DNA of 64,000 nt, from assembly GCA_902810745.1 (NCBI GenBank), contig CADDYW010000009.1, positions 1 to 64,000 on the forward strand, given 5' to 3'. Source of the stretch: Chloroflexota bacterium (lineage in GTDB: Bacteria; Chloroflexota; UBA6077; FW602-bin22; CADDYW01). The first letter of the stretch is position 1; every line of letters begins with the position of its first letter. The position numbers and the translations under genes are program-made. Below, one piece after another: positions 1 to 64,000 of this stretch. The notes under the pieces were generated by a model. It saw only the letters and a list, made by a program, of their open reading frames with translations. It had not been told where the DNA came from and searched no databases.

Positions 1-75
1 GGATACCGCTTCGCGGCGCCTGCCGAGGCGCCCGCTCCGGTGGCGGCACCCGCGGCGGCCACGGCGTCGACGTAG
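1..75 (+). CDS. C-terminal tail of a response regulator (partial)
   Basis: The window opens inside a reading frame that ends with TAG at 73-75. The visible peptide begins GYRF and continues as an Ala/Pro-rich tail of about 20 residues. GYRF is the usual end of the winged-helix DNA-binding domain of OmpR/PhoB-type response regulators (RGVGYRF), so this is probably the end of such a regulator with a short low-complexity extension. Only 24 residues are visible, so the assignment rests on that four-residue signature and the matching GC-rich codon usage. Confidence 0.45.
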   Translation, partial: GYRFAAPAEAPAPVAAPAAATAST

Positions 76-301
76 GCGCGCGGCGAGTCCGGAAAGCCGC
101 ACGATCCCCGCACGCCATCGCGCGCCCGCCCGCGCCCGGAGGCGACACGCGCGGGTTCCGGTCCCTCGCCAACGTCCGCTGCGGGGAGACCGGCCGCGAA
201 AGCGGCGGCGCCTGCTGGTCGACGGTGCGCAGGGGGCGCGGCCAGCACCAAGCGCCCTGAAGAGATCTGGCAAGAGGGTTTCCTCGGGCGGTAGCTAGAG
301 T
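76..301. other. Intergenic stretch, nothing recognised
   Basis: Very GC-rich sequence between the regulator tail and the first copy of the dispersed repeat. No reading frame with a credible start, no RNA motif and no promoter were recognised here. Confidence 0.5.
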
Positions 302-460
302 ACCGGGCAGTAAGAATAAGCCGGCAGCCGTTCCATCCCCCGGTGGGAGAGGGGCCGGGGGTCCCGTGCGGCGCCGCGGACTCACGCCCTCACGCCGGCC
401 CTCTCCCAGAAGGAGAGAGGCAGCCATCTCCCCGGCAGCTCAGCCTTTCTGCTTGATGCT
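302..460 (+). repeat. Dispersed hairpin-rich repeat, copy 1
   Basis: About 160 bp. It shares blocks in the same order with copies at 29416-29590 (same orientation) and 49574-49740 (inverted): GGGCAGTnnGAATAAGC, GCAGCCG, a CCTCTCCC/GGTGAGGG block, GGTCCC..GCGGCGCCGCGGA, CCTCACnCCGG, AGAAGGAGAG, CATCTCCCCGGCAGCT and CTTTC..GATGCT. Arms such as CCCTCTCCC / GGAGAGAGG can fold back. Its right end runs into the neighbouring HAD gene: the last codons (SIKQKG) and the stop codon at 440-442 lie inside the repeat, so insertion or capture of this element has set the C-terminus of that protein. Confidence 0.8.
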
Positions 461-1264
461 AGGGCGGTCGAGCACGAAGCGTTCGAGTGCGACGGCGACG
501 CCGTCGTCGGCAACGCTCGGGACGATCTCCTCGGCGACGGCCAGGACGTCCGGGTGGGCATTCTCGACGGCAATGCCCAGCCCGGCGCAGTGCAGCATCT
601 CCACGTCATTCCAGTCGTCGCCAATCGCGAGAACCTCTCGCAGCGGAATCCCGAGGGTTCGAGCAAGCCAGGCTACTGCCGACCCCTTATGAACGCTTGG
701 ATGGCTGAACTCGGTCAGCAGAGGGTGGCCGGTCGTCACGTGGAGGCGCGGATGGAAAATCTGGCGCATCTCTTCGACGAGACTCCGGGTTCGTTCTGGT
801 GGGGCGTCAACCGCCAGGTGGGTTGGATCGTCTTGAAGGAAGGCGAGGAGATCGCCCACGGCGGTGGCGCGGACTCGCGTCAGCGATTCGTAGTTGAACG
901 CGTTCGGGTCGATTCGATCGACGAAGACGCGATTATCGATGTAGACGCGAGCAGGGAGCGCGCGGGAGCGGGCCGCGACGATGACCTCGCGGGCGAGATC
1001 GAGTGGAACTCCACGCCGATACCGCGGTTCACGCGTGACTGGATCGACGATAAGCGCGCCACCGTAGCAAATGACTGGCGAGCGCAGGCCAAGCATCTCC
1101 ACCAACGGCTCGAGCAGCAGGTACATCCGTCCACTTGCGAGGGTGACATACACGCCACGCTGCTGCGTGCGCGCGATGGCTTCGTGTACCCGCGGCGAGA
1201 TGGACTTGCCCCGCTCGATCAAGGTCCCGTCGACGTCGATCACGATTAGTCGAAAGCGCGCCAC
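440..1264 (-). CDS. Cof-type HAD-superfamily hydrolase
   Basis: A 274-residue cytoplasmic phosphatase of the Cof/YidA branch (HAD class IIB), usually acting on sugar phosphates or other phosphorylated metabolites. Motif I is IDVDGTL near the N-terminus (nucleophile Asp and acid/base Asp), motif II is the ASGR segment around residue 43, and motif IV is GDDWND around residue 225. The long insert between them is the type C2 cap. The start is GTG at 1264, with AAGGAG six bases upstream. The last residues and stop codon come from the dispersed repeat at 302-460. It is monocistronic as far as visible. The substrate cannot be inferred from sequence. Confidence 0.85.
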   Translation of the reverse strand: MARFRLIVIDVDGTLIERGKSISPRVHEAIARTQQRGVYVTLASGRMYLLLEPLVEMLGLRSPVICYGGALIVDPVTREPRYRRGVPLDLAREVIVAARSRALPARVYIDNRVFVDRIDPNAFNYESLTRVRATAVGDLLAFLQDDPTHLAVDAPPERTRSLVEEMRQIFHPRLHVTTGHPLLTEFSHPSVHKGSAVAWLARTLGIPLREVLAIGDDWNDVEMLHCAGLGIAVENAHPDVLAVAEEIVPSVADDGVAVALERFVLDRPSIKQKG

Positions 1265-1489
1265 GGCTCCTTACATCTATCTAACGTGGGGATTGCAGGT
1301 TTTTATCACCGTCTAACGGCTTGCAGCTAGCATGCGTCGTGTGGAAGGGCGGGGATGCCACCTGGAGCTTGACCCAGCGCCACGGGTCGAGCGGTAAACT
1401 GTCCAGGAAAGGAGGTGGCGTCGCGGCGTCCCTGCCCTGGGGGTTTCTGACTGCGACTCCCGTGGTCAACGGATGCACCCGCGCATACC

Positions 1490-1942
1490 CTACTCTTCCT
1501 CGACCTCTTCGAACTCGGCTTCGATGCGTTCTTTCAGTCCCTCGAGCATCGCCTCATCCGCCTGCCGTAGCTGCGCCTCGGCAAGCTTGCTCAGTAGCCG
1601 CCAGATACCGCGGAACCGATATTCACTCGTCATCGTCAGCCGGGTCTGGTCGCCTTCGGGCTCGAGACGCGTGATGACCCGAACCATCCCATTCTGAGCG
1701 CCGACGACCTCCTCCTCTATTCGCTCTCGCGGATACAGCGTATAGCGCCGTCGCTGCTGGATGCGCCTCCCGTCACGCTCCCACTCGTTCTCGCAGAGAA
1801 CTGTGTTCCCCTGGCGCTCGATGATAGTCTGCGACTTCAGACTGGGGTTGATTCTGAGTCGAACCGGGCCACCGTATTCGGTGAGAATGTCGAAAACGTC
1901 GTCACGCGGTGCGTCGATGACGATGGTGGCTTCGATGAGCAA
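1490..1942 (-). CDS. SRPBCC (START/polyketide-cyclase-like) protein
   Basis: About 150 residues with the typical SRPBCC opening (IEATIVIDAPRDDVFDILTEY), strands carrying NEWERDGRRIQQRRRYTLYP and a long amphipathic C-terminal helix ending in an acidic EEVEEE tail. These helix-grip proteins bind hydrophobic ligands or lipids; no ligand can be named. I prefer the TTG at 1942 because AGAGGA sits six bases upstream and the fold starts right there; a GTG at 1960 would add six residues. The gene is alone between the HAD gene and a plus-strand membrane protein. Confidence 0.7.
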   Translation of the reverse strand: MLIEATIVIDAPRDDVFDILTEYGGPVRLRINPSLKSQTIIERQGNTVLCENEWERDGRRIQQRRRYTLYPRERIEEEVVGAQNGMVRVITRLEPEGDQTRLTMTSEYRFRGIWRLLSKLAEAQLRQADEAMLEGLKERIEAEFEEVEEE

Positions 1943-2106
1943 CGCCAATCCTCTCGACACGATCAGGGTCTATCAGATCGATTATAGCGCCGAGGCTTAC
2001 GTAGCCACAAGAGCGACGATCAGAACGAGCTTTCCGGAAGCGATTTGACAACGACTCGCGGCGAGGTTTATAGTTCAAGCCGAGTTTCGGGCAGGAATGG
2101 ATACAC

Positions 2107-2814
2107 GTGGTCAACCCCTTCGGCATTATCTGGAGAGCCGTCGTCGACGTTTACGGTGAGCTCTTCCCCATGGTCGGGATGAATCTGCTCTGGCTGCTGC
2201 TGAGTATCCCGATCGTCGCCGTCCTCACGCTTCTTCTTGCGCTCGTCCGTGTACCACCTGAGATCGCATTCCTCCTGGCGATGCTTTTTGCCGTGCTTGC
2301 GCCGAGTCCCGCCTCGATTGGCATTCACAACTACGCGAATCAGCTGGTGAAGGAGGAGCGGGTCGAATTCGATCTGTTCTGGAGCGGACTGAAGACACTG
2401 GGGTTGCGCAGCCTCGGTTTGCTGGCGATCAGCGCGGTCGTGACCATCCTGCTGGGGGTGAACCTCGCATTCTACCTCAATAGCAGTGTGCGCCTGCTCC
2501 AGTTCGTGGCGATACTCTGGTTCTACGTTCTGATTCTCTGGTTCACCATGCTGCTCTATATGAATCCTCTTCTGGTCGAGCAGCACACGAAGAGCTACCG
2601 CCTGATCCTTCGGAACGCCTTTGTGCTTGCGATCGACAACATCATCCCGAGCTTGCTGCTTTTGATCGTCCTCGTCGTCGTCAGCGTCGTCAGCATCGGC
2701 GTTACCTTGCTCGTCGCTTTGGTGTCTGGCGCGTTGGTTGCAGATGTCCAGACGCGCGCGGTGCTCACCTACCTCGAGAAGTACGAAGCGCGGACGGCGA
2801 AGCAATCTTCCTGA
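2107..2814 (+). CDS. YesL-like (DUF624) integral membrane protein
   Basis: A 235-residue protein with about five to six hydrophobic segments (about residues 20-45, 50-70, 100-125, 135-155 and 180-215) and the typical DUF624/YesL pattern: an N-terminal amphipathic start (NPFGIIWRAVVDVYGELFPMVGMN), PSPASIGIHNYANQLVKEE in the first loop and a C-terminal soluble tail. YesL proteins often sit near carbohydrate-uptake genes, but no such genes are adjacent here and the function is unknown. GTG start; the ribosome-binding site is weak. Confidence 0.65.
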   Translation: MVNPFGIIWRAVVDVYGELFPMVGMNLLWLLLSIPIVAVLTLLLALVRVPPEIAFLLAMLFAVLAPSPASIGIHNYANQLVKEERVEFDLFWSGLKTLGLRSLGLLAISAVVTILLGVNLAFYLNSSVRLLQFVAILWFYVLILWFTMLLYMNPLLVEQHTKSYRLILRNAFVLAIDNIIPSLLLLIVLVVVSVVSIGVTLLVALVSGALVADVQTRAVLTYLEKYEARTAKQSS

Positions 2815-2938
2815 CGGCTCAGCGCAGAGCCTGCGCCCTGGCGACCAGGCGCCTGCGATTTTACAGATTTTTAAAACATGCCCGACGTCTCGTGGCTACA
2901 ATTCATCCGGCTAACCATCTCCCTATCCCCAGCCTGGC

Positions 2939-4810
2939 ATGGTGGTCCCGATTCGGAAGAACGCCCGTGCTCAGTTTGCCGCCCTTCTCGTACTGGCGTA
3001 CGTGCTACTGGCGTCGGCATATGGGGTCGCCGTGCCAGCGTGGGAGGCACCGGATGAACCGGCCCATTTCGAGTACGTCGAGCAGGTCGCCCTCCGCCAT
3101 TCTCTCCCCGTTGATCATCCCGGCGCCCTCGGCGAGGAACACCAGCCCCCCCTGTATTATCTGCTCGGCGTCCTGGCTACGCTCCCTGCGAATCTGAGTG
3201 ATCCGTCGGGTGCGTTTCGGGCCAACACGCGTTTTCTCTTCGCGGGCCACGGTGGGACAGATATCAACGCGGCAATTCACGGGTCCTCGGAGACCTTTCC
3301 CTTCCGTGGCCAGGCGCTCGGACTTCATCTTGCTCGCGAGATGTCGATACTCCTTGGCGCGGTGACCGTGATCCTCGTCATCGCGATCGGCTGGGAGATC
3401 TTCCCGACGCAGCCCGCGATCGGTCTGCTCGCGGCGGCCTTCGCGGCGTTCGATCCTCAGTTCCTGTTCGTTAGCGCCGCCGTCAACAATGATAACCTGC
3501 TCACGTGCCTGTCAACCGGCGCGACCTGGCAGATGCTGCGCATTCTGCGGCAGCCCGGGTCGAACGGTCGGCAGTGGATCGTCCTCGGAGGCTGGACCGC
3601 CCTGGCTGTACTGGCCAAGCTGACTGGTCTGACCGTCGGGGTCGTAGCCGGAATTCTGCTGCTGGGGCTCGTCCTTTATCATCGGTCGACGGCGCTGCTC
3701 GTCAAGGGTGCCGTTGCCCTGCTCGTCCCCGTGCTCGCACTCGACTCCTGGTGGTTTGCTCGAAACGCGCTCCTGTACCACCACGTGGTCGGCTGGGCCA
3801 TGGATCCACAAAATCGGCGCACTGGTCCCCTTCGGCTCGGCGATCTCGAAGATCTCCTCAGGACTCAGTTCCATTCCTTCTGGGGCGAATTTGGCTGGAT
3901 GGACGTGCCCGCGCCGAGCTGGTTTAGCGTGGCAAGCGGCGTCCTGACCCTGGTCGGGGTCGTGGGTATTGCCTGGCTCCTCCTCGGAGGCCGCGTTCGG
4001 ACGTGGACTGGCTTTCAGAAAGCTGCCCTGGGACTCCTTGTCCTCGACGCGGCCGTCGTCGAGCTTGCCGTGATTGGCGTCGTCCTCAGCGGCTGCAACG
4101 GTGCCTGCTACCAGGGGCGCTTTCTCTTTCCGGCGATAGGGCCACTCATGCTCTTGCTGGCGACCGCGGTCGTCGGTCTGCTGCCAGGGCGGGTGGTGAA
4201 TGCAGCCACCGTCGGGTTCGTTGTCCTGCTCTCCGCGACCGCGATCTACATGCTGGCTCGGGTCATCCGCCCCGCGTACGCGATCGTGGCGTTGCCAACC
4301 TGGCAGCTCTGGCTCGTTCCGAATCCAGCTGACGTTCGCTTCGGAGATAGCTTCCGTCTGCGCGGCTACCAGGCGACCCTGGAGTCGGGAGGCCGGTCAC
4401 TGCGGGTTCTCTTGTTCTGGGAGGCCGCGGTGCACCCGGACTTTGACTATTCCGTCTTTGTGCACGTTGTCGACCGCGCGGGGAAGCTTGTTGCGCAGAA
4501 GGACCAGGCGCCCGGTGCTGACCGAGGCTATCCGCCGAGTAACTGGGCCGCGGGCGACGTCGTCTCCGACGCGCATCTGATCGAACTGCCGGACGACGTA
4601 CCAGACGGAACGTATCGCCTGGAGATTGGCGTCTACAACTGGCAGAGCGGCCAGGTGCTTCCCGTCGTGGATCCCGCGTCGAACCCGCGGACCGCCTTCG
4701 TCCTCGACCGTACGATCCGGCGAAATGGACAGCACTGGCTGGTCGAGACAGCCGCCGAGAAGGCGCCCCACCTCCCAGGCGCTCTTGCGCGACTCATCCC
4801 TGGCTGGTGA
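2939..4810 (+). CDS. Polytopic glycosyltransferase-like membrane protein with C-terminal beta-sandwich
   Basis: A 623-residue protein with ten or more membrane helices. After the first helix it carries APDEPAHFEYV (about residues 36-46) and EEHQPPLYYLLG, the acidic first-loop signature of the GT-C/DUF2142 and ArnT-like superfamily that transfers sugars from polyprenyl-phosphate donors. From about residue 465 the protein becomes soluble and beta-rich (VRFGDSFRLRGYQA, YSVFVHVVDRAGK, YRLEIGVYN), a domain often attached to such enzymes in Chloroflexota, probably exposed outside the membrane. The stop codon overlaps the start of a truncated ABC ATPase fragment, so the extreme C-terminus may have been altered by a deletion. 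The acceptor is unknown. Confidence 0.7.
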   Translation: MVVPIRKNARAQFAALLVLAYVLLASAYGVAVPAWEAPDEPAHFEYVEQVALRHSLPVDHPGALGEEHQPPLYYLLGVLATLPANLSDPSGAFRANTRFLFAGHGGTDINAAIHGSSETFPFRGQALGLHLAREMSILLGAVTVILVIAIGWEIFPTQPAIGLLAAAFAAFDPQFLFVSAAVNNDNLLTCLSTGATWQMLRILRQPGSNGRQWIVLGGWTALAVLAKLTGLTVGVVAGILLLGLVLYHRSTALLVKGAVALLVPVLALDSWWFARNALLYHHVVGWAMDPQNRRTGPLRLGDLEDLLRTQFHSFWGEFGWMDVPAPSWFSVASGVLTLVGVVGIAWLLLGGRVRTWTGFQKAALGLLVLDAAVVELAVIGVVLSGCNGACYQGRFLFPAIGPLMLLLATAVVGLLPGRVVNAATVGFVVLLSATAIYMLARVIRPAYAIVALPTWQLWLVPNPADVRFGDSFRLRGYQATLESGGRSLRVLLFWEAAVHPDFDYSVFVHVVDRAGKLVAQKDQAPGADRGYPPSNWAAGDVVSDAHLIELPDDVPDGTYRLEIGVYNWQSGQVLPVVDPASNPRTAFVLDRTIRRNGQHWLVETAAEKAPHLPGALARLIPGW

Positions 4811-5156
4811 TTCAATCGAGCAAGTTTGCCGTCGGGTCATCGTGATCAATCACGGCGCGCTGGTCTTCGACGACACGGTTGCCGAGCTCAAGCGGTCGTA
4901 TCTCCGGCGGAAAGTGATCGACCTGAAGCTGGCGGACGAGAGCATCTCGGTCGGGCTGGCTGGCGCGACCTTCCTGGACGCAGCGCCGTATCGGCTTCGC
5001 CTGGAGGTCGATCTAGATAGACAGCCGATCGAGCAGCTCATCGCGCAGATCGTGGCGAGCTATCGCGTCGCGGATCTAACCGTCGAAGAGCCGCCGCTCG
5101 ACGAGGTGATCGCGGCGATCTACAGGGCGACGGGACGAACCGCGGCGAGCCGGTGA
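4809..5156 (+). pseudogene. Truncated ABC-2 exporter ATPase (C-terminal fragment)
   Basis: The frame reads DSIEQVCRRVIVINHGALVFDD and then continues as the typical C-terminal tail of an ABC-2-type ATPase (ELKRSYLRRKVIDLKLAD, then DLTVEEPPLDEVIAAIYR). This part normally follows the H-loop. Everything before it is missing: Walker A, Q-loop, signature and Walker B. The fragment abuts the stop codon of the upstream membrane protein exactly, and no start codon or ribosome-binding site is present at the junction. The simplest reading is a deletion that removed about 200 N-terminal residues, leaving a non-functional relic at the head of an exporter operon. Confidence 0.75.
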
Positions 5157-5160
5157 GAAC

Positions 5161-5964
5161 GTGATGATGACGCAGCTGCGTAAATACTCCGAGGTTCTCG
5201 TCGTAACGGCGCAGAGCACGCTGGCGTATCCGCTCGACGTGCTGGCGCGCTCGGACTTGATGGCGGTGGTCATCTTCGTCTTCATCCAGCTCTGGGCGGT
5301 GACGTTCCAGGTGTCGGGGCGCACGTCCGTCGGCGGATTCGATCTTCCTCGCATGATCTGGTACCTGGTGCTGACCGAGACGATCATCATGAGCTGTCCC
5401 CGGACCTTCACTCTGATCGACCAGGACGTGAAGAGCGGCGATCTGGCCTATACGTTGAATCGCCCGTATAATTACGCCCTCTTCCAGTTCGCCACGTACA
5501 TGGGCAATGGGCTGCTGGCCCTCCCGCTGAACTTTTCTGTCGGCGCGATTCTCGCGCTCACGCTGGCCGGTGCGCCGCCGATCCCCGCCCTGGCGTGGCC
5601 AGCCGTAATTTTCGTGTCGCTCCTGGCGATGTCGCTGAACTTCGTAATCGAGCTGGGAATTGGCCTGCTTGCATTCTGGTTCGAGGATACGTACGCCTTC
5701 TTCTGGATCTATCAGAAGATCGTGTTCACCCTGGGTGGTCTCTTTCTGCCGCTCGACCTCTTTCCCCCCGTGTTACGTCAGGTCGCGGCGAACCTGCCGT
5801 TCACGTCGATCTCCTATCTGCCCGCGAAGCTCGCGGCTGCCTTCGACGTAACGCGCTTTTTCGAAACGGCTGCAACGCAGGTTCTCTGGCTGGTTGCCGT
5901 GGCGGCGGTCGCCGCGTTGATCTATCGTGGCGGTGTCCGTCGCGTCGACGTGAACGGAGGCTAG
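5161..5964 (+). CDS. ABC-2 family permease subunit (first of pair)
   Basis: A 267-residue protein with six predicted membrane helices. It belongs to the ABC-2/DUF990-type permeases that pair with a second, similar permease and an ATPase: N-terminal KYSEVLVVTAQSTLAYPLDVLARS, then DQDVKSGDLAYTLNRPYNY, then WIYQKIVFTLGGLFLPLDLFP. It starts four bases after the ATPase fragment (GTG, with ATG options at 5164 and 5167) and is followed five bases later by the second permease. The frame is intact, but with its ATPase truncated and its partner interrupted it is probably non-functional unless another ATPase serves it. Confidence 0.75.
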   Translation: MMMTQLRKYSEVLVVTAQSTLAYPLDVLARSDLMAVVIFVFIQLWAVTFQVSGRTSVGGFDLPRMIWYLVLTETIIMSCPRTFTLIDQDVKSGDLAYTLNRPYNYALFQFATYMGNGLLALPLNFSVGAILALTLAGAPPIPALAWPAVIFVSLLAMSLNFVIELGIGLLAFWFEDTYAFFWIYQKIVFTLGGLFLPLDLFPPVLRQVAANLPFTSISYLPAKLAAAFDVTRFFETAATQVLWLVAVAAVAALIYRGGVRRVDVNGG

Positions 5965-5969
5965 CAAGA

Positions 5970-6755
5970 ATGCGACGGCTCCTCGATTTCGTCGCGGCGT
6001 ACGCCATGCTCAACCTTTCTGCTGCCGTGCAGTATCGCGCCAGCTTCATCTCGCAGGTCGTTGGCATGGCGCTGAACGATAGCATCATGATCTTTTTCTG
6101 GTGGCTGTTCTTCCTGCGGTTCCAGCAGGTTGGTGGCTAGGAGCTGGCGGATGTCCTCAGACTGTGGGGCGTCGTTGCGGTCTCCTTTGGGCTGGGAACC
6201 GCGATCTTCGGAAACGGCCCGCGCCTGGCGACGGTGATCACGACCGGACAGCTCGATTACTACCTGTCGCTGCCCAGGGACGTGCTGGTCCACATTTTGA
6301 TCAGCCGATCAAGCACGTCGGCCTGGGGCGACGTGCTCTTTGGCATTGTCGCGTACTGCCTCGCGGGCAACCTTCGACCCGCGTCGCTGCTGCTGTTTCT
6401 TGCTTTCTCGTGCACTGGCTGCGCGGTGACAGTCGCCTATCACGTGCTGGTCGGGTCAGCCGCGTTCTGGATCGGCAACTCGGAGTCGTTCAGCACGCAG
6501 GCTAGCAGTGCCATGACCAGCTTTTCGACGTATCCTGGCAGCATCTTCCGAGGGTGGGTCAAGCTCCTGACGTTCACGCTGATCCCTGCCGGCATGGTCG
6601 GACACGTGCCGGTCGAACTATTGCGACGGTTCGATCCCCTGCTGTTCGCTGGAGTCATTACCTTCGCCATCGCATTCGTCGTCATCGCGGCAGTCGTGTT
6701 TCGCCTCAGGCTTCGGCGATACGAGTCGGGAAATCTGCTTGTCCTGCGTGGGTAA
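5970..6755 (+). pseudogene. Second ABC-2 permease, interrupted by in-frame amber codon
   Basis: Reading from ATG 5970, the frame gives RRLLDFVAAYAMLNLSAAVQ.., then hits TAG at 6138-6140 (codon 57). It continues in the same frame as ELADVLRLWGVVAVSFGLG and several more membrane helices to TAA at 6753-6755. The complete frame would be 261 residues, the normal size for this permease family, and no frameshift is needed. The context (GG-stop-ELADVLRLW) suggests a Trp TGG changed to TAG. An internal ATG at 6234 opens a 173-residue remainder, but it has no clear ribosome-binding site. With the truncated ATPase upstream, this marks a dying exporter operon. Confidence 0.8.
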
Positions 6756-6782
6756 ACGTCGGGTCGAATGGTATGGGCATGG

Positions 6783-6788
6783 TATAAT
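6783..6788 (+). promoter_or_regulatory. Extended -10 promoter for yebC-ruvC-ruvA
   Basis: CATGGTATAAT gives a perfect -10 hexamer with the TG-n extension and no good -35. The same CATGGTATAAT string stands in front of hisS at 40904. Transcription would begin near 6795, leaving a leader of about 130 nt before yebC. Confidence 0.6.
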
Positions 6789-6820
6789 CGTACGTTGGGT
6801 TTCAACGGACCGTACTGGAT

Positions 6821-6844
6821 GCCGGGCGGCAGACGCTGCCCGGC
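6821..6844 (+). other. Stable hairpin in yebC leader
   Basis: GCCGGGC at 6821 pairs with GCCCGGC ending at 6844, and the stem can extend through GGC/GCT to a four-base AGAC loop, giving about ten pairs in RNA. It is not followed by a U-tract, so it is a leader structure rather than a terminator. A regulatory role is only a possibility. Confidence 0.4.
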
Positions 6845-6922
6845 TTGAGGGCTATGACGAGTCTTTTACTAGCGTCTCTGCTTCTCGCGTGACCGTGGGC
6901 TCCAACGAAAGGATGGTCAAAG

Positions 6923-7672
6923 ATGTCAGGACATAGTAAATGGGCGCAGATCAAGCACCAGAAGGCCGGAAACGACGCGAAGCGCGGGCAGCTTTTCACC
7001 AAGCTCGGGCGCGAGATCTCGATCGCCGCCCGCGAGGGTGGGCCTGATCCCGAGGCGAACGTCCGGCTGAGGCTGGCGATCCAGCGAGCCCGCGACGCGA
7101 ATATGCCAACCGAGAATATCGAGCGCGCGATCAAGCGTGGTTCGGGCCAGGGCGATGGGGCCGCGCTGGAGGAGGCGGTGTACGAAGGGTACGGGCCCGG
7201 CGGTGCTGCGATGCTGGTCCACGTAGCCACGGACAATCGCAACCGCACGACCGCCGAGATTCGTAATGCCTTCACGCGCGGCGGAGGAAACCTGGGCGAG
7301 AGTGGGTGTGTTGCGTGGCTCTTCGAGCCGCGTGGTGTGATCGAGGTGGAGGTTGACGGGAACGATCCCGACGAGCTCGCCCTTCAGGCGATCGACGCGG
7401 GCGCCGAGGACGTTCAGAGCGAGGGATCGACTGTATCGATCTACACGGAACCGTCCGCGCTCGATCGGGTACGCCAGGCGCTCGCCGCGCGGAATATCCG
7501 CATTGCCTCGGCCGAGACGACGATGGTTCCCAAGACGACCGTTACGACCGACGACGAGACCGCGCTGAAGGTGCTGCGTCTGATCGACCGTCTGGAAGAG
7601 CTTGACGACGTCCAGAAAGTGTACACAAACCTGGAAATAGCGGACGCCGTCCTGGAACAGTACGCGAAGTGA
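6923..7672 (+). CDS. yebC: YebC/PmpR family protein
   Basis: A 249-residue member of the YebC/TACO1 family, complete from SGHSKWAQIKHQK to the end. Family hallmarks present are KAGNDAKRGQLFTKLGREI, NMPTENIERAIKRG, YEGYGPGG and NRNRTTAEIRNAFTRGGGNLGESG. Members act as transcriptional regulators or assist translation of proline-rich stretches on the ribosome; a role in controlling the adjacent ruv genes is known in some species. AAAGGATGG precedes the ATG. It is first in a tight operon with ruvC (10 bp gap) and ruvA. Confidence 0.95.
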   Translation: MSGHSKWAQIKHQKAGNDAKRGQLFTKLGREISIAAREGGPDPEANVRLRLAIQRARDANMPTENIERAIKRGSGQGDGAALEEAVYEGYGPGGAAMLVHVATDNRNRTTAEIRNAFTRGGGNLGESGCVAWLFEPRGVIEVEVDGNDPDELALQAIDAGAEDVQSEGSTVSIYTEPSALDRVRQALAARNIRIASAETTMVPKTTVTTDDETALKVLRLIDRLEELDDVQKVYTNLEIADAVLEQYAK

Positions 7673-7682
7673 AAATCGCGGC

Positions 7683-8201
7683 ATGACGCGCTGTGTGCTT
7701 GGCGTAGATCCGGGCACCGCGCGCATGGGATACGCGGTCATTCGCCAGGACGGCGGCCAGGTTAATCTGCTGACCTGCGGTGTCATCGAAACGGCGAGCG
7801 CCTCACCACTCGAGGAGCGTTTGAGCGCCCTCTATAGCGGGATTCTTCAGATCATCGACGAATTTCGGCCGACCGAGCTGGCAATCGAGGAGCTCTTTTT
7901 CAACCGCAACGTTCGAAGTGCACTCTCGGTCGGGCAGGCGCGGGGCGTGGCGTTGCTGGCCGCGGCTCACCGCCAGCTTCGCGTGTTTCATTACACACCG
8001 CTTGAGGTGAAGGAAGCCGTGACCGGCTTCGGGCGGGCGCGGAAGGAGCAGGTCCAGGAGATGGTCAGGGTGCTTCTTGGCCTGTCGGCCATTCCCGAGC
8101 CGGACGACGCCGCGGATGCCGCGGCGCTCGCATTGTGTCACGTCAATAGCGCATCCGGACGAGAGCGCTACGATCGTTTGATGCACGCAAACGACTCTTG
8201 A
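7683..8201 (+). CDS. ruvC: Crossover junction endodeoxyribonuclease RuvC
   Basis: A 172-residue Holliday-junction resolvase that acts as a dimer, cutting symmetrically in the RuvABC complex. The RNase H-like fold and acidic residues are visible: LGVDPGTARMGYAV (first Asp), LAIEELFFNRN (Glu), then EPDDAADAAALALCH, which carries the C-terminal acidic cluster. Length is normal. It lies 10 bp after yebC and 9 bp before the long ruvA frame, so the three are co-transcribed. Confidence 0.95.
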   Translation: MTRCVLGVDPGTARMGYAVIRQDGGQVNLLTCGVIETASASPLEERLSALYSGILQIIDEFRPTELAIEELFFNRNVRSALSVGQARGVALLAAAHRQLRVFHYTPLEVKEAVTGFGRARKEQVQEMVRVLLGLSAIPEPDDAADAAALALCHVNSASGRERYDRLMHANDS

Positions 8202-8258
8202 GCCAGGCTCGTGGAGCTGGCGCGGGCGGACGCGCTCGCTGGGATCAGGGAGGGTCAG

Positions 8259-8840
8259 GTGATTTCTGCCATTCGGGGCACGCTCGAAGCGGTCGGTCCA
8301 GACTGGGCCATCGTGGAGATTGGCGGAATTAGCTTGCGCGTCTTCGCGCCGACAAGCACACTGAACCGTCTCCCTCCCATTGGTCAGAGCGTCCGACTAC
8401 TCACTCATCTCTATCTCCGCGAAGATGCTCTCGCCCTCTACGGGTTTCTCTCTCCGGACGAGCGTGACGTGTTCGAGCAGCTCCTCGGGGTTTCTGGCGT
8501 CGGGCCAAAGCTGGCGCTGGCGATGCTCTCCGGGGCCTCGGCCGAGGCCCTGCGGCGAGCGATTGCGAGCGAGAGCGTGGAACAGCTGACCGTGATCCCG
8601 GGCATCGGAAAGAAGCTCGCGGCTCGGCTCATCCTCGAGCTACGAGGCAAGCTTGCCGTGTCGAACGGAACGAAACCGACCGACGAACGTTCAATCGACG
8701 CCGACGTGGCCGACGCTCTCCTCGGACTGGGCTATAGCGCGACGGATGCGCAAGCAGCGATCAGGAGCCTGCCGACCGATCGCGCGCTGGACCTCGAAGA
8801 GCGGATACGCCTGGCACTGCAGTACTTTGCGAAGCGCTAG
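8259..8840 (+). CDS. ruvA: Holliday junction helicase subunit RuvA
   Basis: A 193-residue protein that binds Holliday junctions as a tetramer and targets the RuvB motor. It shows the N-terminal OB fold (ISAIRGTLEAVGPDWAIVEIGGI), two helix-hairpin-helix motifs (LLGVSGVGPKLALAML and VIPGIGKKLAARLILEL) and the C-terminal RuvB-binding domain (ADALLGLGYSATDAQAAI). I chose GTG 8259 because GGGAGGG lies just upstream and the conserved start (VISAIRG) follows; an upstream GTG at 8211 would add 16 unconserved residues. No ruvB is found in this window, so it must lie elsewhere. Confidence 0.93.
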   Translation: MISAIRGTLEAVGPDWAIVEIGGISLRVFAPTSTLNRLPPIGQSVRLLTHLYLREDALALYGFLSPDERDVFEQLLGVSGVGPKLALAMLSGASAEALRRAIASESVEQLTVIPGIGKKLAARLILELRGKLAVSNGTKPTDERSIDADVADALLGLGYSATDAQAAIRSLPTDRALDLEERIRLALQYFAKR

Positions 8841-8988
8841 GCGTCGACGCGCGGTGGTTCTGGTCGCGTCGTGCTGGACGATCCCGGCGAGCTAGTCCCG
8901 CGAGGTAGCTGCACTCTGTCGGAGATTCCTCGCGTGGGCTCGAAATGCTGCCGACAGCAGATCGACGAACCTTCTCCGGGAGTCCGTA

Positions 8989-10758
8989 TCACTGCTCCGG
9001 CTCATCTGGACCGAAAAGCTCCTCGAAGGTCTTTGGCGTCGCGGGCGCAACGCGCGGCCGTTCGGGATAAAAGAGGGGGTTCTCCACGGCAGTGCCTGCC
9101 AGTGGCGCGAGGTCGCGCTCGCGCTCGGCCTTTCGTTCGGGGTTGCTATAGTCGACCCAGATGCTCGGGGCATCCCGATCCTGGCCTCCGTGCGGAGTGT
9201 GGCGCTCGCGAACCGCAACCAGAACCGGCGCGTTGACGCTCTGGCCGACAATCACGGCCTGACCCTTCGAGAGGGCCGGCAGCTCGTCCAGCACATCCCG
9301 GCTTGCACCCTCGACCGCCGCGGCAACGTTCGCCTGGTCGATCGGATTGACGATGCGCAGCATCACCTGGGTCATACACTGTGAAAGTGCATCCTGGTCA
9401 AGCTTGCCCGGCCGCTGGCTGATGAGTCCGATACCGACCCCGAACTTTCTTCCTTCGGCAAGAATCGTCCGCAAGATATCGGCACTCACGACGCGATTGC
9501 CACCCTCGCCTGCCGGGGCGAAGTGGTGAGCTTCTTCGAGCAGAACGAATGCGGGATACGGCAGATAGAGGTCACTTCGTGCCTGGGCGCGCCCTCGGTC
9601 GGTATCCTGCCGTGCCTGGTAGAGGCGCCGCAGCAGGACCGCGACCGCTACCTGCTGCTCTCGCTGGTCGACCTCGTCAAGTTGCAGTACCGTGCATTGT
9701 CCCGGCTGAAAGAGAGCACGCAGGTCGAGGTGGCGGGTGGCATCGAGGATCTGGGCATTTCGGATGAGCTGCTCGATGCGCCACTCCAGCGCCCCCGCGC
9801 TGCTGCGGAAGTCCATCCCGTCATCCTCTTCCTTCCGTTGCGCCGCGAACTTCTGGATCTCACGGATCAGCTCGTCTGGTGTCCACAGATCGCCCTGGCC
9901 AGCCTCCTGTGCCTTTCGACGCGTCAGCGCGCGGTGCGCCTGGCCGAGCACGTATTCCATCCGGTCAGTCATGTCGATCAGGTAGCGCAGGTCGCCGAGA
10001 CGTAGCGACGAAAAGCGCACGTGAATGTCACTGGGCCGGAGCACCCGAACGACCGGTTCGTAGCCGTCAGACGCGCGAAACGCCGGGTGGCGGGTCATCT
10101 CGGCGAGGGTATCGTACTCGGCGTGTGGATCGACGACGAGGATGCAGGCGCGATTGTGTGGCTTCATCAGTTCTTCCACGATGACTGCCGCGAGGTAGCT
10201 CTTGCCCGACCCAGTCGAGGCGATGATCGCCAGGTGTGTCGAAGTGAAGTCCCGCCCGGCGAGCACGACCGGTACGGCACCGGGGTCACGGCTCAGAAGG
10301 GATCCGACGTGGACGGCACCGACCTCACCGGCCTCGACCTTGTTCAGTACCCTCGCGAGCATCTGATCGGTGGCGAGGTAGATGGGCCAGCCAACTCGCG
10401 GTGAGATTCGGGGGTTCACGAACGCGCGCAGGTGGTCGTCAAAGTAGCCAAGCATCCGAACGGAGATTTCGAAGAGCTCGGCATCGCCCTCGTAACCGAA
10501 GAGCTCGGCAATCGCGCGCGGTGGGACGCTGGGATCCGCCATGAACTCGTCGGGGTAGAGGCGAACGGGGCGCCGCCCGACGATGCGGCCGTAAATCGGC
10601 CGGTGCTCGGGATCCTGGGGCGCCTCGTAGAAGACGAACTCTCCGACCTTGAGGCGCTGGTCGTAGTCGGGGCTGATGAAAAGGTATTCCTGTGGTGTTT
10701 CGCCCGGACCCTTGGTCGTTCCAACCGGGGAAAGTTCTCGCTCGCTCTGCTGCACCAT
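8989..10758 (-). CDS. herA: HerA-type DNA translocase (HAS-barrel plus FtsK/DUF87 ATPase)
   Basis: A 589-residue hexameric ATPase. An N-terminal HAS-barrel covers about residues 30-130 and the RecA-like motor follows: Walker A STGSGKSY around residue 182, Walker B VLLEEAHHF around 405, then ISQRPGKLDQDALSQCMTQ, typical of HerA. HerA rings load the NurA nuclease and drive long-range resection of double-strand breaks downstream of Mre11-Rad50. It is the last gene of a five-gene minus-strand operon and starts 3 bp after the HAS-barrel gene. The C-terminal tail (EELFGPDEPEQ) is acidic and variable. Confidence 0.9.
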   Translation of the reverse strand: MVQQSERELSPVGTTKGPGETPQEYLFISPDYDQRLKVGEFVFYEAPQDPEHRPIYGRIVGRRPVRLYPDEFMADPSVPPRAIAELFGYEGDAELFEISVRMLGYFDDHLRAFVNPRISPRVGWPIYLATDQMLARVLNKVEAGEVGAVHVGSLLSRDPGAVPVVLAGRDFTSTHLAIIASTGSGKSYLAAVIVEELMKPHNRACILVVDPHAEYDTLAEMTRHPAFRASDGYEPVVRVLRPSDIHVRFSSLRLGDLRYLIDMTDRMEYVLGQAHRALTRRKAQEAGQGDLWTPDELIREIQKFAAQRKEEDDGMDFRSSAGALEWRIEQLIRNAQILDATRHLDLRALFQPGQCTVLQLDEVDQREQQVAVAVLLRRLYQARQDTDRGRAQARSDLYLPYPAFVLLEEAHHFAPAGEGGNRVVSADILRTILAEGRKFGVGIGLISQRPGKLDQDALSQCMTQVMLRIVNPIDQANVAAAVEGASRDVLDELPALSKGQAVIVGQSVNAPVLVAVRERHTPHGGQDRDAPSIWVDYSNPERKAERERDLAPLAGTAVENPLFYPERPRVAPATPKTFEELFGPDEPEQ

Positions 10759-10761
10759 CCG

Positions 10762-11352
10762 TCATCTCACCTGTACGGCGGCGTGCCACCGAATGTTCTG
10801 CCGCGCGACCTCGAGCCGGCGCCGGTCCGATGGGAACGCCGCGATCAGACGATCGACGATCTCGCACAGCAGATCTGGCAACGATGGGAATGGTCGCGCC
10901 TGCAGGCGTGGGAAGTAAGCGAGGCGCAGACGTCCGTTATGCTGGTGAAAGGCGAGAATCTCGTCGTCGGACAGAAGCGCGACCGGCGCGCCCACGTTCG
11001 AAGCGAGACGTGGTGTCTCCTGATCGTAGACCGTTTCCGTGCCTAGACGGTGCGCGGAGCCAACCACCGCGACGCCGATCAGGGTCGCGGTCTCTGCCAG
11101 GTAATCCGGGCTGAAGACGGGTAGCTCCTGCGGTGTGCTCAGCCGTGGTCCGAGATTCCCGTACTCGGGGTTAAGGAGCTGAGTCGTGTAGATGACACCG
11201 ATCAGTCGGTCGTGCTCGTCAACTGGTATCTCCACGAACTTTCCGAAAGCCCGATCGATCGGGGCCGGAGGTGACGGTATCTCGGCTGGCCCGTACACCT
11301 GCACGATGTAGTCGGCGTGATCGTTCGACCCAACGACTCGGCCAATCTCCAT
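10762..11352 (-). CDS. Stand-alone HAS-barrel-like protein of HerA/NurA operon
   Basis: A 196-residue protein without an ATPase motif. The first ~60 residues (EIGRVVGSNDHADYIVQVYG..FGKFVEIPV..LIGVIYTTQLLNPEYGNLGP) read like the HAS-barrel found at the N-terminus of HerA and FtsK-like ATPases. The remainder is mixed alpha/beta (ETATLIGVAVVGS, NVGAPVALLSDDEILAFH). It is sandwiched between nurA (6 bp upstream) and herA (3 bp downstream), so it is probably a constant partner: an adaptor, or a HerA-ring or NurA-binding subunit. No function is known to me for this class and none is claimed. The ATG start is preceded by the nurA stop TAG plus GGTCGTC. Confidence 0.65.
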   Translation of the reverse strand: MEIGRVVGSNDHADYIVQVYGPAEIPSPPAPIDRAFGKFVEIPVDEHDRLIGVIYTTQLLNPEYGNLGPRLSTPQELPVFSPDYLAETATLIGVAVVGSAHRLGTETVYDQETPRLASNVGAPVALLSDDEILAFHQHNGRLRLAYFPRLQARPFPSLPDLLCEIVDRLIAAFPSDRRRLEVARQNIRWHAAVQVR

Positions 11353-11358
11353 GACGAC

Positions 11359-12591
11359 CTAAACTCTCCGTCGCCGTTTGCTAGCCGCCTTGGGCACAAT
11401 GCGCAGTGCAATGCCGTGCCGGCCGGCGAAATCCTGGACAAGCCGATAAAAGCGTTCGCGATCGTGGACGCTGAGAACGGCGCAGGCATCTGCCGTCTCG
11501 ATGCAGTAGGGATAGCCGTTCCCGATGATCACCTCGGCGCGAACCACGTCGATAACGTGCTCAAGCAGTCCCGCGCGCACGACCCAGCGTGGAATATCGA
11601 GGCGGGCGGGAGGAGCCAGTCCGTTCGTTTTCAAGTATACGAAGCAGATTTCGCGTGAAAAGTCTCGGGACCCTTGGAAAGGCGTCGAACCAGGTGTCTC
11701 ATCGGCGGCGACCTGATAGCGGTCGAGCACGTCATCGCGGGCGCAGACGAGGGCGCGCGTGCGATCACCCCAGGCGAGACGCCGCTCTAGGAGCCGGCTG
11801 TCGGGCACCCGCTGTGGTCGCGGAAGATGTCCAAGGACGGCCAGGAGCGTGGTAAGGTCCTTGGCGAGCGAGGTGTCGACGAACCCGACGAGAGGGACGG
11901 CAAGCTGCTCGGACGCCTGAAGGAGATGACAGATCTCCTCGATATAGCGGGTACCGTAGTCCTCGAGCATGCCCCGGGTGAAGCTGACGATCAGACTGCC
12001 GTCGAAAAACGCGACTGGCGGCAGTCCTTCTCGGTGCTGCTCGCGCAGCGACGTCATACACCGGATCAGCGTACGCACCTCGGCCTGAAATCGCCGCAAG
12101 GCGAGCTTCTGGTCGGCGCTTCCAAATCCATCTCCCGGCTCGCCCGCGATCTCGTCCGGATGGATAATCTCGAAGGCCGCGTCCTTGACGTAGTGGAGAT
12201 CTTCGCGGTGAGGGTTCTCGAACCAGGCGACCTGTACCGCGGCGATGGGCAGTGAGTAATCCTTGGTTGGCTTGATCTCGCTGCCGTCGACCGCGACGGT
12301 GGGGATTCCGCGAATGCGGTCGAGTGCCCATCCACGGGCTGCCCGGTGATCCGCGAAGCAAGCCTTGAAGGGAATCACCAGCCCGGACTGGCCGATCCAC
12401 TCTTCTCCGGGTAACGCGCCGGGGTGCTCGGCATCCGCCACCGCCTGGAGAATCGCGTCGTGGTCGAGCTGGTCGAGCAGCGATATCGCCCGGTCGAAGC
12501 GGTGGAAGGCTGCCGACTCGGTCTCGGCAAACACGCGAAATCGCTCAGCGCTTGCCTCGAGCTGCTGGGTGACGCGAGACGCGTACAGCAT
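11359..12591 (-). CDS. nurA: NurA-type 5'-3' nuclease
   Basis: A 410-residue NurA-domain nuclease that degrades the 5' strand as a dimer attached to the HerA hexamer. The key N-terminal block TVAVDGSEI (about residue 95-103), with the metal-binding Asp, is followed by PIAAVQVAWF. A second acidic site appears in VAFFDGSLIVSFT, and FVDTSLAKDL then SVHDRERFYRLVQDF lie further on. The ATG is two bases after the rad50 stop codon, showing translational coupling. It is longer than many archaeal NurA proteins because of a ~90-residue helical N-terminus. Confidence 0.85.
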   Translation of the reverse strand: MLYASRVTQQLEASAERFRVFAETESAAFHRFDRAISLLDQLDHDAILQAVADAEHPGALPGEEWIGQSGLVIPFKACFADHRAARGWALDRIRGIPTVAVDGSEIKPTKDYSLPIAAVQVAWFENPHREDLHYVKDAAFEIIHPDEIAGEPGDGFGSADQKLALRRFQAEVRTLIRCMTSLREQHREGLPPVAFFDGSLIVSFTRGMLEDYGTRYIEEICHLLQASEQLAVPLVGFVDTSLAKDLTTLLAVLGHLPRPQRVPDSRLLERRLAWGDRTRALVCARDDVLDRYQVAADETPGSTPFQGSRDFSREICFVYLKTNGLAPPARLDIPRWVVRAGLLEHVIDVVRAEVIIGNGYPYCIETADACAVLSVHDRERFYRLVQDFAGRHGIALRIVPKAASKRRRRV

Positions 12592-12593
12592 CC

Positions 12594-15500
12594 TCAGCTC
12601 TCATCGAGAACGCGCGATCGGCCGCTCTCGCGGCCGATTCGAATGACGTGTCCAAACAGGCCGTCGAAGGTATCGTCGTGACTGATGACGACGAGCTGAT
12701 CGAAACCCTGGAGTCGCTGGACCTGATCACCGAGATTCGTGCGCCGCTCCTGATCGAGGTGCGCCGTGGGCTCGTCCAGAAACGCGATGCGCACGTTGCT
12801 CAGGTCTCGAAGGATTGCCAGCCGAACGGCGAGTGCTGCTGCCATCTGCTCGCCTCCGGAAAGCTGGGCGAAGCCGCGCGTTTCTCCCTGGTATTTCGTC
12901 ACGATTTCGTAGCTATCGGTCCACTCCAGCTCGACGCCAGCCTGGTTAAGAATCTCCGCGTTGATCCGGCTCGCCATTCGGCTGATCCTCGCCAGCAGCT
13001 GACGCGTAATTTCTGGTCCGGCCGACTTGATCGATTGTCTCAGAAGTCCGGCAAGCTGGCTCTCCTCATCGATCTCCTCGAGCCGACGTCGATGAGCGGC
13101 AAGCTCCTGCTCGTAGTGATGGATCTGGTCGAGCTCGGCGTTTAGCCGAGATTCATCGACCTCGCTCTCCTCCATCCGTGCCCGCACCTCGCCGATGGCG
13201 CTTTCGAGCCCGTTTCGACGCTCAACCGCCCGCTTGTGGGCATCACGATCGTAGGAACGCGTTGCTTCCTCGAGTCGCTGCTGGGCGGCAGCAGCCTGGT
13301 CGTGCGCGGTTGCTGCCTGTGCCTCTGCTCGGGCGAGTGCACTCGAACGCTCGTCAAACGCTTGTGCGAGTGCCACGGCAGCGGTGTAAGCGTCGTGATC
13401 GGCGCGGCACTCATCACGTCGGCGCCGCAGCCTGGCCAGCTGATCGTCAAGGTCTCGATAGGATGCCAGCAGCCGATCCAGCTCTTCTACGCGGGCAGAT
13501 GCCTGGTCCAGCGCGACGTTCGCATCCTCGCGCGCGGCGCGAAGCCGGTCGATCTTTGCCGCCTCAGCGAGCAGGCGACCAACCTGCTCCCGCGGTCCTC
13601 CCAGAGCATTCAGGATGGCGACAGCCGCGGGAAGATCGTCGACAACCGGTTGCAGCGCGTCGAGGCGGCGTTGAGCGGTGTCGAGCTCGGATTGGAGTGT
13701 CAAGAGAGTGGCACGGGCCTCGTCCAGGGCTTGACGCAAGGGGCCCAGCCGTGACACCTCGTGAGCCGCTCTCTCGGCCTCGCGGACGAGCAGCTCCGCG
13801 GCCTGCGCGGCCCGCTTCACTTCGGTTGCACGCGTCGCGAGCTCCGCGGTCTTCTGAATCTTTGCCTGGTCTTGGGCGATTTTCTCGGCTTCCTGCCTGA
13901 GGTCCGCCACGAGCCGCTCGCGCTGGCGTTGAAGCTGCGGCAGGGCGTCTGCTTTTGCTTTTGCCTCGCGTGCTATCTGCACCCGCCGATCGATCTCCTG
14001 CAAGTGTCGGTCGAGATCGGAAAGCCTGGCAGACCAGGCCCGGATCTCCTCGTCGAAGTGTGCCTCGAGCGTCACGCCTGGCCGCAGGTTCCGACAGGCT
14101 TCGTGCAGGAACGGACACAGGCCGCCCGCGACCTGCTGCCGCGTTGCCCGAGCGTGCTCGAGGTGCGACGTTGCGGCCGCGCGCTGTTCGGCGATCTGCT
14201 GTCGAGTGGTCTCGTGAGCCTCCAGCTGCGCGGCATCTTCCTGGCTTGCGCTCGCCACCGCGATCTGCGCGTCGATCTCCTCGAGCTGCTTTCGTCCCCG
14301 TTCGGCGCGCTGGCGTGCTTCGTCGAGGGAGCGGCGGAGCGCCGTGAGCTCGCCAACGGCACGGTTCGCGGCGGCAAGCTCGTCGGTGAGCCTCTGATGG
14401 TTCTCCCGCCTGGCCGAGAGCTCGGCGGCGATGGGCTGCTGTTCGAGGGCCGAGGCGACGTCCTTCTCTAGCTGCTCCGCGTGCCGCCGAGCCCGGTCGA
14501 TCTGGGACTCGAGGCTGGAGATGTGCTTCTGGAGCTGCGTCGATTCGGTTCGGGCATCGCGCGCGGCCTGTAAGCGTCTCTCGGCAGCCTCCTGCTCCGG
14601 AATCTTCTTCTGCAGCTCTGCCGCCTCGTGTGCTGCCTGCTCGGCTCGCGCGATGTCCGAGTCAAGCAGGTCGATTCTGCTCCTGAGGCGCTGTACCTGC
14701 TCGCTGGCCCGAATCCTCTCTTTTTGAAGGCGATCGCGCTCGTTTTGATCCGCTTCGAGCGAGCGCAGGTGCTCAACTGCCTGAACGTACGCCTCATACC
14801 CCGCTTGACAGCGCTGGCAGGTCTGACGCGCGTCAGCGGCGCGCCGATATTCCACTCGAGCGTGCTCGAGAGCTTCATTTACCGATTTTTCTCGTTCGCG
14901 CGCAAGCTCGAGGTCGTGCTCGGCGCGATGCCACTCCTGTTCGGCGCGCACGTATACCTCGATCTCGTGCTCCAGGGCCTTCTGCTCGGCCACGTACCGC
15001 TGAAGCTGAACCGCCAGGTTGTACTGCCGCTCGCGTACGTCGGCAAGACGCGCTTCGATCTCGCGACGTCTTTCCGTCAGCGGCTCGAGACGGGTGATTG
15101 CCAGCTTGACCTCGTCACGCTCGTCGTCGATGGCGCTTTCCAACGCGCCAAGCCGTCGGTACGCCTCATCGTACTCGGCGACCCGGAGCAGTCGATCGAA
15201 CTTCGATCGGCGCTCCTGCGGAGAATCCAGAAAAGCGGCAGTGAGGGTTCCCTGTGGCGGACCGACCGAGTCGAGAAAAAGGGCGCGCAGGTCGACTTCC
15301 TCGTCGATCTTCAGGTGCTGATGGAGCCAGCGGCGCACGTCAGCCTCGCCGCGGGCAATTTGCTGATGGATGTCCGGATCGTAAACGTAGTGCACGGCGC
15401 CATTGCCGACCTTGCGCACGATTTCGTAGGTGCGCTGATCAAGCCGTGACTCGACGACCACGGTAATCGTTCCGCTCGTCTCGCCCTCGCGAACGAAGTC

Positions 15501-15674
15501 CTGGTGCCGATAGGGCAGGTGGAGGAAGAGTGCGCAGCCGATTGCTTCGAGGATGGTCGATTTGCCCGACCCGTTCTGGCCGCAGATCGCGTTCACGCCG
15601 CGGCTCAGCCGCACGACTTCTGCCGGGCTTCCGTACGATTTGACGTTCTCCAGGCGGACTTCCTGTACGATCAC
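12594..15674 (-). CDS. sbcC: Rad50/SbcC-type SMC ATPase
   Basis: A 1026-residue ATPase partner of Mre11 for tethering and processing DNA ends. Walker A is ICGQNGSGKST near residue 35, the ABC signature LSGGEQMAAALAVRLAIL lies near 935 and Walker B IAFLDEPTAHLD near 965. Between them are two long coiled coils. At the centre, where Rad50 normally carries the CPxC zinc hook, the sequence is GLCPFLHEACRNL (about residue 518), a C-x6-C arrangement. A separate CQRC lies around residue 287 in the first coil. It overlaps the mre11 stop codon by four bases (ATGA). Confidence 0.92.
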   Translation of the reverse strand: MIVQEVRLENVKSYGSPAEVVRLSRGVNAICGQNGSGKSTILEAIGCALFLHLPYRHQDFVREGETSGTITVVVESRLDQRTYEIVRKVGNGAVHYVYDPDIHQQIARGEADVRRWLHQHLKIDEEVDLRALFLDSVGPPQGTLTAAFLDSPQERRSKFDRLLRVAEYDEAYRRLGALESAIDDERDEVKLAITRLEPLTERRREIEARLADVRERQYNLAVQLQRYVAEQKALEHEIEVYVRAEQEWHRAEHDLELAREREKSVNEALEHARVEYRRAADARQTCQRCQAGYEAYVQAVEHLRSLEADQNERDRLQKERIRASEQVQRLRSRIDLLDSDIARAEQAAHEAAELQKKIPEQEAAERRLQAARDARTESTQLQKHISSLESQIDRARRHAEQLEKDVASALEQQPIAAELSARRENHQRLTDELAAANRAVGELTALRRSLDEARQRAERGRKQLEEIDAQIAVASASQEDAAQLEAHETTRQQIAEQRAAATSHLEHARATRQQVAGGLCPFLHEACRNLRPGVTLEAHFDEEIRAWSARLSDLDRHLQEIDRRVQIAREAKAKADALPQLQRQRERLVADLRQEAEKIAQDQAKIQKTAELATRATEVKRAAQAAELLVREAERAAHEVSRLGPLRQALDEARATLLTLQSELDTAQRRLDALQPVVDDLPAAVAILNALGGPREQVGRLLAEAAKIDRLRAAREDANVALDQASARVEELDRLLASYRDLDDQLARLRRRRDECRADHDAYTAAVALAQAFDERSSALARAEAQAATAHDQAAAAQQRLEEATRSYDRDAHKRAVERRNGLESAIGEVRARMEESEVDESRLNAELDQIHHYEQELAAHRRRLEEIDEESQLAGLLRQSIKSAGPEITRQLLARISRMASRINAEILNQAGVELEWTDSYEIVTKYQGETRGFAQLSGGEQMAAALAVRLAILRDLSNVRIAFLDEPTAHLDQERRTNLGDQVQRLQGFDQLVVISHDDTFDGLFGHVIRIGRESGRSRVLDES

Positions 15675-16984
15675 GGCTCGACCTCCGCGTGCTTCGCCAC
15701 CTCCGGGGTTAGCTCGGGCTGAGATGGTATCCGTTGACGCGCTGCGCGGAACGCCTTGAGGAGATGCGCGCCGTCGGCGCCGTGGAGAGCCAGCTCTTTG
15801 AGCTCCACGGCGAGGCCGGCCAGCTCGGCGGCAACGGGAGCGTAGCGCTCATCTTCGGCGAGGCGCGCCCGCAGAATCTGCCGCTCGAGGACGGATCGGT
15901 CCACCGGCTCGTCAGAAGAGAAGGCCTTCTCGGTGTCGAAGCTCGTCGTTGCGTAGTCTTCACGGACACCGGCGTAGAGCGGATCGAAGATCTCGCGGCA
16001 GGCATCTTCGAGCTTGTTGACCCGCAGATCCTGCTGGTCGAATCGAAGCCGTCCCTGCAAGGTCAAAAAGACGACCGGCCGCTCCGCCTGAACACGCGCC
16101 CGCGCCTGCTGCAGGCACTCCCAGCAGCCACGCTCGAGTGCGCGGGGGCTTTCGAACCTGCCGACGTCTACCCTGAGCGTGACGAACGGTCGTCGGGGCA
16201 CATCGATGAGCCGCACGGACACCGGTTGCGGTCGGTCGGTGTCGATCTCGACGTGAAGGAGGCCGCGTTCCCATCCCCACTCGTTCAGTGCCCACGTCTC
16301 GAGGCTTCCGCCGTTATACGCCACGTTGGCGGCAGTGTAGTACTTGTGCAGGTGCCCAAGCGCGAGATAGTCCACGTACTCTCGCAGCGGCTCAAGCGTG
16401 CTGACCGTCAGCTCGGCGCTCACGCCCGGGACGATTCCTTCCAGGCCCGCGTGCAGCACGAGGATCCTGAACGCTCCGTCGTCACCGAAGTGCTGCAGAG
16501 AGGGGCCCAGCTCACGGAGTATTCGCTCGGTCGACGCACCAAGATAGCGAAGGCCGACGATGCGGCAGCCGGACCATTCGACGAAGCTGCCGCGAGACTG
16601 CCCGGGGCGAACCGGAAGGAGGCGTATGCCATCCGGGCCGGTAAGGATGTCGAGATGGGTCAGCAAGCCGTGATCGGCAAAGCTATCCAGCCAGTTCTTG
16701 GCTTCGCCGTAACGCGTTCGATCGTGGTTTCCCTGGATGTCTACGATGGGAACGCCCGCCTCGCGCAGCATCGACAACCCAGTATAGGCCTGGTCGAAGG
16801 TGACCGGATTGATCGTGAAGCGGTTGAACAGGTCGCCGGTACAGATCGCGAAGTCAGGATGCGTGGTGGCGATATACTCGCAGGCGTACAGCCACGCTTT
16901 GCCAAAGTCGTTCAGACGCTCTGGACAGCCGTACTGCTGGGTACCGAGGTGCACGTCTCCAAAATGGACGAATGAGCAACGCAC
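15671..16984 (-). CDS. sbcD: Mre11/SbcD-type DNA exonuclease
   Basis: A 437-residue calcineurin-like phosphoesterase with all metal-binding motifs: FGDVHLG (residues 8-14), TGDLFNR, QGNHDRTRYGE, LVLHAGLEG and LGHLHKY. A capping domain and a C-terminal Rad50-binding region follow. With Rad50 it opens and trims DNA ends before HerA-NurA resection. GTG start with GGGGAG eight bases upstream. It is the first gene of the operon; its promoter and a LexA-type box lie at 17029-17068. Confidence 0.93.
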   Translation of the reverse strand: MRCSFVHFGDVHLGTQQYGCPERLNDFGKAWLYACEYIATTHPDFAICTGDLFNRFTINPVTFDQAYTGLSMLREAGVPIVDIQGNHDRTRYGEAKNWLDSFADHGLLTHLDILTGPDGIRLLPVRPGQSRGSFVEWSGCRIVGLRYLGASTERILRELGPSLQHFGDDGAFRILVLHAGLEGIVPGVSAELTVSTLEPLREYVDYLALGHLHKYYTAANVAYNGGSLETWALNEWGWERGLLHVEIDTDRPQPVSVRLIDVPRRPFVTLRVDVGRFESPRALERGCWECLQQARARVQAERPVVFLTLQGRLRFDQQDLRVNKLEDACREIFDPLYAGVREDYATTSFDTEKAFSSDEPVDRSVLERQILRARLAEDERYAPVAAELAGLAVELKELALHGADGAHLLKAFRAARQRIPSQPELTPEVAKHAEVEP

Positions 16985-17028
16985 GATCCGATCTCCCCGA
17001 GTAGCCCCTTGTGCTGTTGGATGCTCTG

Positions 17029-17056
17029 AGTATACACAAGTTTTCGCGATTGTCTA
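17029..17056 (-). promoter_or_regulatory. Promoter of the mre11-rad50-nurA-herA operon
   Basis: On the minus strand, TAGACA (complement of 17051-17056) and TATACT (complement of 17029-17034) are separated by 16 bp, a good sigma-70-type match. Transcription would start near 17022, giving a leader of about 38 nt before the GTG of sbcD. Confidence 0.6.
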
Positions 17057-17068
17057 GAACAATCGTTC
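17057..17068. promoter_or_regulatory. LexA/SOS-type box GAAC-AATC-GTTC
   Basis: GAACAATCGTTC is a perfect GAAC-N4-GTTC palindrome, the half-site arrangement of the Gram-positive/actinobacterial LexA operator. It directly abuts the -35 hexamer of the operon promoter. An overlapping, slightly larger inverted repeat, CGATTGT-CTAGA-ACAATCG, spans 17047-17065. The position is what would be expected for a LexA-repressed repair operon. No lexA gene is visible in the window, so the organism's own consensus is unknown. Confidence 0.5.
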
Positions 17069-17111
17069 AGTAACTTCCGATTCGCGAGAATAGGTGATGA
17101 GTGTAACGATC

Positions 17112-18086
17112 TTATGATAGGTGAATAATGGATCCCCTGGCCACCGATTCGTCTGCCGCGAGCGTCACCGCGAGAGTCCTGACCGCGTCGGCGAAGGTCG
17201 AGCGCACGAGCGAGTGATCTCCAGTCTCGACCGCGCGGACGAAAGCTTCATCCTCGGAGCGGAAGATGCTACTGCCGGAAACCTGGATCTCCTCGACCCG
17301 TCCAGGCCGCCGGATACGGACGCCACTCGTGCCGAGGATCTCGACGACGACGTTCTCGGCAAACACCGTCAGTCCGGCAGCTCCGTACCCTGGAATACTC
17401 CCGCACGTCGATGCAATCTGACCAATCGCGCCGCTCTCGAAGGTGAGGAGCACCGAGGCGACGTCGTCGATGTCCATTCCCTCCAGATCGTGCACCAGAC
17501 GGCGGCCAGATGCTGCCACAATCGTGCGGACCTCGCCCGCGAGGTAGCGAGCAGTATCGACGATGTGGGTCGTCTGCTCGACGAGCTGGCCGCCTGACTT
17601 CGCCTTGACTCTCCACCACGGGGAGCGTGGCGTGCTGGTCAGATACTGCCCGAGAACGATGCCGATCTGACGCCCGGCCAGCGCGTCTCGGGCCCGATCC
17701 ACTGTCTCCAGATAACGGTAAACGTAGCCGACGCTCGCCAGTACCTTCTCTCGCTCGATCGTGGCCTGAATCTCTCGCGCGGTCGACAGATCCAGCGCGA
17801 CCGGTTTCTCGACGAACAGGGCGATTCCGCGCTTCGCGACCGCGATCTCGGCCGGTCCCCGGGCGAACGGCGGCGTGCAGACGTAGACGGCGTCGAGGCG
17901 CTCGTGCGATAGCATCTCTTCGTGGCTGGAGTAGGCGGGACAACCATAAGACCTCCCGACTTCCTCCGCCGTCGCGGCGACCGTATCACAGACCGCGGCG
18001 ATCTGTGCGTTCGGGATCTCGGCGAGGTTCTTGAGGTGCTCGCGGGCGATACCGCCCACGCCGACGAAGCCAATTCGAACGGGCAT
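17112..18086 (-). CDS. Gfo/Idh/MocA family oxidoreductase
   Basis: A 324-residue NAD(P)-dependent dehydrogenase. The Rossmann motif is IGFVGVGGIAREHL at the N-terminus. The family signature EKPVALDLSTAREI follows YVCTPPFARGPAEIAVAKRGIALFV. In the C-terminal domain, GGQLVEQTTHIVDTARYLAGEV carries the catalytic His region. Substrates are usually sugars, inositols or their derivatives. I chose ATG 18086 (GGAG nine bases upstream); a TTG one codon earlier is possible. It is divergent from a ROK sugar kinase, consistent with a carbohydrate role, but the substrate cannot be fixed. Confidence 0.85.
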   Translation of the reverse strand: MPVRIGFVGVGGIAREHLKNLAEIPNAQIAAVCDTVAATAEEVGRSYGCPAYSSHEEMLSHERLDAVYVCTPPFARGPAEIAVAKRGIALFVEKPVALDLSTAREIQATIEREKVLASVGYVYRYLETVDRARDALAGRQIGIVLGQYLTSTPRSPWWRVKAKSGGQLVEQTTHIVDTARYLAGEVRTIVAASGRRLVHDLEGMDIDDVASVLLTFESGAIGQIASTCGSIPGYGAAGLTVFAENVVVEILGTSGVRIRRPGRVEEIQVSGSSIFRSEDEAFVRAVETGDHSLVRSTFADAVRTLAVTLAADESVARGSIIHLS

Positions 18087-18235
18087 CAATACACACTCCT
18101 ACGGCAGAGACGGCGAGCACCAGGGACTGAGAAGAAGCCGGGGTCTCCGGCTCCGATGTACGCCTCAGGAGCCAGCCGGTGCAATTATAGCGCAGGACTC
18201 CCCGGCCGGGCGCTCGCGATGCTGGCTCGGTGCGT

Positions 18236-18241
18236 TATAAT
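18236..18241 (+). promoter_or_regulatory. -10 element before ROK kinase
   Basis: A perfect TATAAT in the 180-bp gap between the divergent oxidoreductase and kinase genes. No clear -35 and no TG extension, so it is only a candidate. The start codon lies about 25 bases downstream. Confidence 0.35.
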
Positions 18242-18266
18242 TCCCCAAAAGGCTCATGGCTGAGGG

Positions 18267-19178
18267 ATGCGGGTGGCTTCGAGAGACGTCTATGGAGCGG
18301 TCGAAGGCGGCGGGACCAAGTTTGTCTGCATGATCGGAACCAGTCCGACGGACGTCGTTGACGAAGTCACGATTCCGACGACCGGTCCAGCCGAGACGAT
18401 TGGTGAGGTCATCGAGTTCTTGCAGCGGCCCCGTCCGGGGATTCGGCTCGTGGCGATCGGCGTCGCCACCTTCGGTCCGATCGACCTCGATCCGACGTCT
18501 TCGACGTACGGCTGCGTTCTGAAGACGACCAAGGAAGAATGGTCGGGAGCGCGCATCCTTGCCCCCATCGCCCGCCGACTCGGTGTGCCGGTTGGCTGGG
18601 ATACCGACGTGAACGGGGCGGTCCTGGGTGAGGCGCGATGGGGAGCGGCGCAGGGAATCGATCCAGTCCTCTATCTGACAGTGGGAACCGGCATCGGCGG
18701 CGGTGCGCTGGTGAACGGCGCGACAATTCACGGCCTGCTTCACCCGGAGATGGGACACATCGCGGTGCCAGCCGTTCCGGGTGATTCGTTCCCGGGAATC
18801 TGCACTTTCCACGGCCGCTGTCTCGAAGGGATTGCGTCAGGGCCCGCGCTGGCCGCGCGCTGTGGTCGTCCGGTCCCGGAGATTCCTCCGGACGATCCGG
18901 TTTGGGATCTCGAGGCGCGCTACCTCGCTCACGGGATCAGGTCGCTCATCCTCACCCTGTCGCCGCGTCGGGTCGTGCTGAGTGGCGGCGTCATGAGGCA
19001 AGCGCATCTCCTGCCACGCGTGCGCCGCGCACTTGTCGAGGTGCTCAACGGCTACATCGACCTGCCGGAGCTGAAGGATCGCATCGACGAGTACGTGGTG
19101 CTGTCGAAGCTCGATCAGAAAGCCGGGCTGTACGGGGCACTGGTCCTGGCAGAGCGCGCGTCGCCACGGACCGGCTGA
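18267..19178 (+). CDS. ROK family sugar kinase, fructokinase-like
   Basis: A 303-residue kinase with the ATP-binding opening GAVEGGGTKFVCMIG, the catalytic-Asp block PVGWDTDVNGAVLGEARWGAA and LYLTVGTGIGGGALVNG. The ROK zinc and sugar block is PEMGHIAVP followed by CTFHGRCLEGIASGPALAAR. The HGRCLEGxASGPA form is characteristic of bacterial ROK fructokinases (D-fructose to fructose 6-phosphate). It is divergent from a Gfo/Idh/MocA dehydrogenase. The ATG at 18267 is preceded by GAGGG. Confidence 0.85.
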   Translation: MRVASRDVYGAVEGGGTKFVCMIGTSPTDVVDEVTIPTTGPAETIGEVIEFLQRPRPGIRLVAIGVATFGPIDLDPTSSTYGCVLKTTKEEWSGARILAPIARRLGVPVGWDTDVNGAVLGEARWGAAQGIDPVLYLTVGTGIGGGALVNGATIHGLLHPEMGHIAVPAVPGDSFPGICTFHGRCLEGIASGPALAARCGRPVPEIPPDDPVWDLEARYLAHGIRSLILTLSPRRVVLSGGVMRQAHLLPRVRRALVEVLNGYIDLPELKDRIDEYVVLSKLDQKAGLYGALVLAERASPRTG

Positions 19179-19225
19179 GTCGCGGTGAGGGGCCGGTGAA
19201 TGCCCGCGTCGGAAGGAGGGGACGC

Positions 19226-19639
19226 ATGGTCGTATCCAGTTCGAACTTACGTCAGCTAACCATCGCGCTCGGCATCGGAACGGTCACGGCGGGAGTCCTG
19301 CCGTTCCTGGCACCCGAGCTCTTTGCCAGGGTGTTCGGTTTGCCGCGCGGGGAGAGTCCTGCTGCCGACATCGCGATCCGGTCAGTGAGCGCCCGCGACG
19401 CAATCAACGGCATCGGGATTCTCTCGGCAACGATTCACGGTGGGCGCGTGGCACCATGGATCCTGGCACGGGCGCTATCCGACGGAATGGATACGCTGGC
19501 GGTCGGCCTTGCCTGGAAGGCTGGTGCTCGCAGTCCGCGGCTGCTGGCTCTCGGGGCGATCGCACTGGGCGCGACGATTGTCGATACCCTGCTTTACCTC
19601 GGCCACAAGCGCGCCGCTCGAACGCCGCAGACTCGATAG
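19226..19639 (+). CDS. Small four-helix membrane protein
   Basis: A 137-residue protein with about four hydrophobic segments (LTIALGIGTVTAGVLPFLAP; DAINGIGILSA; WILARALSDGMDTLAVGLAW; LLALGAIALGATIVDTLLYLG). It looks like the DUF4267-type small membrane proteins, often annotated as hypothetical. GGAAGGAGGGG precedes the ATG at 19226, a very strong ribosome-binding site. It lies 47 bp behind the ROK kinase and could share its transcript. No function is known to me. Confidence 0.65.
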   Translation: MVVSSSNLRQLTIALGIGTVTAGVLPFLAPELFARVFGLPRGESPAADIAIRSVSARDAINGIGILSATIHGGRVAPWILARALSDGMDTLAVGLAWKAGARSPRLLALGAIALGATIVDTLLYLGHKRAARTPQTR

Positions 19640-20104
19640 AAAGCCATCGCCCGCCGGGCTCGCCTTCGAACGCCGCCTCTGCAGCCTTCCAGCCTTCTTC
19701 AGGAGACGTCACCCAGACCGCCCGGTCCAGCGGTTTGCAGACTCGAACGCGCTGGGTTCCTCGCGCGTTTTTCCTCCGGTTCTCGCCATTTTTCAGGGTG
19801 GGCCTGGCCTCGGTGACGAGACCGGTCCGGATGATCGACGCCCCGGGACGTTTTCGTCCGTAGGTCGGACGAGCTGACACGAGTTCCAGCGCGACGGAGA
19901 GAGTGATTCGCGCGGCGGCTTTGTGACGGCCGGTTCTCACGAAGTCGTCCGCTGCACGCGTGGCAAGCGGCGAGACCGAGTCGTGCTGTCGGTCGCGACC
20001 GGCTACCGATTCAGGGCGAGCGCCGGTCACGACAGGTCAGGCCGTCTGACCTCCTGGCGTCTGTATCGAGCGCGGTGGCGAGGATCGGACCTGGCGTTAC
20101 AGCG
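19640..20104. other. 465-bp gap between convergent genes
   Basis: No credible gene. A perfect short hairpin (GGACG-TTTT-CGTCC) lies near 19846-19860, followed by a second one (GTCC..GGAC). They may act as a weak two-way terminator between the small membrane protein and the XPB gene. Overlapping frames on both strands have no family features. Confidence 0.4.
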
Positions 20105-21853
20105 TCAGCGGGGCTCCGGGAGCGCGTTCGGATCGACGACGCGCCCGTTCAGCTGGAAGGTGACTGGTCGATAGCTCGCCAGGTCGTCCGATCCGAGAAT
20201 CTCGTACCGATACCCCTGCTCGGTGAGGAAAAGCTGACGCTTCGCCGCGAATTCCTGATCCTTGGTGTCGCGGGTGACCAGCGTATAGAAGTGCGCGAGC
20301 AGGCCGTTGCGCTTGGGACGCAGGATTCTCCCGAGGCGTTGAGCCTCCTCCTGGCGTGAGCCGTAAGTCCCGGAAACCTGAATCGCCACGTTGGCGTCTG
20401 GCAGATCAATTGCGAAGTTTGCGACTTTCGAGACGATCAGCCGGTTGATCTCACCCGTCCGAAACTTCGCGTACAGCGCTTCGCGGTCGCGGACCGATGT
20501 CTTGCCGGTGATCAAGGGCGCATCGACGATCTCTCTGATCGTGAGGAGCTGGTCGATATACTGGCCGATAATCAGGATCTGATCGTCCGGGTGCTTTGAC
20601 AAAATCGTCCGCAGCGCATCTAGCTTTAGCGGATTTTCCGCGGCGATGCGGTACTTCTCCTTGTCCTCGCTCACCGCGTACGCCATGCGGACCTCTCCAG
20701 GCAGCGGTAGACGGACCTCGTGGCATTCAGCCGTGGCGATCCAGCCCTGGTGCTCGAGCTCCTTCCAGGGCACGTCGTACTTTTTCGGGCCGATCAGCGA
20801 GAAGACATCCTCCTCGCGGCCGTCCTCGCGGACGAGCGTCGCGGTGAGCCCGAGGCGGCGCCGTGCCTGGATGTCGGCGGTAATCCGGAAGACCGGGGCC
20901 GGGAGCAGGTGCACTTCGTCGTAGATGATCAGCCCCCAGTCGCGCTCGCTGAAGAGCTGGAAATGCGGGAAAGCGCCGTCGCGCGAGGAGTGATGCGTGA
21001 GGATCTGATACGTCGCGACGGTCACCGGCTTGATCTCCTTGCGCTGACCGGTGTATTCGCCGATCGCGTCCGGGGAGATGCTGGTCTTGTCGATAATCTC
21101 GCCGATCCATTGACGCGCGGCCACGGTGTTGGGAGTGAGGATCAGCGTAGCGCACTGCAGCCGATCCATGATTGCCAGCCCGACGATCGTCTTCCCGGCG
21201 CCACAGGGCAGAACAATCACGCCGCTCCCGCCCTTGACGCCGCCCGCCGCGTAGAAGACGTCGACCGCTTCGCGCTGATACGGACGGAGCACGAACGTGG
21301 CGCCGTCGCGTGTCTCGGATCGAAGCGAGACCGCGAGCGGGGCGCCGTCGACGTAGCCGGCGAGATCCTCGGCCGGAAATCCGAACTGTACCAGCGCCTG
21401 CTTGATATGGCCGCGCAGCGCCGAATCGATCACCAGTGTATGCGCGTCGCGCTGCGCCTTGATGAAGCCGACGAAGCGCTTGTGGTGCGCGATCTCGGCA
21501 AGAAGCGGAACGTCATCCGAGATCAGAAGCAGGTCATCGCCGTCGCGGACGAGCTTGAGGCGCCCGTAGCGGCTGACGTAGTCGCAGACGTCGGAGCGAA
21601 CGTTTGCCGGGACGTCGTACTTTCCGAACCGCGTGAGCGCCTCGAGAATCGCGTCGGCGGTAAGTCCGGTGGCGGCGGCGTTCCAGAGCGACAGGGGGGT
21701 GATACGGTAGGTGTGGATGTGCTCGGGGCTCTTCTCCAGCTCGGCAAAGCGTGCCAGCGCATCCCGCGCTTCCGTGTAGAGCGGGCTGTTGACTTCCAGC
21801 AGCACCGTACGATCGCTCTGGACGATGATGGGTCGGCTCGACTCTGCCGCCAC
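20105..21853 (-). CDS. XPB/Ssl2-type DNA helicase
   Basis: About 582 residues. An N-terminal wHTH/DRD-like region (PLYTEARDALARFAELEKSPEHIHTYRI) is followed by a superfamily 2 helicase: VLPCGAGKTIVGLAIM (Walker A), IIYDEVHLLP (DEVH box), RLGLTATLVREDGREEDVFSLIGPKKYDVPW (the RED/thumb-like region typical of XPB) and EEAQRLGRILRPK (motif VI). In eukaryotes and archaea XPB opens DNA in nucleotide-excision repair; bacterial forms are less well understood. GTG 21853 has GAGGG seven bases upstream; a TTG at 21874 would add seven residues. No Bax1-type nuclease is adjacent. Confidence 0.88.
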   Translation of the reverse strand: MAAESSRPIIVQSDRTVLLEVNSPLYTEARDALARFAELEKSPEHIHTYRITPLSLWNAAATGLTADAILEALTRFGKYDVPANVRSDVCDYVSRYGRLKLVRDGDDLLLISDDVPLLAEIAHHKRFVGFIKAQRDAHTLVIDSALRGHIKQALVQFGFPAEDLAGYVDGAPLAVSLRSETRDGATFVLRPYQREAVDVFYAAGGVKGGSGVIVLPCGAGKTIVGLAIMDRLQCATLILTPNTVAARQWIGEIIDKTSISPDAIGEYTGQRKEIKPVTVATYQILTHHSSRDGAFPHFQLFSERDWGLIIYDEVHLLPAPVFRITADIQARRRLGLTATLVREDGREEDVFSLIGPKKYDVPWKELEHQGWIATAECHEVRLPLPGEVRMAYAVSEDKEKYRIAAENPLKLDALRTILSKHPDDQILIIGQYIDQLLTIREIVDAPLITGKTSVRDREALYAKFRTGEINRLIVSKVANFAIDLPDANVAIQVSGTYGSRQEEAQRLGRILRPKRNGLLAHFYTLVTRDTKDQEFAAKRQLFLTEQGYRYEILGSDDLASYRPVTFQLNGRVVDPNALPEPR

Positions 21854-22114
21854 GTGAAGACCCTCGGATGACAAAGAGATAGGTATATCATGATCTCGCG
21901 TCGCGGAAAATCTGTCAAACCGAAGCGGCGTGGTCTCCGCCTCACACCTCGTGCCCCATCCCCAACACAGGCCCGCGGGGCAAGGTGCCGCGTCGAGCGC
22001 GGGATGCGACTGACCGGAGCGATCGCAAAAGGCGTAGAGATCTGCTCGTGTCAGGGGCTCGGACGGGGCAGAGAAAAACGCTTCCTGAAGCCGGGCCGTG
22101 CCCCTTCCCAGAGC

Positions 22115-23821
22115 TCATCCGGCATCGTCTACCTCCCATTCCCCGTCCTCGCGCCGCATGAGCCGAACGCCGTAATCGGACTCGGCACGGTCCGGGCTGA
22201 CCAGCCCCGCCCGGACGTCCGCGAGTACCGCTTCGCGGTCGCGCTCACGCGGATCGCCAAGTCCACCACCGCCCGGGAGCTCGATCCAGATCTCGGTGCC
22301 TGGCTCCGGGTACACCGTCGCCTTCGGATTGGGACGCTCGATCGTGCCATCGTGATGCCTGAGGTAGTAGTTGCCGGGCGCTCCCGGCTGGCCGCCCTGG
22401 AGGCCGCGCGCGGGGTAGCGGATACGGTCGAAAAACGGCGAGAACGAGTAGGGACGATCGGCTCGCAGCCCGGCGATGACCAGACGATGTCCGAGGCCAC
22501 CGCGAAACTTCCCGGGACCGCCGGAGTCGGTACGCAGCGACTTCTCGAGCACGACGAGCGGCGATCGGTTCTCGATGATCTCGACCGGTGTCCCGGAGAT
22601 GCCCGACGGGAACGCGGTCGACGACAGGCCGTCGAGGCCGGTCCGCGCGCCGGTCCCGCCCGCGTTGAAGAAGAGGAGATTGAAGCGGCTGCCGTCACGG
22701 TAGAATCCGTGGAACTGGGTATTCCAGAGGTTCGCCGAGCCTTCGGCCATGATGCGGTCTGGAACCACGTCGGCCAGTGCGCCGAAGATCAGCGCGGGTA
22801 GAAAGTGGCCGAGGATGTGACGGGCCGCGACTGGCGCCGGGCGCCGACAGTTCAGGATGCTGCCCTCCGGCGCGGTCACGGTCAGCGAGCGGAAGCTACC
22901 CTCGTTGTTCGGGACGTCCGGCGCCAGGAGCGCCTTGAGCGCGAATGTCGCGTAGGCGTGAGTGTAGTTCAGCACGACGTTGATCCCGTACCGGCTCTCC
23001 GGCGAGGTCCCGGCGAAGTCGACCAGGACCGAATCGCCCTTTACGTCGACGCGCACCTGCAGGCGAATCGGCTCTTCGTAGCCGTCGGTCATCGCCGCGT
23101 TGTGGTAGGAGCCATCGGGAAGCCGTGCGATCGCCTCGCGCATCGCGCGATCCGATCGGTCGATGATCTCGTCGGCGAGCGGCTCGATCGTCGTGAAGCC
23201 GAACTCGTCCATGAACTCGAGCAGCCGGGCGGCGCCGACGTCGTTCGCCGCGGTCATCGAGTACAGCTCCGCGATGACCTCGTTGGGTGCGCGAATGTTG
23301 TTCTCGATGATCCGGAACAGCTCCTCGTTTGGCTTTCCTTCGATGAAGAGTCGCGTGATTGGAATGAACAGCCCTTCTTCGTACAGCTCGCGCGCGTCCG
23401 CAGAAAAGACTCGACCTCCGATGTCGGCGACGTGACAGATGTTCCCGAAGAACGCAACCAGCTTTCCCCGGTGGAACGTCGGCGTGATGATCGTTATGTC
23501 CAGCAGGTGTCCAGACGTCTTCCACGGGTCATTCGTGATCCAGACATCGCCGGGGCGGATGGTCTCGACGGGGAAAGTGGCAAGGAAGTGTCGAATGCAA
23601 TTCGCCATGGAGTTGATGTGGCCGGGCGTCCCGGTGACGGCCTGGGCGAGCAGGTTGCCCCGCGCGTCGAACACGCACGCCGAGAGATCCCCCGCTTCGG
23701 CCACGGGAGGCGAAAACGACGTTCGGATCAGCGCGGTCGCCTGTTCGTTGACGACCGCGATCAGGCGGCTCCAGAAGACTTCCAGGGACAATGGGTCGAT
23801 CGTGTCGATTACTCGCGCCAC
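22115..23821 (-). CDS. hyuB: Hydantoinase B/oxoprolinase family subunit
   Basis: A 568-residue HyuB subunit. It starts with IDPLSLEVFWSRLIAVVNEQATALIRTSFSP and carries GDVWITNDPWKTSGHLLDITI, LPDGSY, VDFAGTSP and the C-terminal glycine motif GGGGLGDP. HyuA-HyuB complexes use ATP to open five-membered lactams (N-methylhydantoin, 5-oxoproline) or carboxylate acetophenone-like substrates; the exact substrate cannot be read. It begins 3 bp after the hyuA stop, so the two are co-translated. Confidence 0.9.
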   Translation of the reverse strand: MARVIDTIDPLSLEVFWSRLIAVVNEQATALIRTSFSPPVAEAGDLSACVFDARGNLLAQAVTGTPGHINSMANCIRHFLATFPVETIRPGDVWITNDPWKTSGHLLDITIITPTFHRGKLVAFFGNICHVADIGGRVFSADARELYEEGLFIPITRLFIEGKPNEELFRIIENNIRAPNEVIAELYSMTAANDVGAARLLEFMDEFGFTTIEPLADEIIDRSDRAMREAIARLPDGSYHNAAMTDGYEEPIRLQVRVDVKGDSVLVDFAGTSPESRYGINVVLNYTHAYATFALKALLAPDVPNNEGSFRSLTVTAPEGSILNCRRPAPVAARHILGHFLPALIFGALADVVPDRIMAEGSANLWNTQFHGFYRDGSRFNLLFFNAGGTGARTGLDGLSSTAFPSGISGTPVEIIENRSPLVVLEKSLRTDSGGPGKFRGGLGHRLVIAGLRADRPYSFSPFFDRIRYPARGLQGGQPGAPGNYYLRHHDGTIERPNPKATVYPEPGTEIWIELPGGGGLGDPRERDREAVLADVRAGLVSPDRAESDYGVRLMRREDGEWEVDDAG

Positions 23822-23824
23822 CGC

Positions 23825-25921
23825 TTACTCCCCGTCGATGCTCACGACCAGGTTAGACCACGCGTCGACGGCCGCGTGTCCACCAAGACCGATGACGACC
23901 GTCGATTCGCGTTCTTCGACGATAGCCGGACCGCCGATTGTGGCACCCTGGCCGAGGCGATATCGGTCGTAGACCGGGACCAGGATGAAATCGCCGCGCT
24001 CTGGTAGGTAGACCGGGCGACGGCCTTTGACTGCTGCGCGGGCGTCACTCGCTCCGGTCGCGCGTGGAGTGTGAAGCCCCGGTCGTGGTCCCGCAACGCT
24101 CAGCCGCCAGTTCAACGCCTCGACTGGCACTCCAGGCGCCGCCCGCTTGAAAAGCCGGAGGTAGGTTTCGTCGAACGCCTTTCGAATCGTCGAGGTCCTC
24201 TCCGCGGTCAGCTTACCCGGCGGAACGGGCACGTCGATCTGATGGGCCTGGCCGGCCAGTCGCATGTCGCAGGAGCGCGTGATACTCATCGCCTCGCGCG
24301 GTACCTGCGCCGACGCGAGGAGCTCCCGTGCCTCGTCTTCCATCTCCTGATACAGTCGATCGATCTCGACCCAATCTAGACGGTCCAGGATCCCAGCTGC
24401 GCCACGGACGAAGTCGAACGAGATCGGCGCTGCCAGGAAACCGAGCGTCGACCCGACCCCAGCCGCGAATGGCGCGATCACCTCGCGCAGACGGAGAATG
24501 CGCGCCACGTGGAACGCGTGGACCGGCCCGGCGCCACCGAAGGCGAAGAGGGGATAGCTCCGGACGTCTTTGCCGCGCTCGACCGCGTGCATCCGCGCGG
24601 CCGAGGCCATGCTCTCGTTGACCGTCTGGTGGATCGCCCACGCCGCGGCTTCGAGTGAGAGTCCTAATGGCCTGGCGACGTGGGTATCGATCGCACGCTC
24701 GGCGGCGGTTCGATCGAGGCGCATGCGACCGCCGAGGAAGAAGTCTGGATCGAGATATCCCAGCACCAGGTCGGCATCAGTCACCGTGGGACGATCGCCG
24801 CCAAGGCCGTAGCACGCCGGGCCCGGAGCGGCACCAGCGCTCTCAGGACCGACCTTGATCAGTCCGAATCGGTCGACTCGCGCGATCGAGCCCCCGCCTG
24901 CTCCGATCTCGATCAAGTCGATGGCTGGCGCCTTGATCGGCAATCCACTTCCCTGCTTGAATCGGTAGATCCGGTCGACCTCGAACTCGCTCGTGGTAAA
25001 CGGCTTTCCGTCTTCGATCAAGCAGGCTTTAGCAGTCGTCCCGCCCATGTCGAACGAGAGGAGATTAGGCCGTCCGCTGAGCAATCCGACGTGCGCCGCC
25101 GCCAGCGCGCCCGCGGCTGGCCCCGACTCGATCATGCGCACGGGGAAACGCCTGGCAGTTTCGACCGTGGCAGCTCCGCCGTTGGAAAGCATGATCAGTA
25201 AATGCCCGGAAAAGCCGATGTCGCCCAGCCCTGTCTCCAGTCGTCCGAGGTACTCGTCCAGCAGCTCCTGAACGTAGGCGTTGGCCACCGTGGTCGAGGT
25301 ACGTTCGTACTCCCGGATCTCGCCAGCAACCTCCGACGAGATGGAAACGCGGAGCGCGGGTGCTCGCTCCTGGATTCGGGCGGCAGCCAGTCTCTCGTGG
25401 CTCGAATTTCGGAACGAGTGAAGAAAGCAGATAGCAACCGCACGGAGACCCCGCCGTTCGATCTCGACCAGCGCGGCATCCACCTGGGTGAGATCCAGTG
25501 CGCGGTGGACTGTGCCGTCGGCGAGGATGCGCTCGTCGACCTCGAAGCGGTTCTCTCGGGAAACCAGCGGTCGCGGAAGCTCGAGCAGAAGATCATACAT
25601 GTCGTACCGGTGCTCGCGCGCAATGTCGAGCACGTCCCTGAAGCCGCGCGTGGTCAGCAGGGCAGTCGGGGCTCCGGCCCGCTGAATGATCGCATTCGTC
25701 ACCAGGGTCGTACCGTGGATGACGTTTCGGAGCTCCAACGCGCCAATGCCCGCTCCTTCGAGACCGCTGGAGATGGCTTGTAGCACTCCGATCGACGGAT
25801 CATCCGACGTGGTAAGCGTCTTGGCGACGTGAAATACCCCCGAAGAATCGTCCACGAGTAAGACGTCCGTGAAGGTCCCGCCAACGTCCACGCCGATGCG
25901 AAATCGCCGCTGGCTCTCCAC
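23825..25921 (-). CDS. hyuA: Hydantoinase A/oxoprolinase family subunit
   Basis: A 698-residue HyuA subunit with an ASKHA ATPase fold. It opens with FRIGVDVGGTFTDVLLVD, contains VIHGTTLVTNAIIQR, ERTSTTVANAYVQ, FDMGGTTAKACLI and FAFGGAGPVHAFHVARIL. The ATP-dependent ring-opening partner of HyuB. It is the first gene of a two-gene operon with no further pathway genes nearby. The size and motif order are normal for the family. Confidence 0.9.
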   Translation of the reverse strand: MESQRRFRIGVDVGGTFTDVLLVDDSSGVFHVAKTLTTSDDPSIGVLQAISSGLEGAGIGALELRNVIHGTTLVTNAIIQRAGAPTALLTTRGFRDVLDIAREHRYDMYDLLLELPRPLVSRENRFEVDERILADGTVHRALDLTQVDAALVEIERRGLRAVAICFLHSFRNSSHERLAAARIQERAPALRVSISSEVAGEIREYERTSTTVANAYVQELLDEYLGRLETGLGDIGFSGHLLIMLSNGGAATVETARRFPVRMIESGPAAGALAAAHVGLLSGRPNLLSFDMGGTTAKACLIEDGKPFTTSEFEVDRIYRFKQGSGLPIKAPAIDLIEIGAGGGSIARVDRFGLIKVGPESAGAAPGPACYGLGGDRPTVTDADLVLGYLDPDFFLGGRMRLDRTAAERAIDTHVARPLGLSLEAAAWAIHQTVNESMASAARMHAVERGKDVRSYPLFAFGGAGPVHAFHVARILRLREVIAPFAAGVGSTLGFLAAPISFDFVRGAAGILDRLDWVEIDRLYQEMEDEARELLASAQVPREAMSITRSCDMRLAGQAHQIDVPVPPGKLTAERTSTIRKAFDETYLRLFKRAAPGVPVEALNWRLSVAGPRPGLHTPRATGASDARAAVKGRRPVYLPERGDFILVPVYDRYRLGQGATIGGPAIVEERESTVVIGLGGHAAVDAWSNLVVSIDGE

Positions 25922-26075
25922 TACTCACCCACCCTGGCTCCTGAATCGCACGCGGATTGCGATGAGCCTATTTTATCGTGTCTCGCAAGGCAGAAGGGGA
26001 CCGTTCGCGCATCGCTCCCGCGGGCGGCGAACGAATCAGAGGATACCACGACCCGCCGCCGACGCCAGCTTGCGA

Positions 26076-26612
26076 TCACCCGATCCCCTGCCAGCGAGTC
26101 AGGGCAGTGCCGAGATCCTTCCAGCCGTATGCGACCTCCTCGAGCGGCGCACCGCCGATCGTGATCGTCCGATTACGGACGTACGTGCCGCCGAGTGCCT
26201 CGTAAAAGCGACGCGACGGATTCTGGGCGAGGACCCACACGAGCATCGACGTGCAGCCGTGGTCCACGAGCCAGCGAGCGATCTCCATGACGAATGCTTT
26301 GCCGATACCGTGATGCTGCCACGGCTCCAGTATGTAGATGGCGTAAAGCTCGCCGCGGTAGATGGGATCATTCGACCGCTCCGGACCGCCGTTGGCGAAC
26401 CCCACAACCTCCCCGTCGTTCTCGGCGACGTAGACGCACTGCGACGCGCTCGGCTCAGCAAGATGGCGTTCCCACGCTGCCTGCCGCTGGGCGTAAGACA
26501 ATCCCGCGAGGAACTCATCCGGAACGATTCCGCGGTAGGTCGTGCGCCAGGTATCGACGTGGACTCGAGCGATGCCGGCCGCATCGGCGACGTCTGCCAA
26601 ACGAATGATCAT
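26076..26612 (-). CDS. GNAT family N-acetyltransferase
   Basis: A 178-residue acetyltransferase. IIRLADVADAAGIARVHVDTWRTTYRG opens the fold; EVVGFANGG is the beta-4 region and ILEPWQHHGIGKAFVMEIARWLVDHG is motif A, the acetyl-CoA pyrophosphate loop (Q-x-x-GIG-K). It ends with NPSRRFYEALGG. ATG 26612 has GAGGGG eight bases upstream and begins at the conserved IIR; a longer frame from 26651 adds 13 unconserved residues. The acceptor substrate is unknown. Confidence 0.85.
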   Translation of the reverse strand: MIIRLADVADAAGIARVHVDTWRTTYRGIVPDEFLAGLSYAQRQAAWERHLAEPSASQCVYVAENDGEVVGFANGGPERSNDPIYRGELYAIYILEPWQHHGIGKAFVMEIARWLVDHGCTSMLVWVLAQNPSRRFYEALGGTYVRNRTITIGGAPLEEVAYGWKDLGTALTRWQGIG

Positions 26613-26741
26613 CGAGGCACCCCTCGCGCGTTCGCGGCAATCGTAGCACACGTTCGAAAGATCTCAGCGAACCGGCCTCGCGGGCGCGCCGTGGTTTGGT
26701 GACAGAGTCGGCCCGGCGGATCGTGGGCGGTCGCGGCAGCG

Positions 26742-27632
26742 TCAGACGCGACGGCTGAGCCAGATCAGGGCAGCGAGCGAGCCGATCAGCAGCACTCCGA
26801 CGGCGACGAGCGCGGGCGTGTACCACCCTGGAAGGCCCCCGTGCTCGCTTGCCGACGAATCAGTCGTGAGAGACAGAGGGCGGAGGCCCGCGACTGGCTG
26901 CGGCGTCGGCGCGGCGCCCGCGTTCCCGGTGGCCTCCCCTTGCGGCGTAGCTGACTGGCCGGCCACGGGCGCAGCTGCCTTCTGCACGCGTTCGACCGGC
27001 GTGACCGCGCTGCTGACCCCGGAGGTTGGCGCCGCGGCCGCTTGCGCCAGACCACTCGCGTTGTGGCCTGGCACCGCGGGAGCAGGGGTTGGTGCCACTG
27101 TTGGAGGTTGCGCCGAGGCGGCGAGTGGTTGGACGGCTTCTCTTGGCGCAGCCGTGGCCGGTTGCGTCGATTCCCCCGCTGCTTGATTGGAGCTGCTAGC
27201 AGGTACCGGCATCGCGGCCGGAGCGCTCGTCGGAACGGCGGCCGCGAATGGGCGCGCTGCACTGCTCGCCGCTGGCTCGAGCGCAGGTGTTGCTGGCGAT
27301 AGCTGTCCCGGCAGGACGAAACGCAGCGCGAGCAGGGCGACGAGTGTCGCCGCCAGGACGCCGGTCGACCACCGCAGCCACACCACCTGGGGAGAGCGGC
27401 GCCTGGTTTGTGCAGGAATGGTGAAGCTGCGCGGGATTGGCCGGAGTGGTACCTGCCGAAGGAGCTGAACGGTCATTCGAAGGCTCTCGAAGTCGCGCCG
27501 GCATTCGACGCACCCGCGCAGGTGCGCCTCGACTGCCTGCCGCTCGGCGTCAGACAGGTCGCCGTTCATAAACTCGGAGAGCCGCTCGTGAACGTGTTCC
27601 GAGCCGCTGACTGAAGCTGGTTCGCTCATCAT
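26742..27632 (-). CDS. Zinc-finger anti-sigma factor with transmembrane segment
   Basis: A 296-residue protein. Its N-terminal zinc-binding anti-sigma domain is HVHERLSEFMNGDLSDAERQ..HLRGCVECRRDF (H-x3-C-x2-C), followed by a membrane segment (about residues 87-105). A long Ala/Pro/Thr-rich, probably extracytoplasmic linker (about 110-265) precedes a second hydrophobic segment at the C-terminus (LVAVGVLLIGSLAALIWL) followed by RR. It lies 18 bp after the ECF sigma gene and should hold that sigma factor inactive at the membrane. The second anchor and low-complexity linker are unusual and could serve as a cell-surface sensor or stalk. Confidence 0.8.
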   Translation of the reverse strand: MMSEPASVSGSEHVHERLSEFMNGDLSDAERQAVEAHLRGCVECRRDFESLRMTVQLLRQVPLRPIPRSFTIPAQTRRRSPQVVWLRWSTGVLAATLVALLALRFVLPGQLSPATPALEPAASSAARPFAAAVPTSAPAAMPVPASSSNQAAGESTQPATAAPREAVQPLAASAQPPTVAPTPAPAVPGHNASGLAQAAAAPTSGVSSAVTPVERVQKAAAPVAGQSATPQGEATGNAGAAPTPQPVAGLRPLSLTTDSSASEHGGLPGWYTPALVAVGVLLIGSLAALIWLSRRV

Positions 27633-27650
27633 GCTATATCGTAGACGGTC

Positions 27651-28256
27651 TCAACCTTTCCAAAGTTCCGGATGCTGCATCAGATAGTCGCGCAGCCGCG
27701 CGCGGGCGCGACTCAAGCGCGACTTCACCGTACCAAGATTCACGTTCAGCGCCGTGCCAATCTCGTCATAGCTCAGCCCGTGAATGTCGTAGAGGATGAG
27801 AACTGCTCGCTGGTCCAACGGAATTGTTTCCAGGCCCTCCTGGATCTTCTCGGCGAGCTCGTGGCGGAGCGTGATCACCTCGGGCAGATCGGCTGGGTCA
27901 GTGACGTCGAACGAGGCATTCTCAGTCATCTCATCGAGGGAGTGGCCTTTCTTGTGGTGGCTGCTCCGGAGCACGTCGTAGCTTGCATTGGTGACGATAC
28001 GTAGCAGCCAGGATCGAAATGACCCGCCCTTGAACTGATCCAGGTGGCGGAACGCGGAAAGAAAGGCGTCCTGGGTCACGTCGGCAGCGGTGTCGGCGTC
28101 ACCGACGAGTCTCAGGGCAACGTTAAATGCCAGCTCCTGGTACGCGATCACGAGCTGGTTGAACGCGCTGGTATCTCCATTCCGCGCGGCCACGATACGG
28201 CTGGCTTCGTCGCCAAGCGCGGTTGCGAGGGACACGGCGTCGCGTCTTGACGTCAA
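27651..28256 (-). CDS. ECF-type RNA polymerase sigma factor
   Basis: A 201-residue sigma-70 family factor with region 2 (FNQLVIAYQELAFNVALRLVGDADTAADVTQDAFLSAFRHLDQFKG..FRSWLLRIVTNASYDVLR) and region 4 (LETIPLDQRAVLILYDIHGLSYDEIGTALNVNLGTVKSRLSRARARL). It is of the SigE/SigW-like ECF type controlled by the zinc-finger anti-sigma gene directly downstream. The track start is a TTG; a GTG seven codons later is also possible. It is divergent from the phosphofructokinase gene. Confidence 0.92.
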   Translation of the reverse strand: MTSRRDAVSLATALGDEASRIVAARNGDTSAFNQLVIAYQELAFNVALRLVGDADTAADVTQDAFLSAFRHLDQFKGGSFRSWLLRIVTNASYDVLRSSHHKKGHSLDEMTENASFDVTDPADLPEVITLRHELAEKIQEGLETIPLDQRAVLILYDIHGLSYDEIGTALNVNLGTVKSRLSRARARLRDYLMQHPELWKG

Positions 28257-28381
28257 TTTCTCGGGTGACCTATACTTAAGAGCACGTGTATATAGGATGA
28301 CTTTCGTGGATCGCAGGCAACAGCCTCCTGTAGTTTAGCAGGTGCGACTGGTGCTGGCTACTACGCCTTGGGGGGAATTTC

Positions 28382-29410
28382 GTGAGAATTGGCGTCCTCA
28401 CCGGTGGTGGTGACTGCCCGGGACTGAACGCGGCAATTCGGGCAGTCGTTCGCCGGGCTGATCACTACGGGTATGAAGTACTTGGTATTCACAATGGCTG
28501 GGCTGGCTTGCTCGGGGAAGGCAGTATCGCTCCCCTGTCTGTCCGCGACGTGTCAGGAATTCTGCCCCTCGGGGGAACGATTCTTGGAACGTCGCGAACC
28601 AATCCCTTCAAAAATCCCGAGCACGTTCAGCAGGTTATGGCAAACCTGGATCGGCACGGCCTCGATGCGCTCGTGGCGATTGGAGGGGATGATACCCTGG
28701 GTGTCGCAGCCAAGCTCTATGAACGCGACGTCCGGGTGGTCGGCATTCCCAAGACGATGGACAACGACGTCAATGGGACCGATTACACCATCGGCTTCAA
28801 CTCGGCCGTGACAATTGTCGCGGATGCACTCGACAAGCTTCACACGACCGCGAGCTCACATCACCGCGTCCTCGTCGTCGAGGTCATGGGGCGAGACGCG
28901 GGCTGGGTCGCGGTTGTCGGCGGGCTCGCCGGCGGCGCAGACTTTATTCTGATCCCCGAGCGACCGACCAATGTCGAGACCGTCTGCCGGCACCTTGAAC
29001 GGCGGCGACAGATGGGCAAGGACTTCAGTATCATCGTCGTGGCCGAGGGTGCGGTCGTTCCAGATCTGCCAACCCTCGAGCAGAGCGACACGGACCAGTT
29101 CGGTCACGTCCGACTCGATCGTCGGAATATCGGCGAGCTGGTCGGGCGCGAGATCGAACGTCGGACGGGTTTTGAGACCCGCGTCACCGTTCTGGGACAC
29201 CTCCAGCGCGGCGGGTCGCCAACTCTCTTCGATCGCGTCCTCGCCACGCGCTTTGGCGTCGCGGCCGTCGATTACATCAACGAGGGTCGCTTCGGGTTCA
29301 TGCCTGCGCTGCGGGGCGTGGAGATCGTCCCGTGCAAGCTGTCCGAGGCGGTCGCCACCAATCGCCGGGTCGACCTGACCCTGTACGAGCTGGCTCAGCT
29401 CTTCTACTAG
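28382..29410 (+). CDS. pfkA: 6-phosphofructokinase, residues suggest PPi dependence
   Basis: A 342-residue phosphofructokinase. IGVLTGGGDCPGLNAAIRAVV opens the fold and the catalytic loop is PKTMDNDVNGTDYTIGFNSAV; VVEVMGRDAGWVAV and LGHLQRGGSPT follow. The phosphoryl-donor residues read GGDDT (about 101-105) and PKT (about 123-125): Asp and Lys instead of the two Gly of ATP-dependent E. coli PfkA. These are the positions generally linked with pyrophosphate-dependent enzymes. GTG start with GGGGGG upstream. It is followed immediately by repeat copy 2. Confidence 0.9.
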   Translation: MRIGVLTGGGDCPGLNAAIRAVVRRADHYGYEVLGIHNGWAGLLGEGSIAPLSVRDVSGILPLGGTILGTSRTNPFKNPEHVQQVMANLDRHGLDALVAIGGDDTLGVAAKLYERDVRVVGIPKTMDNDVNGTDYTIGFNSAVTIVADALDKLHTTASSHHRVLVVEVMGRDAGWVAVVGGLAGGADFILIPERPTNVETVCRHLERRRQMGKDFSIIVVAEGAVVPDLPTLEQSDTDQFGHVRLDRRNIGELVGREIERRTGFETRVTVLGHLQRGGSPTLFDRVLATRFGVAAVDYINEGRFGFMPALRGVEIVPCKLSEAVATNRRVDLTLYELAQLFY

Positions 29411-29415
29411 GGCAT

Positions 29416-29590
29416 GGGGCAGTGCGAATAAGCTAGCAGCCGCCCAATCCCCTCTCCCTGTGGAAGAGGGTGAGGGTGAGGGCCGGGGGTCCCGGGCGGC
29501 GCCGCGGATACACACCCTCACCCCGGCCCTCTCGCAGAAGGAGAGGGAGATAGCCATCTCCCCGGCAGCTTAACCTTTCCGCTCGACGCT
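29416..29590 (+). repeat. Dispersed hairpin-rich repeat, copy 2
   Basis: Same orientation and block order as the copy at 302-460, starting only a few bases after the pfk stop codon. It is the longest copy: GGGTGAGGGTGAGGGCCGGGG on one side faces CACCCTCACCCCGGCCCTCTC on the other, allowing a long imperfect stem around the GGCGGCGCCGCGG centre. It ends with CATCTCCCCGGCAGCT and CTTTC..GACGCT. It lies between convergent genes and could form a bidirectional terminator or 3'-end stabiliser. Confidence 0.8.
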
Positions 29591-29610
29591 GCAAAAGCGA
29601 AACCTACACG

Positions 29611-29640
29611 GATGTGTCTGATCTGCAGATCAGGCACATC
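29611..29640. terminator. Long palindrome between convergent genes
   Basis: GATGTG-T-CTGATC, TGCA, GATCAG-G-CACATC: a 13-pair stem with one G-U wobble and a TGCA loop; the inner 16 bases are a perfect palindrome. No U-tract follows on either strand, so it could be a factor-assisted terminator between pfkA and mrfB or a protein-binding site. The rest of 29641-29802 holds nothing I recognise. Confidence 0.35.
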
Positions 29641-29802
29641 CGGCGAGCTTTCTACCCGGAATGTACCGCAGGGCCGGCGGCCATCGTACTGGGCCAGGCG
29701 TCGACCTGAGGACCGGACGAAACGAATGGCCCGGATCTTCGGCTGTTTCCTCTTTGCCCCGGGGTGGCGACACGCGAGAACCAGCGCTACCGTGCTCGTG
29801 AT

Positions 29803-30996
29803 TCAGAAGCTCTTCTGGCCCAGCCTCCTTCTGGTTTTCGACTCAAGTCGAGCGATACGCTGACCCAGGTCCCTGGCGGTCGCCTCGCTGCGTGGAGACG
29901 GGTGCCGCTGCAGGAGATCGAGTGCCCGGCGAGCATAGACGAGCGCCCGATCCGGCCGGCTCACGCGGTGCTCGTAGATCTTGGCGAGCTCGATCGCGGC
30001 CGTGGCGGCCGGTGCCATCGAATAGGCGGAAACTGCTTCGTAGAGCTGGATCGCCCGATCCAGCTCGTTGACTTTGCGCGCCAGGGTAGCGAGGCGCGTG
30101 AGTGCCTCCACGCGCTCGGTCGGGGAGGCACCGATCAACGCGGCCTCGTAGTAGCGCGCTGCGCGGGCGAGATAGCCCGATCCCTCAAGTAGCCTTGCCA
30201 GTCCGAGAAGATCGCTCGGGCTCGACGATCGGGCTAGCCTTTCGTCGTGAAGCAGTCGACCGATAACTCCAGTCAGCAGCGCTAACGAGCAGACGTCCTG
30301 TCGGTTGTGCTCGATGACGGGATCGATCAGATCGGGCGATCGGTCGCGTAAGAACGCGAAATATCGTCCTGGGATCTCGTATCCCGGTACGTCGCGCTCA
30401 CGGATGATGCCGAGGATTCGTTCCTCCAGCGTCGCGAGGTTGCTTTTGCGCAGTCGGCGGCTCCAGATCTGCCGCGCCGGCCGCAGAAGATCGAGGTGAT
30501 GACGGGGCGTCGGCATAGGCAGCCGGTGCAGGACGTAGCGAGCCTCGAGCATCGGAACGTCAAAGCATTTGCCGTTGAAGGTAATGACACAATCGAAGCG
30601 CGAGATCAGGGTCGCGGCCGATTCGAGATAGGCAGTCTCGGAAGCTGGATCGTGAAGGAAGTACTGCCGTACAACAAAGTCATCGGCGTCCGCGAATCCC
30701 AATCCGATAACGATGACCAGTGTTCCGGCACCGGGGCTCAGGCCAGTCGTCTCAATGTCGAGGTAGACCGCACCTCGCGCCAACGGTGCCTCCCCACCCG
30801 GACCGCCGAGCAGATGTGCGACTCCACGTGACATGTCTGCCAGCGCGTGTCCTAATGGGAGCCGAGCGTCGAAAACGGCGATCTGTCCACGGGCGCCCGC
30901 GTCTCGAGGCGCTGACGGCGTGACGGTAGGCTGCTGAGCCGCCGGAAGCAGTCGTCTGAGGTCTTCGTCGTGGCCCCTGGGCTCGTGCACTGTCAT
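29803..30996 (-). CDS. mrfB: YprB/MrfB-like exonuclease with TPR repeats
   Basis: A 397-residue protein whose middle is a DnaQ-like 3'-5' exonuclease fold: VYLDIETTGLSPGAGTLV (DxE motif), CVITFNGKCFDVPMLEARY (second Asp) and IEHNRQDVCSLALL (H-x4-D, DEDDh type). C-terminal repeats (LARAARYYEAALIGAS, LDRAIQLYEAVSAYS, PDRALVYARRALDLLQ) form TPR helices. In B. subtilis the homologous YprB/MrfB works with the YprA/MrfA helicase in mitomycin-C damage repair; the same partner lies 46 bp upstream here. The N-terminal ~60 residues are probably disordered. Confidence 0.85.
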   Translation of the reverse strand: MTVHEPRGHDEDLRRLLPAAQQPTVTPSAPRDAGARGQIAVFDARLPLGHALADMSRGVAHLLGGPGGEAPLARGAVYLDIETTGLSPGAGTLVIVIGLGFADADDFVVRQYFLHDPASETAYLESAATLISRFDCVITFNGKCFDVPMLEARYVLHRLPMPTPRHHLDLLRPARQIWSRRLRKSNLATLEERILGIIRERDVPGYEIPGRYFAFLRDRSPDLIDPVIEHNRQDVCSLALLTGVIGRLLHDERLARSSSPSDLLGLARLLEGSGYLARAARYYEAALIGASPTERVEALTRLATLARKVNELDRAIQLYEAVSAYSMAPAATAAIELAKIYEHRVSRPDRALVYARRALDLLQRHPSPRSEATARDLGQRIARLESKTRRRLGQKSF

Positions 30997-31042
30997 GATC
31001 CTCGACCGCCTGGCCGAAAGATTTCCGAGGTCCCGTGGTGAA

Positions 31043-33298
31043 TTACCGTGTAGCCGCGCGTACGGCGCGGATCATCTCCAGCGCCACGACCTTCGCGGAT
31101 TCGCCCTCGCCCGTCGGCGCCCCGGTACAGCTCGGACAACCGTCGTCGCACGGACAGTTCGTGATGACGTCCTCCGCACTCCGAATAAGGAGATCGTGGC
31201 TCGCGTAGAGCTTCTCCGCGAAGCCGACGCCGCCAGGGATGGCATCATACAGGAAGATCGTTGGCTGACCGGTGAACGGGCTGCGTGTCTCGGCAAACAC
31301 GCCAAGGTCACCTGGACTGCACATGAGGAATAACGGCGCGACGTTCGCGAGCACGTGTGCAACCCCATCCAGCCCACGCTCGATCTCCCCACTGTTCCAT
31401 CCAGATGGTCGATCGGGAAGGGTGAGCCAGTAGGCGGTCGTGTGGAACGTATCCTCGGGCAGCCGGATCTTTCCCCAGCCGACGTTCTCGTGGGTCTCGA
31501 GCTTGATCTTCTTGAAGATGGTTGCCAGAAAGGTCACGCTCACCTCGCCCCACGCGCGACTCGTTTCGCGGGCGAACTGGTCGAGAACAGCGACCCGTAC
31601 GGCCAGGTTCGCGTCGGTGAAATAGTCGACGTCGACCTGACGGACGTATGCTTTCTTTTCCTTCCAGTCGAGCCGAAGCACCTCGTACTGGCGGCCGCCG
31701 TGCAGGTAGATCGCTTCGTCGTGGAGCATCGTGGCCGCACTCGGTCGATCCATCTCGCCGATCACGCGTACAGAGTTGGGATCGGTCTGATCCACGATGA
31801 CGACGTTCTCGCTTGCCGCAGTCCGCAGGCTGACTTCTTGAGCCGGGAAGGATTCTGCCGTCCAGAACCAGGAGTCGCCGGAGTGGAAGAGGATACGCTG
31901 CTCGGCAAGGTGCTGCAGCAGGGTCTGGATGGGGAGGGCGCCGAACTCCTCCCCATCGCGGAAAGGCAGCTCGAACGCGGCGCACTTGACGTGGCTTGCC
32001 AGGATCAGCAGGTTGTCCGGGTTCATCAGGCCGCTTTCGACCGATGCCTCAAAAAGGTAATCGGGGTGGGTGATGACGAACTGGTCGAGTGGCGTACTCG
32101 ACGCGATCAGAACTGCCAGGGATGGCGTGTCGCGCCGTCCCACCCGACCGATCTGCTGCCAGGTACTGGCGATCGTTCCCGGATAGCCGACGATGATACA
32201 CGCGTCGAGGCTGCCAATGTCGATGCCCAGCTCGAGCGCATTGGTGCTCACCACTGCCAGGACACGCCCATCTCGGAGACCACGCTCAATCGCACGTCGC
32301 TCGTTTGGGAGATAGCCACCGCGGTACCCCTGGATCGCCTCCTCGGGAAGATGGGCCTGGGCTGCCTCCTGGCGCAGGTAGCGCAGCAGGACCTCGACGC
32401 TCAGGCGGCTTCTCGCAAAGACGATCGTGTGAATACGGTTGGCAATCGTCTGGACCGCGAGACGCCGCGCGGTGGCGACCGAGCCGGCACGAATCCCCAG
32501 CGCGCGGTTGACGACGGGTGGATTGTAGAAGATCACGTGCTTCTCGCCGACCGGCGCCCCGCTATCGGTGACCACGGATACGTCGTCTCCGATGAGCTGC
32601 CGCGCCAGGGATTCGGGGTTCGCGATGCTCGCGGAGGCGAGGACGAACTGCGGGCTCGACCCGTAATGGTGGCAGATTCGCTTGAGTCGCCGCACCACGT
32701 TTGCCACGTGTGACCCGAACACGCCGCGGTAGATGTGCATCTCGTCGATCACGACGAAGCGCAAATTGGCAAACAGGCGGTGCCACTGGGTGTGATTAGG
32801 AAGGATCCCGGTATGGAGCATATCGGGATTGGTGATCACAATGTGGCCAGCCTGCCGGACCGCACGCCGGGCGTTGGCTGGTGTGTCTCCGTCGTACGTG
32901 TAGGTTTTCACGCCGAACGTCAGCCGGTCGACGAGCCCCTGTAGCTCGGCGAGCTGGTCCTGCGCCAGCGCCTTCGTAGGAAAAAGGTAGAGCGCTCGCG
33001 TGTCCGCGTTCCCTAGGATGGCATTCAGGACAGGCAGGTTGTAGCAGAGCGTCTTGCCGGAAGCAGTCGGAGTGACGATCACGCAGTTCTCGCCGCGGAG
33101 AATGCGCTCGATTGCATCCGCCTGATGCGTGTACGGGCGGTCGATCCCGCGTCGACTCAATGCCGAGACGATACGCTCGTCCAGCCCCGACGGCCACTGT
33201 CCGAACCGCGCCGGGCGAGAGGGAAAGCGGCGAATCGAAAGCACATTGCGATAGTGATCGGTGGTCTGAAACCACTCGAGGAACTGCGCGATGTTCAT
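31043..33298 (-). CDS. mrfA: YprA/MrfA-type DEAD/H helicase with Zn-binding C-terminus
   Basis: A 751-residue superfamily 2 helicase of the Hrq1/YprA group. TPTASGKTLCYNLP is Walker A and FVVIDEMHIYRG is the DEMH box; LASASIANP, STNALELGIDIGSLDACI and QQIGRVGRRDTPS are later motifs. The C-terminal MZB/DUF1998 domain holds a four-cysteine cluster (NCPCDDGCPSCTG). B. subtilis MrfA is a 3'-5' helicase that repairs mitomycin crosslinks with MrfB. I chose ATG 33298: the promoter -10 (33310-33315) lies inside the longer frame beginning at 33355, so the upstream codons are unlikely to be translated. Confidence 0.9.
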   Translation of the reverse strand: MNIAQFLEWFQTTDHYRNVLSIRRFPSRPARFGQWPSGLDERIVSALSRRGIDRPYTHQADAIERILRGENCVIVTPTASGKTLCYNLPVLNAILGNADTRALYLFPTKALAQDQLAELQGLVDRLTFGVKTYTYDGDTPANARRAVRQAGHIVITNPDMLHTGILPNHTQWHRLFANLRFVVIDEMHIYRGVFGSHVANVVRRLKRICHHYGSSPQFVLASASIANPESLARQLIGDDVSVVTDSGAPVGEKHVIFYNPPVVNRALGIRAGSVATARRLAVQTIANRIHTIVFARSRLSVEVLLRYLRQEAAQAHLPEEAIQGYRGGYLPNERRAIERGLRDGRVLAVVSTNALELGIDIGSLDACIIVGYPGTIASTWQQIGRVGRRDTPSLAVLIASSTPLDQFVITHPDYLFEASVESGLMNPDNLLILASHVKCAAFELPFRDGEEFGALPIQTLLQHLAEQRILFHSGDSWFWTAESFPAQEVSLRTAASENVVIVDQTDPNSVRVIGEMDRPSAATMLHDEAIYLHGGRQYEVLRLDWKEKKAYVRQVDVDYFTDANLAVRVAVLDQFARETSRAWGEVSVTFLATIFKKIKLETHENVGWGKIRLPEDTFHTTAYWLTLPDRPSGWNSGEIERGLDGVAHVLANVAPLFLMCSPGDLGVFAETRSPFTGQPTIFLYDAIPGGVGFAEKLYASHDLLIRSAEDVITNCPCDDGCPSCTGAPTGEGESAKVVALEMIRAVRAATR

Positions 33299-33309
33299 GG
33301 CGTGCTCGC

Positions 33310-33339
33310 ATTGTAGCCGGGCGAAGAAGCAATCTGCAA
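33310..33339 (-). promoter_or_regulatory. Promoter of mrfA-mrfB, near-leaderless
   Basis: On the minus strand, TTGCAG (complement of 33334-33339) and TACAAT (complement of 33310-33315) are 18 bp apart. The predicted start site (about 33303) lies only about five bases before the ATG of mrfA, so the transcript would be leaderless or nearly so. Confidence 0.5.
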
Positions 33340-33520
33340 GGCCGGGCGGGCACACCTTGTGCAGATAGCCTCGCTTCGCTGGTGCTCCACCAGGCGGTGT
33401 AGAGCCAGAGTTCGTCCCGAGCTTGCCACGACCGCCTGACCGTTTTGGGTGGGCAACCAGTCGGAGGTTTCACCACGTTTGCGTTCTGGCTGGAGGAGAA
33501 TGGGAGCGCAGGAGGATCAG

Positions 33521-34009
33521 ATGGCAGAGGAAGTCCGCGGTGAACGCTTCGAAGGCCGAGAACCCTTCCGCGAACGGCCGGCCGAGCCGAGCGTGTTTTA
33601 CATGGGCGATCACGGACCGTTTCCCGGGCAGGTAACGCCAAGATCTGACCAGGATATCAAGCGCGACGTCGAGACGGCCCTCTTTTACGACGATGCCGTC
33701 AGCTCTATCGGCATCCAGGTATCGGTTCAGGATGGCATGGTCACCCTCGACGGAACGGTCAGCTCCACCCTGGCTAAAGACCTCGCAGCGCAGGACGCCT
33801 GGACGGTGAGTGGAGTCCGTGGCGTGCAGAACAATCTCGTCGTTCACGAGACGCCGACGCCGAGCCGTGCTGCCGGTCAGGACGTGATCGCGGCAAAGCC
33901 GCCGATGCCTGGTTACGGCATTCCAATCGAGCAGCCAGCGCCGTCTGCCCAGCCCGGGCAGCAGGCTGCACCGCAGCCCCGACAGGGGCAGCGGCCGCAG
34001 CAGACGTAG
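33521..34009 (+). CDS. BON-domain protein with Pro/Gln-rich tail
   Basis: A 162-residue protein. The centre is a single BON domain (SDQDIKRDVETALFYDDAVSSIGIQVSVQDGMVTLDGTVSSTLAKDLAAQDAWTVSGVRGVQNNLVV), a fold that binds phospholipids or other ligands, in about residues 45-115. There is no signal peptide. The C-terminus is a Pro/Gln/Ala tail (PSAQPGQQAAPQPRQGQRPQQT) and is probably disordered. ATG 33521 has AGGAGG five bases upstream; an ATG at 33500 has its Shine-Dalgarno too close. Confidence 0.7.
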   Translation: MAEEVRGERFEGREPFRERPAEPSVFYMGDHGPFPGQVTPRSDQDIKRDVETALFYDDAVSSIGIQVSVQDGMVTLDGTVSSTLAKDLAAQDAWTVSGVRGVQNNLVVHETPTPSRAAGQDVIAAKPPMPGYGIPIEQPAPSAQPGQQAAPQPRQGQRPQQT

Positions 34010-34324
34010 GCCCTCGGCCCGCGTCATTTCTCACCGCACACCGCGGTACATAGACCAGTGCGCGGCAGGCATCGCCGAGGGCGACAGCAAGGCGGGCCCG
34101 GACCGTTGACGCTGGGCAACCCGACGTCACGACCGGCCGAGCGATACCCGGCCCGGACCGCTGCTCTCCGCTGAGAGTCCTGCCGCGCGGAGTGTTGTCC
34201 GACGTCAGGCCAGGGACGACGAGAGCGTTCAGTGCACCCGGGTCAGGCCGCGGAGGTGGTAAAATCGATCGTCCGCCCGACGAGGGCTGGCTCGGCTGCA
34301 GATGGACGACGGGCTATCGGCTCG
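34010..34324. other. 315-bp gap, no gene recognised
   Basis: Between the BON gene and the convergent NYN gene. No reading frame with family features, no clear terminator and no RNA motif were recognised. Confidence 0.45.
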
Positions 34325-36283
34325 TCAGACTCGCTGAGCATCGAGCTGCATCGAGGACGTCCGAAAGAGGACGCGCGAAACGATCAGATCCTGCTGGTCG
34401 GCGCGGATGATTCCAGCCGTGCCGTCGTGGCTGGGCTCGTAGAGGAAGATCCCTTCCACGATCAGCAGGTCGGTCCATTCGCCCGCCTCGTCGTGCGATA
34501 AACCGTGCTGGTCAGCCACGGCAGCCTGGAAAACTGATCGTGACACGGCAGGCCGACTGACCAGCATTGCGGCCAACCGGCGAATCAGAGCGTCCCTGAC
34601 GGCAAGGAGCTCCGCCACGCGGCGATTTTCACGGTTGAGCCGCGCTACCGTCGTCGCGCCTCCGGTCTTCAGATTGGGAATCTGCTCGAGGGAGATGTAT
34701 CCACGCTCCTGCGCAAGAGCGATCGCCAGCTTTGCGTCCTGTCTGGTCATCACCGGAACCATCACTGATCCACCGCCAAAGCTGGCCGTGATGCGGTTCA
34801 GAAGCTGGGACAGCGCCATCCAGCCGAAGTGCGGATGACGGTCGAGAAAGTTCGCAAGGCGAATGACCGTAAATTCCGCGGCCTGCTCAAGGCGACTCCG
34901 ATCCGCCTCTTCGTCGGGATGCGCCACGTCGTCCCACGCCCCGGGGGCTTGCCGAAGCAGGGTGACGGTAACGCCTTCTTTCCGAAAGTGCGGTACCTGC
35001 TCGGCCAGGAGCAAGCCCGCGTCAGTAAACCACGTCAACCAGTTCTTGGCCTGCACGTCGGTCAGATGGAGCTGCGGATCATTGATCAGCCGATCGATGA
35101 CGACCCCGAATGCCAGACCGCGGCCCGCGAGCGGCACGATCTCGCCAACGCGGGCGCGGATGGCCTGAGCGCGTTTCACCAGCGGGTGACTCGTGTTCAG
35201 GTAGAAACGACGGGCGATGCGCGTGGGATCGCCAGGATCGTCCACGATCTCTTCGCGGATAACCTGAGTTTCCTTGGCGTGCGAAAGCCAGGCTAGCTGC
35301 TCTTCACGGGTCTGGCCAAACACGCCGGTTTCGTCGAGGAAACCGAGGAATCGTACGAACGTGATGAACGACCAGGAGCGTGCCTCGAGGTATCGAGCCA
35401 GGTGGATCGCGAGTGCCTCCAGACGACTGACATCGTTTCCAACCGGCATTCCCGCGGTGTCGGCATCGTGCCCGGCACTGGGGGAGGTGTCGTGGAGGTC
35501 GCGGTCGTTGCCGCCGTTTGACGTGCCCGCGGTTATCCCCAGCATCTCGTCAATCCAGGAAAAACCAGTAGCGTTCTGGACAAGCAGGTGATTTGTCGCG
35601 CCCCGTACGCCCCAGACGTAGACGCGCTTGTGACGACGCAGCAGCGTTTCCACGACAGCCAGGTATCCCCCATCACCCGTAACCAGAACGTAGCTATCCA
35701 CGTCCGCGTATTCGTCGGATTCGAGGACGTCGCGAATCGCGTCGCTCAGCTTGAGGTCGGCGTTGTTGCGCCCGGGAAGGTTGTAATCGACCTGGTACCG
35801 AAGCTTGAGGTACTCCTTGACCTGCCCGGCTGGAAGACGCTCCCAATCGGCGACGGCGAGCGCCGTTTTGATCCATCCGATCTCTTCGGCGGCGGACCGT
35901 AGCTTGAGGGCCAGCGCTCCTGGCTCGATCTTCCGACGCTCCTGTGCCTGGACGTCCGGTGGCAGCGCCCGGATCAGCTCGCTCAACGCGATGTAGACAT
36001 TTTCGTGGTCGACAAACAGCGCTACGACGTGGGTGTCGTCGGACCCGTGCGGTTGGGATGCACGTGGGAGATGGTTAGCCGACCAGAGCAGCTCGTCGGT
36101 CTGGGCGTCGTTGAGCGAGAGGGCTCGGGCCAGGTCCAGCACGAGCTGGCGCTCGAGATCCAGGCTCTCTCCCCGCTCGATTCGGTCGATCGTTAGAGGA
36201 TCCAGCCCCACGGCTTGCGCGAGCGCCGTTGTCGTCGTTCCAGCACTCTTTCGCAAACGGGCCAGGGTCTCCCCGAACTCCAC
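34325..36283 (-). CDS. XRE helix-turn-helix - NYN nuclease-like - winged-helix protein
   Basis: About 652 residues with three parts. (1) XRE/Cro helix-turn-helix, roughly residues 5-60 (LARLRKSAGTTTTALAQAVGLDPLTIDRIERGE). (2) NYN/LabA-like PIN-fold domain, about 85-250: VALFVDHENVYIAL, NNADLKLSDAIRDVL and YVLVTGDGGYLAVVETLLRRHKRVYVWG. The usual (S/T)GDxD is TGDGG, so one acidic residue is missing. (3) Two related helical modules, LAIHLARYLEARSWSFITFVRFLGFL and TVIRLANFLDRHPHFGWMALSQLL, resembling winged-helix/LOTUS-type RNA-binding repeats. GTG 36283 has GGGAGG upstream. It is likely an RNA- or DNA-directed regulator or nuclease; the target is unknown. Confidence 0.7.
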   Translation of the reverse strand: MEFGETLARLRKSAGTTTTALAQAVGLDPLTIDRIERGESLDLERQLVLDLARALSLNDAQTDELLWSANHLPRASQPHGSDDTHVVALFVDHENVYIALSELIRALPPDVQAQERRKIEPGALALKLRSAAEEIGWIKTALAVADWERLPAGQVKEYLKLRYQVDYNLPGRNNADLKLSDAIRDVLESDEYADVDSYVLVTGDGGYLAVVETLLRRHKRVYVWGVRGATNHLLVQNATGFSWIDEMLGITAGTSNGGNDRDLHDTSPSAGHDADTAGMPVGNDVSRLEALAIHLARYLEARSWSFITFVRFLGFLDETGVFGQTREEQLAWLSHAKETQVIREEIVDDPGDPTRIARRFYLNTSHPLVKRAQAIRARVGEIVPLAGRGLAFGVVIDRLINDPQLHLTDVQAKNWLTWFTDAGLLLAEQVPHFRKEGVTVTLLRQAPGAWDDVAHPDEEADRSRLEQAAEFTVIRLANFLDRHPHFGWMALSQLLNRITASFGGGSVMVPVMTRQDAKLAIALAQERGYISLEQIPNLKTGGATTVARLNRENRRVAELLAVRDALIRRLAAMLVSRPAVSRSVFQAAVADQHGLSHDEAGEWTDLLIVEGIFLYEPSHDGTAGIIRADQQDLIVSRVLFRTSSMQLDAQRV

Positions 36284-36338
36284 GACACTACCTCCCAAAC
36301 AGTGGCACCTGATACCAGCCCGTCACGAGTTTGCGCTC

Positions 36339-36344
36339 ACTATA
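36339..36344 (-). promoter_or_regulatory. Extended -10 promoter for the XRE-NYN gene
   Basis: On the minus strand TGCTATAGT has an extended -10 (TG-C-TATAGT); a TGGACA-like -35 lies 19 bp away, which is long. It is about 55 bases before the chosen GTG start. Confidence 0.4.
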
Positions 36345-36534
36345 GCATCGCTCGCTCGAGCTTGTCCATCACGGGGGGCCACCCCACGCGCCTCTGCGGA
36401 TGGCGCCGCGCAACTACGAGCAGCAGGAGGTTGTGCACGGTTCTCGTGCGACACCCCGGCACCCCCGCCCTGGAACTCGACTAGATTATAGTGAAGCTCA
36501 CTCACCGTGGCACAACAAGTTTCTTGCCAGCGCG

Positions 36535-36563
36535 TTGAGGCTGACCGGAGCGTGCCGTATAAT
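36535..36563 (+). promoter_or_regulatory. Promoter of purC-purS
   Basis: TTGAGG at 36535 and a perfect TATAAT at 36558 are 17 bp apart. Transcription would start near 36570, a few bases before the ribosome-binding site of purC (GAGGAG at 36572), so the leader is very short. Confidence 0.65.
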
Positions 36564-36582
36564 TGGACGGCGAGGAGACCAC

Positions 36583-37488
36583 GTGAGCACCGACCTGGTA
36601 ATCGAAACGCACTGTGACAAGCTCCCCCTGCTGTTTCGCGGAAAGGTGCGCGATATCTACGATCTGGGAGACCGGCTTCTCCTGGTCGCGACCGACCGCA
36701 TCTCCGCGTTCGACGTTGTTCTGCCGACGCCGATCCCACACAAAGGCGTCGTCCTCACGCAGCTGAGCGCGTTCTGGTTCCGACGGACGTCGTCTATCAT
36801 CCGCAACCACCTGATCAGCACCGATCTGCAGACATTTCCGTCAGCCGCACGCGAATATGCTGACCAGCTGGCTGGTCGCTCGATGCTGGTGCAAAAGGCT
36901 CATCGTCTCGACGTGGAGTGCGTTGTTCGAGGATACCTCGCTGGATCGGCGTGGGCCGAGTATCGGGCAACCGGCACGGTTTGTGGTCAGGCGCTGCCAG
37001 CCGGTCTCGCCTGGAACGAGCGTTTGCCGCAGCCGATCTTTACTCCCGCGACGAAGGCGGCAAGCGGACACGATCAGAACATCAGCGTCGACCGAATGAG
37101 CGATCTGATCGGGCAGGATCTGACGCGTCGAATCGTCGAGATCTCGCTGCGGATCTACCGCGACGCGCATAGCTACGCTCTCACTCGCGGGCTGATCCTG
37201 GCCGATACGAAGCTCGAGTTTGGCCTGGTCGATGGCGAGCTGATGCTCATCGATGAGCTACTGACCCCGGACTCATCGCGGTACTGGGACGCCGAGCTGT
37301 ACGAGCCGGGGCGTGATCAACCGAGCTTCGACAAGCAGTTCGTCCGCGATTGGCTCGAGTCGATCGCCTGGAACAAGGAGCCTCCCGCGCCGGTGATCCC
37401 GCCAGACGTCGTCGAGCGCACCAGCCAGAAGTACCGTGACGCGTACCGTCGCCTGGTTGGAGCTCCACTCCCCGGGAGCTCGACGTGA
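36583..37488 (+). CDS. purC: SAICAR synthetase (PurC)
   Basis: A 301-residue enzyme that joins CAIR and aspartate with ATP in purine synthesis. The ATP-grasp-like opening is LLFRGKVRDIYDLGDRLLLVATDRISAFD; ECVVRGYLAGSAWAEY and the SAICAR signature LILADTKLEFGL.. LMLIDELLTPDSSRYW follow. It belongs to the longer form of PurC common in many bacteria. The GTG start has GAGGAG five bases upstream. The end overlaps purS by four bases (GTGA). Confidence 0.95.
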   Translation: MSTDLVIETHCDKLPLLFRGKVRDIYDLGDRLLLVATDRISAFDVVLPTPIPHKGVVLTQLSAFWFRRTSSIIRNHLISTDLQTFPSAAREYADQLAGRSMLVQKAHRLDVECVVRGYLAGSAWAEYRATGTVCGQALPAGLAWNERLPQPIFTPATKAASGHDQNISVDRMSDLIGQDLTRRIVEISLRIYRDAHSYALTRGLILADTKLEFGLVDGELMLIDELLTPDSSRYWDAELYEPGRDQPSFDKQFVRDWLESIAWNKEPPAPVIPPDVVERTSQKYRDAYRRLVGAPLPGSST

Positions 37489-37748
37489 AGAAGTGGGTCG
37501 CCCGCGTCCGGGTGGTACTGAAGCCCGCGGTCAACGATCCGCAGGGACTGGCGATTCGAGGTGGGCTTCGTCAGCTCGGCTTTACCGACGTCGAGAGCGT
37601 TCGCGCTGGAAAGGTCTTCGAGATCCGGTTCGGTGCCGCCGATCAGGCCACGGCTGACACGCTGGTCGCGGAGATGTGCCGCCGACTCCTGGCAAATCCT
37701 GTCATCGAAGATTACTCATACGAGGTCACGCCGGCTCCGGGCGACTGA
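37485..37748 (+). CDS. purS: PurS subunit of FGAM synthase
   Basis: An 87-residue protein with the PurS fold (ARVRVVLKPAVNDPQG..LRQLGFTDVESVRAGKVFEIRFGA). It is the small structural subunit of the three-part formylglycinamidine ribonucleotide synthase, which needs PurQ and PurL. Neither purQ nor purL follows here, because the next genes are histidine genes on the other strand. GTG start; translationally coupled to purC by a four-base overlap. Confidence 0.92.
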   Translation: MKKWVARVRVVLKPAVNDPQGLAIRGGLRQLGFTDVESVRAGKVFEIRFGAADQATADTLVAEMCRRLLANPVIEDYSYEVTPAPGD

Positions 37749-37813
37749 GGAGCGAGCGTCTTCGCAATGGAGATAGCTGGGGACCAAACCCCGACTGCTC
37801 TCCTGGTACGGCC

Positions 37814-38419
37814 TCAGGTTAGCGTGCCCTTGGTGCTTGGCACTGAATTGCCAAGGCGCTCGTCACGGCGGGTCGCCGCGTCGAGGGCCCGTGCGAAGGC
37901 TTTATACAGGGCCTCGGCACGATGGTGGCCGTTCTGGCCGGCAAGCACCCGCGCGTGCAGCGTCAGTCGGGCTTCGACCGCGAACGAGACCAGCATGTGA
38001 CGGACCAGATCCGAGTCCAGCGATCCCAGCATCGGCTCGGTGATCGGCGCATCTACCTCGCCGTGGCCACGCCCGCTGACGTCCACGACGGCGAGTGCCA
38101 GGGCCTCGTCGAGGGGGGCGTAGGCGTGAGCGATGCGAACGATGCCCCGTCGGTCGCCAAGTGCCTGGTCGAAGGCTCTCCCCAGCAAGATCGCCACGTC
38201 CTCCGCGGTGTGATGCGAGTCGACGTGGAGGTCGCCCTCGGCTTTGATCCTCAGGTCGAACAGACCGTGACGGGCCACGGCATCCCAGAGGTGATCCAGG
38301 AAGCCAATACCGGTGCTGATCTCGGCGATGCCAGTCCCGTCGACGTCGACGTCGACTGCGATACGCGTCTCGCGCGTCTGACGTTCCAGGTGGGCGCGGC
38401 GCGCGCTCGGAGTGATCAT
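37814..38419 (-). CDS. hisB: Imidazoleglycerol-phosphate dehydratase
   Basis: A 201-residue IGPD, the single-domain form that dehydrates imidazoleglycerol phosphate in histidine synthesis. Manganese-binding His motifs are visible: [44 protein letters not shown] and [19 protein letters not shown]. The start ATG overlaps the hisC stop codon (ATGA), which decides the start against a longer spurious frame. Last gene of hisD-hisC-hisB. Confidence 0.95.
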
Positions 38420-39516
38420 GCGATCTCCCGAAGGGTCGCGAGGAGCCGGTCGGTCTGATCGGGACGGCCGATCGAGATCCGCAGACAGTTCTCCAGACGC
38501 GGGCTGTCGTAGCGCCGAACGAGAATTGCACGCTGCGCCAGCCGCGCCTGTACGTCGGCTGCAGAGCGACCGACGACCTCGCACAGAATGAAGTTCGCGT
38601 CGGACGGGTACGGCACGAGGAAACCAGTCCCGGCAAGCCCATCGGCCAGACGCTGACGCTCGGTGAGGATACGTTCCACGTTCGACCTCAGGTAATCGAG
38701 ATCGTCGAGGGATGCGATACCGGCCACCTCCGCTGCCTGACTGACGCTGTACGGGGGCTTCAGGCTCAACGCGATCGGCAGCAGATCCTCGGGAAAGATC
38801 CCGTAGCCGAGGCGGAGACCGGCGAGGCCAGCCCACTTGCTGAAGGTCCGAAGCACGATCAGATTCTGTGCACCCGCCTTGAGAAGCTCGACGGCTGACT
38901 GGCCGTGGAACTCGAAGTAGGCTTCGTCGACGACGACGAGCACGTCCATGTCCAGCACGCGCCGGATGATTGCGCTCGGCGTTGCATTTCCCGTTGGATT
39001 GTTCGGGGAGGCGAGAAATAGCACCTTGGTCCGCGCGTCGATCTTCGCAGCGAGCAGATCCGGGTCGATCTCGAAGTGCGGCCCGCGTGGCACGAGCTCA
39101 TACTGTGCTCCGACGGCCTGGGCGGCGGTTGCGTAGTAGCCGAAGGTCGGCCCGGCGCTGATGACCCGGTCTCCAGGCTCGACGCACATCCGCAGCACCA
39201 GCTCGATCAGCTCATCCGATCCATTGCCGACGACGATCTGATCCGGATCCACCCCAACGTAGCGTCCCAGGCGGTCGCGAAGCGCGCGGTGCAGCGGATC
39301 CGGGTAGACGTGATACCAGGCGAAGGAGGCGAGCGCCTCGCGCACGAGCGGCGAGCAGCCATAGGGATTCTCGTTCTGATCCAGCTTCAGTACGTCGCGT
39401 GGATCTACTCCGAGAGATCGGGCAAACTCCTCGAGCGGCTCGGGTGCCGGGTATGCCTCGATGTTCGTCACGTCGTGGCGAAGGAGGTGTCGGACTCCCG
39501 GGCGAATCTGTGCCAT
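38416..39516 (-). CDS. hisC: Histidinol-phosphate aminotransferase
   Basis: A 366-residue PLP-dependent, fold-type I aminotransferase that converts imidazole-acetol phosphate to histidinol phosphate. [13 protein letters not shown] opens the active-site arm; [25 protein letters not shown] and the Schiff-base lysine region [22 protein letters not shown] are all intact. It follows hisD by 7 bp and overlaps hisB by four bases. Confidence 0.95.
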
Positions 39517-39523
39517 GCGTCCC

Positions 39524-40858
39524 TCAGTCAGCCCCCTGCCGCAAGCGGATCGCAGCGGCGTGCGCGTGCAGCCCCTCGGCCTCCGCCAGGGTCACCGCGG
39601 CCGGAGCGACCTCTCGGAAGAGCCCTGGCGAGACGTCGAAGATGCTCGACAGCTTGAGAAAATCGTAGACCGAAAGCGGCGAGGCGAACCGAGCCGTCCC
39701 GCCGGTGGGCATAACGTGGCTCGGGCCGGCGGTGTAATCGCCAATGGCCTCGATCGATCGCTCGCCCAGGAAGATGCCACCGGCGTTACGGATGCGCGGC
39801 AGATACGACCAGGGATCACGAAGCATCAGACAGAGGTGCTCCGGCGCGAACTCGTTCGCTAGCTCGAGTGCCATCTCGATGCTGGGAACGACGATAGCTC
39901 CCCCGTTGGTCTGGATAGACTCGGAGATAATCTGGCGTCGTGGAAGTGCTGAAACCTGCCGCTCGACCTCCCGCGCCGTGGCCTGGGCTACCCCGAGGCG
40001 ATCCGTGATGAGGATGGCCGTCGCCATCGGATCGTGCTCGGCCTGTGCCAGCAGATCTGCCGCGAGCGCGGCGGGCGCCGCGCCGTCGTCGGCGACGAGG
40101 AGAGTCTCGGTCGGGCCCGCGACCTGATCGATCCCCACGATTCCAAAGACCTGTCTCTTGGCGAGCGCGACGAAGATGTTCCCTGGCCCGACGATCTTGT
40201 CGACGCGTGGAATCGACTCCGTCCCAAATGCCATGGCAGCGATGGCCTGGGCGCCGCCCACCTGAAAGACGCGGTCGATGCCGGCAGCCCGCGCGGCGAT
40301 GAGAACCGCCGTTTGCAGAGAACCGTCCGACGCGGGCGGGGTACAGAGGACCACGTTTTCGACACCAGCGACCCTCGCTGGAACCGCGGTCATCAGCACC
40401 GTGGACGGGTAGACTGCTCGACCCCCGGGCGCGTACACCCCGACACTGCGCAGTGGTCGGAACACCTGCCCCAAGGTACTATCGCCGTCGAAGTCGATCC
40501 AGCTTCGCGGAAGCGAGCGCTCGTGGAAACGGCGGATCCGGGCTGCCGCCAGCTCCATGGCCTCGCGCAGGGGCCGTGGCGCCTCTTCCCAGGCGCGGTC
40601 GATAACTGACGACGGTACCTCGATGGATTCGGGGCAGGAGTGGTCGAATGCGAGGCCGAAGCGGCGCAGTGCCAAGTCTCCGTCTGCCTGGACCGCGGCG
40701 ATGATCTCGCGCACCACGGCCTCGGCGCCGAGATCTCTGCCGAATACTTCGCGAATGCGCTCCCGAATCCGGTCGGGTAGTGCGATCTCGCCTGGTGGCT
40801 TGCGGCGAAGGATCGTCGCACGCGCAGTAGGGATGTCGTCGACAATGCGGAGAAGCAT
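39524..40858 (-). CDS. hisD: Histidinol dehydrogenase
   Basis: A 444-residue zinc enzyme that makes the last two oxidations to histidine. [22 protein letters not shown] (NAD-binding), [50 protein letters not shown] (catalytic region) and APEHLCLM with [11 protein letters not shown] are all present. First gene of hisD-hisC-hisB. The upstream gap to the divergent hisS is 88 bp and holds a TTGAAT-N17-TATGAG match that would put the start of the transcript close to the ATG. Confidence 0.95.
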
Positions 40859-40903
40859 AGCTCATATGCTAGCACACATCGGAATTCAAGGCTATCCCCA
40901 TGG

Positions 40904-40909
40904 TATAAT
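40904..40909 (+). promoter_or_regulatory. Extended -10 promoter of hisS
   Basis: CATGGTATAAT, the same extended -10 string as in front of yebC, about 38 bases before the hisS start. No convincing -35. Confidence 0.6.
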
Positions 40910-40946
40910 TTCGCCATCCCAACGACCAATCGGAGACAGGAGAACG

Positions 40947-42293
40947 ATGAAGCCGACGCCGCAGGTTCTCAAAGGCATGCGCGACTTTCTTCCTCAGCGG
41001 ATGATCCTGCGGCATTACGTCATCGACGAGATTCGCCGTGTCTTCGAACGGTTCGGCTTCGAGCCGCTTCAGACTCCCACGATCGAGTACGCCGAGACAC
41101 TCGAGGGGAAGTTCGGCGAAGAGGCAGACAAGCTGATCTACCAGTTCGAGGACCGCGGCGGTCGACACGTTGGCCTGCGCTACGATCTGACTGTGCCGCT
41201 GGCACGCGTGGTCTCGATGTATCCCGAGCTGGTCAAGCCGTTCAAACGCTACCAGATCGCGCCGGTCTGGCGGGCCGAGCGGCCGCAGAAGGGACGCTAC
41301 CGCGAGTTCTATCAGTGTGACGTCGATATTGTCGGCAGCAGCAGCACTCTCGCCGACGCGGAAGTCGTGAGTGTCGCCTACCACGCGCTGCGCCAGCTTG
41401 GATTCAACCATTTCGAGATTCTGATCAACAACCGCAAGATCCTCCAGGGCATGGCTGCGAAGACCGGAATTCCCCCGGAGCAGGCCACACTTGTCTGGCG
41501 CGCGGTCGACAAGTGGGATAAGATTGGCCCGGAGGGCGTCCGAACCGAGCTGGCCTCAGTGGGTTTGAGCGCCGAGACGATCCGTGCCCTGTTCGACCTT
41601 CTGGCTGCCGAGCACGAAGGGTCATCTGTGCTCAGCGGCGTCTCCGCCCGCCTCGCGGATGTCCCGATCGCGATGGAGGGAATCCGGGAGCTAGAGGCGG
41701 TTCTCGAGCACCTGCGACTTTCCGACATTCCCCCGGAGTTTTACCGCGTCGACCTGCACATGGTGCGCGGGCTCGACTATTACACGGGACCCATCTTTGA
41801 GATCGTCGTTCGTGAGCCACGTATCGGCAGCATCGCGGGCGGTGGTCGGTACGATCAGCTTGTCGGGCTTGTCGGACCGGCCAATTATCCAGCGGTCGGC
41901 ATTTCGCTCGGGCTCGATCGCCTGATCGACGTGATTGACGAGCTGGGGATGGCTCCCCCCGACGTTCGGAACACGGTGACCGAGGTGCTGGTGACCGTCT
42001 TCGATTCGGAGCACCTTGGCACGTCGCTCACCATTGCATCGAGCTTGCGGGCGGCTGGAATAAACACCGAGGTCTATCTGGAGCCCGGGAAGCTGGAGCG
42101 CCAGCTCCGCTACGCCAGTCGAAAGAACATTCCACTCGTCGTCATCATCGGGCCCGAGGAAGCACGACACGGAACGGCCATTGTTCGCAACATGGTCACC
42201 GGTCGGCAGGAGCAGGTCGAGCACGGGGCATTGCTCAGTGCCATCCAATCGGAGATCGAGACGGCACTCCTCCCCTCGATGGCCTCGCGTTAA
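40947..42293 (+). CDS. hisS: Histidyl-tRNA synthetase
   Basis: A 448-residue class II synthetase. Motif 1 region GMRDFLPQRMILRHYVIDEIRRVFERFGF, motif 2 APVWRAERPQKGRYREFYQCDVDIVG, histidine-binding RGLDYYTGPIFE and motif 3 YPAVGISLGLDRLIDVI are present, followed by the anticodon-binding domain (VLVTVFDSEHLGTSLTIASSLR). ATG 40947 is preceded by ACAGGAGAACG; the upstream open frame is non-coding. Lies back to back with the hisD-hisC-hisB operon, so histidine synthesis and charging are physically linked. Confidence 0.96.
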   Translation: MKPTPQVLKGMRDFLPQRMILRHYVIDEIRRVFERFGFEPLQTPTIEYAETLEGKFGEEADKLIYQFEDRGGRHVGLRYDLTVPLARVVSMYPELVKPFKRYQIAPVWRAERPQKGRYREFYQCDVDIVGSSSTLADAEVVSVAYHALRQLGFNHFEILINNRKILQGMAAKTGIPPEQATLVWRAVDKWDKIGPEGVRTELASVGLSAETIRALFDLLAAEHEGSSVLSGVSARLADVPIAMEGIRELEAVLEHLRLSDIPPEFYRVDLHMVRGLDYYTGPIFEIVVREPRIGSIAGGGRYDQLVGLVGPANYPAVGISLGLDRLIDVIDELGMAPPDVRNTVTEVLVTVFDSEHLGTSLTIASSLRAAGINTEVYLEPGKLERQLRYASRKNIPLVVIIGPEEARHGTAIVRNMVTGRQEQVEHGALLSAIQSEIETALLPSMASR

Positions 42294-42388
42294 TCAACTG
42301 TGCGATTGACAAAGCGGTCGTAGCTCGCTAGGATGCCCTACGAGTAAGGCCGTCCGGTGACGTGGCCCGACCCCGCGGAGGTGGCTGG

Positions 42389-43543
42389 TTGGAATGGGGG
42401 GTCGGTGGAGTGACGACAGTGGCCGGAGACTTCGAGGGACAGGCTGAGTCTGTTGTTGTGTCCACGGCGTTGGCCGCGGCTCAATCGCTGGCGGAAAAGC
42501 ATTACGAAGCGCTGCTCAAGCTCTACGCGCAGATTCGACAGGTACATCAGGCCCACCTCGTTCGTCTGCGCGATGTGGAAGGTCAGCTCCAGGAGATTTC
42601 GCGTAAGGCCGACATCATCCGTGCAAAGCCGGCCGACTCCCTCGATCAGCAGCAGGTGCTGGAGCTGGTCGAGCTCGAGGATCAGATTCAGCCGTTGCGC
42701 CAGCAGCAGCAATGGCTGGTGGATCAGCTTGCCCAGGAAGCGTGGGCCGGGCGCAAGATCCGAGCTGTGGCCCAGCAATCGGCGATGGCGGTGAACTTTC
42801 TGCGAGGCACAGTACGCGAGGGCACTAACGTGGCCGACGTGGCGGAGCTAGCCGGATTTCAGATCCTCCAGGCGAAGGAGGATGAGCGCCGCCGCCTGGC
42901 CCGTGACGTCCATGACGGCCCGGCCCAGGTGCTCGCGAACGCGGTGTTCGGGCTTGAATGGTGTAAGAGGGTTCTGGCACGTGACCCGACACAGCTGGAA
43001 GCCGAGCTCGAAAACATCGCGCACGATCTCCGGATCGGCCTCGACGACGTCCGCCAGTTCATCTACGACCTGAGTCCCGTGTCCTTCACCGAGGTGGAGT
43101 TCGCTGTCTCGCTCCGTCGGTATGTGCAGAAGTTCTCCGAGCGCACGGGGATTATCGCTAACCTCTCGATCGCTCCCGATCTGGACCGCATCCCGGGCCC
43201 GATCGAGATGGGCGTCTTCCGGATCATCCAGGAGGCGCTCCAGAACGTTCGAAAGCACAGTCACGCGTCGCGGGTGGACGTAGCGGTCGTGTGTGAGGAC
43301 TCTGCGCTGCGCGTCACGATTGAAGACGATGGGGTGGGATTCGATCGCTCGCTGACGCCGAGCGATGGTGTGCACTTTGGACTCGTAAGTATGAGCGAGA
43401 GAGCTCGGCTGCTGAACGGCGAGCTTGTTATCGACAGCGAGCCCAACGGGGGGACGAGAGTATCGTTGACAGTTCCGCTGAGTGAACCCAACCGCGACTT
43501 GAGCGAGCCTGGTGTGGTGACCGATTCTTTAGGCGAGTCGTGA
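42389..43543 (+). CDS. Cytoplasmic DegS-like sensor histidine kinase
   Basis: About 384 residues without a membrane segment. A long coiled-coil sensor region (about 1-170, rich in Gln/Leu/Glu) leads to the HisKA_3 block AKEDERRRLARDVHDGPAQVLANAVFG, whose His is phosphorylated, and to a HATPase domain with IIQEALQNVRKHSHASRVDV (N box), IEDDGVGFD and HFGLVSMSERARLLNGELVIDS (G boxes). This is the DegS/NarL-partner type. The start is uncertain: TTG 42389 (GGAGGT upstream) is chosen, GTG 42410 and GTG 42362 are alternatives. The response regulator follows 22 bp later. Confidence 0.88.
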   Translation: MEWGVGGVTTVAGDFEGQAESVVVSTALAAAQSLAEKHYEALLKLYAQIRQVHQAHLVRLRDVEGQLQEISRKADIIRAKPADSLDQQQVLELVELEDQIQPLRQQQQWLVDQLAQEAWAGRKIRAVAQQSAMAVNFLRGTVREGTNVADVAELAGFQILQAKEDERRRLARDVHDGPAQVLANAVFGLEWCKRVLARDPTQLEAELENIAHDLRIGLDDVRQFIYDLSPVSFTEVEFAVSLRRYVQKFSERTGIIANLSIAPDLDRIPGPIEMGVFRIIQEALQNVRKHSHASRVDVAVVCEDSALRVTIEDDGVGFDRSLTPSDGVHFGLVSMSERARLLNGELVIDSEPNGGTRVSLTVPLSEPNRDLSEPGVVTDSLGES

Positions 43544-43565
43544 AGATTTTGGGGGTGAGCAGGCT

Positions 43566-44249
43566 GTGGATAAGATTCGCGTTCTGATCGCGGACGACCA
43601 TCCGATCTTTCGTCAGGGGATCCGGAAGATACTCGAGGCCGAGCCAGACATCGAGGTCATCGCTGAAGTTGCCGACGGAAAGCAGGCAATCGGATTGTCC
43701 CGCGCCCTCGCGCCAGACGTCGTGCTGGTCGACATCCATATGCCAAACGGCGATGGCCTGGAAGTCGCGCGGACCGTCAAGCTACACCTCCCCCGAACCG
43801 CGGTTATCCTGCTCACTGCGTACGACGACGAGGAACAGCTCTTCCAGGCGATCAAGGTCGGCGCGGCTGCTTTCTTTCTGAAGGACGTGCGTCCCGAGGA
43901 GCTCCTCGACGGGATCCGTCGCGCCAGTGCAGGAGAGTACCTGATCAACGAGAGCGTTCTTACTCGCCCGCTCGTTGCGTCGCGGGTCCTCAAGCAGTTT
44001 CGCGACCTGAGCATGGTGGGCCAGGAGATTGAGCCCCTGTTCGTACCGCTCTCGGCTCGCGAGATCGAGGTACTCGATTACATTGCGCGTGGCAACAGCA
44101 ACAAGGAGATCGCGCGGGCGTTGAAAATCTCCGACCAGACGGTCAAGAATCACATTACGTCAATTCTGCGAAAGCTGGCCGTGAATGATCGCACTCAAGC
44201 CGTGGTCTACGCGCTTCGTCGTGGCTGGATCAAGATGCAGGAGCTGTAG
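43566..44249 (+). CDS. NarL/DegU-type response regulator
   Basis: A 227-residue regulator. The receiver domain has IRVLIADDHPIFRQGIRKIL (acidic pocket), DVVLVDIHMPNGDG (phospho-Asp in VDIHMP) and VILLTAYDDEEQLFQAIKVGAAAFFLKD (Lys). The C-terminal LuxR helix-turn-helix is LSAREIEVLDYIARGNSNKEIARALKISDQTVKNHITSILRKL. It is the obvious partner of the kinase just upstream. GTG start. Confidence 0.93.
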   Translation: MDKIRVLIADDHPIFRQGIRKILEAEPDIEVIAEVADGKQAIGLSRALAPDVVLVDIHMPNGDGLEVARTVKLHLPRTAVILLTAYDDEEQLFQAIKVGAAAFFLKDVRPEELLDGIRRASAGEYLINESVLTRPLVASRVLKQFRDLSMVGQEIEPLFVPLSAREIEVLDYIARGNSNKEIARALKISDQTVKNHITSILRKLAVNDRTQAVVYALRRGWIKMQEL

Positions 44250-44708
44250 AGCGACGACACTCGGCCTGGAACCAGAATCGGAATCGTCGTTCGGTCCTGG
44301 TACCCCTCTCCTACTGTCCTTGGGACTGCCTTCCTATTGTTGCGCTGACGGTCGGCAAGTAGTCTAGATCGTGCAGTGCGTCGCGACCGTACGCAGATCT
44401 CGACCGCGCGACAGTGCTGACTGGTAATGTTGATCTGATCTTTACCCCTCAAATGGCCTGGCAGCCCGGCGTCCGATTGCTCCATTGCACCGGCCGGTTG
44501 CCGTACTGAAAGCACGAACAAGCAAGAGGACTTTATCTGTCGGGCCTCGGTCACCCAACGCCCGATTCAGGAGGATCTATTGAGACTGGCAACCCGCGAT
44601 CCTGTTCGTGCCATCGATCGCTGATCCGTCCTGGTCAGCTCCGACGCGGTTGGCGACCCCGTAGGGCATCTGCGAAATTCTCGAGTGTGTGAACGTGCGA
44701 GGATGTCG
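44250..44708. other. 459-bp gap upstream of receiver gene, with a possible mini-ORF
   Basis: No long gene. Near 44571 GGAGG precedes TTG 44580 by about five bases, opening a 14-codon frame (RLATRDPVRAIDR, stop 44622-44624) that could be a leader peptide or chance. The rest contains no recognised promoter or RNA family. Confidence 0.35.
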
Positions 44709-45197
44709 ATGAATCCTTCTATTCCTCCAAAGAAAGTCACGGTCCTCATCGCCGATGACGTGGCGGATACACGCGAGAACCTTACCAAGCTGCTCCTCCT
44801 GGAGAAAGATATCGAGGTCATCGGGGGGGCGAGTGATGGCCAGCAGGCGATCGAGATGGCGAGGCGGACGGCGCCGGATATTGTGCTGCTCGACGTGAAT
44901 ATGCCGGTCGTCGACGGGATCTCGGCGGCGGCTGCAATCCGCGAGTCCGGGTGCGGATCGGCGGTGATCATGATGTCGGTTCGCGATGACGTGCAGTACT
45001 TCCGGCAGGCGATGCTGGCCGGCGCTCGCGACTTCCTGACCAAGCCATTCTCCGGGCAGGATCTCATTCAAGCGATTCGAGGGGTATGCGAGCAATCCGA
45101 TCGGATCAAGGCCTTGCGAGGGGCTCCCCTCGCGGAAGCCGCGCTCGGCCCCGGTGCGGAGTTGGCTGAGGATGATCTACAGTCCGACTCGGGGTAG
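44709..45197 (+). CDS. Single-domain response regulator
   Basis: About 162 residues. A CheY-like receiver (VTVLIADDVADTRENLTKLLLLEKDIEVIG, phospho-Asp in IVLLDVNMPVVDG, then GSAVIMMSVRDDVQYFRQAMLAGARDFLTKPF with the conserved Lys) fills most of it. An Ala/Glu-rich tail of ~45 residues has no recognised output domain. ATG 44709 has GAGG six bases upstream; ATG 44703 and GTG 44685 are alternatives. It sits 460 bp upstream of a membrane HisKA protein on the same strand. Confidence 0.88.
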   Translation: MNPSIPPKKVTVLIADDVADTRENLTKLLLLEKDIEVIGGASDGQQAIEMARRTAPDIVLLDVNMPVVDGISAAAAIRESGCGSAVIMMSVRDDVQYFRQAMLAGARDFLTKPFSGQDLIQAIRGVCEQSDRIKALRGAPLAEAALGPGAELAEDDLQSDSG

Positions 45198-45658
45198 CGG
45201 GTAGCCAGTCTCCCCGGCCGCCCTTATCGATATCTCCCGCAGAGACGATGGTCCTGCACGCCTTCTATCCTCGTTCTGCTGGACGCGGGCCGTCCGCGGG
45301 GACGCGGCTGGAAGAACGGGGCGACGCCCGGTGGTGATGCGCGGCGCCACGAGCCAGCGAAAATGCGAGGCGTGCCGCCGTCAACCTCTGCGAGCCCTCG
45401 ATCCACGATCAACGGCGAGCCCACCGGCAATCGTTGGAACGGGCAAATTCCCTCCGGAGCTTCCAGCAAGTGCAAAGGCAATTGTGCGACTGATCGAGTC
45501 CCCAACTCCCCGGTTTCCACGACCAGGTACTACTTCGATGCGTGTCTCGCACTGCCCACCGAGGCGATGACTTGACGCGGGGAGTCCGATGATGGGCACG
45601 ACTTGGTGCCGCCCTGTACTCGGCGGTTTGGGCGCTTGGATCGTGATAATGTGGTAGG
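45198..45658. other. 461-bp gap, nothing recognised except a weak promoter
   Basis: Several short frames overlap here but none has family features. Just before 45659 a GATAAT sits close to the ATG of the HisKA protein (TTGGAT further upstream). Otherwise nothing is recognised. Confidence 0.4.
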
Positions 45659-46249
45659 ATGAAGCGTGCAGTGGTTTGCTCGTCGCGAGCACGTGCACTG
45701 GGCTGGAGCATGAGGTCGTTGCTAGCGCGACACCAGCGCGAAGCGGTGATCGCAGCCATTACAATCGTCTCGTTGGTGCTGTACTCGATCTGGACACTCG
45801 TCGTGGTGCCTGCCGTCGCTGGCGAATCGGACGGATCGACAGTCACTATTCTTGGCGTCCGTGCCCGCAAGGATCTCTTTGCCGCCCTTTTTGGCGCATT
45901 CGCCCTGACGACGTCTGCGGCGATCGCGCTCAATTTCGTCCTCGCGCGGCTGTATGGAGAGATCGATCGTGCCCGCGAGCGTGCGATTCGGCAGGAGACC
46001 ATCGTCTACATGGCTACGACGATGGCTCACGAAGTCTTTCAGCCCTTGACGATCATCCAGGCAGGAGTGCAGTTCCTCTGCCGACACCAGCTTCCTGCCG
46101 AGCGCCAGAAAGAGCTGTGCGATCGCGTGGTCAAGGCGACACGGACCCTGGCCGAGATCATTCGGCGCTTCGAGCACACCACCGAGGCCGCCACACGAGA
46201 GTGTGACGGCACTCGGATGGTCGAGATCGACGGTCGAGCCACGCGCTGA
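45659..46249 (+). CDS. Membrane-bound HisKA-domain protein lacking an ATPase domain
   Basis: A 196-residue protein with two membrane segments (about residues 28-50 and 70-95), a short coiled linker (RLYGEIDRARERAIRQE) and a HisKA dimerisation/phosphoacceptor helix pair: ATTMAHEVFQPLTIIQAGVQFL (phospho-His about residue 124) and AERQKELCDRVVKATRTLAEIIRRFEH. The frame then stops, and none of the N, G1, F or G2 ATP-binding boxes follow, in this frame or the others. It may be phosphorylated by another kinase or serve as a scaffold/phosphatase. The stop codon lies inside the palindrome shared with the end of lon. Confidence 0.65.
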   Translation: MKRAVVCSSRARALGWSMRSLLARHQREAVIAAITIVSLVLYSIWTLVVVPAVAGESDGSTVTILGVRARKDLFAALFGAFALTTSAAIALNFVLARLYGEIDRARERAIRQETIVYMATTMAHEVFQPLTIIQAGVQFLCRHQLPAERQKELCDRVVKATRTLAEIIRRFEHTTEAATRECDGTRMVEIDGRATR

Positions 46250-46265
46250 GAGCGATCTCTCTCAG
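46246..46265. terminator. Palindrome overlapping stop codons of two convergent genes
   Basis: CTGAGAG-CGATCT-CTCTCAG: a 7-bp stem whose arms contain the stop codon of the HisKA protein (46247-46249) and, on the other strand, that of lon (46262-46264). It could be a small bidirectional terminator, although there is no U-tract. Confidence 0.3.
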
Positions 46266-48718
46266 GCAACGAGCATCTCCTCGGCTGGTTCCGTCGCCTC
46301 GGGCGCGGCCCCGACCGGTGCCGTGGTGGTCCGCGGGGTCAGCGCCGTTTCGAGGACTTCGTCCGCGTGATCGACGAGAACGAAGGTCATCCTGGAGCGA
46401 AGCTCGGCAGGAATCTCCTCGAGATCGTTCTCGTTTCGGCGGGGCAGGATCACCGTGGTGATACCGGCCCGACTCGCGCCGAGAACTTTCTCCTTGACTC
46501 CACCGATTGGCAGGACTTTTCCGCGCAGCGTGATCTCGCCAGTCATCGCCACGTCCGACCGGACGACCCGACCGGTGAGCAGCGAGACCAGCGCGGTCAC
46601 CAGCGCGATACCGGCCGACGGGCCCTCCTTCGGGACGGCACCCGCGGGCACGTGGATGTGAATGTCGTGATTCTCGAAGAACAGCGGGTCAATGCCGAGC
46701 TCTGACGCCTTCGATCGCACGAAGCTCAGAGCGGTTTCCGCCGACTCCTTCATCACTTCGCCCATCTGACCGGTCAGCTTGAGCTCCTTCTTCCCGGGCA
46801 TGATCGTTGCCTCGACGAAGAGGATCTCCCCGCCGACCGGCGTCCAGACAAGACCGGTTGCGATGCCCGGCCGGTCGATTCGCTCGGCGACCTCACCGAA
46901 GTAGCGCGGACGACCGAGAAGCTCGCGCACCAGACCCGAGTCGACAGTCACAACCTCGGTCTTCCCCTCGGCGATGCGCGTCGCAACCTTCCGGACCACC
47001 GCCGCGACTTCGCGCTCGACGTTACGAACACCTGCCTCGCGCGTGTAGTCACGGATGATCGTGCGCAGCCCATCCTCGGTAAAGCTGATCTCCGACGCCT
47101 TCAGCCCGTGCGCACGGAGCTGCTTCGGGACGAGATACCGCTGTGCGATCTTGAGCTTCTCCTCCTCGGTGTAGCCCGCGAGCTGAATGATCTCCATGCG
47201 ATCGCGCAGTGGAGCCGGGATCGTCTCGAGTGTGTTCGCCGTCGTGATGAACATCACGCGCGACAGGTCGAACGGCACGTCGAGGTAGTGATCGCGGAAG
47301 TCTTTGTTCTGCTCCGGATCCAGAACCTCGAGCAGCGCGGACGACGGATCTCCCCGCCAATCCGAGCCGATCTTGTCGACCTCGTCGAGCATGAAGACCG
47401 GGTTGTTCGACTCGGCGCGTCGAATCGCCTGGATGAACCGCCCTGGCATCGCGCCGACGTAGGTTCGACGGTGGCCGCGGATCTCGGCTTCGTCGCGGAC
47501 GCCGCCGAGCGACATTCGGACGAACTTCCGCCCAAGAGCCTTGGCGATCGATTGTCCGAGTGACGTCTTACCGACACCCGGAGGACCGACAAAGCAGAGA
47601 ATTGGCTCCCGCTGCTCGGACGTTTCGACTGACCCGTCCTTCTTACGCTCCTCGCGGAGCTTCAGGACAGCCAGGTACTCCAGGATGCGCTCCTTGACCT
47701 TCTCGAGGTCATAGTGATCCTCATCCAGGATCTGGCGCGCCCTGGCGACGTCGATGTCTCCACCCTGGCTGACGTTCCAGGGCAATGTCGTGATCCAGTC
47801 CAGATAGGTCCGAATGACTGAATGTTCGGGAGACGCGGGCGAGAGCTTCTCCATGCGCGACAGCTCCCGTTCAGCCTCGCCGCGGACCTCGGCGGGAAGG
47901 TTCGCCGCCTCGATCTTGGCACGAAGCTGCGCAATCTCCGACTGCTCGTCGTCGACGTCACCAAGCTCCTTGCGAATCGCCTTGAGCTGCTCGCGCAGGA
48001 AGTATTCGCGCTGTGCCTTGGTCAGGCGCTCCTGAGCCTCGGTCTGGATGCGCTTGCCCAACTCCAGCACCTCGATCTCTCGCGTCAGAATTCCGGTCAG
48101 GAACTCCAGCTTGCTCTTCGCCGAGTCGATGGCGAGGATCTCCTGACGCTCGCTCAGCTCGAGGCGCAGATTGTTGGCGATGAAGTAGATCACTTGAAGC
48201 GTATCTTCAAGGTTGATGACCGCCGTCGATAGCTCGTCAGGCAGGTTGGGCGAGAGGCCGACGAGTCGCTGGAACATCGTCTGCGCGTTCTGGACGAGTG
48301 CCTGCATCTCGACCCCGGATTCGACCGTCTCGGGGATGATCTCGACGCGCGCAGTCAGAAACGGCTCGCGGTCGACGTACTCGACGATGCGCATGCGCTC
48401 GCGTCCCTTGACGAGCAGACGCACGGTCCCATCGGGAATTCGCAGGATCTGCGTGATCTCCGCGACCGTGCCGATGGTGTAGGAGTTCTCCGGCTCCCCA
48501 CGCTCGACGTTTGGATCTTTCACCGCGACCAGCCCGACCAGGCGGTTTCCGGCGACGGCATGCTCGACCAAGCGTAGCGAGCGTTCCTGGCCAACGGCGA
48601 GCGGAGCCGCGGTCAACGGGTAGATGACCGTGTCCTTGAGCGGGAGAATCGGCAGTGCCGCGGGGAGCACCAGCGCTTGTTCAGCCTGTTCGGTTGTCGA
48701 CTTGAATTCGTCATTCAT
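46262..48718 (-). CDS. lon: ATP-dependent protease La (LonA)
   Basis: A 818-residue cytosolic AAA+ protease. The N-terminal LON substrate domain is LPILPLKDTVIYPLTAAPLAVGQERSL. The ATPase holds GPPGVGKTSLGQSIA (Walker A), PVFMLDEVDKIGSDWRGDP (Walker B) and DHYLDVPFDLSRVMFITTANTL. The protease domain holds HVPAGAVPKEGPSAGIALVTALVSLL (catalytic Ser) and GEITLRGKVLPIGGVKEKVLGASRAG (catalytic Lys). ATG 48718 has GGGGGGAG eight bases upstream; a frame from 48778 would add 20 residues including CPTC. It follows hspR (97 bp) on the same strand, a heat-shock arrangement. Confidence 0.96.
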   Translation of the reverse strand: MNDEFKSTTEQAEQALVLPAALPILPLKDTVIYPLTAAPLAVGQERSLRLVEHAVAGNRLVGLVAVKDPNVERGEPENSYTIGTVAEITQILRIPDGTVRLLVKGRERMRIVEYVDREPFLTARVEIIPETVESGVEMQALVQNAQTMFQRLVGLSPNLPDELSTAVINLEDTLQVIYFIANNLRLELSERQEILAIDSAKSKLEFLTGILTREIEVLELGKRIQTEAQERLTKAQREYFLREQLKAIRKELGDVDDEQSEIAQLRAKIEAANLPAEVRGEAERELSRMEKLSPASPEHSVIRTYLDWITTLPWNVSQGGDIDVARARQILDEDHYDLEKVKERILEYLAVLKLREERKKDGSVETSEQREPILCFVGPPGVGKTSLGQSIAKALGRKFVRMSLGGVRDEAEIRGHRRTYVGAMPGRFIQAIRRAESNNPVFMLDEVDKIGSDWRGDPSSALLEVLDPEQNKDFRDHYLDVPFDLSRVMFITTANTLETIPAPLRDRMEIIQLAGYTEEEKLKIAQRYLVPKQLRAHGLKASEISFTEDGLRTIIRDYTREAGVRNVEREVAAVVRKVATRIAEGKTEVVTVDSGLVRELLGRPRYFGEVAERIDRPGIATGLVWTPVGGEILFVEATIMPGKKELKLTGQMGEVMKESAETALSFVRSKASELGIDPLFFENHDIHIHVPAGAVPKEGPSAGIALVTALVSLLTGRVVRSDVAMTGEITLRGKVLPIGGVKEKVLGASRAGITTVILPRRNENDLEEIPAELRSRMTFVLVDHADEVLETALTPRTTTAPVGAAPEATEPAEEMLVA

Positions 48719-48815
48719 TGGTTTCTTCTCCCCCCGTGCCAGTGCCAGATCTGCGTCGCAGGTCGGGCAGTTCGGCATACGGACGTTCGTACTTCAGGCA
48801 AAACCGCAGGACGTC

Positions 48816-49214
48816 TTAACCGCTTTTCGAAGCAGACGGGCGAGCCTCACCCGATCGTGGCGCATCGGGCTCGCCTGCGCCGAGCACCCGCAGCATCTCA
48901 TCGGCGAGGTCTCGGACGCGCGAGCGCAGCTGCTCGGCATCGATATCTTCGTCGATCAGATGCTTCAGATCCCTGGCGCGGTCCGCCAGCTCGAGCGCCA
49001 TCTCAACGCCCGCGAGGTTGATACCCCGCTTCTCGACGAGCATCTTGATCTGGCGAAGTCGGGCGATATCTTCCGGTGAATACAGCCTGAGACGGCCACT
49101 TAGCCGACAGGGCTCCAGCAATCCACAGCGCTCGTACTTACGCAGCGTGCTCGGGTGCATATCCACGAGACGCGCGGCAACGCTGATGATAAAGACCGCC
49201 TCCCGAGTGTCCAC
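48816..49214 (-). CDS. hspR: HspR-like MerR-family repressor
   Basis: A 132-residue MerR-type regulator. The helix-turn-helix reads AVFIISVAARLVDMHPSTLRKYERCGLLEPCRLSGRLRLYSPEDIARLRQIKMLV, followed by the HspR-type helix EKRGINLAGVEMALELADRARDLK. HspR represses heat-shock genes with DnaK as co-repressor; here it precedes lon, so it likely controls itself and lon. GTG 49214 has a GAGGAG five to six bases upstream; the frame could start nine codons earlier at 49241. No dnaK is near. Confidence 0.85.
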   Translation of the reverse strand: MDTREAVFIISVAARLVDMHPSTLRKYERCGLLEPCRLSGRLRLYSPEDIARLRQIKMLVEKRGINLAGVEMALELADRARDLKHLIDEDIDAEQLRSRVRDLADEMLRVLGAGEPDAPRSGEARPSASKSG

Positions 49215-49251
49215 CGTAGTCTCCTCGATTCGCGGCATCACGTGCTAACTA

Positions 49252-49299
49252 AACTTGACATGACACAGTATAAAGGTTGCTAGTGATATTGTCAAAGTT
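49252..49299 (-). promoter_or_regulatory. hspR-lon promoter with flanking inverted repeat
   Basis: On the minus strand, TTGACA (complement of 49290-49295) and TATACT (complement of 49267-49272) are 17 bp apart, a strong promoter. An inverted repeat brackets it: AACTTGACA at 49252-49260 and TGTCAAAGTT at 49290-49299, with half-sites like those of HAIR (CTTGAGT/ACTCAAG) but spaced much further apart. One half overlaps the -35, the other lies downstream of the start, which would suit an autoregulatory loop. Confidence 0.6.
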
Positions 49300-49573
49300 T
49301 GGGCGGCAAGGAAGGCAGTGTCCAGCTCGTACGGTCGCTTACGTATCGCCGCGAATCGTCCAGCGGGCGGTTCGAGGAGGAAGCGGAGGCGGCAGAGCGG
49401 CGATCGGCTCGACCCAACGCCCAAGATGCAGCGAGTCCAGGCCGGGCGCTTTCTCGGCTTCGGAGCCGGTCAGTGCGTCGGTCGCGTGACCCCGCGCTGC
49501 TATCGTCTCGCGAGCGGATGTCTCGGGATACAGCTCCGGGCGCCAGGCTGCGACGGGAACGGGTTCCAGATAC
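49300..49573. other. Intergenic stretch, nothing recognised
   Basis: Upstream of the hspR promoter and before the third repeat copy. No gene or RNA recognised; the frames seen on either strand lack family features. Confidence 0.4.
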
Positions 49574-49740
49574 AGCATCGATCAGAAAGGTGGAGCTGCC
49601 GGGGAGGCAGCTATCTCCCTCTCCTTCTGGGCGAGGACCGGGGTGAGGACGTGAGTCCGCGGCGCCGCGCGGGACCTCCGGGCCTCACCCACCAGGAGAT
49701 GGGATTGGCCGGCTGCCGGCTTATTCGCACTGCCCGGTGC
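49574..49740 (-). repeat. Dispersed hairpin-rich repeat, copy 3 (inverted)
   Basis: The complement has the same order of blocks as the copies at 302 and 29416: GGGCAGTGCGAATAAGCC, GGCAGCCGG, GGTGGGTGAGGCC, GGTCCCGCGCGGCGCCGCGGA, CTCACCCCGG, AGAAGGAGAGGGAGATAG, CCTCCCCGGCAGCT and CCTTTCTGATCGATGCTG. It lies about 55 bases beyond the 3' end of the transketolase gene, which is read on the minus strand, so the copy has the same relation to its gene as the other two: downstream of a stop codon. Confidence 0.8.
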
Positions 49741-49796
49741 TCTCGTATGCCCGAGGGGAAACGGACGACGCGCGTTTCCGCCCCGGGTCCGAAGGA

Positions 49797-51689
49797 CTAC
49801 GCCGTGGCGAGATCCTTGACCGCCGCGACGATGTGGCGGGCGCTGATACCAGCCGCGTCGAGGAGCTCCTGGGGCGTTCCCGAGCCGGGCATACCCCGGA
49901 CGGCCAGGTGAGCAATTCTCACGGCGACGGAGCTATCCCAGCCCGCGTCCTCGGTGAAGGCATCCTGGACGGCCGCGCCCAGCCCGCCTTCTGGCCAGTG
50001 GTCTTCCACGACGACGATACGGCCCCGCGTGGCTTTGGCAGCGGCGTGAAGTGTCTGTCGATCAATCGGCTTGACCGAGTACGCGTCGATCACGCGGATG
50101 CTGATATCCTCTCTTCGGAGCTCCTCGTACGCCTTCAGTGCCTCGTGCAGCGTGATCCCTGCCGCCACGACCGTCACTCGATCCTCGGCAGACTCGCGTA
50201 CCACTTTGCTCCCGCCAATGGCGAATGTCTCTCCCGGGCTGTAGATTGTTGGCGTGTTCGCGCGCGTCGTCCGGAGGAAGCTGATCCCGGGCTGATCGGC
50301 CATCGCGCTGACGAGCTGCGCGGTCTGATTCGGATCGCACGGGTACAGAACGGTACTGCCGTGAACCGCGCGCATGATGGCGAGATCTTCCAGGGCCATC
50401 TGCGACGGCCCGTCCTCGCCGATCGACACGCCAGCGTGCGAACCACACAGGCGCAGGTTCGCGCGCGAGATAGCTGCCATCCGGATGAAATCCACGGCCC
50501 GTGTGAGGAAAGCGGCGAACGTCGACGCAAAGGGGACGCGATGACGGACGCTCATTCCGACGGCCGCCGCGACCATCTGCTGCTCGGCGATGAACATCTC
50601 GAAGAAGCGGTCGGGGAAGGCTTTCTTGAACTCCTCCGAGTGGGTCGAGTTACTGACCTCGGCGTCGAGCACGACCACGTCCGGGCGGGCCTGACCCAGG
50701 GCGCGTAACGCGTCGCCATAGGCTTTCCGCGTGGCGATGGATGATCCCACCTCGTAGGTGGGAAGGACTGGCGGACCAGAGTTCGGGTGTGTCGGCGGGC
50801 TAGCGACCTCGACGGTGGATCCTGCTTCGGGTTTCAGCACCTGGATGGTGATCGACGTCGTGCCGCCGAGCTCGGCGATTGCCTGCTGGGCCTGCGGCTC
50901 GGTGAGAGCCTTGCCGTGCCAGTTCTCCTGATTTTCCAGGAAGGACACGCCCCGGCCCTTGAGGGTCTTTGCGATGATGACCGTCGGCACGTCGCGTGGC
51001 TCGATCGCCTCGGCAAACGCGCGATCGATCTGAGCGAAGTCGTGTCCGTCGATCTCGATCGTGTGCCAGCCGAATGCGCGGGCACGCGCGGCGTACGCAG
51101 CGCCGTTCCACCCAAGCTGGGTCTCACCGCGCTGCCCCAGGCGGTTCATATCGAGAATACCGACGAGGTTGCCAAGATGGTAGTAGCTGGCGTGATCGAA
51201 GGCTTCCCAGACCGAGCCCTCGGCCATCTCGCTATCGCCGAGCAGCACCCAGACCCGATAGGGAAGCTTATCCAGGTACTTTCCTGCCAGCGCAATGCCA
51301 ACCCCGATCGGAAGTCCCTGACCCAGCGAGCCAGTCGCGACGTCAACCCACGGGAGAACCGGGGTAGGATGACCCTGCAGGCGGCTCCCGAACTTGCGAA
51401 ACGTGAGCATCTCCTCCTCGGAGATGGCACCGACGGCTCGGAACAACGCGTACAGAAGCGGCGAGGCGTGGCCCTTCGAGAAGATGAGATGGTCATTTCG
51501 AGGATTTTGGGGATCCGCAAAATCGTACCGCAGGTATTTGCTCGCGAGAACCGCCATCAGGTCCGCCGCCGACAGAGAGGATGTCGGGTGACCCGAACCT
51601 GCCTTCGTGCTGGATCGGATGCTATCCACACGAAGCTGCTGGGCCAGTGCGCGCCACTGCTCGATCTGCGTCGCGGTTTGGACGACCAT
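49797..51689 (-). CDS. tkt: Transketolase
   Basis: A 630-residue single-chain thiamine diphosphate enzyme of the pentose phosphate pathway. Its ThDP motif is LLGDSEMAEGSVWEAFDHASYYHLGNLVGILDMNRLGQ (GDxxxxEGxxxxAxxxN). The N-terminal part holds DSIRSSTKAGSGHPTSSLSAADLMAVL and FSKGHASPLLY. The second half has MFIAEQQMVAAAVGMSVRHRVPFASTFAAFLTRAVD with the catalytic Glu, and GSHAGVSIGEDGPSQMALED. ATG 51689 has GGAGAG upstream; the frame could begin six residues earlier. Three-domain order and length are normal. Confidence 0.94.
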   Translation of the reverse strand: MVVQTATQIEQWRALAQQLRVDSIRSSTKAGSGHPTSSLSAADLMAVLASKYLRYDFADPQNPRNDHLIFSKGHASPLLYALFRAVGAISEEEMLTFRKFGSRLQGHPTPVLPWVDVATGSLGQGLPIGVGIALAGKYLDKLPYRVWVLLGDSEMAEGSVWEAFDHASYYHLGNLVGILDMNRLGQRGETQLGWNGAAYAARARAFGWHTIEIDGHDFAQIDRAFAEAIEPRDVPTVIIAKTLKGRGVSFLENQENWHGKALTEPQAQQAIAELGGTTSITIQVLKPEAGSTVEVASPPTHPNSGPPVLPTYEVGSSIATRKAYGDALRALGQARPDVVVLDAEVSNSTHSEEFKKAFPDRFFEMFIAEQQMVAAAVGMSVRHRVPFASTFAAFLTRAVDFIRMAAISRANLRLCGSHAGVSIGEDGPSQMALEDLAIMRAVHGSTVLYPCDPNQTAQLVSAMADQPGISFLRTTRANTPTIYSPGETFAIGGSKVVRESAEDRVTVVAAGITLHEALKAYEELRREDISIRVIDAYSVKPIDRQTLHAAAKATRGRIVVVEDHWPEGGLGAAVQDAFTEDAGWDSSVAVRIAHLAVRGMPGSGTPQELLDAAGISARHIVAAVKDLATA

Positions 51690-51884
51690 AATAGCTCTCC
51701 TATACATACGTTAGATCAGCCTGCCCGGATCGACGGCTCCGGCCGATCGATCGATGCCCGACAGCCCTCGGCGATATGGTACTCTCTGGGTTCGCACTGT
51801 CAAGCGAAATCGTGGCAGCGCCGCGACCGATCGTCCGCACGATGCGAAGGCCGTGTGCTCGGTTCCCGGCATTGCTCTCGCGGC

Positions 51885-51913
51885 TTGCGGATGACGCGAC
51901 CCGTCCGTACAAT
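51885..51913 (+). promoter_or_regulatory. Promoter of the permease-fmt unit, near-leaderless
   Basis: TTGCGG at 51885-51890 and TACAAT at 51908-51913 with a 17-bp spacer. The start codon at 51920 lies six bases after the -10, so the mRNA is expected to begin at or next to the ATG. Confidence 0.5.
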
Positions 51914-51919
51914 CTGTGA

Positions 51920-53107
51920 ATGATGGAGAGGAATTCGTGGTTCCGGGCACTGATTATCCTCGGCGTTATCGCCGTCGGGCTGTACGTTGCCGGCCAGCTG
52001 TGGACGCTGGCCGTCCACTTTGGCGACATTATCATTCTTTTCTTCCTCGCCTGGCTGCTCGCGTTCATTCTTCTCCCGGTGGTTCGTTTCCTGGCCGAGC
52101 TGCTGCCGATTGGTCTGGCAGGAGCAGCGGCGATCGTCTACATTGTCCTTCTCGTCATCGTCGCGGCAATCCTGGTCCTGGTCGTGCCGCTGCTCATCGC
52201 CCAGGTGTCCCAGCTGGCGAACCAGCTCCCGACGATTGCTGCTGGTCTTCCGGGCGAGGTTAAGCGTGTCCAGCAGTGGCTCGACGCCCGGAATATCCCG
52301 ATCGACCTGGGGGTGATCACGGGCCCGGGCTTGAGTCAGCAGGCAGGACAGCTAGGCTCACGACTGGTCGAGAACACGGTCACGGTTGCCAGCAGTATCG
52401 CCTCCGGGCTCTTCAGCCTGACCATCATCCTCATTCTGTCGTTCTACTTTGTCGTCGACGGGGATCGGATCCTCCGAGGCTTGCTCGCCGCCGTTCCTGA
52501 TCAGTACGCGGACGATGCCAGGCTGTTCGTCGTCAGCATCGACCGGACGTTTGGTGGTTTCCTGCGCGGAACCGCTATCCAGGCAGCGCTTCTGGGGATC
52601 GGAACGGGTATCATCATGGCGGCGTTTGGGCTTGGCTACGTGCTGCTGGTAACGATCTTCGCGGCGATCGTCATGGTGATCCCGTTCATCGGACCGGTCC
52701 TCGCCATCGTCCTTCCGATCCTCATCGCTCTGTTCAGCAGCCTCTCGGCAACGCAATTGCTCTTGTTCCTGGTTGCCCTCGTCGGGTTGCAGGTCCTGGT
52801 GATGAACATCATCGCTCCCAAGGTGATGGCGGAAAGCGTAGGCCTCCACCCGCTCCTGGTCTTTCTCGCCCTGCTGGTAGGGATCAAGCAGGCCGGACTG
52901 GCCGGAGCGATCTTTGGCGTACCGATCGCGGCCGTCGTCTTCACGGCCGTGCGTATTTTCCTGAACCGCTGGTCGGTCATCGTTCCCACGGAGACGTCTC
53001 CGTCGACGGCGGAGAGCGCCGAGAATCGCCAGGCCGTGCGACTCGACCAGGTCCGCGTGCACGTCGGGCAGGCGATCTCGCGAATCTTTCACTCGCGGGT
53101 CCCGTGA
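51920..53107 (+). CDS. AI-2E family (PerM/YtvI-like) membrane transporter
   Basis: A 395-residue protein with about eight membrane segments. It has the AI-2E family pattern: an N-terminal pair of helices (FFLAWLLAFILLPVVRFLAELLP), an amphipathic middle (NQLPTIAAGLPGEVKRVQQWL), and the conserved end FLRGTAIQAALLGIGTGI, MVIPFIGPVLAIVLPILIALF, VMNIIAPKVMAESVGLHPLLVFLALLVG and AGAIFGVPIAAVV. Members export small molecules or act as Na+/H+ antiporters; no substrate can be fixed. The stop overlaps fmt (GTGA). Confidence 0.85.
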   Translation: MMERNSWFRALIILGVIAVGLYVAGQLWTLAVHFGDIIILFFLAWLLAFILLPVVRFLAELLPIGLAGAAAIVYIVLLVIVAAILVLVVPLLIAQVSQLANQLPTIAAGLPGEVKRVQQWLDARNIPIDLGVITGPGLSQQAGQLGSRLVENTVTVASSIASGLFSLTIILILSFYFVVDGDRILRGLLAAVPDQYADDARLFVVSIDRTFGGFLRGTAIQAALLGIGTGIIMAAFGLGYVLLVTIFAAIVMVIPFIGPVLAIVLPILIALFSSLSATQLLLFLVALVGLQVLVMNIIAPKVMAESVGLHPLLVFLALLVGIKQAGLAGAIFGVPIAAVVFTAVRIFLNRWSVIVPTETSPSTAESAENRQAVRLDQVRVHVGQAISRIFHSRVP

Positions 53108-54078
53108 TGCGCCTCATCTTTTTCGGTACACCCGAGTTCGCCGTGCCTTCACTTCACGCTCTCATCGGGCGCGGGTTCGAGATCGTGGCAGTCGTGACGC
53201 AGCCAGATCGCCCGGTTGGTCGAGGGCGCGCCACGCGTCCACCGCCGGTCAAAGAAGCTGCGACGCGGGCCGGCATTCCCGTTTTGCAGCCTCCATCGCT
53301 TCGTACGCCGGACGCCGTGGCAACCCTGCGAGCGATCCGTCCCGACCTCATCGTCGTCGTCGCGTTCGGGCAGATTCTCCGGCGTGCCATCCTCGACCTT
53401 CCACCTCTTGGCTGCCTGAACGTGCACCCATCGCTTCTGCCGAAGCTCCGCGGCGCTGCGCCGATCCAGGCGGCGATCCGCGAAGGATTCCGGGAGACCG
53501 GCGTCACGATCATGCTCATGAACGAGCAGATGGATGCTGGTCCCATTCTCGCCCAGGTCACGGCGCCGATCTTCGCCGACGATACCGCAGCGACGCTCGG
53601 CGACCGACTGGCACGCCTCGGAGCCGAGCTTCTGGTGGATACGATCCCGCGCTGGGCGGCGGGCGCGATCGTTCCGCGCGAACAGGACGAGCGAGAGGCG
53701 ACGTACTGCCGTCCATTGACCGCGGCCGATGCGATCGTCGATTGGACGCAGTCTGCGGATCTGATCGCGCGAATCTGCCGTGCTCAGACGCCCTGGCCCG
53801 GCTGTCGTTCCTACTGGGATGGCCGGTCCATACGACTCCTTGCCCTGGAACCCTATCCGTCGTGGGCCGGTCCCGAGCCACCGGGCACAGTCATCCGGCT
53901 TCCAGAATCGAGTCCGCGACAGCCGATCCTGGCCATCGCGACGGGGGCCGGTGCCGTGATCGTGCGCGAGCTACAGCTTGCCGGGAAGCGCCCGCTCTCG
54001 GCTGACGAGTTTCTGCGTGGTCAACCGACCTTTATCGGCGCGCGCCTCGGACCTGCGCCAGCGCCCACGGTGCCCTGA
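53104..54078 (+). CDS. fmt: Methionyl-tRNA formyltransferase
   Basis: A 324-residue enzyme that formylates initiator Met-tRNA with 10-formyl-THF. MRLIFFGTPEFAVPSLHAL opens the hydrolase fold. The catalytic block NVHPSLLPKLRGAAPIQAAIREGFRETGVTIMLMNEQMDAGPIL contains the SLLPxxRGxxP loop with the Asn/His/Asp triad. A C-terminal tRNA-binding domain (WTQSADLIARICRAQTPWPGCRSYW, then LSADEFLRGQPTFIGARLG) follows. It overlaps the upstream transporter stop by four bases (GTGATG), with an ATG at 53107 as the alternative start. Confidence 0.96.
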   Translation: MMRLIFFGTPEFAVPSLHALIGRGFEIVAVVTQPDRPVGRGRATRPPPVKEAATRAGIPVLQPPSLRTPDAVATLRAIRPDLIVVVAFGQILRRAILDLPPLGCLNVHPSLLPKLRGAAPIQAAIREGFRETGVTIMLMNEQMDAGPILAQVTAPIFADDTAATLGDRLARLGAELLVDTIPRWAAGAIVPREQDEREATYCRPLTAADAIVDWTQSADLIARICRAQTPWPGCRSYWDGRSIRLLALEPYPSWAGPEPPGTVIRLPESSPRQPILAIATGAGAVIVRELQLAGKRPLSADEFLRGQPTFIGARLGPAPAPTVP

Positions 54079-54228
54079 TCCCGGCGGATCGAGCTCATGC
54101 GATCGAGCGGGGAGCCGATGATCCGCCAGATTCGCCGGTCGCCGAATCGCGCGTCGTCGAATGGTACCTGGCAATAATCTTGCGAGCCCAACCCCTCGAA
54201 CTATTTTCTGGCGAGGGCGTGGATCCCG

Positions 54229-54534
54229 ATGGCCGAGCGTGCACCCCGTAATCGCCCACGTGCGTCCCGGCGGGCTCCTCTGCCTCCGGCCCCGGAAGAA
54301 GTGCAGCCATTGCCCCGAGCAGTTGCACCATCGTCATTTCGGGAGCATCTCGAACGGGAGCACGGGGTCACGATCGTCGCCGAGCCCGGCTGGCCGACCG
54401 AGTACAAGCGCTATCGACTCGTCCGGGCTCAAAACGGGACGCAGCGCAGCCTCGCCGTCTTCCGCGGGACACTTGCCGAGGCGGTCGCTCACTTTTACTA
54501 CCTGCTCCATCCAGAGCAGCGACCAAGGCGTTGA
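54229..54534 (+). CDS. Small basic protein of unknown function
   Basis: A 101-residue frame. The first ~35 residues are Arg/Pro-rich and look disordered; the rest (SFREHLEREHGVTIVAEPGWPTEYKRYRLVRAQNGTQRSLAVFRGTLAEAVAHFYYLLH) could fold into a small alpha/beta domain. It overlaps the start region of the protease gene, suggesting one transcript. I do not recognise a family. ATG 54229 is preceded by a weak ribosome-binding site. Confidence 0.5.
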   Translation: MAERAPRNRPRASRRAPLPPAPEEVQPLPRAVAPSSFREHLEREHGVTIVAEPGWPTEYKRYRLVRAQNGTQRSLAVFRGTLAEAVAHFYYLLHPEQRPRR

Positions 54535-54536
54535 CC

Positions 54537-55676
54537 ATGCTCAATCACTCGCTTCGTCTCGGGCGAATTCACGGGATCGAGATCGCGGTTCACTGGAGCT
54601 GGCTGATCATCTTCGTCCTGTTTACCTGGTCGCTCGCGGTGTTCTTCTTTCCTCCCCTCTATCCCGGCTGGTCGGTGGCGACCTACTGGATCGTGGGGGC
54701 AATCAGCACGGTGCTTCTCTTCGCTTCGGTGCTTCTCCACGAGCTGAGTCACTCGCTGGTCGCCGAGGCCCAGGGGATTCCGGTGAGCAGCATCACGCTC
54801 TTCGTCTTCGGCGGCGTGTCCAGCATCCAGAGCGAGCCCAGGACCGCACGGGACGAGTTCCTGATGGCGATTGCCGGTCCCGCGTCCAGCATCGTGATCG
54901 GAGTAGCCTGCTACGGGCTGATGCTCATTCTCGCCCCGGTCGTTCCCGAGACGGTCGTCGCCGTGCTTCTTTCAATGGCGATCTACAATGTCATCCTCGG
55001 CCTCTTCAATCTCATTCCTGGCTTTCCCCTGGACGGTGGCCGTGTCTTTCGCTCGATCGTCTGGGCGATCACCGGCAGTCTCTGGCGAGCAACCGCGGTA
55101 GCGACAACAGTCGGTCAGGTGTTCGCCTATCTCTTCATCTTCGCGGGTCTCTTTCTCGCGATCGCCGGATCCTTCGTCAGCGGCATCTGGCTCGTGTTCA
55201 TCGGCTGGTTCCTGAACAACGCGGCGGTGACCAGCCGGCAGCAAGCCGAGCTAGAGCTTCTCCTCCGGGGTGTACGTGTCGGCTCGGTGATGACCGCGAA
55301 CCCGCCCGCGGTCCTCGCTCACACGTCTCTCGCCGACTTCGTCGAGCATTACGTTCTCGCACAGAACGTCCGAGCGGTCCCGGTGGTCTCTGAAGCCGAT
55401 GGGCGCATCCTCGGCCTGGTGACGCTTCAGGAGGTTCGAGCGGTTCCACGCGCCGAGTGGTCTCGCACGACCGTCGACCAGGTGATGGTGCCGGCGAACC
55501 GGCTGAAGGTGGCGACGCGAGACGAGCCGCTGGTCGAGGCGCTGCGAGACCTCTCGGCGGAGGATCTCAATCAGCTCCCGGTCGTCGATCGTGGCCGGCT
55601 GGTCGGCTTGCTCACGCGCAGCGATGTGATCCGCTATCTGCGCGTGCGCGAGGAGCTGGGGCAGCGTGCAGCGTGA
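54537..55676 (+). CDS. Site-2 protease family metalloprotease with CBS domains
   Basis: A 379-residue membrane zinc protease of the M50B (SpoIVFB-like) family. HELSHSLVAEAQG (zinc-binding HExxH) in helix 2 and FNLIPGFPLDGGRVFRSI (N-P-x-x-P-x-DGG, third ligand Asp) are present among about six membrane segments. The C-terminus carries a CBS pair (VGSVMTANPPAVLAHTSLADFVEH.., VDQVMVPANRLKVATRDEPLVEALRDL.. LVGLLTRSDVIRYL), which may bind adenine nucleotides to control activity. ATG 54537 fits an AAGG eight bases upstream; TTG 54531 is the longer alternative. Confidence 0.9.
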   Translation: MLNHSLRLGRIHGIEIAVHWSWLIIFVLFTWSLAVFFFPPLYPGWSVATYWIVGAISTVLLFASVLLHELSHSLVAEAQGIPVSSITLFVFGGVSSIQSEPRTARDEFLMAIAGPASSIVIGVACYGLMLILAPVVPETVVAVLLSMAIYNVILGLFNLIPGFPLDGGRVFRSIVWAITGSLWRATAVATTVGQVFAYLFIFAGLFLAIAGSFVSGIWLVFIGWFLNNAAVTSRQQAELELLLRGVRVGSVMTANPPAVLAHTSLADFVEHYVLAQNVRAVPVVSEADGRILGLVTLQEVRAVPRAEWSRTTVDQVMVPANRLKVATRDEPLVEALRDLSAEDLNQLPVVDRGRLVGLLTRSDVIRYLRVREELGQRAA

Positions 55677-55785
55677 CCCGCCGTGGTTACGCGACGAGGG
55701 CGAACCTGCACCTCCATCACCACCTCCGCGAAAGCTGTGCGCAAGGCCGGGGCGCGTGCGGGGCGATACGCCGGCCGTCCTGTGC

Positions 55786-55791
55786 TATACT
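55786..55791 (+). promoter_or_regulatory. Extended -10 promoter of the DJ-1 gene
   Basis: TGCTATACT is an extended -10 (TG-C-TATACT) about 70 bases before the ATG at 55863. No good -35. Confidence 0.45.
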
Positions 55792-55862
55792 GAGACGCGG
55801 CATCTGGTCGCCACCGCGCCTCGCCGGCGCGATGAAATGACTGACCACGTGGAGGGAGGACG

Positions 55863-56411
55863 ATGGAGCTCAGCAACCGTCGTGTTGCCGTTCTTGCCGA
55901 GAACGACTACGAAGATCTCGAGATCTGGTACCCATTGCTGCGGCTGAAGGAAGCAGGCGCTGAGATCACGGTGATCGGCACTGGCTCAGCGCCTTCCTAC
56001 AATAGCAAGCACGGCTATCCGATCAAGGTCGACGCCGCCGCAGACGACGTCGACGCGCGATCCTTCGACGGGATCGTGGTGCCCGGCGGCTGGGCGCCCG
56101 ATCGGCTCCGGCGGTATCCAGCCATCCTGAAGCTGGTGCGCGACGCCGATGCGCAGGGGAAGGTCATCGGCGCAATCTGTCACGCGGGCTGGGTGCTCTG
56201 CTCGGCAGGCATCGTCAAAGGGCGAACGGTGACGTCGGTTCCCGCGATCAAGGACGATATGATCAACGCCGGTGCGAACTGGGTTGACCGTGAGGTCGTG
56301 CGCGATGGGCGGCTGGTGACCTCGCGCGTTCCATCTGATCTGCCCGCGTTCTGCCGTGAGCTCATCTCGGCCCTTGCGTCTGTCGAGGAGCCCGCGCTGG
56401 CGAAAGCCTGA
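55863..56411 (+). CDS. DJ-1/PfpI family protein
   Basis: A 182-residue glutamine-amidotransferase-like protein of the PfpI/YhbO branch. VAVLAENDYEDLEIWYPLLRLKEAGAEITVIG gives the conserved Glu, DGIVVPGGWAPDRLRRYPAIL precedes the nucleophile elbow VIGAICHAGWVLCSAG with the active Cys (in AICHAGW) and its neighbouring His. The end AGANWVDREVVRDGRLVTSRVPSDLPAFC is typical. Members are reported as chaperones or deglycases of glyoxal-modified proteins and DNA. ATG with GGAGGGAGGACG upstream, a strong ribosome-binding site. Confidence 0.92.
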   Translation: MELSNRRVAVLAENDYEDLEIWYPLLRLKEAGAEITVIGTGSAPSYNSKHGYPIKVDAAADDVDARSFDGIVVPGGWAPDRLRRYPAILKLVRDADAQGKVIGAICHAGWVLCSAGIVKGRTVTSVPAIKDDMINAGANWVDREVVRDGRLVTSRVPSDLPAFCRELISALASVEEPALAKA

Positions 56412-56442
56412 CGCCTTGGGGGCAGATCCCTCGCACACCAGC

Positions 56443-56985
56443 TCAGCCAGGAGTCTCTGGTAGACAGGAAGCAATCTGGGCGAGCGCGTGCTGTCGATTG
56501 ATCCTGGCAACCTGCAAGGAGACAACCGGGACGCTCAGGTTGAAGTCGTCGATCTTTCGGTTGACTTCGTCGATCATCGCACCGTAGCTGGCCACGAAGT
56601 CGCGATGCTCTGCCTCGGTACGCTGCCAGCGGGCTGCCCGCAGGTAGGGTGGCAGGCGGTGCAGGTTCTGCAGCGTTGAACGTATCATCTCCCGATGGGC
56701 CCGAGCGCGCCGGTCAAGCGCTGCGACGTCGGCTTCGATGTCCTTGCGTAGCTCGATCCACGGCAGCGAGTAGCCCGCGTTGCGCAGGATGCGGTAGGCA
56801 AGCCGCATATCCTCGGGAACGAACGGGTTGTCCTCATCCGACAGATCGAGAGGCTTGCCACTTCCTGGCAGATTCTGGAAGAAGCCCTGCTCGGCCAGTT
56901 CGTCGAGAAGACGTCGGGTCCGTTCGGCGACGGTCTCCAGATGCCGTGGAGGCTTGGGCGAGGGGATCTCGCGCGGCTCTTCCAT
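56443..56985 (-). CDS. DUF1992 (DnaJ-C28-like) domain protein
   Basis: A 180-residue protein of the DUF1992 family: LLDELAEQGFFQNLPGSGKPLDLSDEDNPFVPEDMRLAYRILRNAGYSLPWIELRKDIEADVAALDRR is the conserved core in residues 30-100. The C-terminal half is helical and Arg-rich. The function of the domain is unknown; the similar region of eukaryotic DNAJC28 has no known role either. ATG 56985 has AGGA about eleven bases upstream; the frame continues upstream to 57045. Confidence 0.8.
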   Translation of the reverse strand: MEEPREIPSPKPPRHLETVAERTRRLLDELAEQGFFQNLPGSGKPLDLSDEDNPFVPEDMRLAYRILRNAGYSLPWIELRKDIEADVAALDRRARAHREMIRSTLQNLHRLPPYLRAARWQRTEAEHRDFVASYGAMIDEVNRKIDDFNLSVPVVSLQVARINRQHALAQIASCLPETPG

Positions 56986-57121
56986 TGTAGAGACGATCCT
57001 TTGATCACATCTGCGCTTCAGGTAGATTGTACCGCAGCGCGTCATGCACGGGATGCATCGGACGCCGACCGGTCACCGCGCGTGCTGGCGCGAGATGGCA
57101 TCATTATGTCGATTTTCACTC

Positions 57122-57150
57122 TTGACAGGAGCCAGGCCCTCCGCTACACT
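57122..57150 (+). promoter_or_regulatory. Strong promoter of the ABC exporter leader
   Basis: TTGACA at 57122-57127 and TACACT at 57145-57150 with a 17-bp spacer, the best sigma-70 match in the window. Transcription would begin near 57157, some 270 bases before the ABC ATPase gene. Confidence 0.7.
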
Positions 57151-57210
57151 ATCTTCCGAACGTTAGCCTGCTAGGCGTTTGTTGTAGTCTGATCCCAAGG
57201 AGCGAATCTG

Positions 57211-57300
57211 GTGAGCACTGGGTACCCGAGCTTCCTGGTCAGCCGCGTCCGCGCTGCTGTTCCTGGGGGGCGTACTGTGCTCACCGCGCATCGTCGTTGA
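57211..57300 (+). CDS. 29-residue leader peptide before ABC exporter
   Basis: GTG 57211 has AAGGAG eight bases upstream and opens a 29-codon frame (MSTGYPSFLVSRVRAAVPGG, then RTVLTAHRR) ending with TGA at 57298. It lies between a strong promoter and a strong terminator. The start region GGTGAGCAC (57210-57218) is complementary to GTGCTCACC (57276-57284) near the end of the frame, so ribosome position on the peptide would change the RNA fold. It is basic and has no known family. Confidence 0.5.
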   Translation: MSTGYPSFLVSRVRAAVPGGRTVLTAHRR

Positions 57301-57320
57301 ACGATTAGCTCGAACGACTT

Positions 57321-57361
57321 ATCGCCGTGGGACGGTTCGCCGCCCACGGCGATTTTATTTT
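57321..57361 (+). terminator. UUCG-capped intrinsic terminator in the ABC leader
   Basis: ATCGCCGTGGG (57321-57331) pairs with CCCACGGCGAT (57343-57353); the loop region contains CGG-TTCG-CCG, giving a UUCG tetraloop. TTTTATTTT follows directly. It is the strongest intrinsic terminator seen in the window, located 63 bases before the ABC ATPase start, so downstream expression must depend on read-through or on disruption of this hairpin. Confidence 0.85.
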
Positions 57362-57423
57362 GCCCTGGTCGCGTTCTGCTATTGGCAGGTTCGGGAGATT
57401 TCCAGCCAGGAGGACTATCAGCT

Positions 57424-58266
57424 ATGTCCGACCACGATGCGCCCCTCGCGGTCCAGCTCGACACCGTGCGCAAGGTGTTCAGCAATGGGCGGGCCGTGCC
57501 ACTCGTCGGCCGATTACGACGGTCGCAGCCGGGTAAGACCGTGATTGCCGTGGACGATCTCAGCCTCAGCGTCGCGCGAGGACAAATCTATGGAGTCCTG
57601 GGTGCGAATGGTTCCGGTAAGTCGACGCTTATCCGTCTGATCTCCACCCTGCTGGTCCCCGACTCCGGACGGGTACTGGTTTTCGGTCACGACGTCGTCA
57701 AGGAGGAGATGGCGGTCAAACGATTGATCAACCGGGTGAGTGTCGAGGCCGCGTTCTTCCGCGTGCTCAGTCCGATGGAGAACCTCCTCTACGCTGCCCG
57801 ACTCTACGGGCTGGATGGGGGCGTCGCGCGTCGTCGCGTCCTCGAGATACTCGACAGCCTCGGCATCGACGCAAAGCGAGTTGGCGAGCCCCTCGAAAAA
57901 ATGTCACGCGGGATGCAGCAGAAAGTCGCGATTGCTCGCGCATTCCTCACGTCGCCGATTCTGCTCCTCCTCGACGAGCCGACGACTGGCTTGGATCCTC
58001 GCTCGAAGCGCGAAGTCCAGCAGCTGATTCTCGATCTTCGCGCTCGCCACGACGCAACGGTCGTTTTGACCACCCACGACATGGATGAAGCCGATCGCTT
58101 GTGTGATCGGATCGCGATTCTGCACCAGGGACGTATCGTCGCCGACGATACGCCGAGTGCTCTCAAGTGTCGGTACGGCGCTTCGCCGACCTCGACGCTC
58201 GAAGACATCTTCATGGCATTGACCGGTCATCAGATCGAAGAAGAGGAAGCCGAACGAGTCGGCTGA
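57424..58266 (+). CDS. ABC-2 type exporter ATP-binding protein
   Basis: A 280-residue ATPase. VLGANGSGKSTLIRLI is Walker A, the signature KMSRGMQQKVAIARA has a serine-arginine variant (MSRGM for LSGGQ), the Walker B is ILLLLDEPTTGLD, and the H-loop is LTTHDMDEADRLC. A ~30-residue insert (NGRAVPLVGRLRRSQPGKTV) sits before the first beta-strand. It pairs with the permease 10 bp downstream. GGAGG lies nine bases before ATG 57424. Drug or lipid export is typical; the substrate is unknown. Confidence 0.92.
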   Translation: MSDHDAPLAVQLDTVRKVFSNGRAVPLVGRLRRSQPGKTVIAVDDLSLSVARGQIYGVLGANGSGKSTLIRLISTLLVPDSGRVLVFGHDVVKEEMAVKRLINRVSVEAAFFRVLSPMENLLYAARLYGLDGGVARRRVLEILDSLGIDAKRVGEPLEKMSRGMQQKVAIARAFLTSPILLLLDEPTTGLDPRSKREVQQLILDLRARHDATVVLTTHDMDEADRLCDRIAILHQGRIVADDTPSALKCRYGASPTSTLEDIFMALTGHQIEEEEAERVG

Positions 58267-58276
58267 CGGAGGGCAC

Positions 58277-59101
58277 GTGGCGACCGTGGTACGTGAGATC
58301 CGCGCCTCGTACGCGTTTGTGGAGCGAAATGTCAACCTGACCAAGCGGTACTGGGGATGGGAGGTCGTCTTTCTCGTCTACAGCATCGTCAATAGCCTCG
58401 CGGTAACCTTTATCGGCGCCGCGATGCAGCAGATTAGCGGCCAGAAGGTCGATACGTCCTTTCTCGTGCTCTATCTACTGATCGGCACGCTGGTCTGGAG
58501 CTACCTGTCAGTGGTGTTCGACGCGATCAGCGAGATGATCACCTGGGAGCGCTGGGAGGGGACGATCGAGTACACGTTCATGGCTCCGGTCCGCCGCGGG
58601 ACCCATATGATTGGGACCGTGCTCTTCGCGATCGTCTACGGCGTCCTGCGCACCGGAGTGATTCTGATCGTCGTTTCCGCCTTCTTTCACGTCGATCTGA
58701 GCAAGGCGAACTTCATCAGCGGGGCGATCGTCCTGCTGATCGGCAGCATCAGCTTCGTCGGGCTGGGAATCATCGCCGCGGTCCTTCCGCTCATGTTTAC
58801 TGAGCGAGGCTCTCAGATGACGCGAGTGGTCGAAGCGGTGCTGCTCCTCGTCTCCGGCGTCTATTATCCAGTTGACGTGCTGCCGGGCTGGCTTCAGGCG
58901 ATTGCCCGCGTCTCACCTGCAACCTACGTGCTCGAAGGAATGCGACGGAGCCTGATGGATGGCGCGGGCGTCCTTGCTCTGACCCGGTACCTGGTCCCGT
59001 TACTGTTAATCGGCCTGGCGAGTATCCCCGTTGGGGTCACGGTCTTCGGGTGGGCCGAGCGAGCCGCCAAACGGAACGGAACGCTCAAGCGGAATGGGTA
59101 G
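58277..59101 (+). CDS. ABC-2 type permease
   Basis: A 274-residue permease with six membrane helices and the ABC-2 pattern (FLVYSIVNSLAVTFIGAAM; WERWEGTIEYTFMAPVRRGTHMIG; EAVLLLVSGVYYPVDVLPGWLQAIARVSPATYVLEGMR). Pairs with the ATPase upstream. GTG start with GGAGG. The stop codon lies only four bases from the end of the convergent fabF gene. Confidence 0.88.
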   Translation: MATVVREIRASYAFVERNVNLTKRYWGWEVVFLVYSIVNSLAVTFIGAAMQQISGQKVDTSFLVLYLLIGTLVWSYLSVVFDAISEMITWERWEGTIEYTFMAPVRRGTHMIGTVLFAIVYGVLRTGVILIVVSAFFHVDLSKANFISGAIVLLIGSISFVGLGIIAAVLPLMFTERGSQMTRVVEAVLLLVSGVYYPVDVLPGWLQAIARVSPATYVLEGMRRSLMDGAGVLALTRYLVPLLLIGLASIPVGVTVFGWAERAAKRNGTLKRNG

Positions 59102-59105
59102 GCGT

Positions 59106-60356
59106 CTACACCGCATCGGGGTGGGCGAGGACCAGACTCGCGTTGTGACCGCCGAACGCCAGCGAGTTCGTCATGGCGACGCCAATCTTCTGGTGTCTAC
59201 CGACGAGGGGGACGTAGTCCAGATCGCACTCCGGATCCGGATTCTCCAGATTCAGCGTCGGGTGAACGTAGCCGTCGCGGATCGAAAGTACCGTGGTGAT
59301 GAACTCGACCGAGCCCGCGGCACCGATGAGGTGGCCAACCAGCGACTTGGTCGAGTTGATCGGCAGGTGCCAGGCGTGGCTTCCGAGCGCAAGCTTGATT
59401 GCTCGTGTCTCGTACTTGTCGTTCAATGGGGTCGACGTCCCGTGGGCATTGAGATAGTCGAGCGCACTCGGCGGAAGACCGGCCTGCCGCAATGCCAGGA
59501 GCATCGCCCGCGCCATGGGCTCGCCCGTGGTATCCGGTGACGTGACGTGGAAGGCGTCGGCGGTGGCACCGTACCCGAGTACCTCCGCGTAGATCTGCGC
59601 TCCGCGGGCAAGTGCCCGATCGCGATCCTCGAGCACGACAATCCCGGCACCCTCGCCGATCACGAAACCATCTCGATCCCGATCGAAGGGTCGGCTGGCA
59701 CGGGTGGGCTCGTCGTTTCGACGGGACAGCACCTTGCAGCTCGAGAACGCTGCCATGACGAACTTCGTGATCGCCGCATCGACACCGCCCGCCACCACCA
59801 CCGGCGTCACTCCCGATCGAATGCTCAACGCGGCCTCGCCGATGCAGTCGGCACCCGTGGCGCAGGCTGTCGCGATGCAGCGACTGGGACCACGGAGGCC
59901 GAGCTGGATCGCCACCTGACCCGCGGGCATGTTCGGAATGATCATCGGCACGGCAAATGGGCTGACGCGGCGTGGGCCCGACTCGAGGAACGAGCCGAGC
60001 TCTTCCTCCATCGTGTGTATTGCTCCGAGTCCCGTGCCGATAGTCACGCCGATTTCGAAGGGATCGAAGCGGCCCGCGTCCAGTCCCGCGTCGGCCAGCG
60101 CCATTCGTGACGCGCAGACGGCCATCTGCGTGGCGCGATCCATTCGGCGGGCCTCTTTGCGGCTGATCCAGGGATCTGGATCGAAATCGTCGACGGTCGC
60201 GGCAATACGACTCGGCAGCTCGGTTGCGTCGAAGGCGGTGACTGGCTTGACTCCGCTTCGGCCGGCTCGGATGCCTTCCCAGAACGGCTCGACTCCTATT
60301 CCAAGCGGAGTAATGAGCCCCAGGCCTGTCACGACAACCCGCCGACCGTCGGCCAT
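59106..60356 (-). CDS. fabF: Beta-ketoacyl-ACP synthase II (FabF-type)
   Basis: A 416-residue condensing enzyme elongating acyl-ACP with malonyl-ACP. The catalytic Cys is in ATACATGADCIGEAAL, the two His are in LNAHGTSTPLND and TKSLVGHLIGAAG, and the Lys precedes the latter. The start is VVVTGLGLITPLGIG. It is missing its usual fab neighbours, which is common for extra copies. ATG 60356 is taken because GAGGA lies upstream and the domain starts there; longer frames reach 60512. Confidence 0.93.
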   Translation of the reverse strand: MADGRRVVVTGLGLITPLGIGVEPFWEGIRAGRSGVKPVTAFDATELPSRIAATVDDFDPDPWISRKEARRMDRATQMAVCASRMALADAGLDAGRFDPFEIGVTIGTGLGAIHTMEEELGSFLESGPRRVSPFAVPMIIPNMPAGQVAIQLGLRGPSRCIATACATGADCIGEAALSIRSGVTPVVVAGGVDAAITKFVMAAFSSCKVLSRRNDEPTRASRPFDRDRDGFVIGEGAGIVVLEDRDRALARGAQIYAEVLGYGATADAFHVTSPDTTGEPMARAMLLALRQAGLPPSALDYLNAHGTSTPLNDKYETRAIKLALGSHAWHLPINSTKSLVGHLIGAAGSVEFITTVLSIRDGYVHPTLNLENPDPECDLDYVPLVGRHQKIGVAMTNSLAFGGHNASLVLAHPDAV

Positions 60357-60583
60357 ACAGCATTCCTCTTGCGGTTCTTTCATACTATACAACACTTGGA
60401 ACGACCCTCGGATACCAGAGGTCTTGATTTTGCTCCTTATCAGGAGACGCAGAGTGGTAGAAAATGCACGTGCCGCTGCACGAGGATGGATGGAGCAGCC
60501 TTCGGCCTGCAAAGTCGGTAGCTCCGACCAGGACCACGTGCTCCAGGTGCAATGATCAGTCGTCGGTGGTCGCGGGAGGACCG

Positions 60584-61795
60584 ATGGTGGACGTGAAGGT
60601 CGAACGGCTGGACTGCCCGCCTGTAGACGAACAACCGATCGAGATTGTCGAACGCAAGGGCTGCGGTCACCCCGACAGCATCTGTGATGGGGTCGTCGAA
60701 GCCGCGGCTGTGCGCCTGGCGCAGGAGTACCGGCGGCGGGTCGGGCACGTCGCGCACTTCAATCTGGACAAGGGCATGCTCGCAGCCGGGTCGGCCGAGC
60801 GGTGGTTCGGTGGCGGTCACCTGCTTGCGCCAATGCGGTTCATCTTTGGCGATCGTGCGACGTTTTCCTGCGACGGAGCGGAGATTCCGGTGAACGACAT
60901 CATCCGCGAGGCCGCAGACGCGTGGTTCCGCGCGAATCTCCCACGGGTCCAGCCAGGGCGGGACATTATCTACCAGTTCGAGCTGCGCCCAGGCTCGCCC
61001 GAGCTACAGCGCACGGTACCAGCCGGGATCGAACCGCCCCCGGCCAACGATACCTCATCCGCCGTGGGCTACGCACCGCTCTCCCGGTCGGAGCGTCTGG
61101 TTCTGGCCGCCGAGCGCTTCCTGAATGGCACGGAGTTCAAGTCGCAGTTTCCCGACACCGGCGAGGACATCAAGGTCATGGCCTTCCGCGTGGAATCATC
61201 TTATCGCCTGACGGTGGCCATGCCGTTCCTCGCCAGTCATACCACCAGCGAGAGCCAGTACTTCCGACGAAAGGACGAGGCGGCACGAGCGCTGATGGCG
61301 TACCTGGATCAGCTTCCCGAGCGACCGCCTTTCCTCGATCTAAACCTGAATAGCCTGGATGCGCCAGGTGCGCAGGCGGCGGGTGTCTATCTCACCCTCC
61401 TCGGCACGTCGGCCGAAGACGGTGATTCCGGTGAGGTTGGCCGGGGAAACCGGGTGAACGGCGTGATCTCCCTGAATCGGCCATCGTCGGCGGAGGCGGC
61501 GGCCGGGAAGAACCCGGTCAGCCACGTCGGTAAGCTGTATAACGTCCTCTGCTTTCAGCTTGCCCAGCAGATCTACGAGCGTGTCAGCGGTGTTCGCGAG
61601 GTCTACGTCTGGCTCGGGAGCCAGATCGGACAGCCAGTCAACGAGCCGGCCATGGCGGCGGTCCAGGCAGTCGTGGCGCCCGGGCGCCGTATGTCGGGGA
61701 TTCGGCGCGAGGCGTCGGCGATCGTCGCCGACGGATTGGCACGTATCGATGAGCTCAGTCGCGCCCTGATCGAGGGTAGCGTAAAGATCTACTGA
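60584..61795 (+). CDS. mat: Archaeal-type methionine adenosyltransferase
   Basis: A 403-residue enzyme making S-adenosylmethionine from ATP and methionine. It is of the archaeal MAT family rather than bacterial MetK: EIVERKGCGHPDSICDGVVEAAAVRL, HFNLDKGMLAAGSAERWFGGG, RGNRVNGVISLNRPSSAEAAAGKNPVSHVGKLYN and WLGSQIGQPVNEP are all its signatures. ATG 60584 has GGGAGGA upstream. The ~220-bp leader holds a small UUCG hairpin (near 60497) but no SAM riboswitch that I can identify. Confidence 0.9.
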   Translation: MVDVKVERLDCPPVDEQPIEIVERKGCGHPDSICDGVVEAAAVRLAQEYRRRVGHVAHFNLDKGMLAAGSAERWFGGGHLLAPMRFIFGDRATFSCDGAEIPVNDIIREAADAWFRANLPRVQPGRDIIYQFELRPGSPELQRTVPAGIEPPPANDTSSAVGYAPLSRSERLVLAAERFLNGTEFKSQFPDTGEDIKVMAFRVESSYRLTVAMPFLASHTTSESQYFRRKDEAARALMAYLDQLPERPPFLDLNLNSLDAPGAQAAGVYLTLLGTSAEDGDSGEVGRGNRVNGVISLNRPSSAEAAAGKNPVSHVGKLYNVLCFQLAQQIYERVSGVREVYVWLGSQIGQPVNEPAMAAVQAVVAPGRRMSGIRREASAIVADGLARIDELSRALIEGSVKIY

Positions 61796-61928
61796 CCCGC
61801 GGCACGGATCCTGCCCGAACTCCGGCCCGCTCCAACGTGTCGGGGTAGGGGCGAGCGACGAGCGGTCGCCTCGACTCGCGCACGCCCGAGGATCGGTCAG
61901 TATCAAGGCTGGACAAAGGAGTGTGATC

Positions 61929-62087
61929 ATGGCCCAGATAGGTGAACAGCTCAAGGAGACCGCAGAGAAGGCCAAGCAGCAGGCCAAGAAAGCCGGCGAA
62001 GAGGTCAAGGAGAAGGTCAAGGTTGGTACCGAGAAGGCCGGCGAGAAGGAGCGAGAAATCAGCGCCAAGACGAAGCAGGCGCTGTAG
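61929..62087 (+). CDS. Small Lys/Glu-rich helical protein
   Basis: A 52-residue protein, AQIGEQLKETAEKAKQQAKK followed by AGEEVKEKVKVGTEKAGE and KEREISAKTKQAL: almost all Lys, Glu, Ala and Gln, predicted as a long amphipathic helix like CsbD or LEA-type stress proteins. AAAGGAG lies eight bases before the ATG, and a perfect hairpin follows 16 bases after the stop. The role is unknown; stress protection is only an analogy. Confidence 0.7.
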   Translation: MAQIGEQLKETAEKAKQQAKKAGEEVKEKVKVGTEKAGEKEREISAKTKQAL

Positions 62088-62103
62088 TGGCCGGATCTGA
62101 CGG

Positions 62104-62130
62104 GAGCGACGCCGAGCACCGGCGTCGCTC
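62104..62130 (+). terminator. Hairpin terminator after small KE-rich gene
   Basis: GAGCGACGCCG-AGCAC-CGGCGTCGCTC, a perfect 11-bp stem with a five-base loop, followed by TTGAGC. The U-tract is weak, but the position right after the short gene fits a terminator that also serves the convergent dehydrogenase gene. Confidence 0.6.
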
Positions 62131-62194
62131 TTGAGCTGACGGTAGATGACCAGGAGCAGGAGAGACGTACCCTGCTCGGCATCCGTCTCGGGCT

Positions 62195-63205
62195 TCACGC
62201 GCCGTTACGCCGCCAATCGAGCACCACGCCGAGATAGTCCTCCGGTGAGGATTCTAGTCCAGCGTAGACATCGCCCGCAGCCATCGGGGAAACGTGGTGA
62301 CTGATCAGGGAGTCCACCTTGAGCTCGCGCCGCGCGATCAGGTCCAGGACCAGCCTTCGGTTTGCCGATTCGGTCCAGGGGTTGGCAAGATTTGGATAGG
62401 TCGGCGTCGTACTCATGTGCGCACCCAGGATCGTCAGTCCCTTCAGGTGCACGTCCTGATAGGGATCGAACTGCTCTACTACACCCCGCGTGCTTCCAAG
62501 AAGAATGACACGTCCACCCCGCGCGGCCAGCTTGAGCGCGGGATTGACCGCAGCCGGACTTCCGGTGGCCTCGAAGACGACGGTAAATCCGTCGTGTGCG
62601 AGAGACCGGAGCCGCGTCTCGGCGTCGCTCGCCCGGGGATCCACGGCAGCATCGGCACCGTGGGTGAGTGCCAGATCCCGTCGACGGGCGATGAGGTCCA
62701 GCGCCACGACGGGCCGGCCGCCGTCGAGGCGACTGAGCTGCGTGGCGAGCTGACCGATCAGTCCCGCGCCGACCACCGCGATGCTCTCCCCGAGCTGGAT
62801 ATGTGCCAGGCGCACTGCATTCAGCACGATACAGCCGAGCGTCGTCATCGCAGCTTGCGCGAAGGTGACGCCATCGGGAATGGGTACCAGGCGGTCCGAT
62901 GGAACGATCGCGTGCGAGGCGTGACGTACCTGGCCGCAGACGCGATCGCCCTGCCGTGGGCTCGAAACGCCTTCGCCCACGGCGAGTACCGTCCCGGCAA
63001 ATGAATAGCCGGGGTAATAAGGGTTCCCGTGGCTGGCCGTGCGGTAGCTCGTGACACCGCGATAGTTCGCAATCTCTGTTCCCGCGCTAATCGCGGTTAC
63101 CGCGGCCTCGACGAGGACGTGGCCGGCTGGCGGATGGTCGTCGAGCTCGAACTCCTCGAGATGCATTCGGTAGGGTTGGGGCGAAACGAGGCGGCGTGCG
63201 CGCAT
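62195..63205 (-). CDS. Medium-chain (MDR) alcohol dehydrogenase-like protein
   Basis: A 336-residue MDR-superfamily enzyme. The N-terminal GroES-like domain has VTAISAGTEIANYRG and NPYYPGYSFAGTVLAVGEGVSSPRQGDRVCG; the Rossmann domain has SIAVVGAGLIGQLATQLSRL and the adenine-binding VALDLIARR. The usual catalytic-zinc GHE motif is replaced by PGYSFAG, so it may be a zinc-free or atypical member. The substrate is unknown. ATG 63205 has GGAGGTGAAC directly upstream; a longer frame reaches 63226. Confidence 0.8.
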   Translation of the reverse strand: MRARRLVSPQPYRMHLEEFELDDHPPAGHVLVEAAVTAISAGTEIANYRGVTSYRTASHGNPYYPGYSFAGTVLAVGEGVSSPRQGDRVCGQVRHASHAIVPSDRLVPIPDGVTFAQAAMTTLGCIVLNAVRLAHIQLGESIAVVGAGLIGQLATQLSRLDGGRPVVALDLIARRRDLALTHGADAAVDPRASDAETRLRSLAHDGFTVVFEATGSPAAVNPALKLAARGGRVILLGSTRGVVEQFDPYQDVHLKGLTILGAHMSTTPTYPNLANPWTESANRRLVLDLIARRELKVDSLISHHVSPMAAGDVYAGLESSPEDYLGVVLDWRRNGA

Positions 63206-63372
63206 GTTCACCTCCGACGACGCCACTGGTGTCTTCGCATGGGAGACGTTGCGGAATCCTGAATACCCCCTGGTCGTGCACCGGGTCGTTCCAGATCGAT
63301 CACGGGGTCACGCTTGGATCCCTGGCGCCATTGTCGCCGTCTCGCTCGGGATGTCAAGGCGGTGTCGCTTCC

Positions 63373-63401
63373 TTGACAGGTAGTGAAGCACCGTGTAGCA
63401 T
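63373..63401 (+). promoter_or_regulatory. Promoter of the ileS T-box unit
   Basis: TTGACA at 63373-63378 and TAGCAT at 63396-63401, 17 bp apart. Transcription would start near 63408, right before a perfect 7-bp hairpin (GGGACCC-GACGT-GGGTCCC, 63409-63427) that would cap the 5' end of the leader. Confidence 0.65.
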
Positions 63402-63439
63402 TTAGGAAGGGACCCGACGTGGGTCCCTCTCTTTCATCT

Positions 63440-63727
63440 GAAAACAAGGCTGTGACGGAAAGAGTAGGTCTGGCAGATGGCGCCAGAGAGCCCGGGGCTG
63501 GTGTGACCGGGTGCCGAGCCTGACTGAAAATCGTTCCCGAGCTGCCGGTCCGAACCGCGGTACCAGAAGGCGCAGTAGGGCTGGCCGGAGTCGTCGTCCG
63601 TTATCCGCGACGCGGGTTCGCGCCACGGCATGGTGGCGCCGACCTGACACGAGCGCGCCCCCGGCGAACAAGGGTGGTACCGCGGGAGTTCCTGGCTCTC
63701 GTCCCTGATGGAGACGAGAGCTTTTTT
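63440..63727 (+). promoter_or_regulatory. T-box riboswitch (isoleucine-specific)
   Basis: The leader holds the T-box core AGGGTGGTACCGCGGG (63671-63686) and, just after it, a classic terminator: GCTCTCGTC (63695-63703) pairing with GACGAGAGC (63713-63721) and then TTTTTT. The stem I region begins after the 5' hairpin (GTGACGGAAAGAGTAGGTC) and contains an ATC at 63530-63532 in the likely specifier loop (CTGAAAATCGTTC), matching isoleucine. Uncharged tRNA-Ile would favour the antiterminator and transcription of ileS. Confidence 0.9.
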
Positions 63728-63778
63728 ATTGGTGCGAAACTTGGTGTGCGTACTTGGGATCGCTGCAAAGGAGGACGC

Positions 63779-64000
63779 ATGTTCAGACCGGTCACGAGCA
63801 AACCGGACTTTATCGCAATGGAGTTGAAGACGTTAGATCTTTGGCGGGAGACGCAGGCGTTTCATCAGCTCGTCCGCCAGAACGCCGGTCACCCTCGCTT
63901 CTCCTTCATCGACGGGCCGATCACGGCGAACAATCCGATGGGCGTGCATCACGCCTGGGGCCGCACCTACAAGGACCTCTTCCAGCGCTACCAGGCGATG
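63779..64000 (+). CDS. ileS: Isoleucyl-tRNA synthetase (N-terminal part, cut by window end)
   Basis: The first 74 codons are visible. [34 protein letters not shown] contains the class I HIGH-like motif in the form GVHHAWGR with the flanking isoleucine-enzyme residues ([10 protein letters not shown]). ATG 63779 has AAAGGAGGACG upstream. The gene runs beyond the window; KMSKS and the editing domain are not seen. It is controlled by the T-box just upstream. Confidence 0.93.

Follow-up and report, generated by a model that had tools for sequence, protein, structure and literature searches.

The window considered here is the whole analysed stretch of DNA, 64,000 nucleotides of a contig from a Chloroflexota bacterium (CADDYW010000009.1, positions 1 to 64,000). 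Near its end lie two exporter genes on the forward strand: a DrrA-like ABC-2 ATPase (57424..58266, +), the gene proposed to be controlled by the leader described below, whose ATG at 57424 stands behind AGGAGG at 57408-57413, and a DrrB-like ABC-2 permease (PF01061; 58277..59101, +) assigned by domain and family scores. The NCBIfam drrA and drrB cut-offs were missed (239 vs 312 and 52 vs 223 bits, respectively); the exporter is of the ABC-2 type and resembles DrrAB without being DrrAB by cut-off, and no substrate is assigned to it. The gene diverging from the leader (56443-57045, -) also adjoins the leader in two other loci, L002 and L004, and forms a conserved neighbourhood with it. Further downstream, a T-box leader (RF00230, 97.9 bits) is located at 63443-63709 (+) with a promoter-like TTGACA at 63373; behind it, a 1072-aa ORF beginning at the window end (L288:375-3593) resembles an isoleucyl-tRNA synthetase on inspection by eye only.

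The leader itself occupies positions 57122-57423. It opens with a promoter, TTGACA-N17-TACACT (57122..57150, +; -35 at 57122-57127, 17-nt spacer, -10 at 57145-57150), which matches 10 of 12 consensus positions. The Shine-Dalgarno (SD) AAGGAG (57197..57202, +), supported by its sequence and by the SD-start phase in relatives, precedes a GTG-started leader ORF (uORF) of 29 codons (57211..57300, +; TGA at 57298-57300) that has orthologous uORFs in other genomes and encodes the peptide VSTGYPSFLVSRVRAAVPGGRTVLTAHRR. Segment 1, GGTGAGCAC (57210..57218, +), lies over the uORF start and is the partner of segment 2, as indicated by the sequence, the fold and a duplex test; it is the exact complement of GTGCTCACC at 57277-57285. 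Segment 2 (57271..57288, +) corresponds to the codons RTVLTA, the region of a conserved R-[STI]-[AVL]-P motif, and can pair with either segment 1 or segment 3. Segment 3, CGCCGTGGGACGGT (57323..57336, +), is both the 5' arm of the terminator and, according to further duplex tests, the antiterminator partner of segment 2. The intrinsic terminator (57321..57361, +), formed by segments 3 and 4 and supported by pairing and double changes, begins 20 nt past the uORF stop and consists of a UUCG-capped hairpin (57321-57353) followed by the T-rich tail TTTTATTTT. All the elements listed in the earlier note, namely the promoter, the SD, the 29-codon GTG frame with complementary ends, the UUCG terminator and the ATPase, were confirmed base for base and in that order. 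Only one terminator was found in the window leader, with no second one in tandem. The RNA 57155-57425 folds with z = -2.85, a single shuffle out of 200 being as stable. No Rfam covariance model, T-box included, matched 57122-57423, nor did any match the leaders of 20 related loci.

A single sigma-70-like site carries little weight, as four such sites were found across 10 kb where 1.6 +/- 1.2 were expected, and a lone one is not improbable by chance. The window promoter is taken as real because it is conserved: using a threshold of at least 9/12 consensus matches, 49/57 leaders had a -35/-10 promoter upstream of the uORF, compared with 1.5 expected by shuffling. Within the family, a leader precedes the orthologous ATPase in all four genera (that of the window and the other three), with a GTG start and 28-31 codons in each case; the peptides end in TVLTAHRR, AVPTACRR, TAPTERRR and TVPTRRRP immediately before the stop. 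The next families of the class keep the same leader pattern, and in one locus (L035) the Arg-Arg pair is encoded by CGG AGA instead of CGT CGT. A scan using the ATPase alignment retrieved 80 loci, nearly all of them from Chloroflexota. A uORF of about 25-45 codons followed by a terminator was recognised in approximately 59 of 89 orthologue loci across the phylum, nearly all of these uORFs displaying a C-terminal R-[STI]-[AVL]-P-like motif; no leader was recognised in the remaining orthologue loci, some of which are truncated by contig ends. The order of promoter, SD, uORF, terminator and ABC-2 exporter is common to orthologues phylum-wide, cultured species such as Anaerolinea thermolimosa (L114) and Tengunoibacter tsumagoiensis (L095) included, and this conservation rules out a chance layout. 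Most short DNA matches, L005 and L006 among them, look like chance or coding matches and were discarded. Two orthologous exporters (L040, L041) possess a different leader, with the peptide MASC..G.IGA.VF..RRLR...LVGSG and a shared CTCATC/GATGAGG pair in place of the CCGTGGGC terminator. For L052, whose GenBank title reads Rubrobacter sp. LC5_2, genome G400 is identical in contig, coordinates and score to G301 of the window's phylum, and the genus name in the record is therefore probably wrong.

Conservation of the leader ORF frame in relatives had been set beforehand as a test, and the frame is kept: in 34/37 loci, where one third would be expected, the reading frame set by the start codon having the best strong SD is that of the C-terminal motif. 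A terminator follows the uORF in 51/51 loci having a clear C-terminal motif, usually 13-38 nt past the stop. The earlier claim that no second promoter follows the terminator also held at the consensus level, no promoter-like site (>= 9/12) being found between terminator and ATPase in any of 54 loci; the second of the note's refuting conditions was thus also survived at sequence level.

The RNA of segment 2, encoding the R-x-x-P codons, is complementary to segment 3, which forms the terminator 5' arm. Examples of this 2:3 pairing from different loci are ATTGCGCCT with GGGCGCAAT, AGTGCGCCT with GGGCGCGCT, CTGCCCAC with GTGGGCAG, and AGATCTGTGCCC with GGGCcAGATC; in the window, the predicted duplex spans the entire 5' arm and takes in an A which the terminator hairpin leaves bulged. 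When segments were swapped between loci, the 2:3 duplex weakened from a mean of -18.5 (own) to -14.6 kcal/mol (sd of permuted means 0.40), and the 1:2 duplex, between the SD/start region and segment 2, from -16.7 to -13.5 kcal/mol (sd 0.37), 0/5000 permutations reaching the own value in either case. Both complementarities are thus locus-specific, with the reservation that permutations do not fully remove relatedness. Double changes were counted in a 42-sequence alignment and compared with shuffles. In the terminator (3:4), 94% of cells are paired with 26 double-change cells vs 9.4 shuffled; in the antiterminator (2:3), 82% are paired with 14 vs 5.8. In the same alignment the pair-type count of the antiterminator did not exceed shuffles; three of its seven pairs are often broken, and some helix positions are broken in some clades.

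In folding with masked ribosomes, the 1:2 pairing forms without a ribosome (0.90), and 2:3 prevails (0.80) only if the start region is occupied while segment 4 is still missing. As soon as the whole terminator exists, 3:4 beats 2:3 at equilibrium, which implies that the switch must be kinetic; other attenuators are likewise kinetic. With only a ribosome at codon 13 masked, segments 1 and 2 remain able to pair in silico. The model consequently needs kinetics plus ribosome queuing or steric exclusion.

At other loci the leader carries tandem terminators, the second within 80 nt of the first in 22/59 cases (L035, L117, L099 and L120 among them). The first terminator has a 3' arm complementary to the second one's 5' arm (4:5; own -19.3 vs swapped -15.9), and the 3:6 pairing is also better for own than for swapped partners. 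Since the two terminators resemble each other and 3:6 passes too, the evidence for a 4:5 domino is suggestive only, and domino antitermination at these loci is no more than a possibility.

The motif [RK]x[RK] is present in 32/59 leaders vs 12.6 +/- 2.8 expected and, after weighting the exporter leaders by similarity cluster, in 31.5/61 clusters vs 14.3 +/- 2.8. None of the other spacings from 0 to 5 between Arg/Lys residues, RR and RxxR included, is enriched in exporter leaders, and leaders of other genes show no enrichment of [RK]x[RK] (5.0/24 vs 5.1 expected). In the coding frame, 53/108 leaders contain the motif where shuffling gives 25 +/- 3.6; counts in frame +1 do not exceed chance, and those in frame +2 are slightly high (74 vs 65 +/- 3.9). 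Leu, Ile, Pro, Val and Thr are the commonest residues between the two charged ones, and the Arg codons vary. An origin of R-x-R as a by-product of RNA pairing was considered; the varied Arg codons and the counts in the two other frames speak against it. Almost half of the exporter leader clusters lack R-x-R altogether. Where present, the second charged residue lies a median of 12 codons before the C-terminal motif, a distance sufficient for segment 2 to stay free. The N-terminal and middle parts of the peptide display a pN/pS of 1.16 between close relatives, without purifying selection. A short motif accounts for this more readily than a long arrest peptide does, and a long conserved arrest peptide was rejected for most of the sequence, only R-x-R and the C-terminal R/P region being recurrent. 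The +x+ motif is a known macrolide/ketolide arrest motif, at which the ribosome halts when x occupies the P site and the second charged residue the A site (PMC8298421; PMC6851288). The window leader carries it as Arg-Val-Arg at codons 12-14 (57244..57252, +), and the stall site is inferred there by analogy, with Val in the P site and the second Arg in the A site.

Taken together, the window leader is very likely (probability about 0.82) a ribosome-mediated transcription attenuator of the ABC-2 exporter. This judgement rests on comparison only, without expression data; attenuation, as proposed in the earlier note, is supported by comparison and not by experiment. That note mentioned neither the antiterminator, in which segment 2 pairs with the 5' arm of the terminator, nor the R-x-R motif, nor the spread across the phylum and the other genes found behind the leader. 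The computational support comprises the architecture, its conservation, the in-frame uORF, the alternative pairings, the +x+ enrichment and the promoter placement. In the proposed mechanism, the leader would be transcribed from the promoter at 57122. Without translation, 1:2 would pair and the terminator 3:4 would form. During normal translation, the ribosome would reach the stop beside segment 2 and partly cover that segment; 1:2 would then re-form, again leading to the terminator, and the exporter would remain off. A ribosome may, however, stall before it has passed the middle of the leader; the Arg-Val-Arg codons are the likeliest place, and an exit-tunnel antibiotic bound to the ribosome, e.g. 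a macrolide or ketolide, the likeliest cause. Segment 2 would then be free and segment 1 occupied by stalled or queued ribosomes, and segment 2 would capture the terminator 5' arm before segment 4 is made, so that RNA polymerase would read through into the exporter genes. Translation of the leader, the coupling of stalling to read-through, the drug dependence of the stall at the motif, the identity of the inducing drug and the exporter cargo are all inferred. Among these, the inference that induction is mainly due to a tunnel drug of the macrolide kind is one that we favour by a small margin.

The alternative that survives best is a variant of the attenuation reading which differs in the inducer: any slowing of translation (by chloramphenicol, a lincosamide, tetracycline etc.) would act as trigger, R-x-R being one of several contexts. 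In its favour, roughly half of the exporter leaders are without R-x-R, the middle residues of the peptide lack conservation, and Bacillus subtilis BmrB responds to several 50S drugs (PMC4191407). The specificity of the R-x-R enrichment for one spacing and for the coding frame speaks against it, and we judge this variant less likely than not. An attenuator sensing uncharged tRNA, stalled at Arg codons for lack of Arg-tRNA as under arginine shortage, would agree with the richness of the leaders in Arg and with the matching codons that this kind of leader does carry before MetRS and TyrRS. However, starvation should be indifferent to spacing, yet R-x-R alone is enriched, and in exporter leaders only; furthermore, it is exporters and other genes of resistance type that stand under this control, and not genes for arginine. 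We regard this explanation as very unlikely. The earlier note had offered a terminated small RNA of about 200 nt as its alternative; in the form weighed here, termination would be constitutive, the RNA would lie upstream by accident and the exporter would have its own promoter. A strong promoter and a terminator with nothing long between them would suit such an RNA, but it is practically excluded by the leader-exporter linkage kept across the phylum, the SD with its in-phase start codon, the complementarity of segment 2 to the terminator 5' arm, and the lack of a promoter-like site from terminator to ATPase in 54 loci. A protein- or metabolite-sensing, riboswitch-like attenuator with an incidental ORF would account for the conserved alternative pairings, but can be all but dismissed, as nothing resembling a conserved aptamer was seen (what persists from segment 1 to segment 2 is mainly the frame and R-x-R) and no Rfam model matched.

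A covariance model (R1) was built from segment 2 to the terminator and applied at E <= 0.01. Matches were obtained in 131/400 Chloroflexota genomes vs 5/300 genomes of another phylum; approximately 3-4 chance matches are expected per genome set at this threshold, and weak ones near E 0.01 may be chance. The window's own genome contains a single copy only, no paralogous leader being detected by R1. In the control phylum, L285 displays a uORF, a terminator and an ABC-2 exporter in the same order outside Chloroflexota, and L283 a 33-codon uORF with a strong SD and a terminator before an unassigned gene.

The exporter ATPase is downstream in 67/124 inspected R1 loci. The leader also precedes ABC-F genes (L196 passes the NCBIfam cut-off for ribosomal-protection-like ABC-F), MsbA-type ABC and MFS exporters, GNAT acetyltransferases, an APH-family phosphotransferase, methyltransferases, RsgA, and Met-, Tyr- and Ser-tRNA synthetases. 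Met accounts for 11-20% of residues in MetRS leaders vs 2.5% in exporter leaders; TyrRS leaders carry KYVY/KYIY, and a Ser run, SSES, was noticed by eye in the SerRS leader, a single sequence. The Met-rich peptides (e.g. MHTPRDMPDDRLPRAMRMMGIMSPAVCMSPG) before MetRS in L189, L191, L193, L195, L252 and L265 are accompanied by the same kind of terminator, and these leaders are candidate Met-tRNA attenuators. Leader peptides before MFS exporters in L254, L259 and L273 share CFRSRxACVxAFRVAQGxTMPFF or close variants; unlike in the exporter-ATPase leaders, the middle looks conserved, and for this reason the peptide may be a true arrest peptide. GNAT genes, some in tandem, stand behind the leader in L241, L242, L251, L263, L218, L225, L246 and L249, with N-terminal sensors differing from the exporter ones.

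A bolder reading, held to be only slightly more likely than not, is that of one modular chassis throughout Chloroflexota with interchangeable sensor uORFs. The chassis would consist of the promoter, the SD/start segment 1, segment 2 at R-[STI]-[AVL]-P and a CCGYGGGC terminator. The sensors would be drug arrest motifs before exporters and probably before other resistance-type genes (e.g. ABC-F), and Met, Tyr or Ser codons wherever the corresponding tRNA synthetase stands downstream. At roughly one exporter locus in three there is a second terminator, whose 5' arm could be captured by the 3' arm released from the first in a domino antitermination. The covariance-model matches do not distinguish common descent of the shared terminator from convergence.

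Several known systems are comparable. In the bmrB leader of the multidrug ABC transporter bmrCD from B. subtilis, 50S drugs were shown experimentally to induce read-through, with a requirement for leader translation (PMC4191407). The window shares with it a leader ORF, alternative stem-loops, an intrinsic terminator and a downstream ABC exporter (PMC4191407); however, BmrB has 53 codons with the terminator inside the coding region (PMC4191407), whereas the window terminator lies past the stop. BmrC and BmrD are half-transporters of another ABC class, as opposed to the ABC-2 ATPase and separate permease of the window. The B. subtilis tlrB (yxjB) leader encodes a 9-residue peptide ending in RYR and controls an rRNA methyltransferase, also under translation attenuation and NusG pausing; its stall is drug-dependent, x occupying the P site and the second Arg the A site (PMC6851288). 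An Arg-x-Arg leader peptide and transcription attenuation are common to both (PMC6851288), but the Chloroflexota R-x-R stands about 12 codons (median) before the segment-2 motif. ErmDL (RLR) likewise has a +x+ motif in its uORF as macrolide/ketolide stall site; there, mRNA refolding favours expression of the erm methyltransferase, and neither an exporter nor terminator-based read-through is described (PMC8298421). With respect to the +x+ class formed by ErmDL and tlrB, the window meets the R-x-R feature but not the rRNA methyltransferase target, an ABC-2 exporter being found instead. The trp and aminoacyl-tRNA synthetase attenuators (e.g. the cysS uORF motif, PMC8632094) share alternative pairings and sensor codons, the latter in the Met, Tyr and Ser synthetase leaders; they rely on amino-acid codons, whereas exporter leaders carry a drug arrest motif. 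The window leader resembles bmrCD, tlrB and ermD by layout without their defining arrangement. No report of the leader family in Chloroflexota was found in the open-access papers searched, most subscription papers being uncovered. The type of regulation is known, and the phylum-wide family is likely to be undescribed.

Ribosome-controlled resistance attenuators are familiar mainly from Bacillota and Actinomycetota, the papers cited above included. The present comparison points to a phylum-wide attenuator family in Chloroflexota, a phylum largely known from metagenomes. The family singles out genes that are likely to be responsive to ribosome antibiotics in these lineages, and provides a natural collection of candidate drug-stall uORFs, many of them with R-x-R. 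It is also a natural experiment: the sensor codons differ according to the gene that follows, and the RNA switch remains constant. If the bolder reading is true, the chassis would be an RNA-only counterpart of a resistance regulon.
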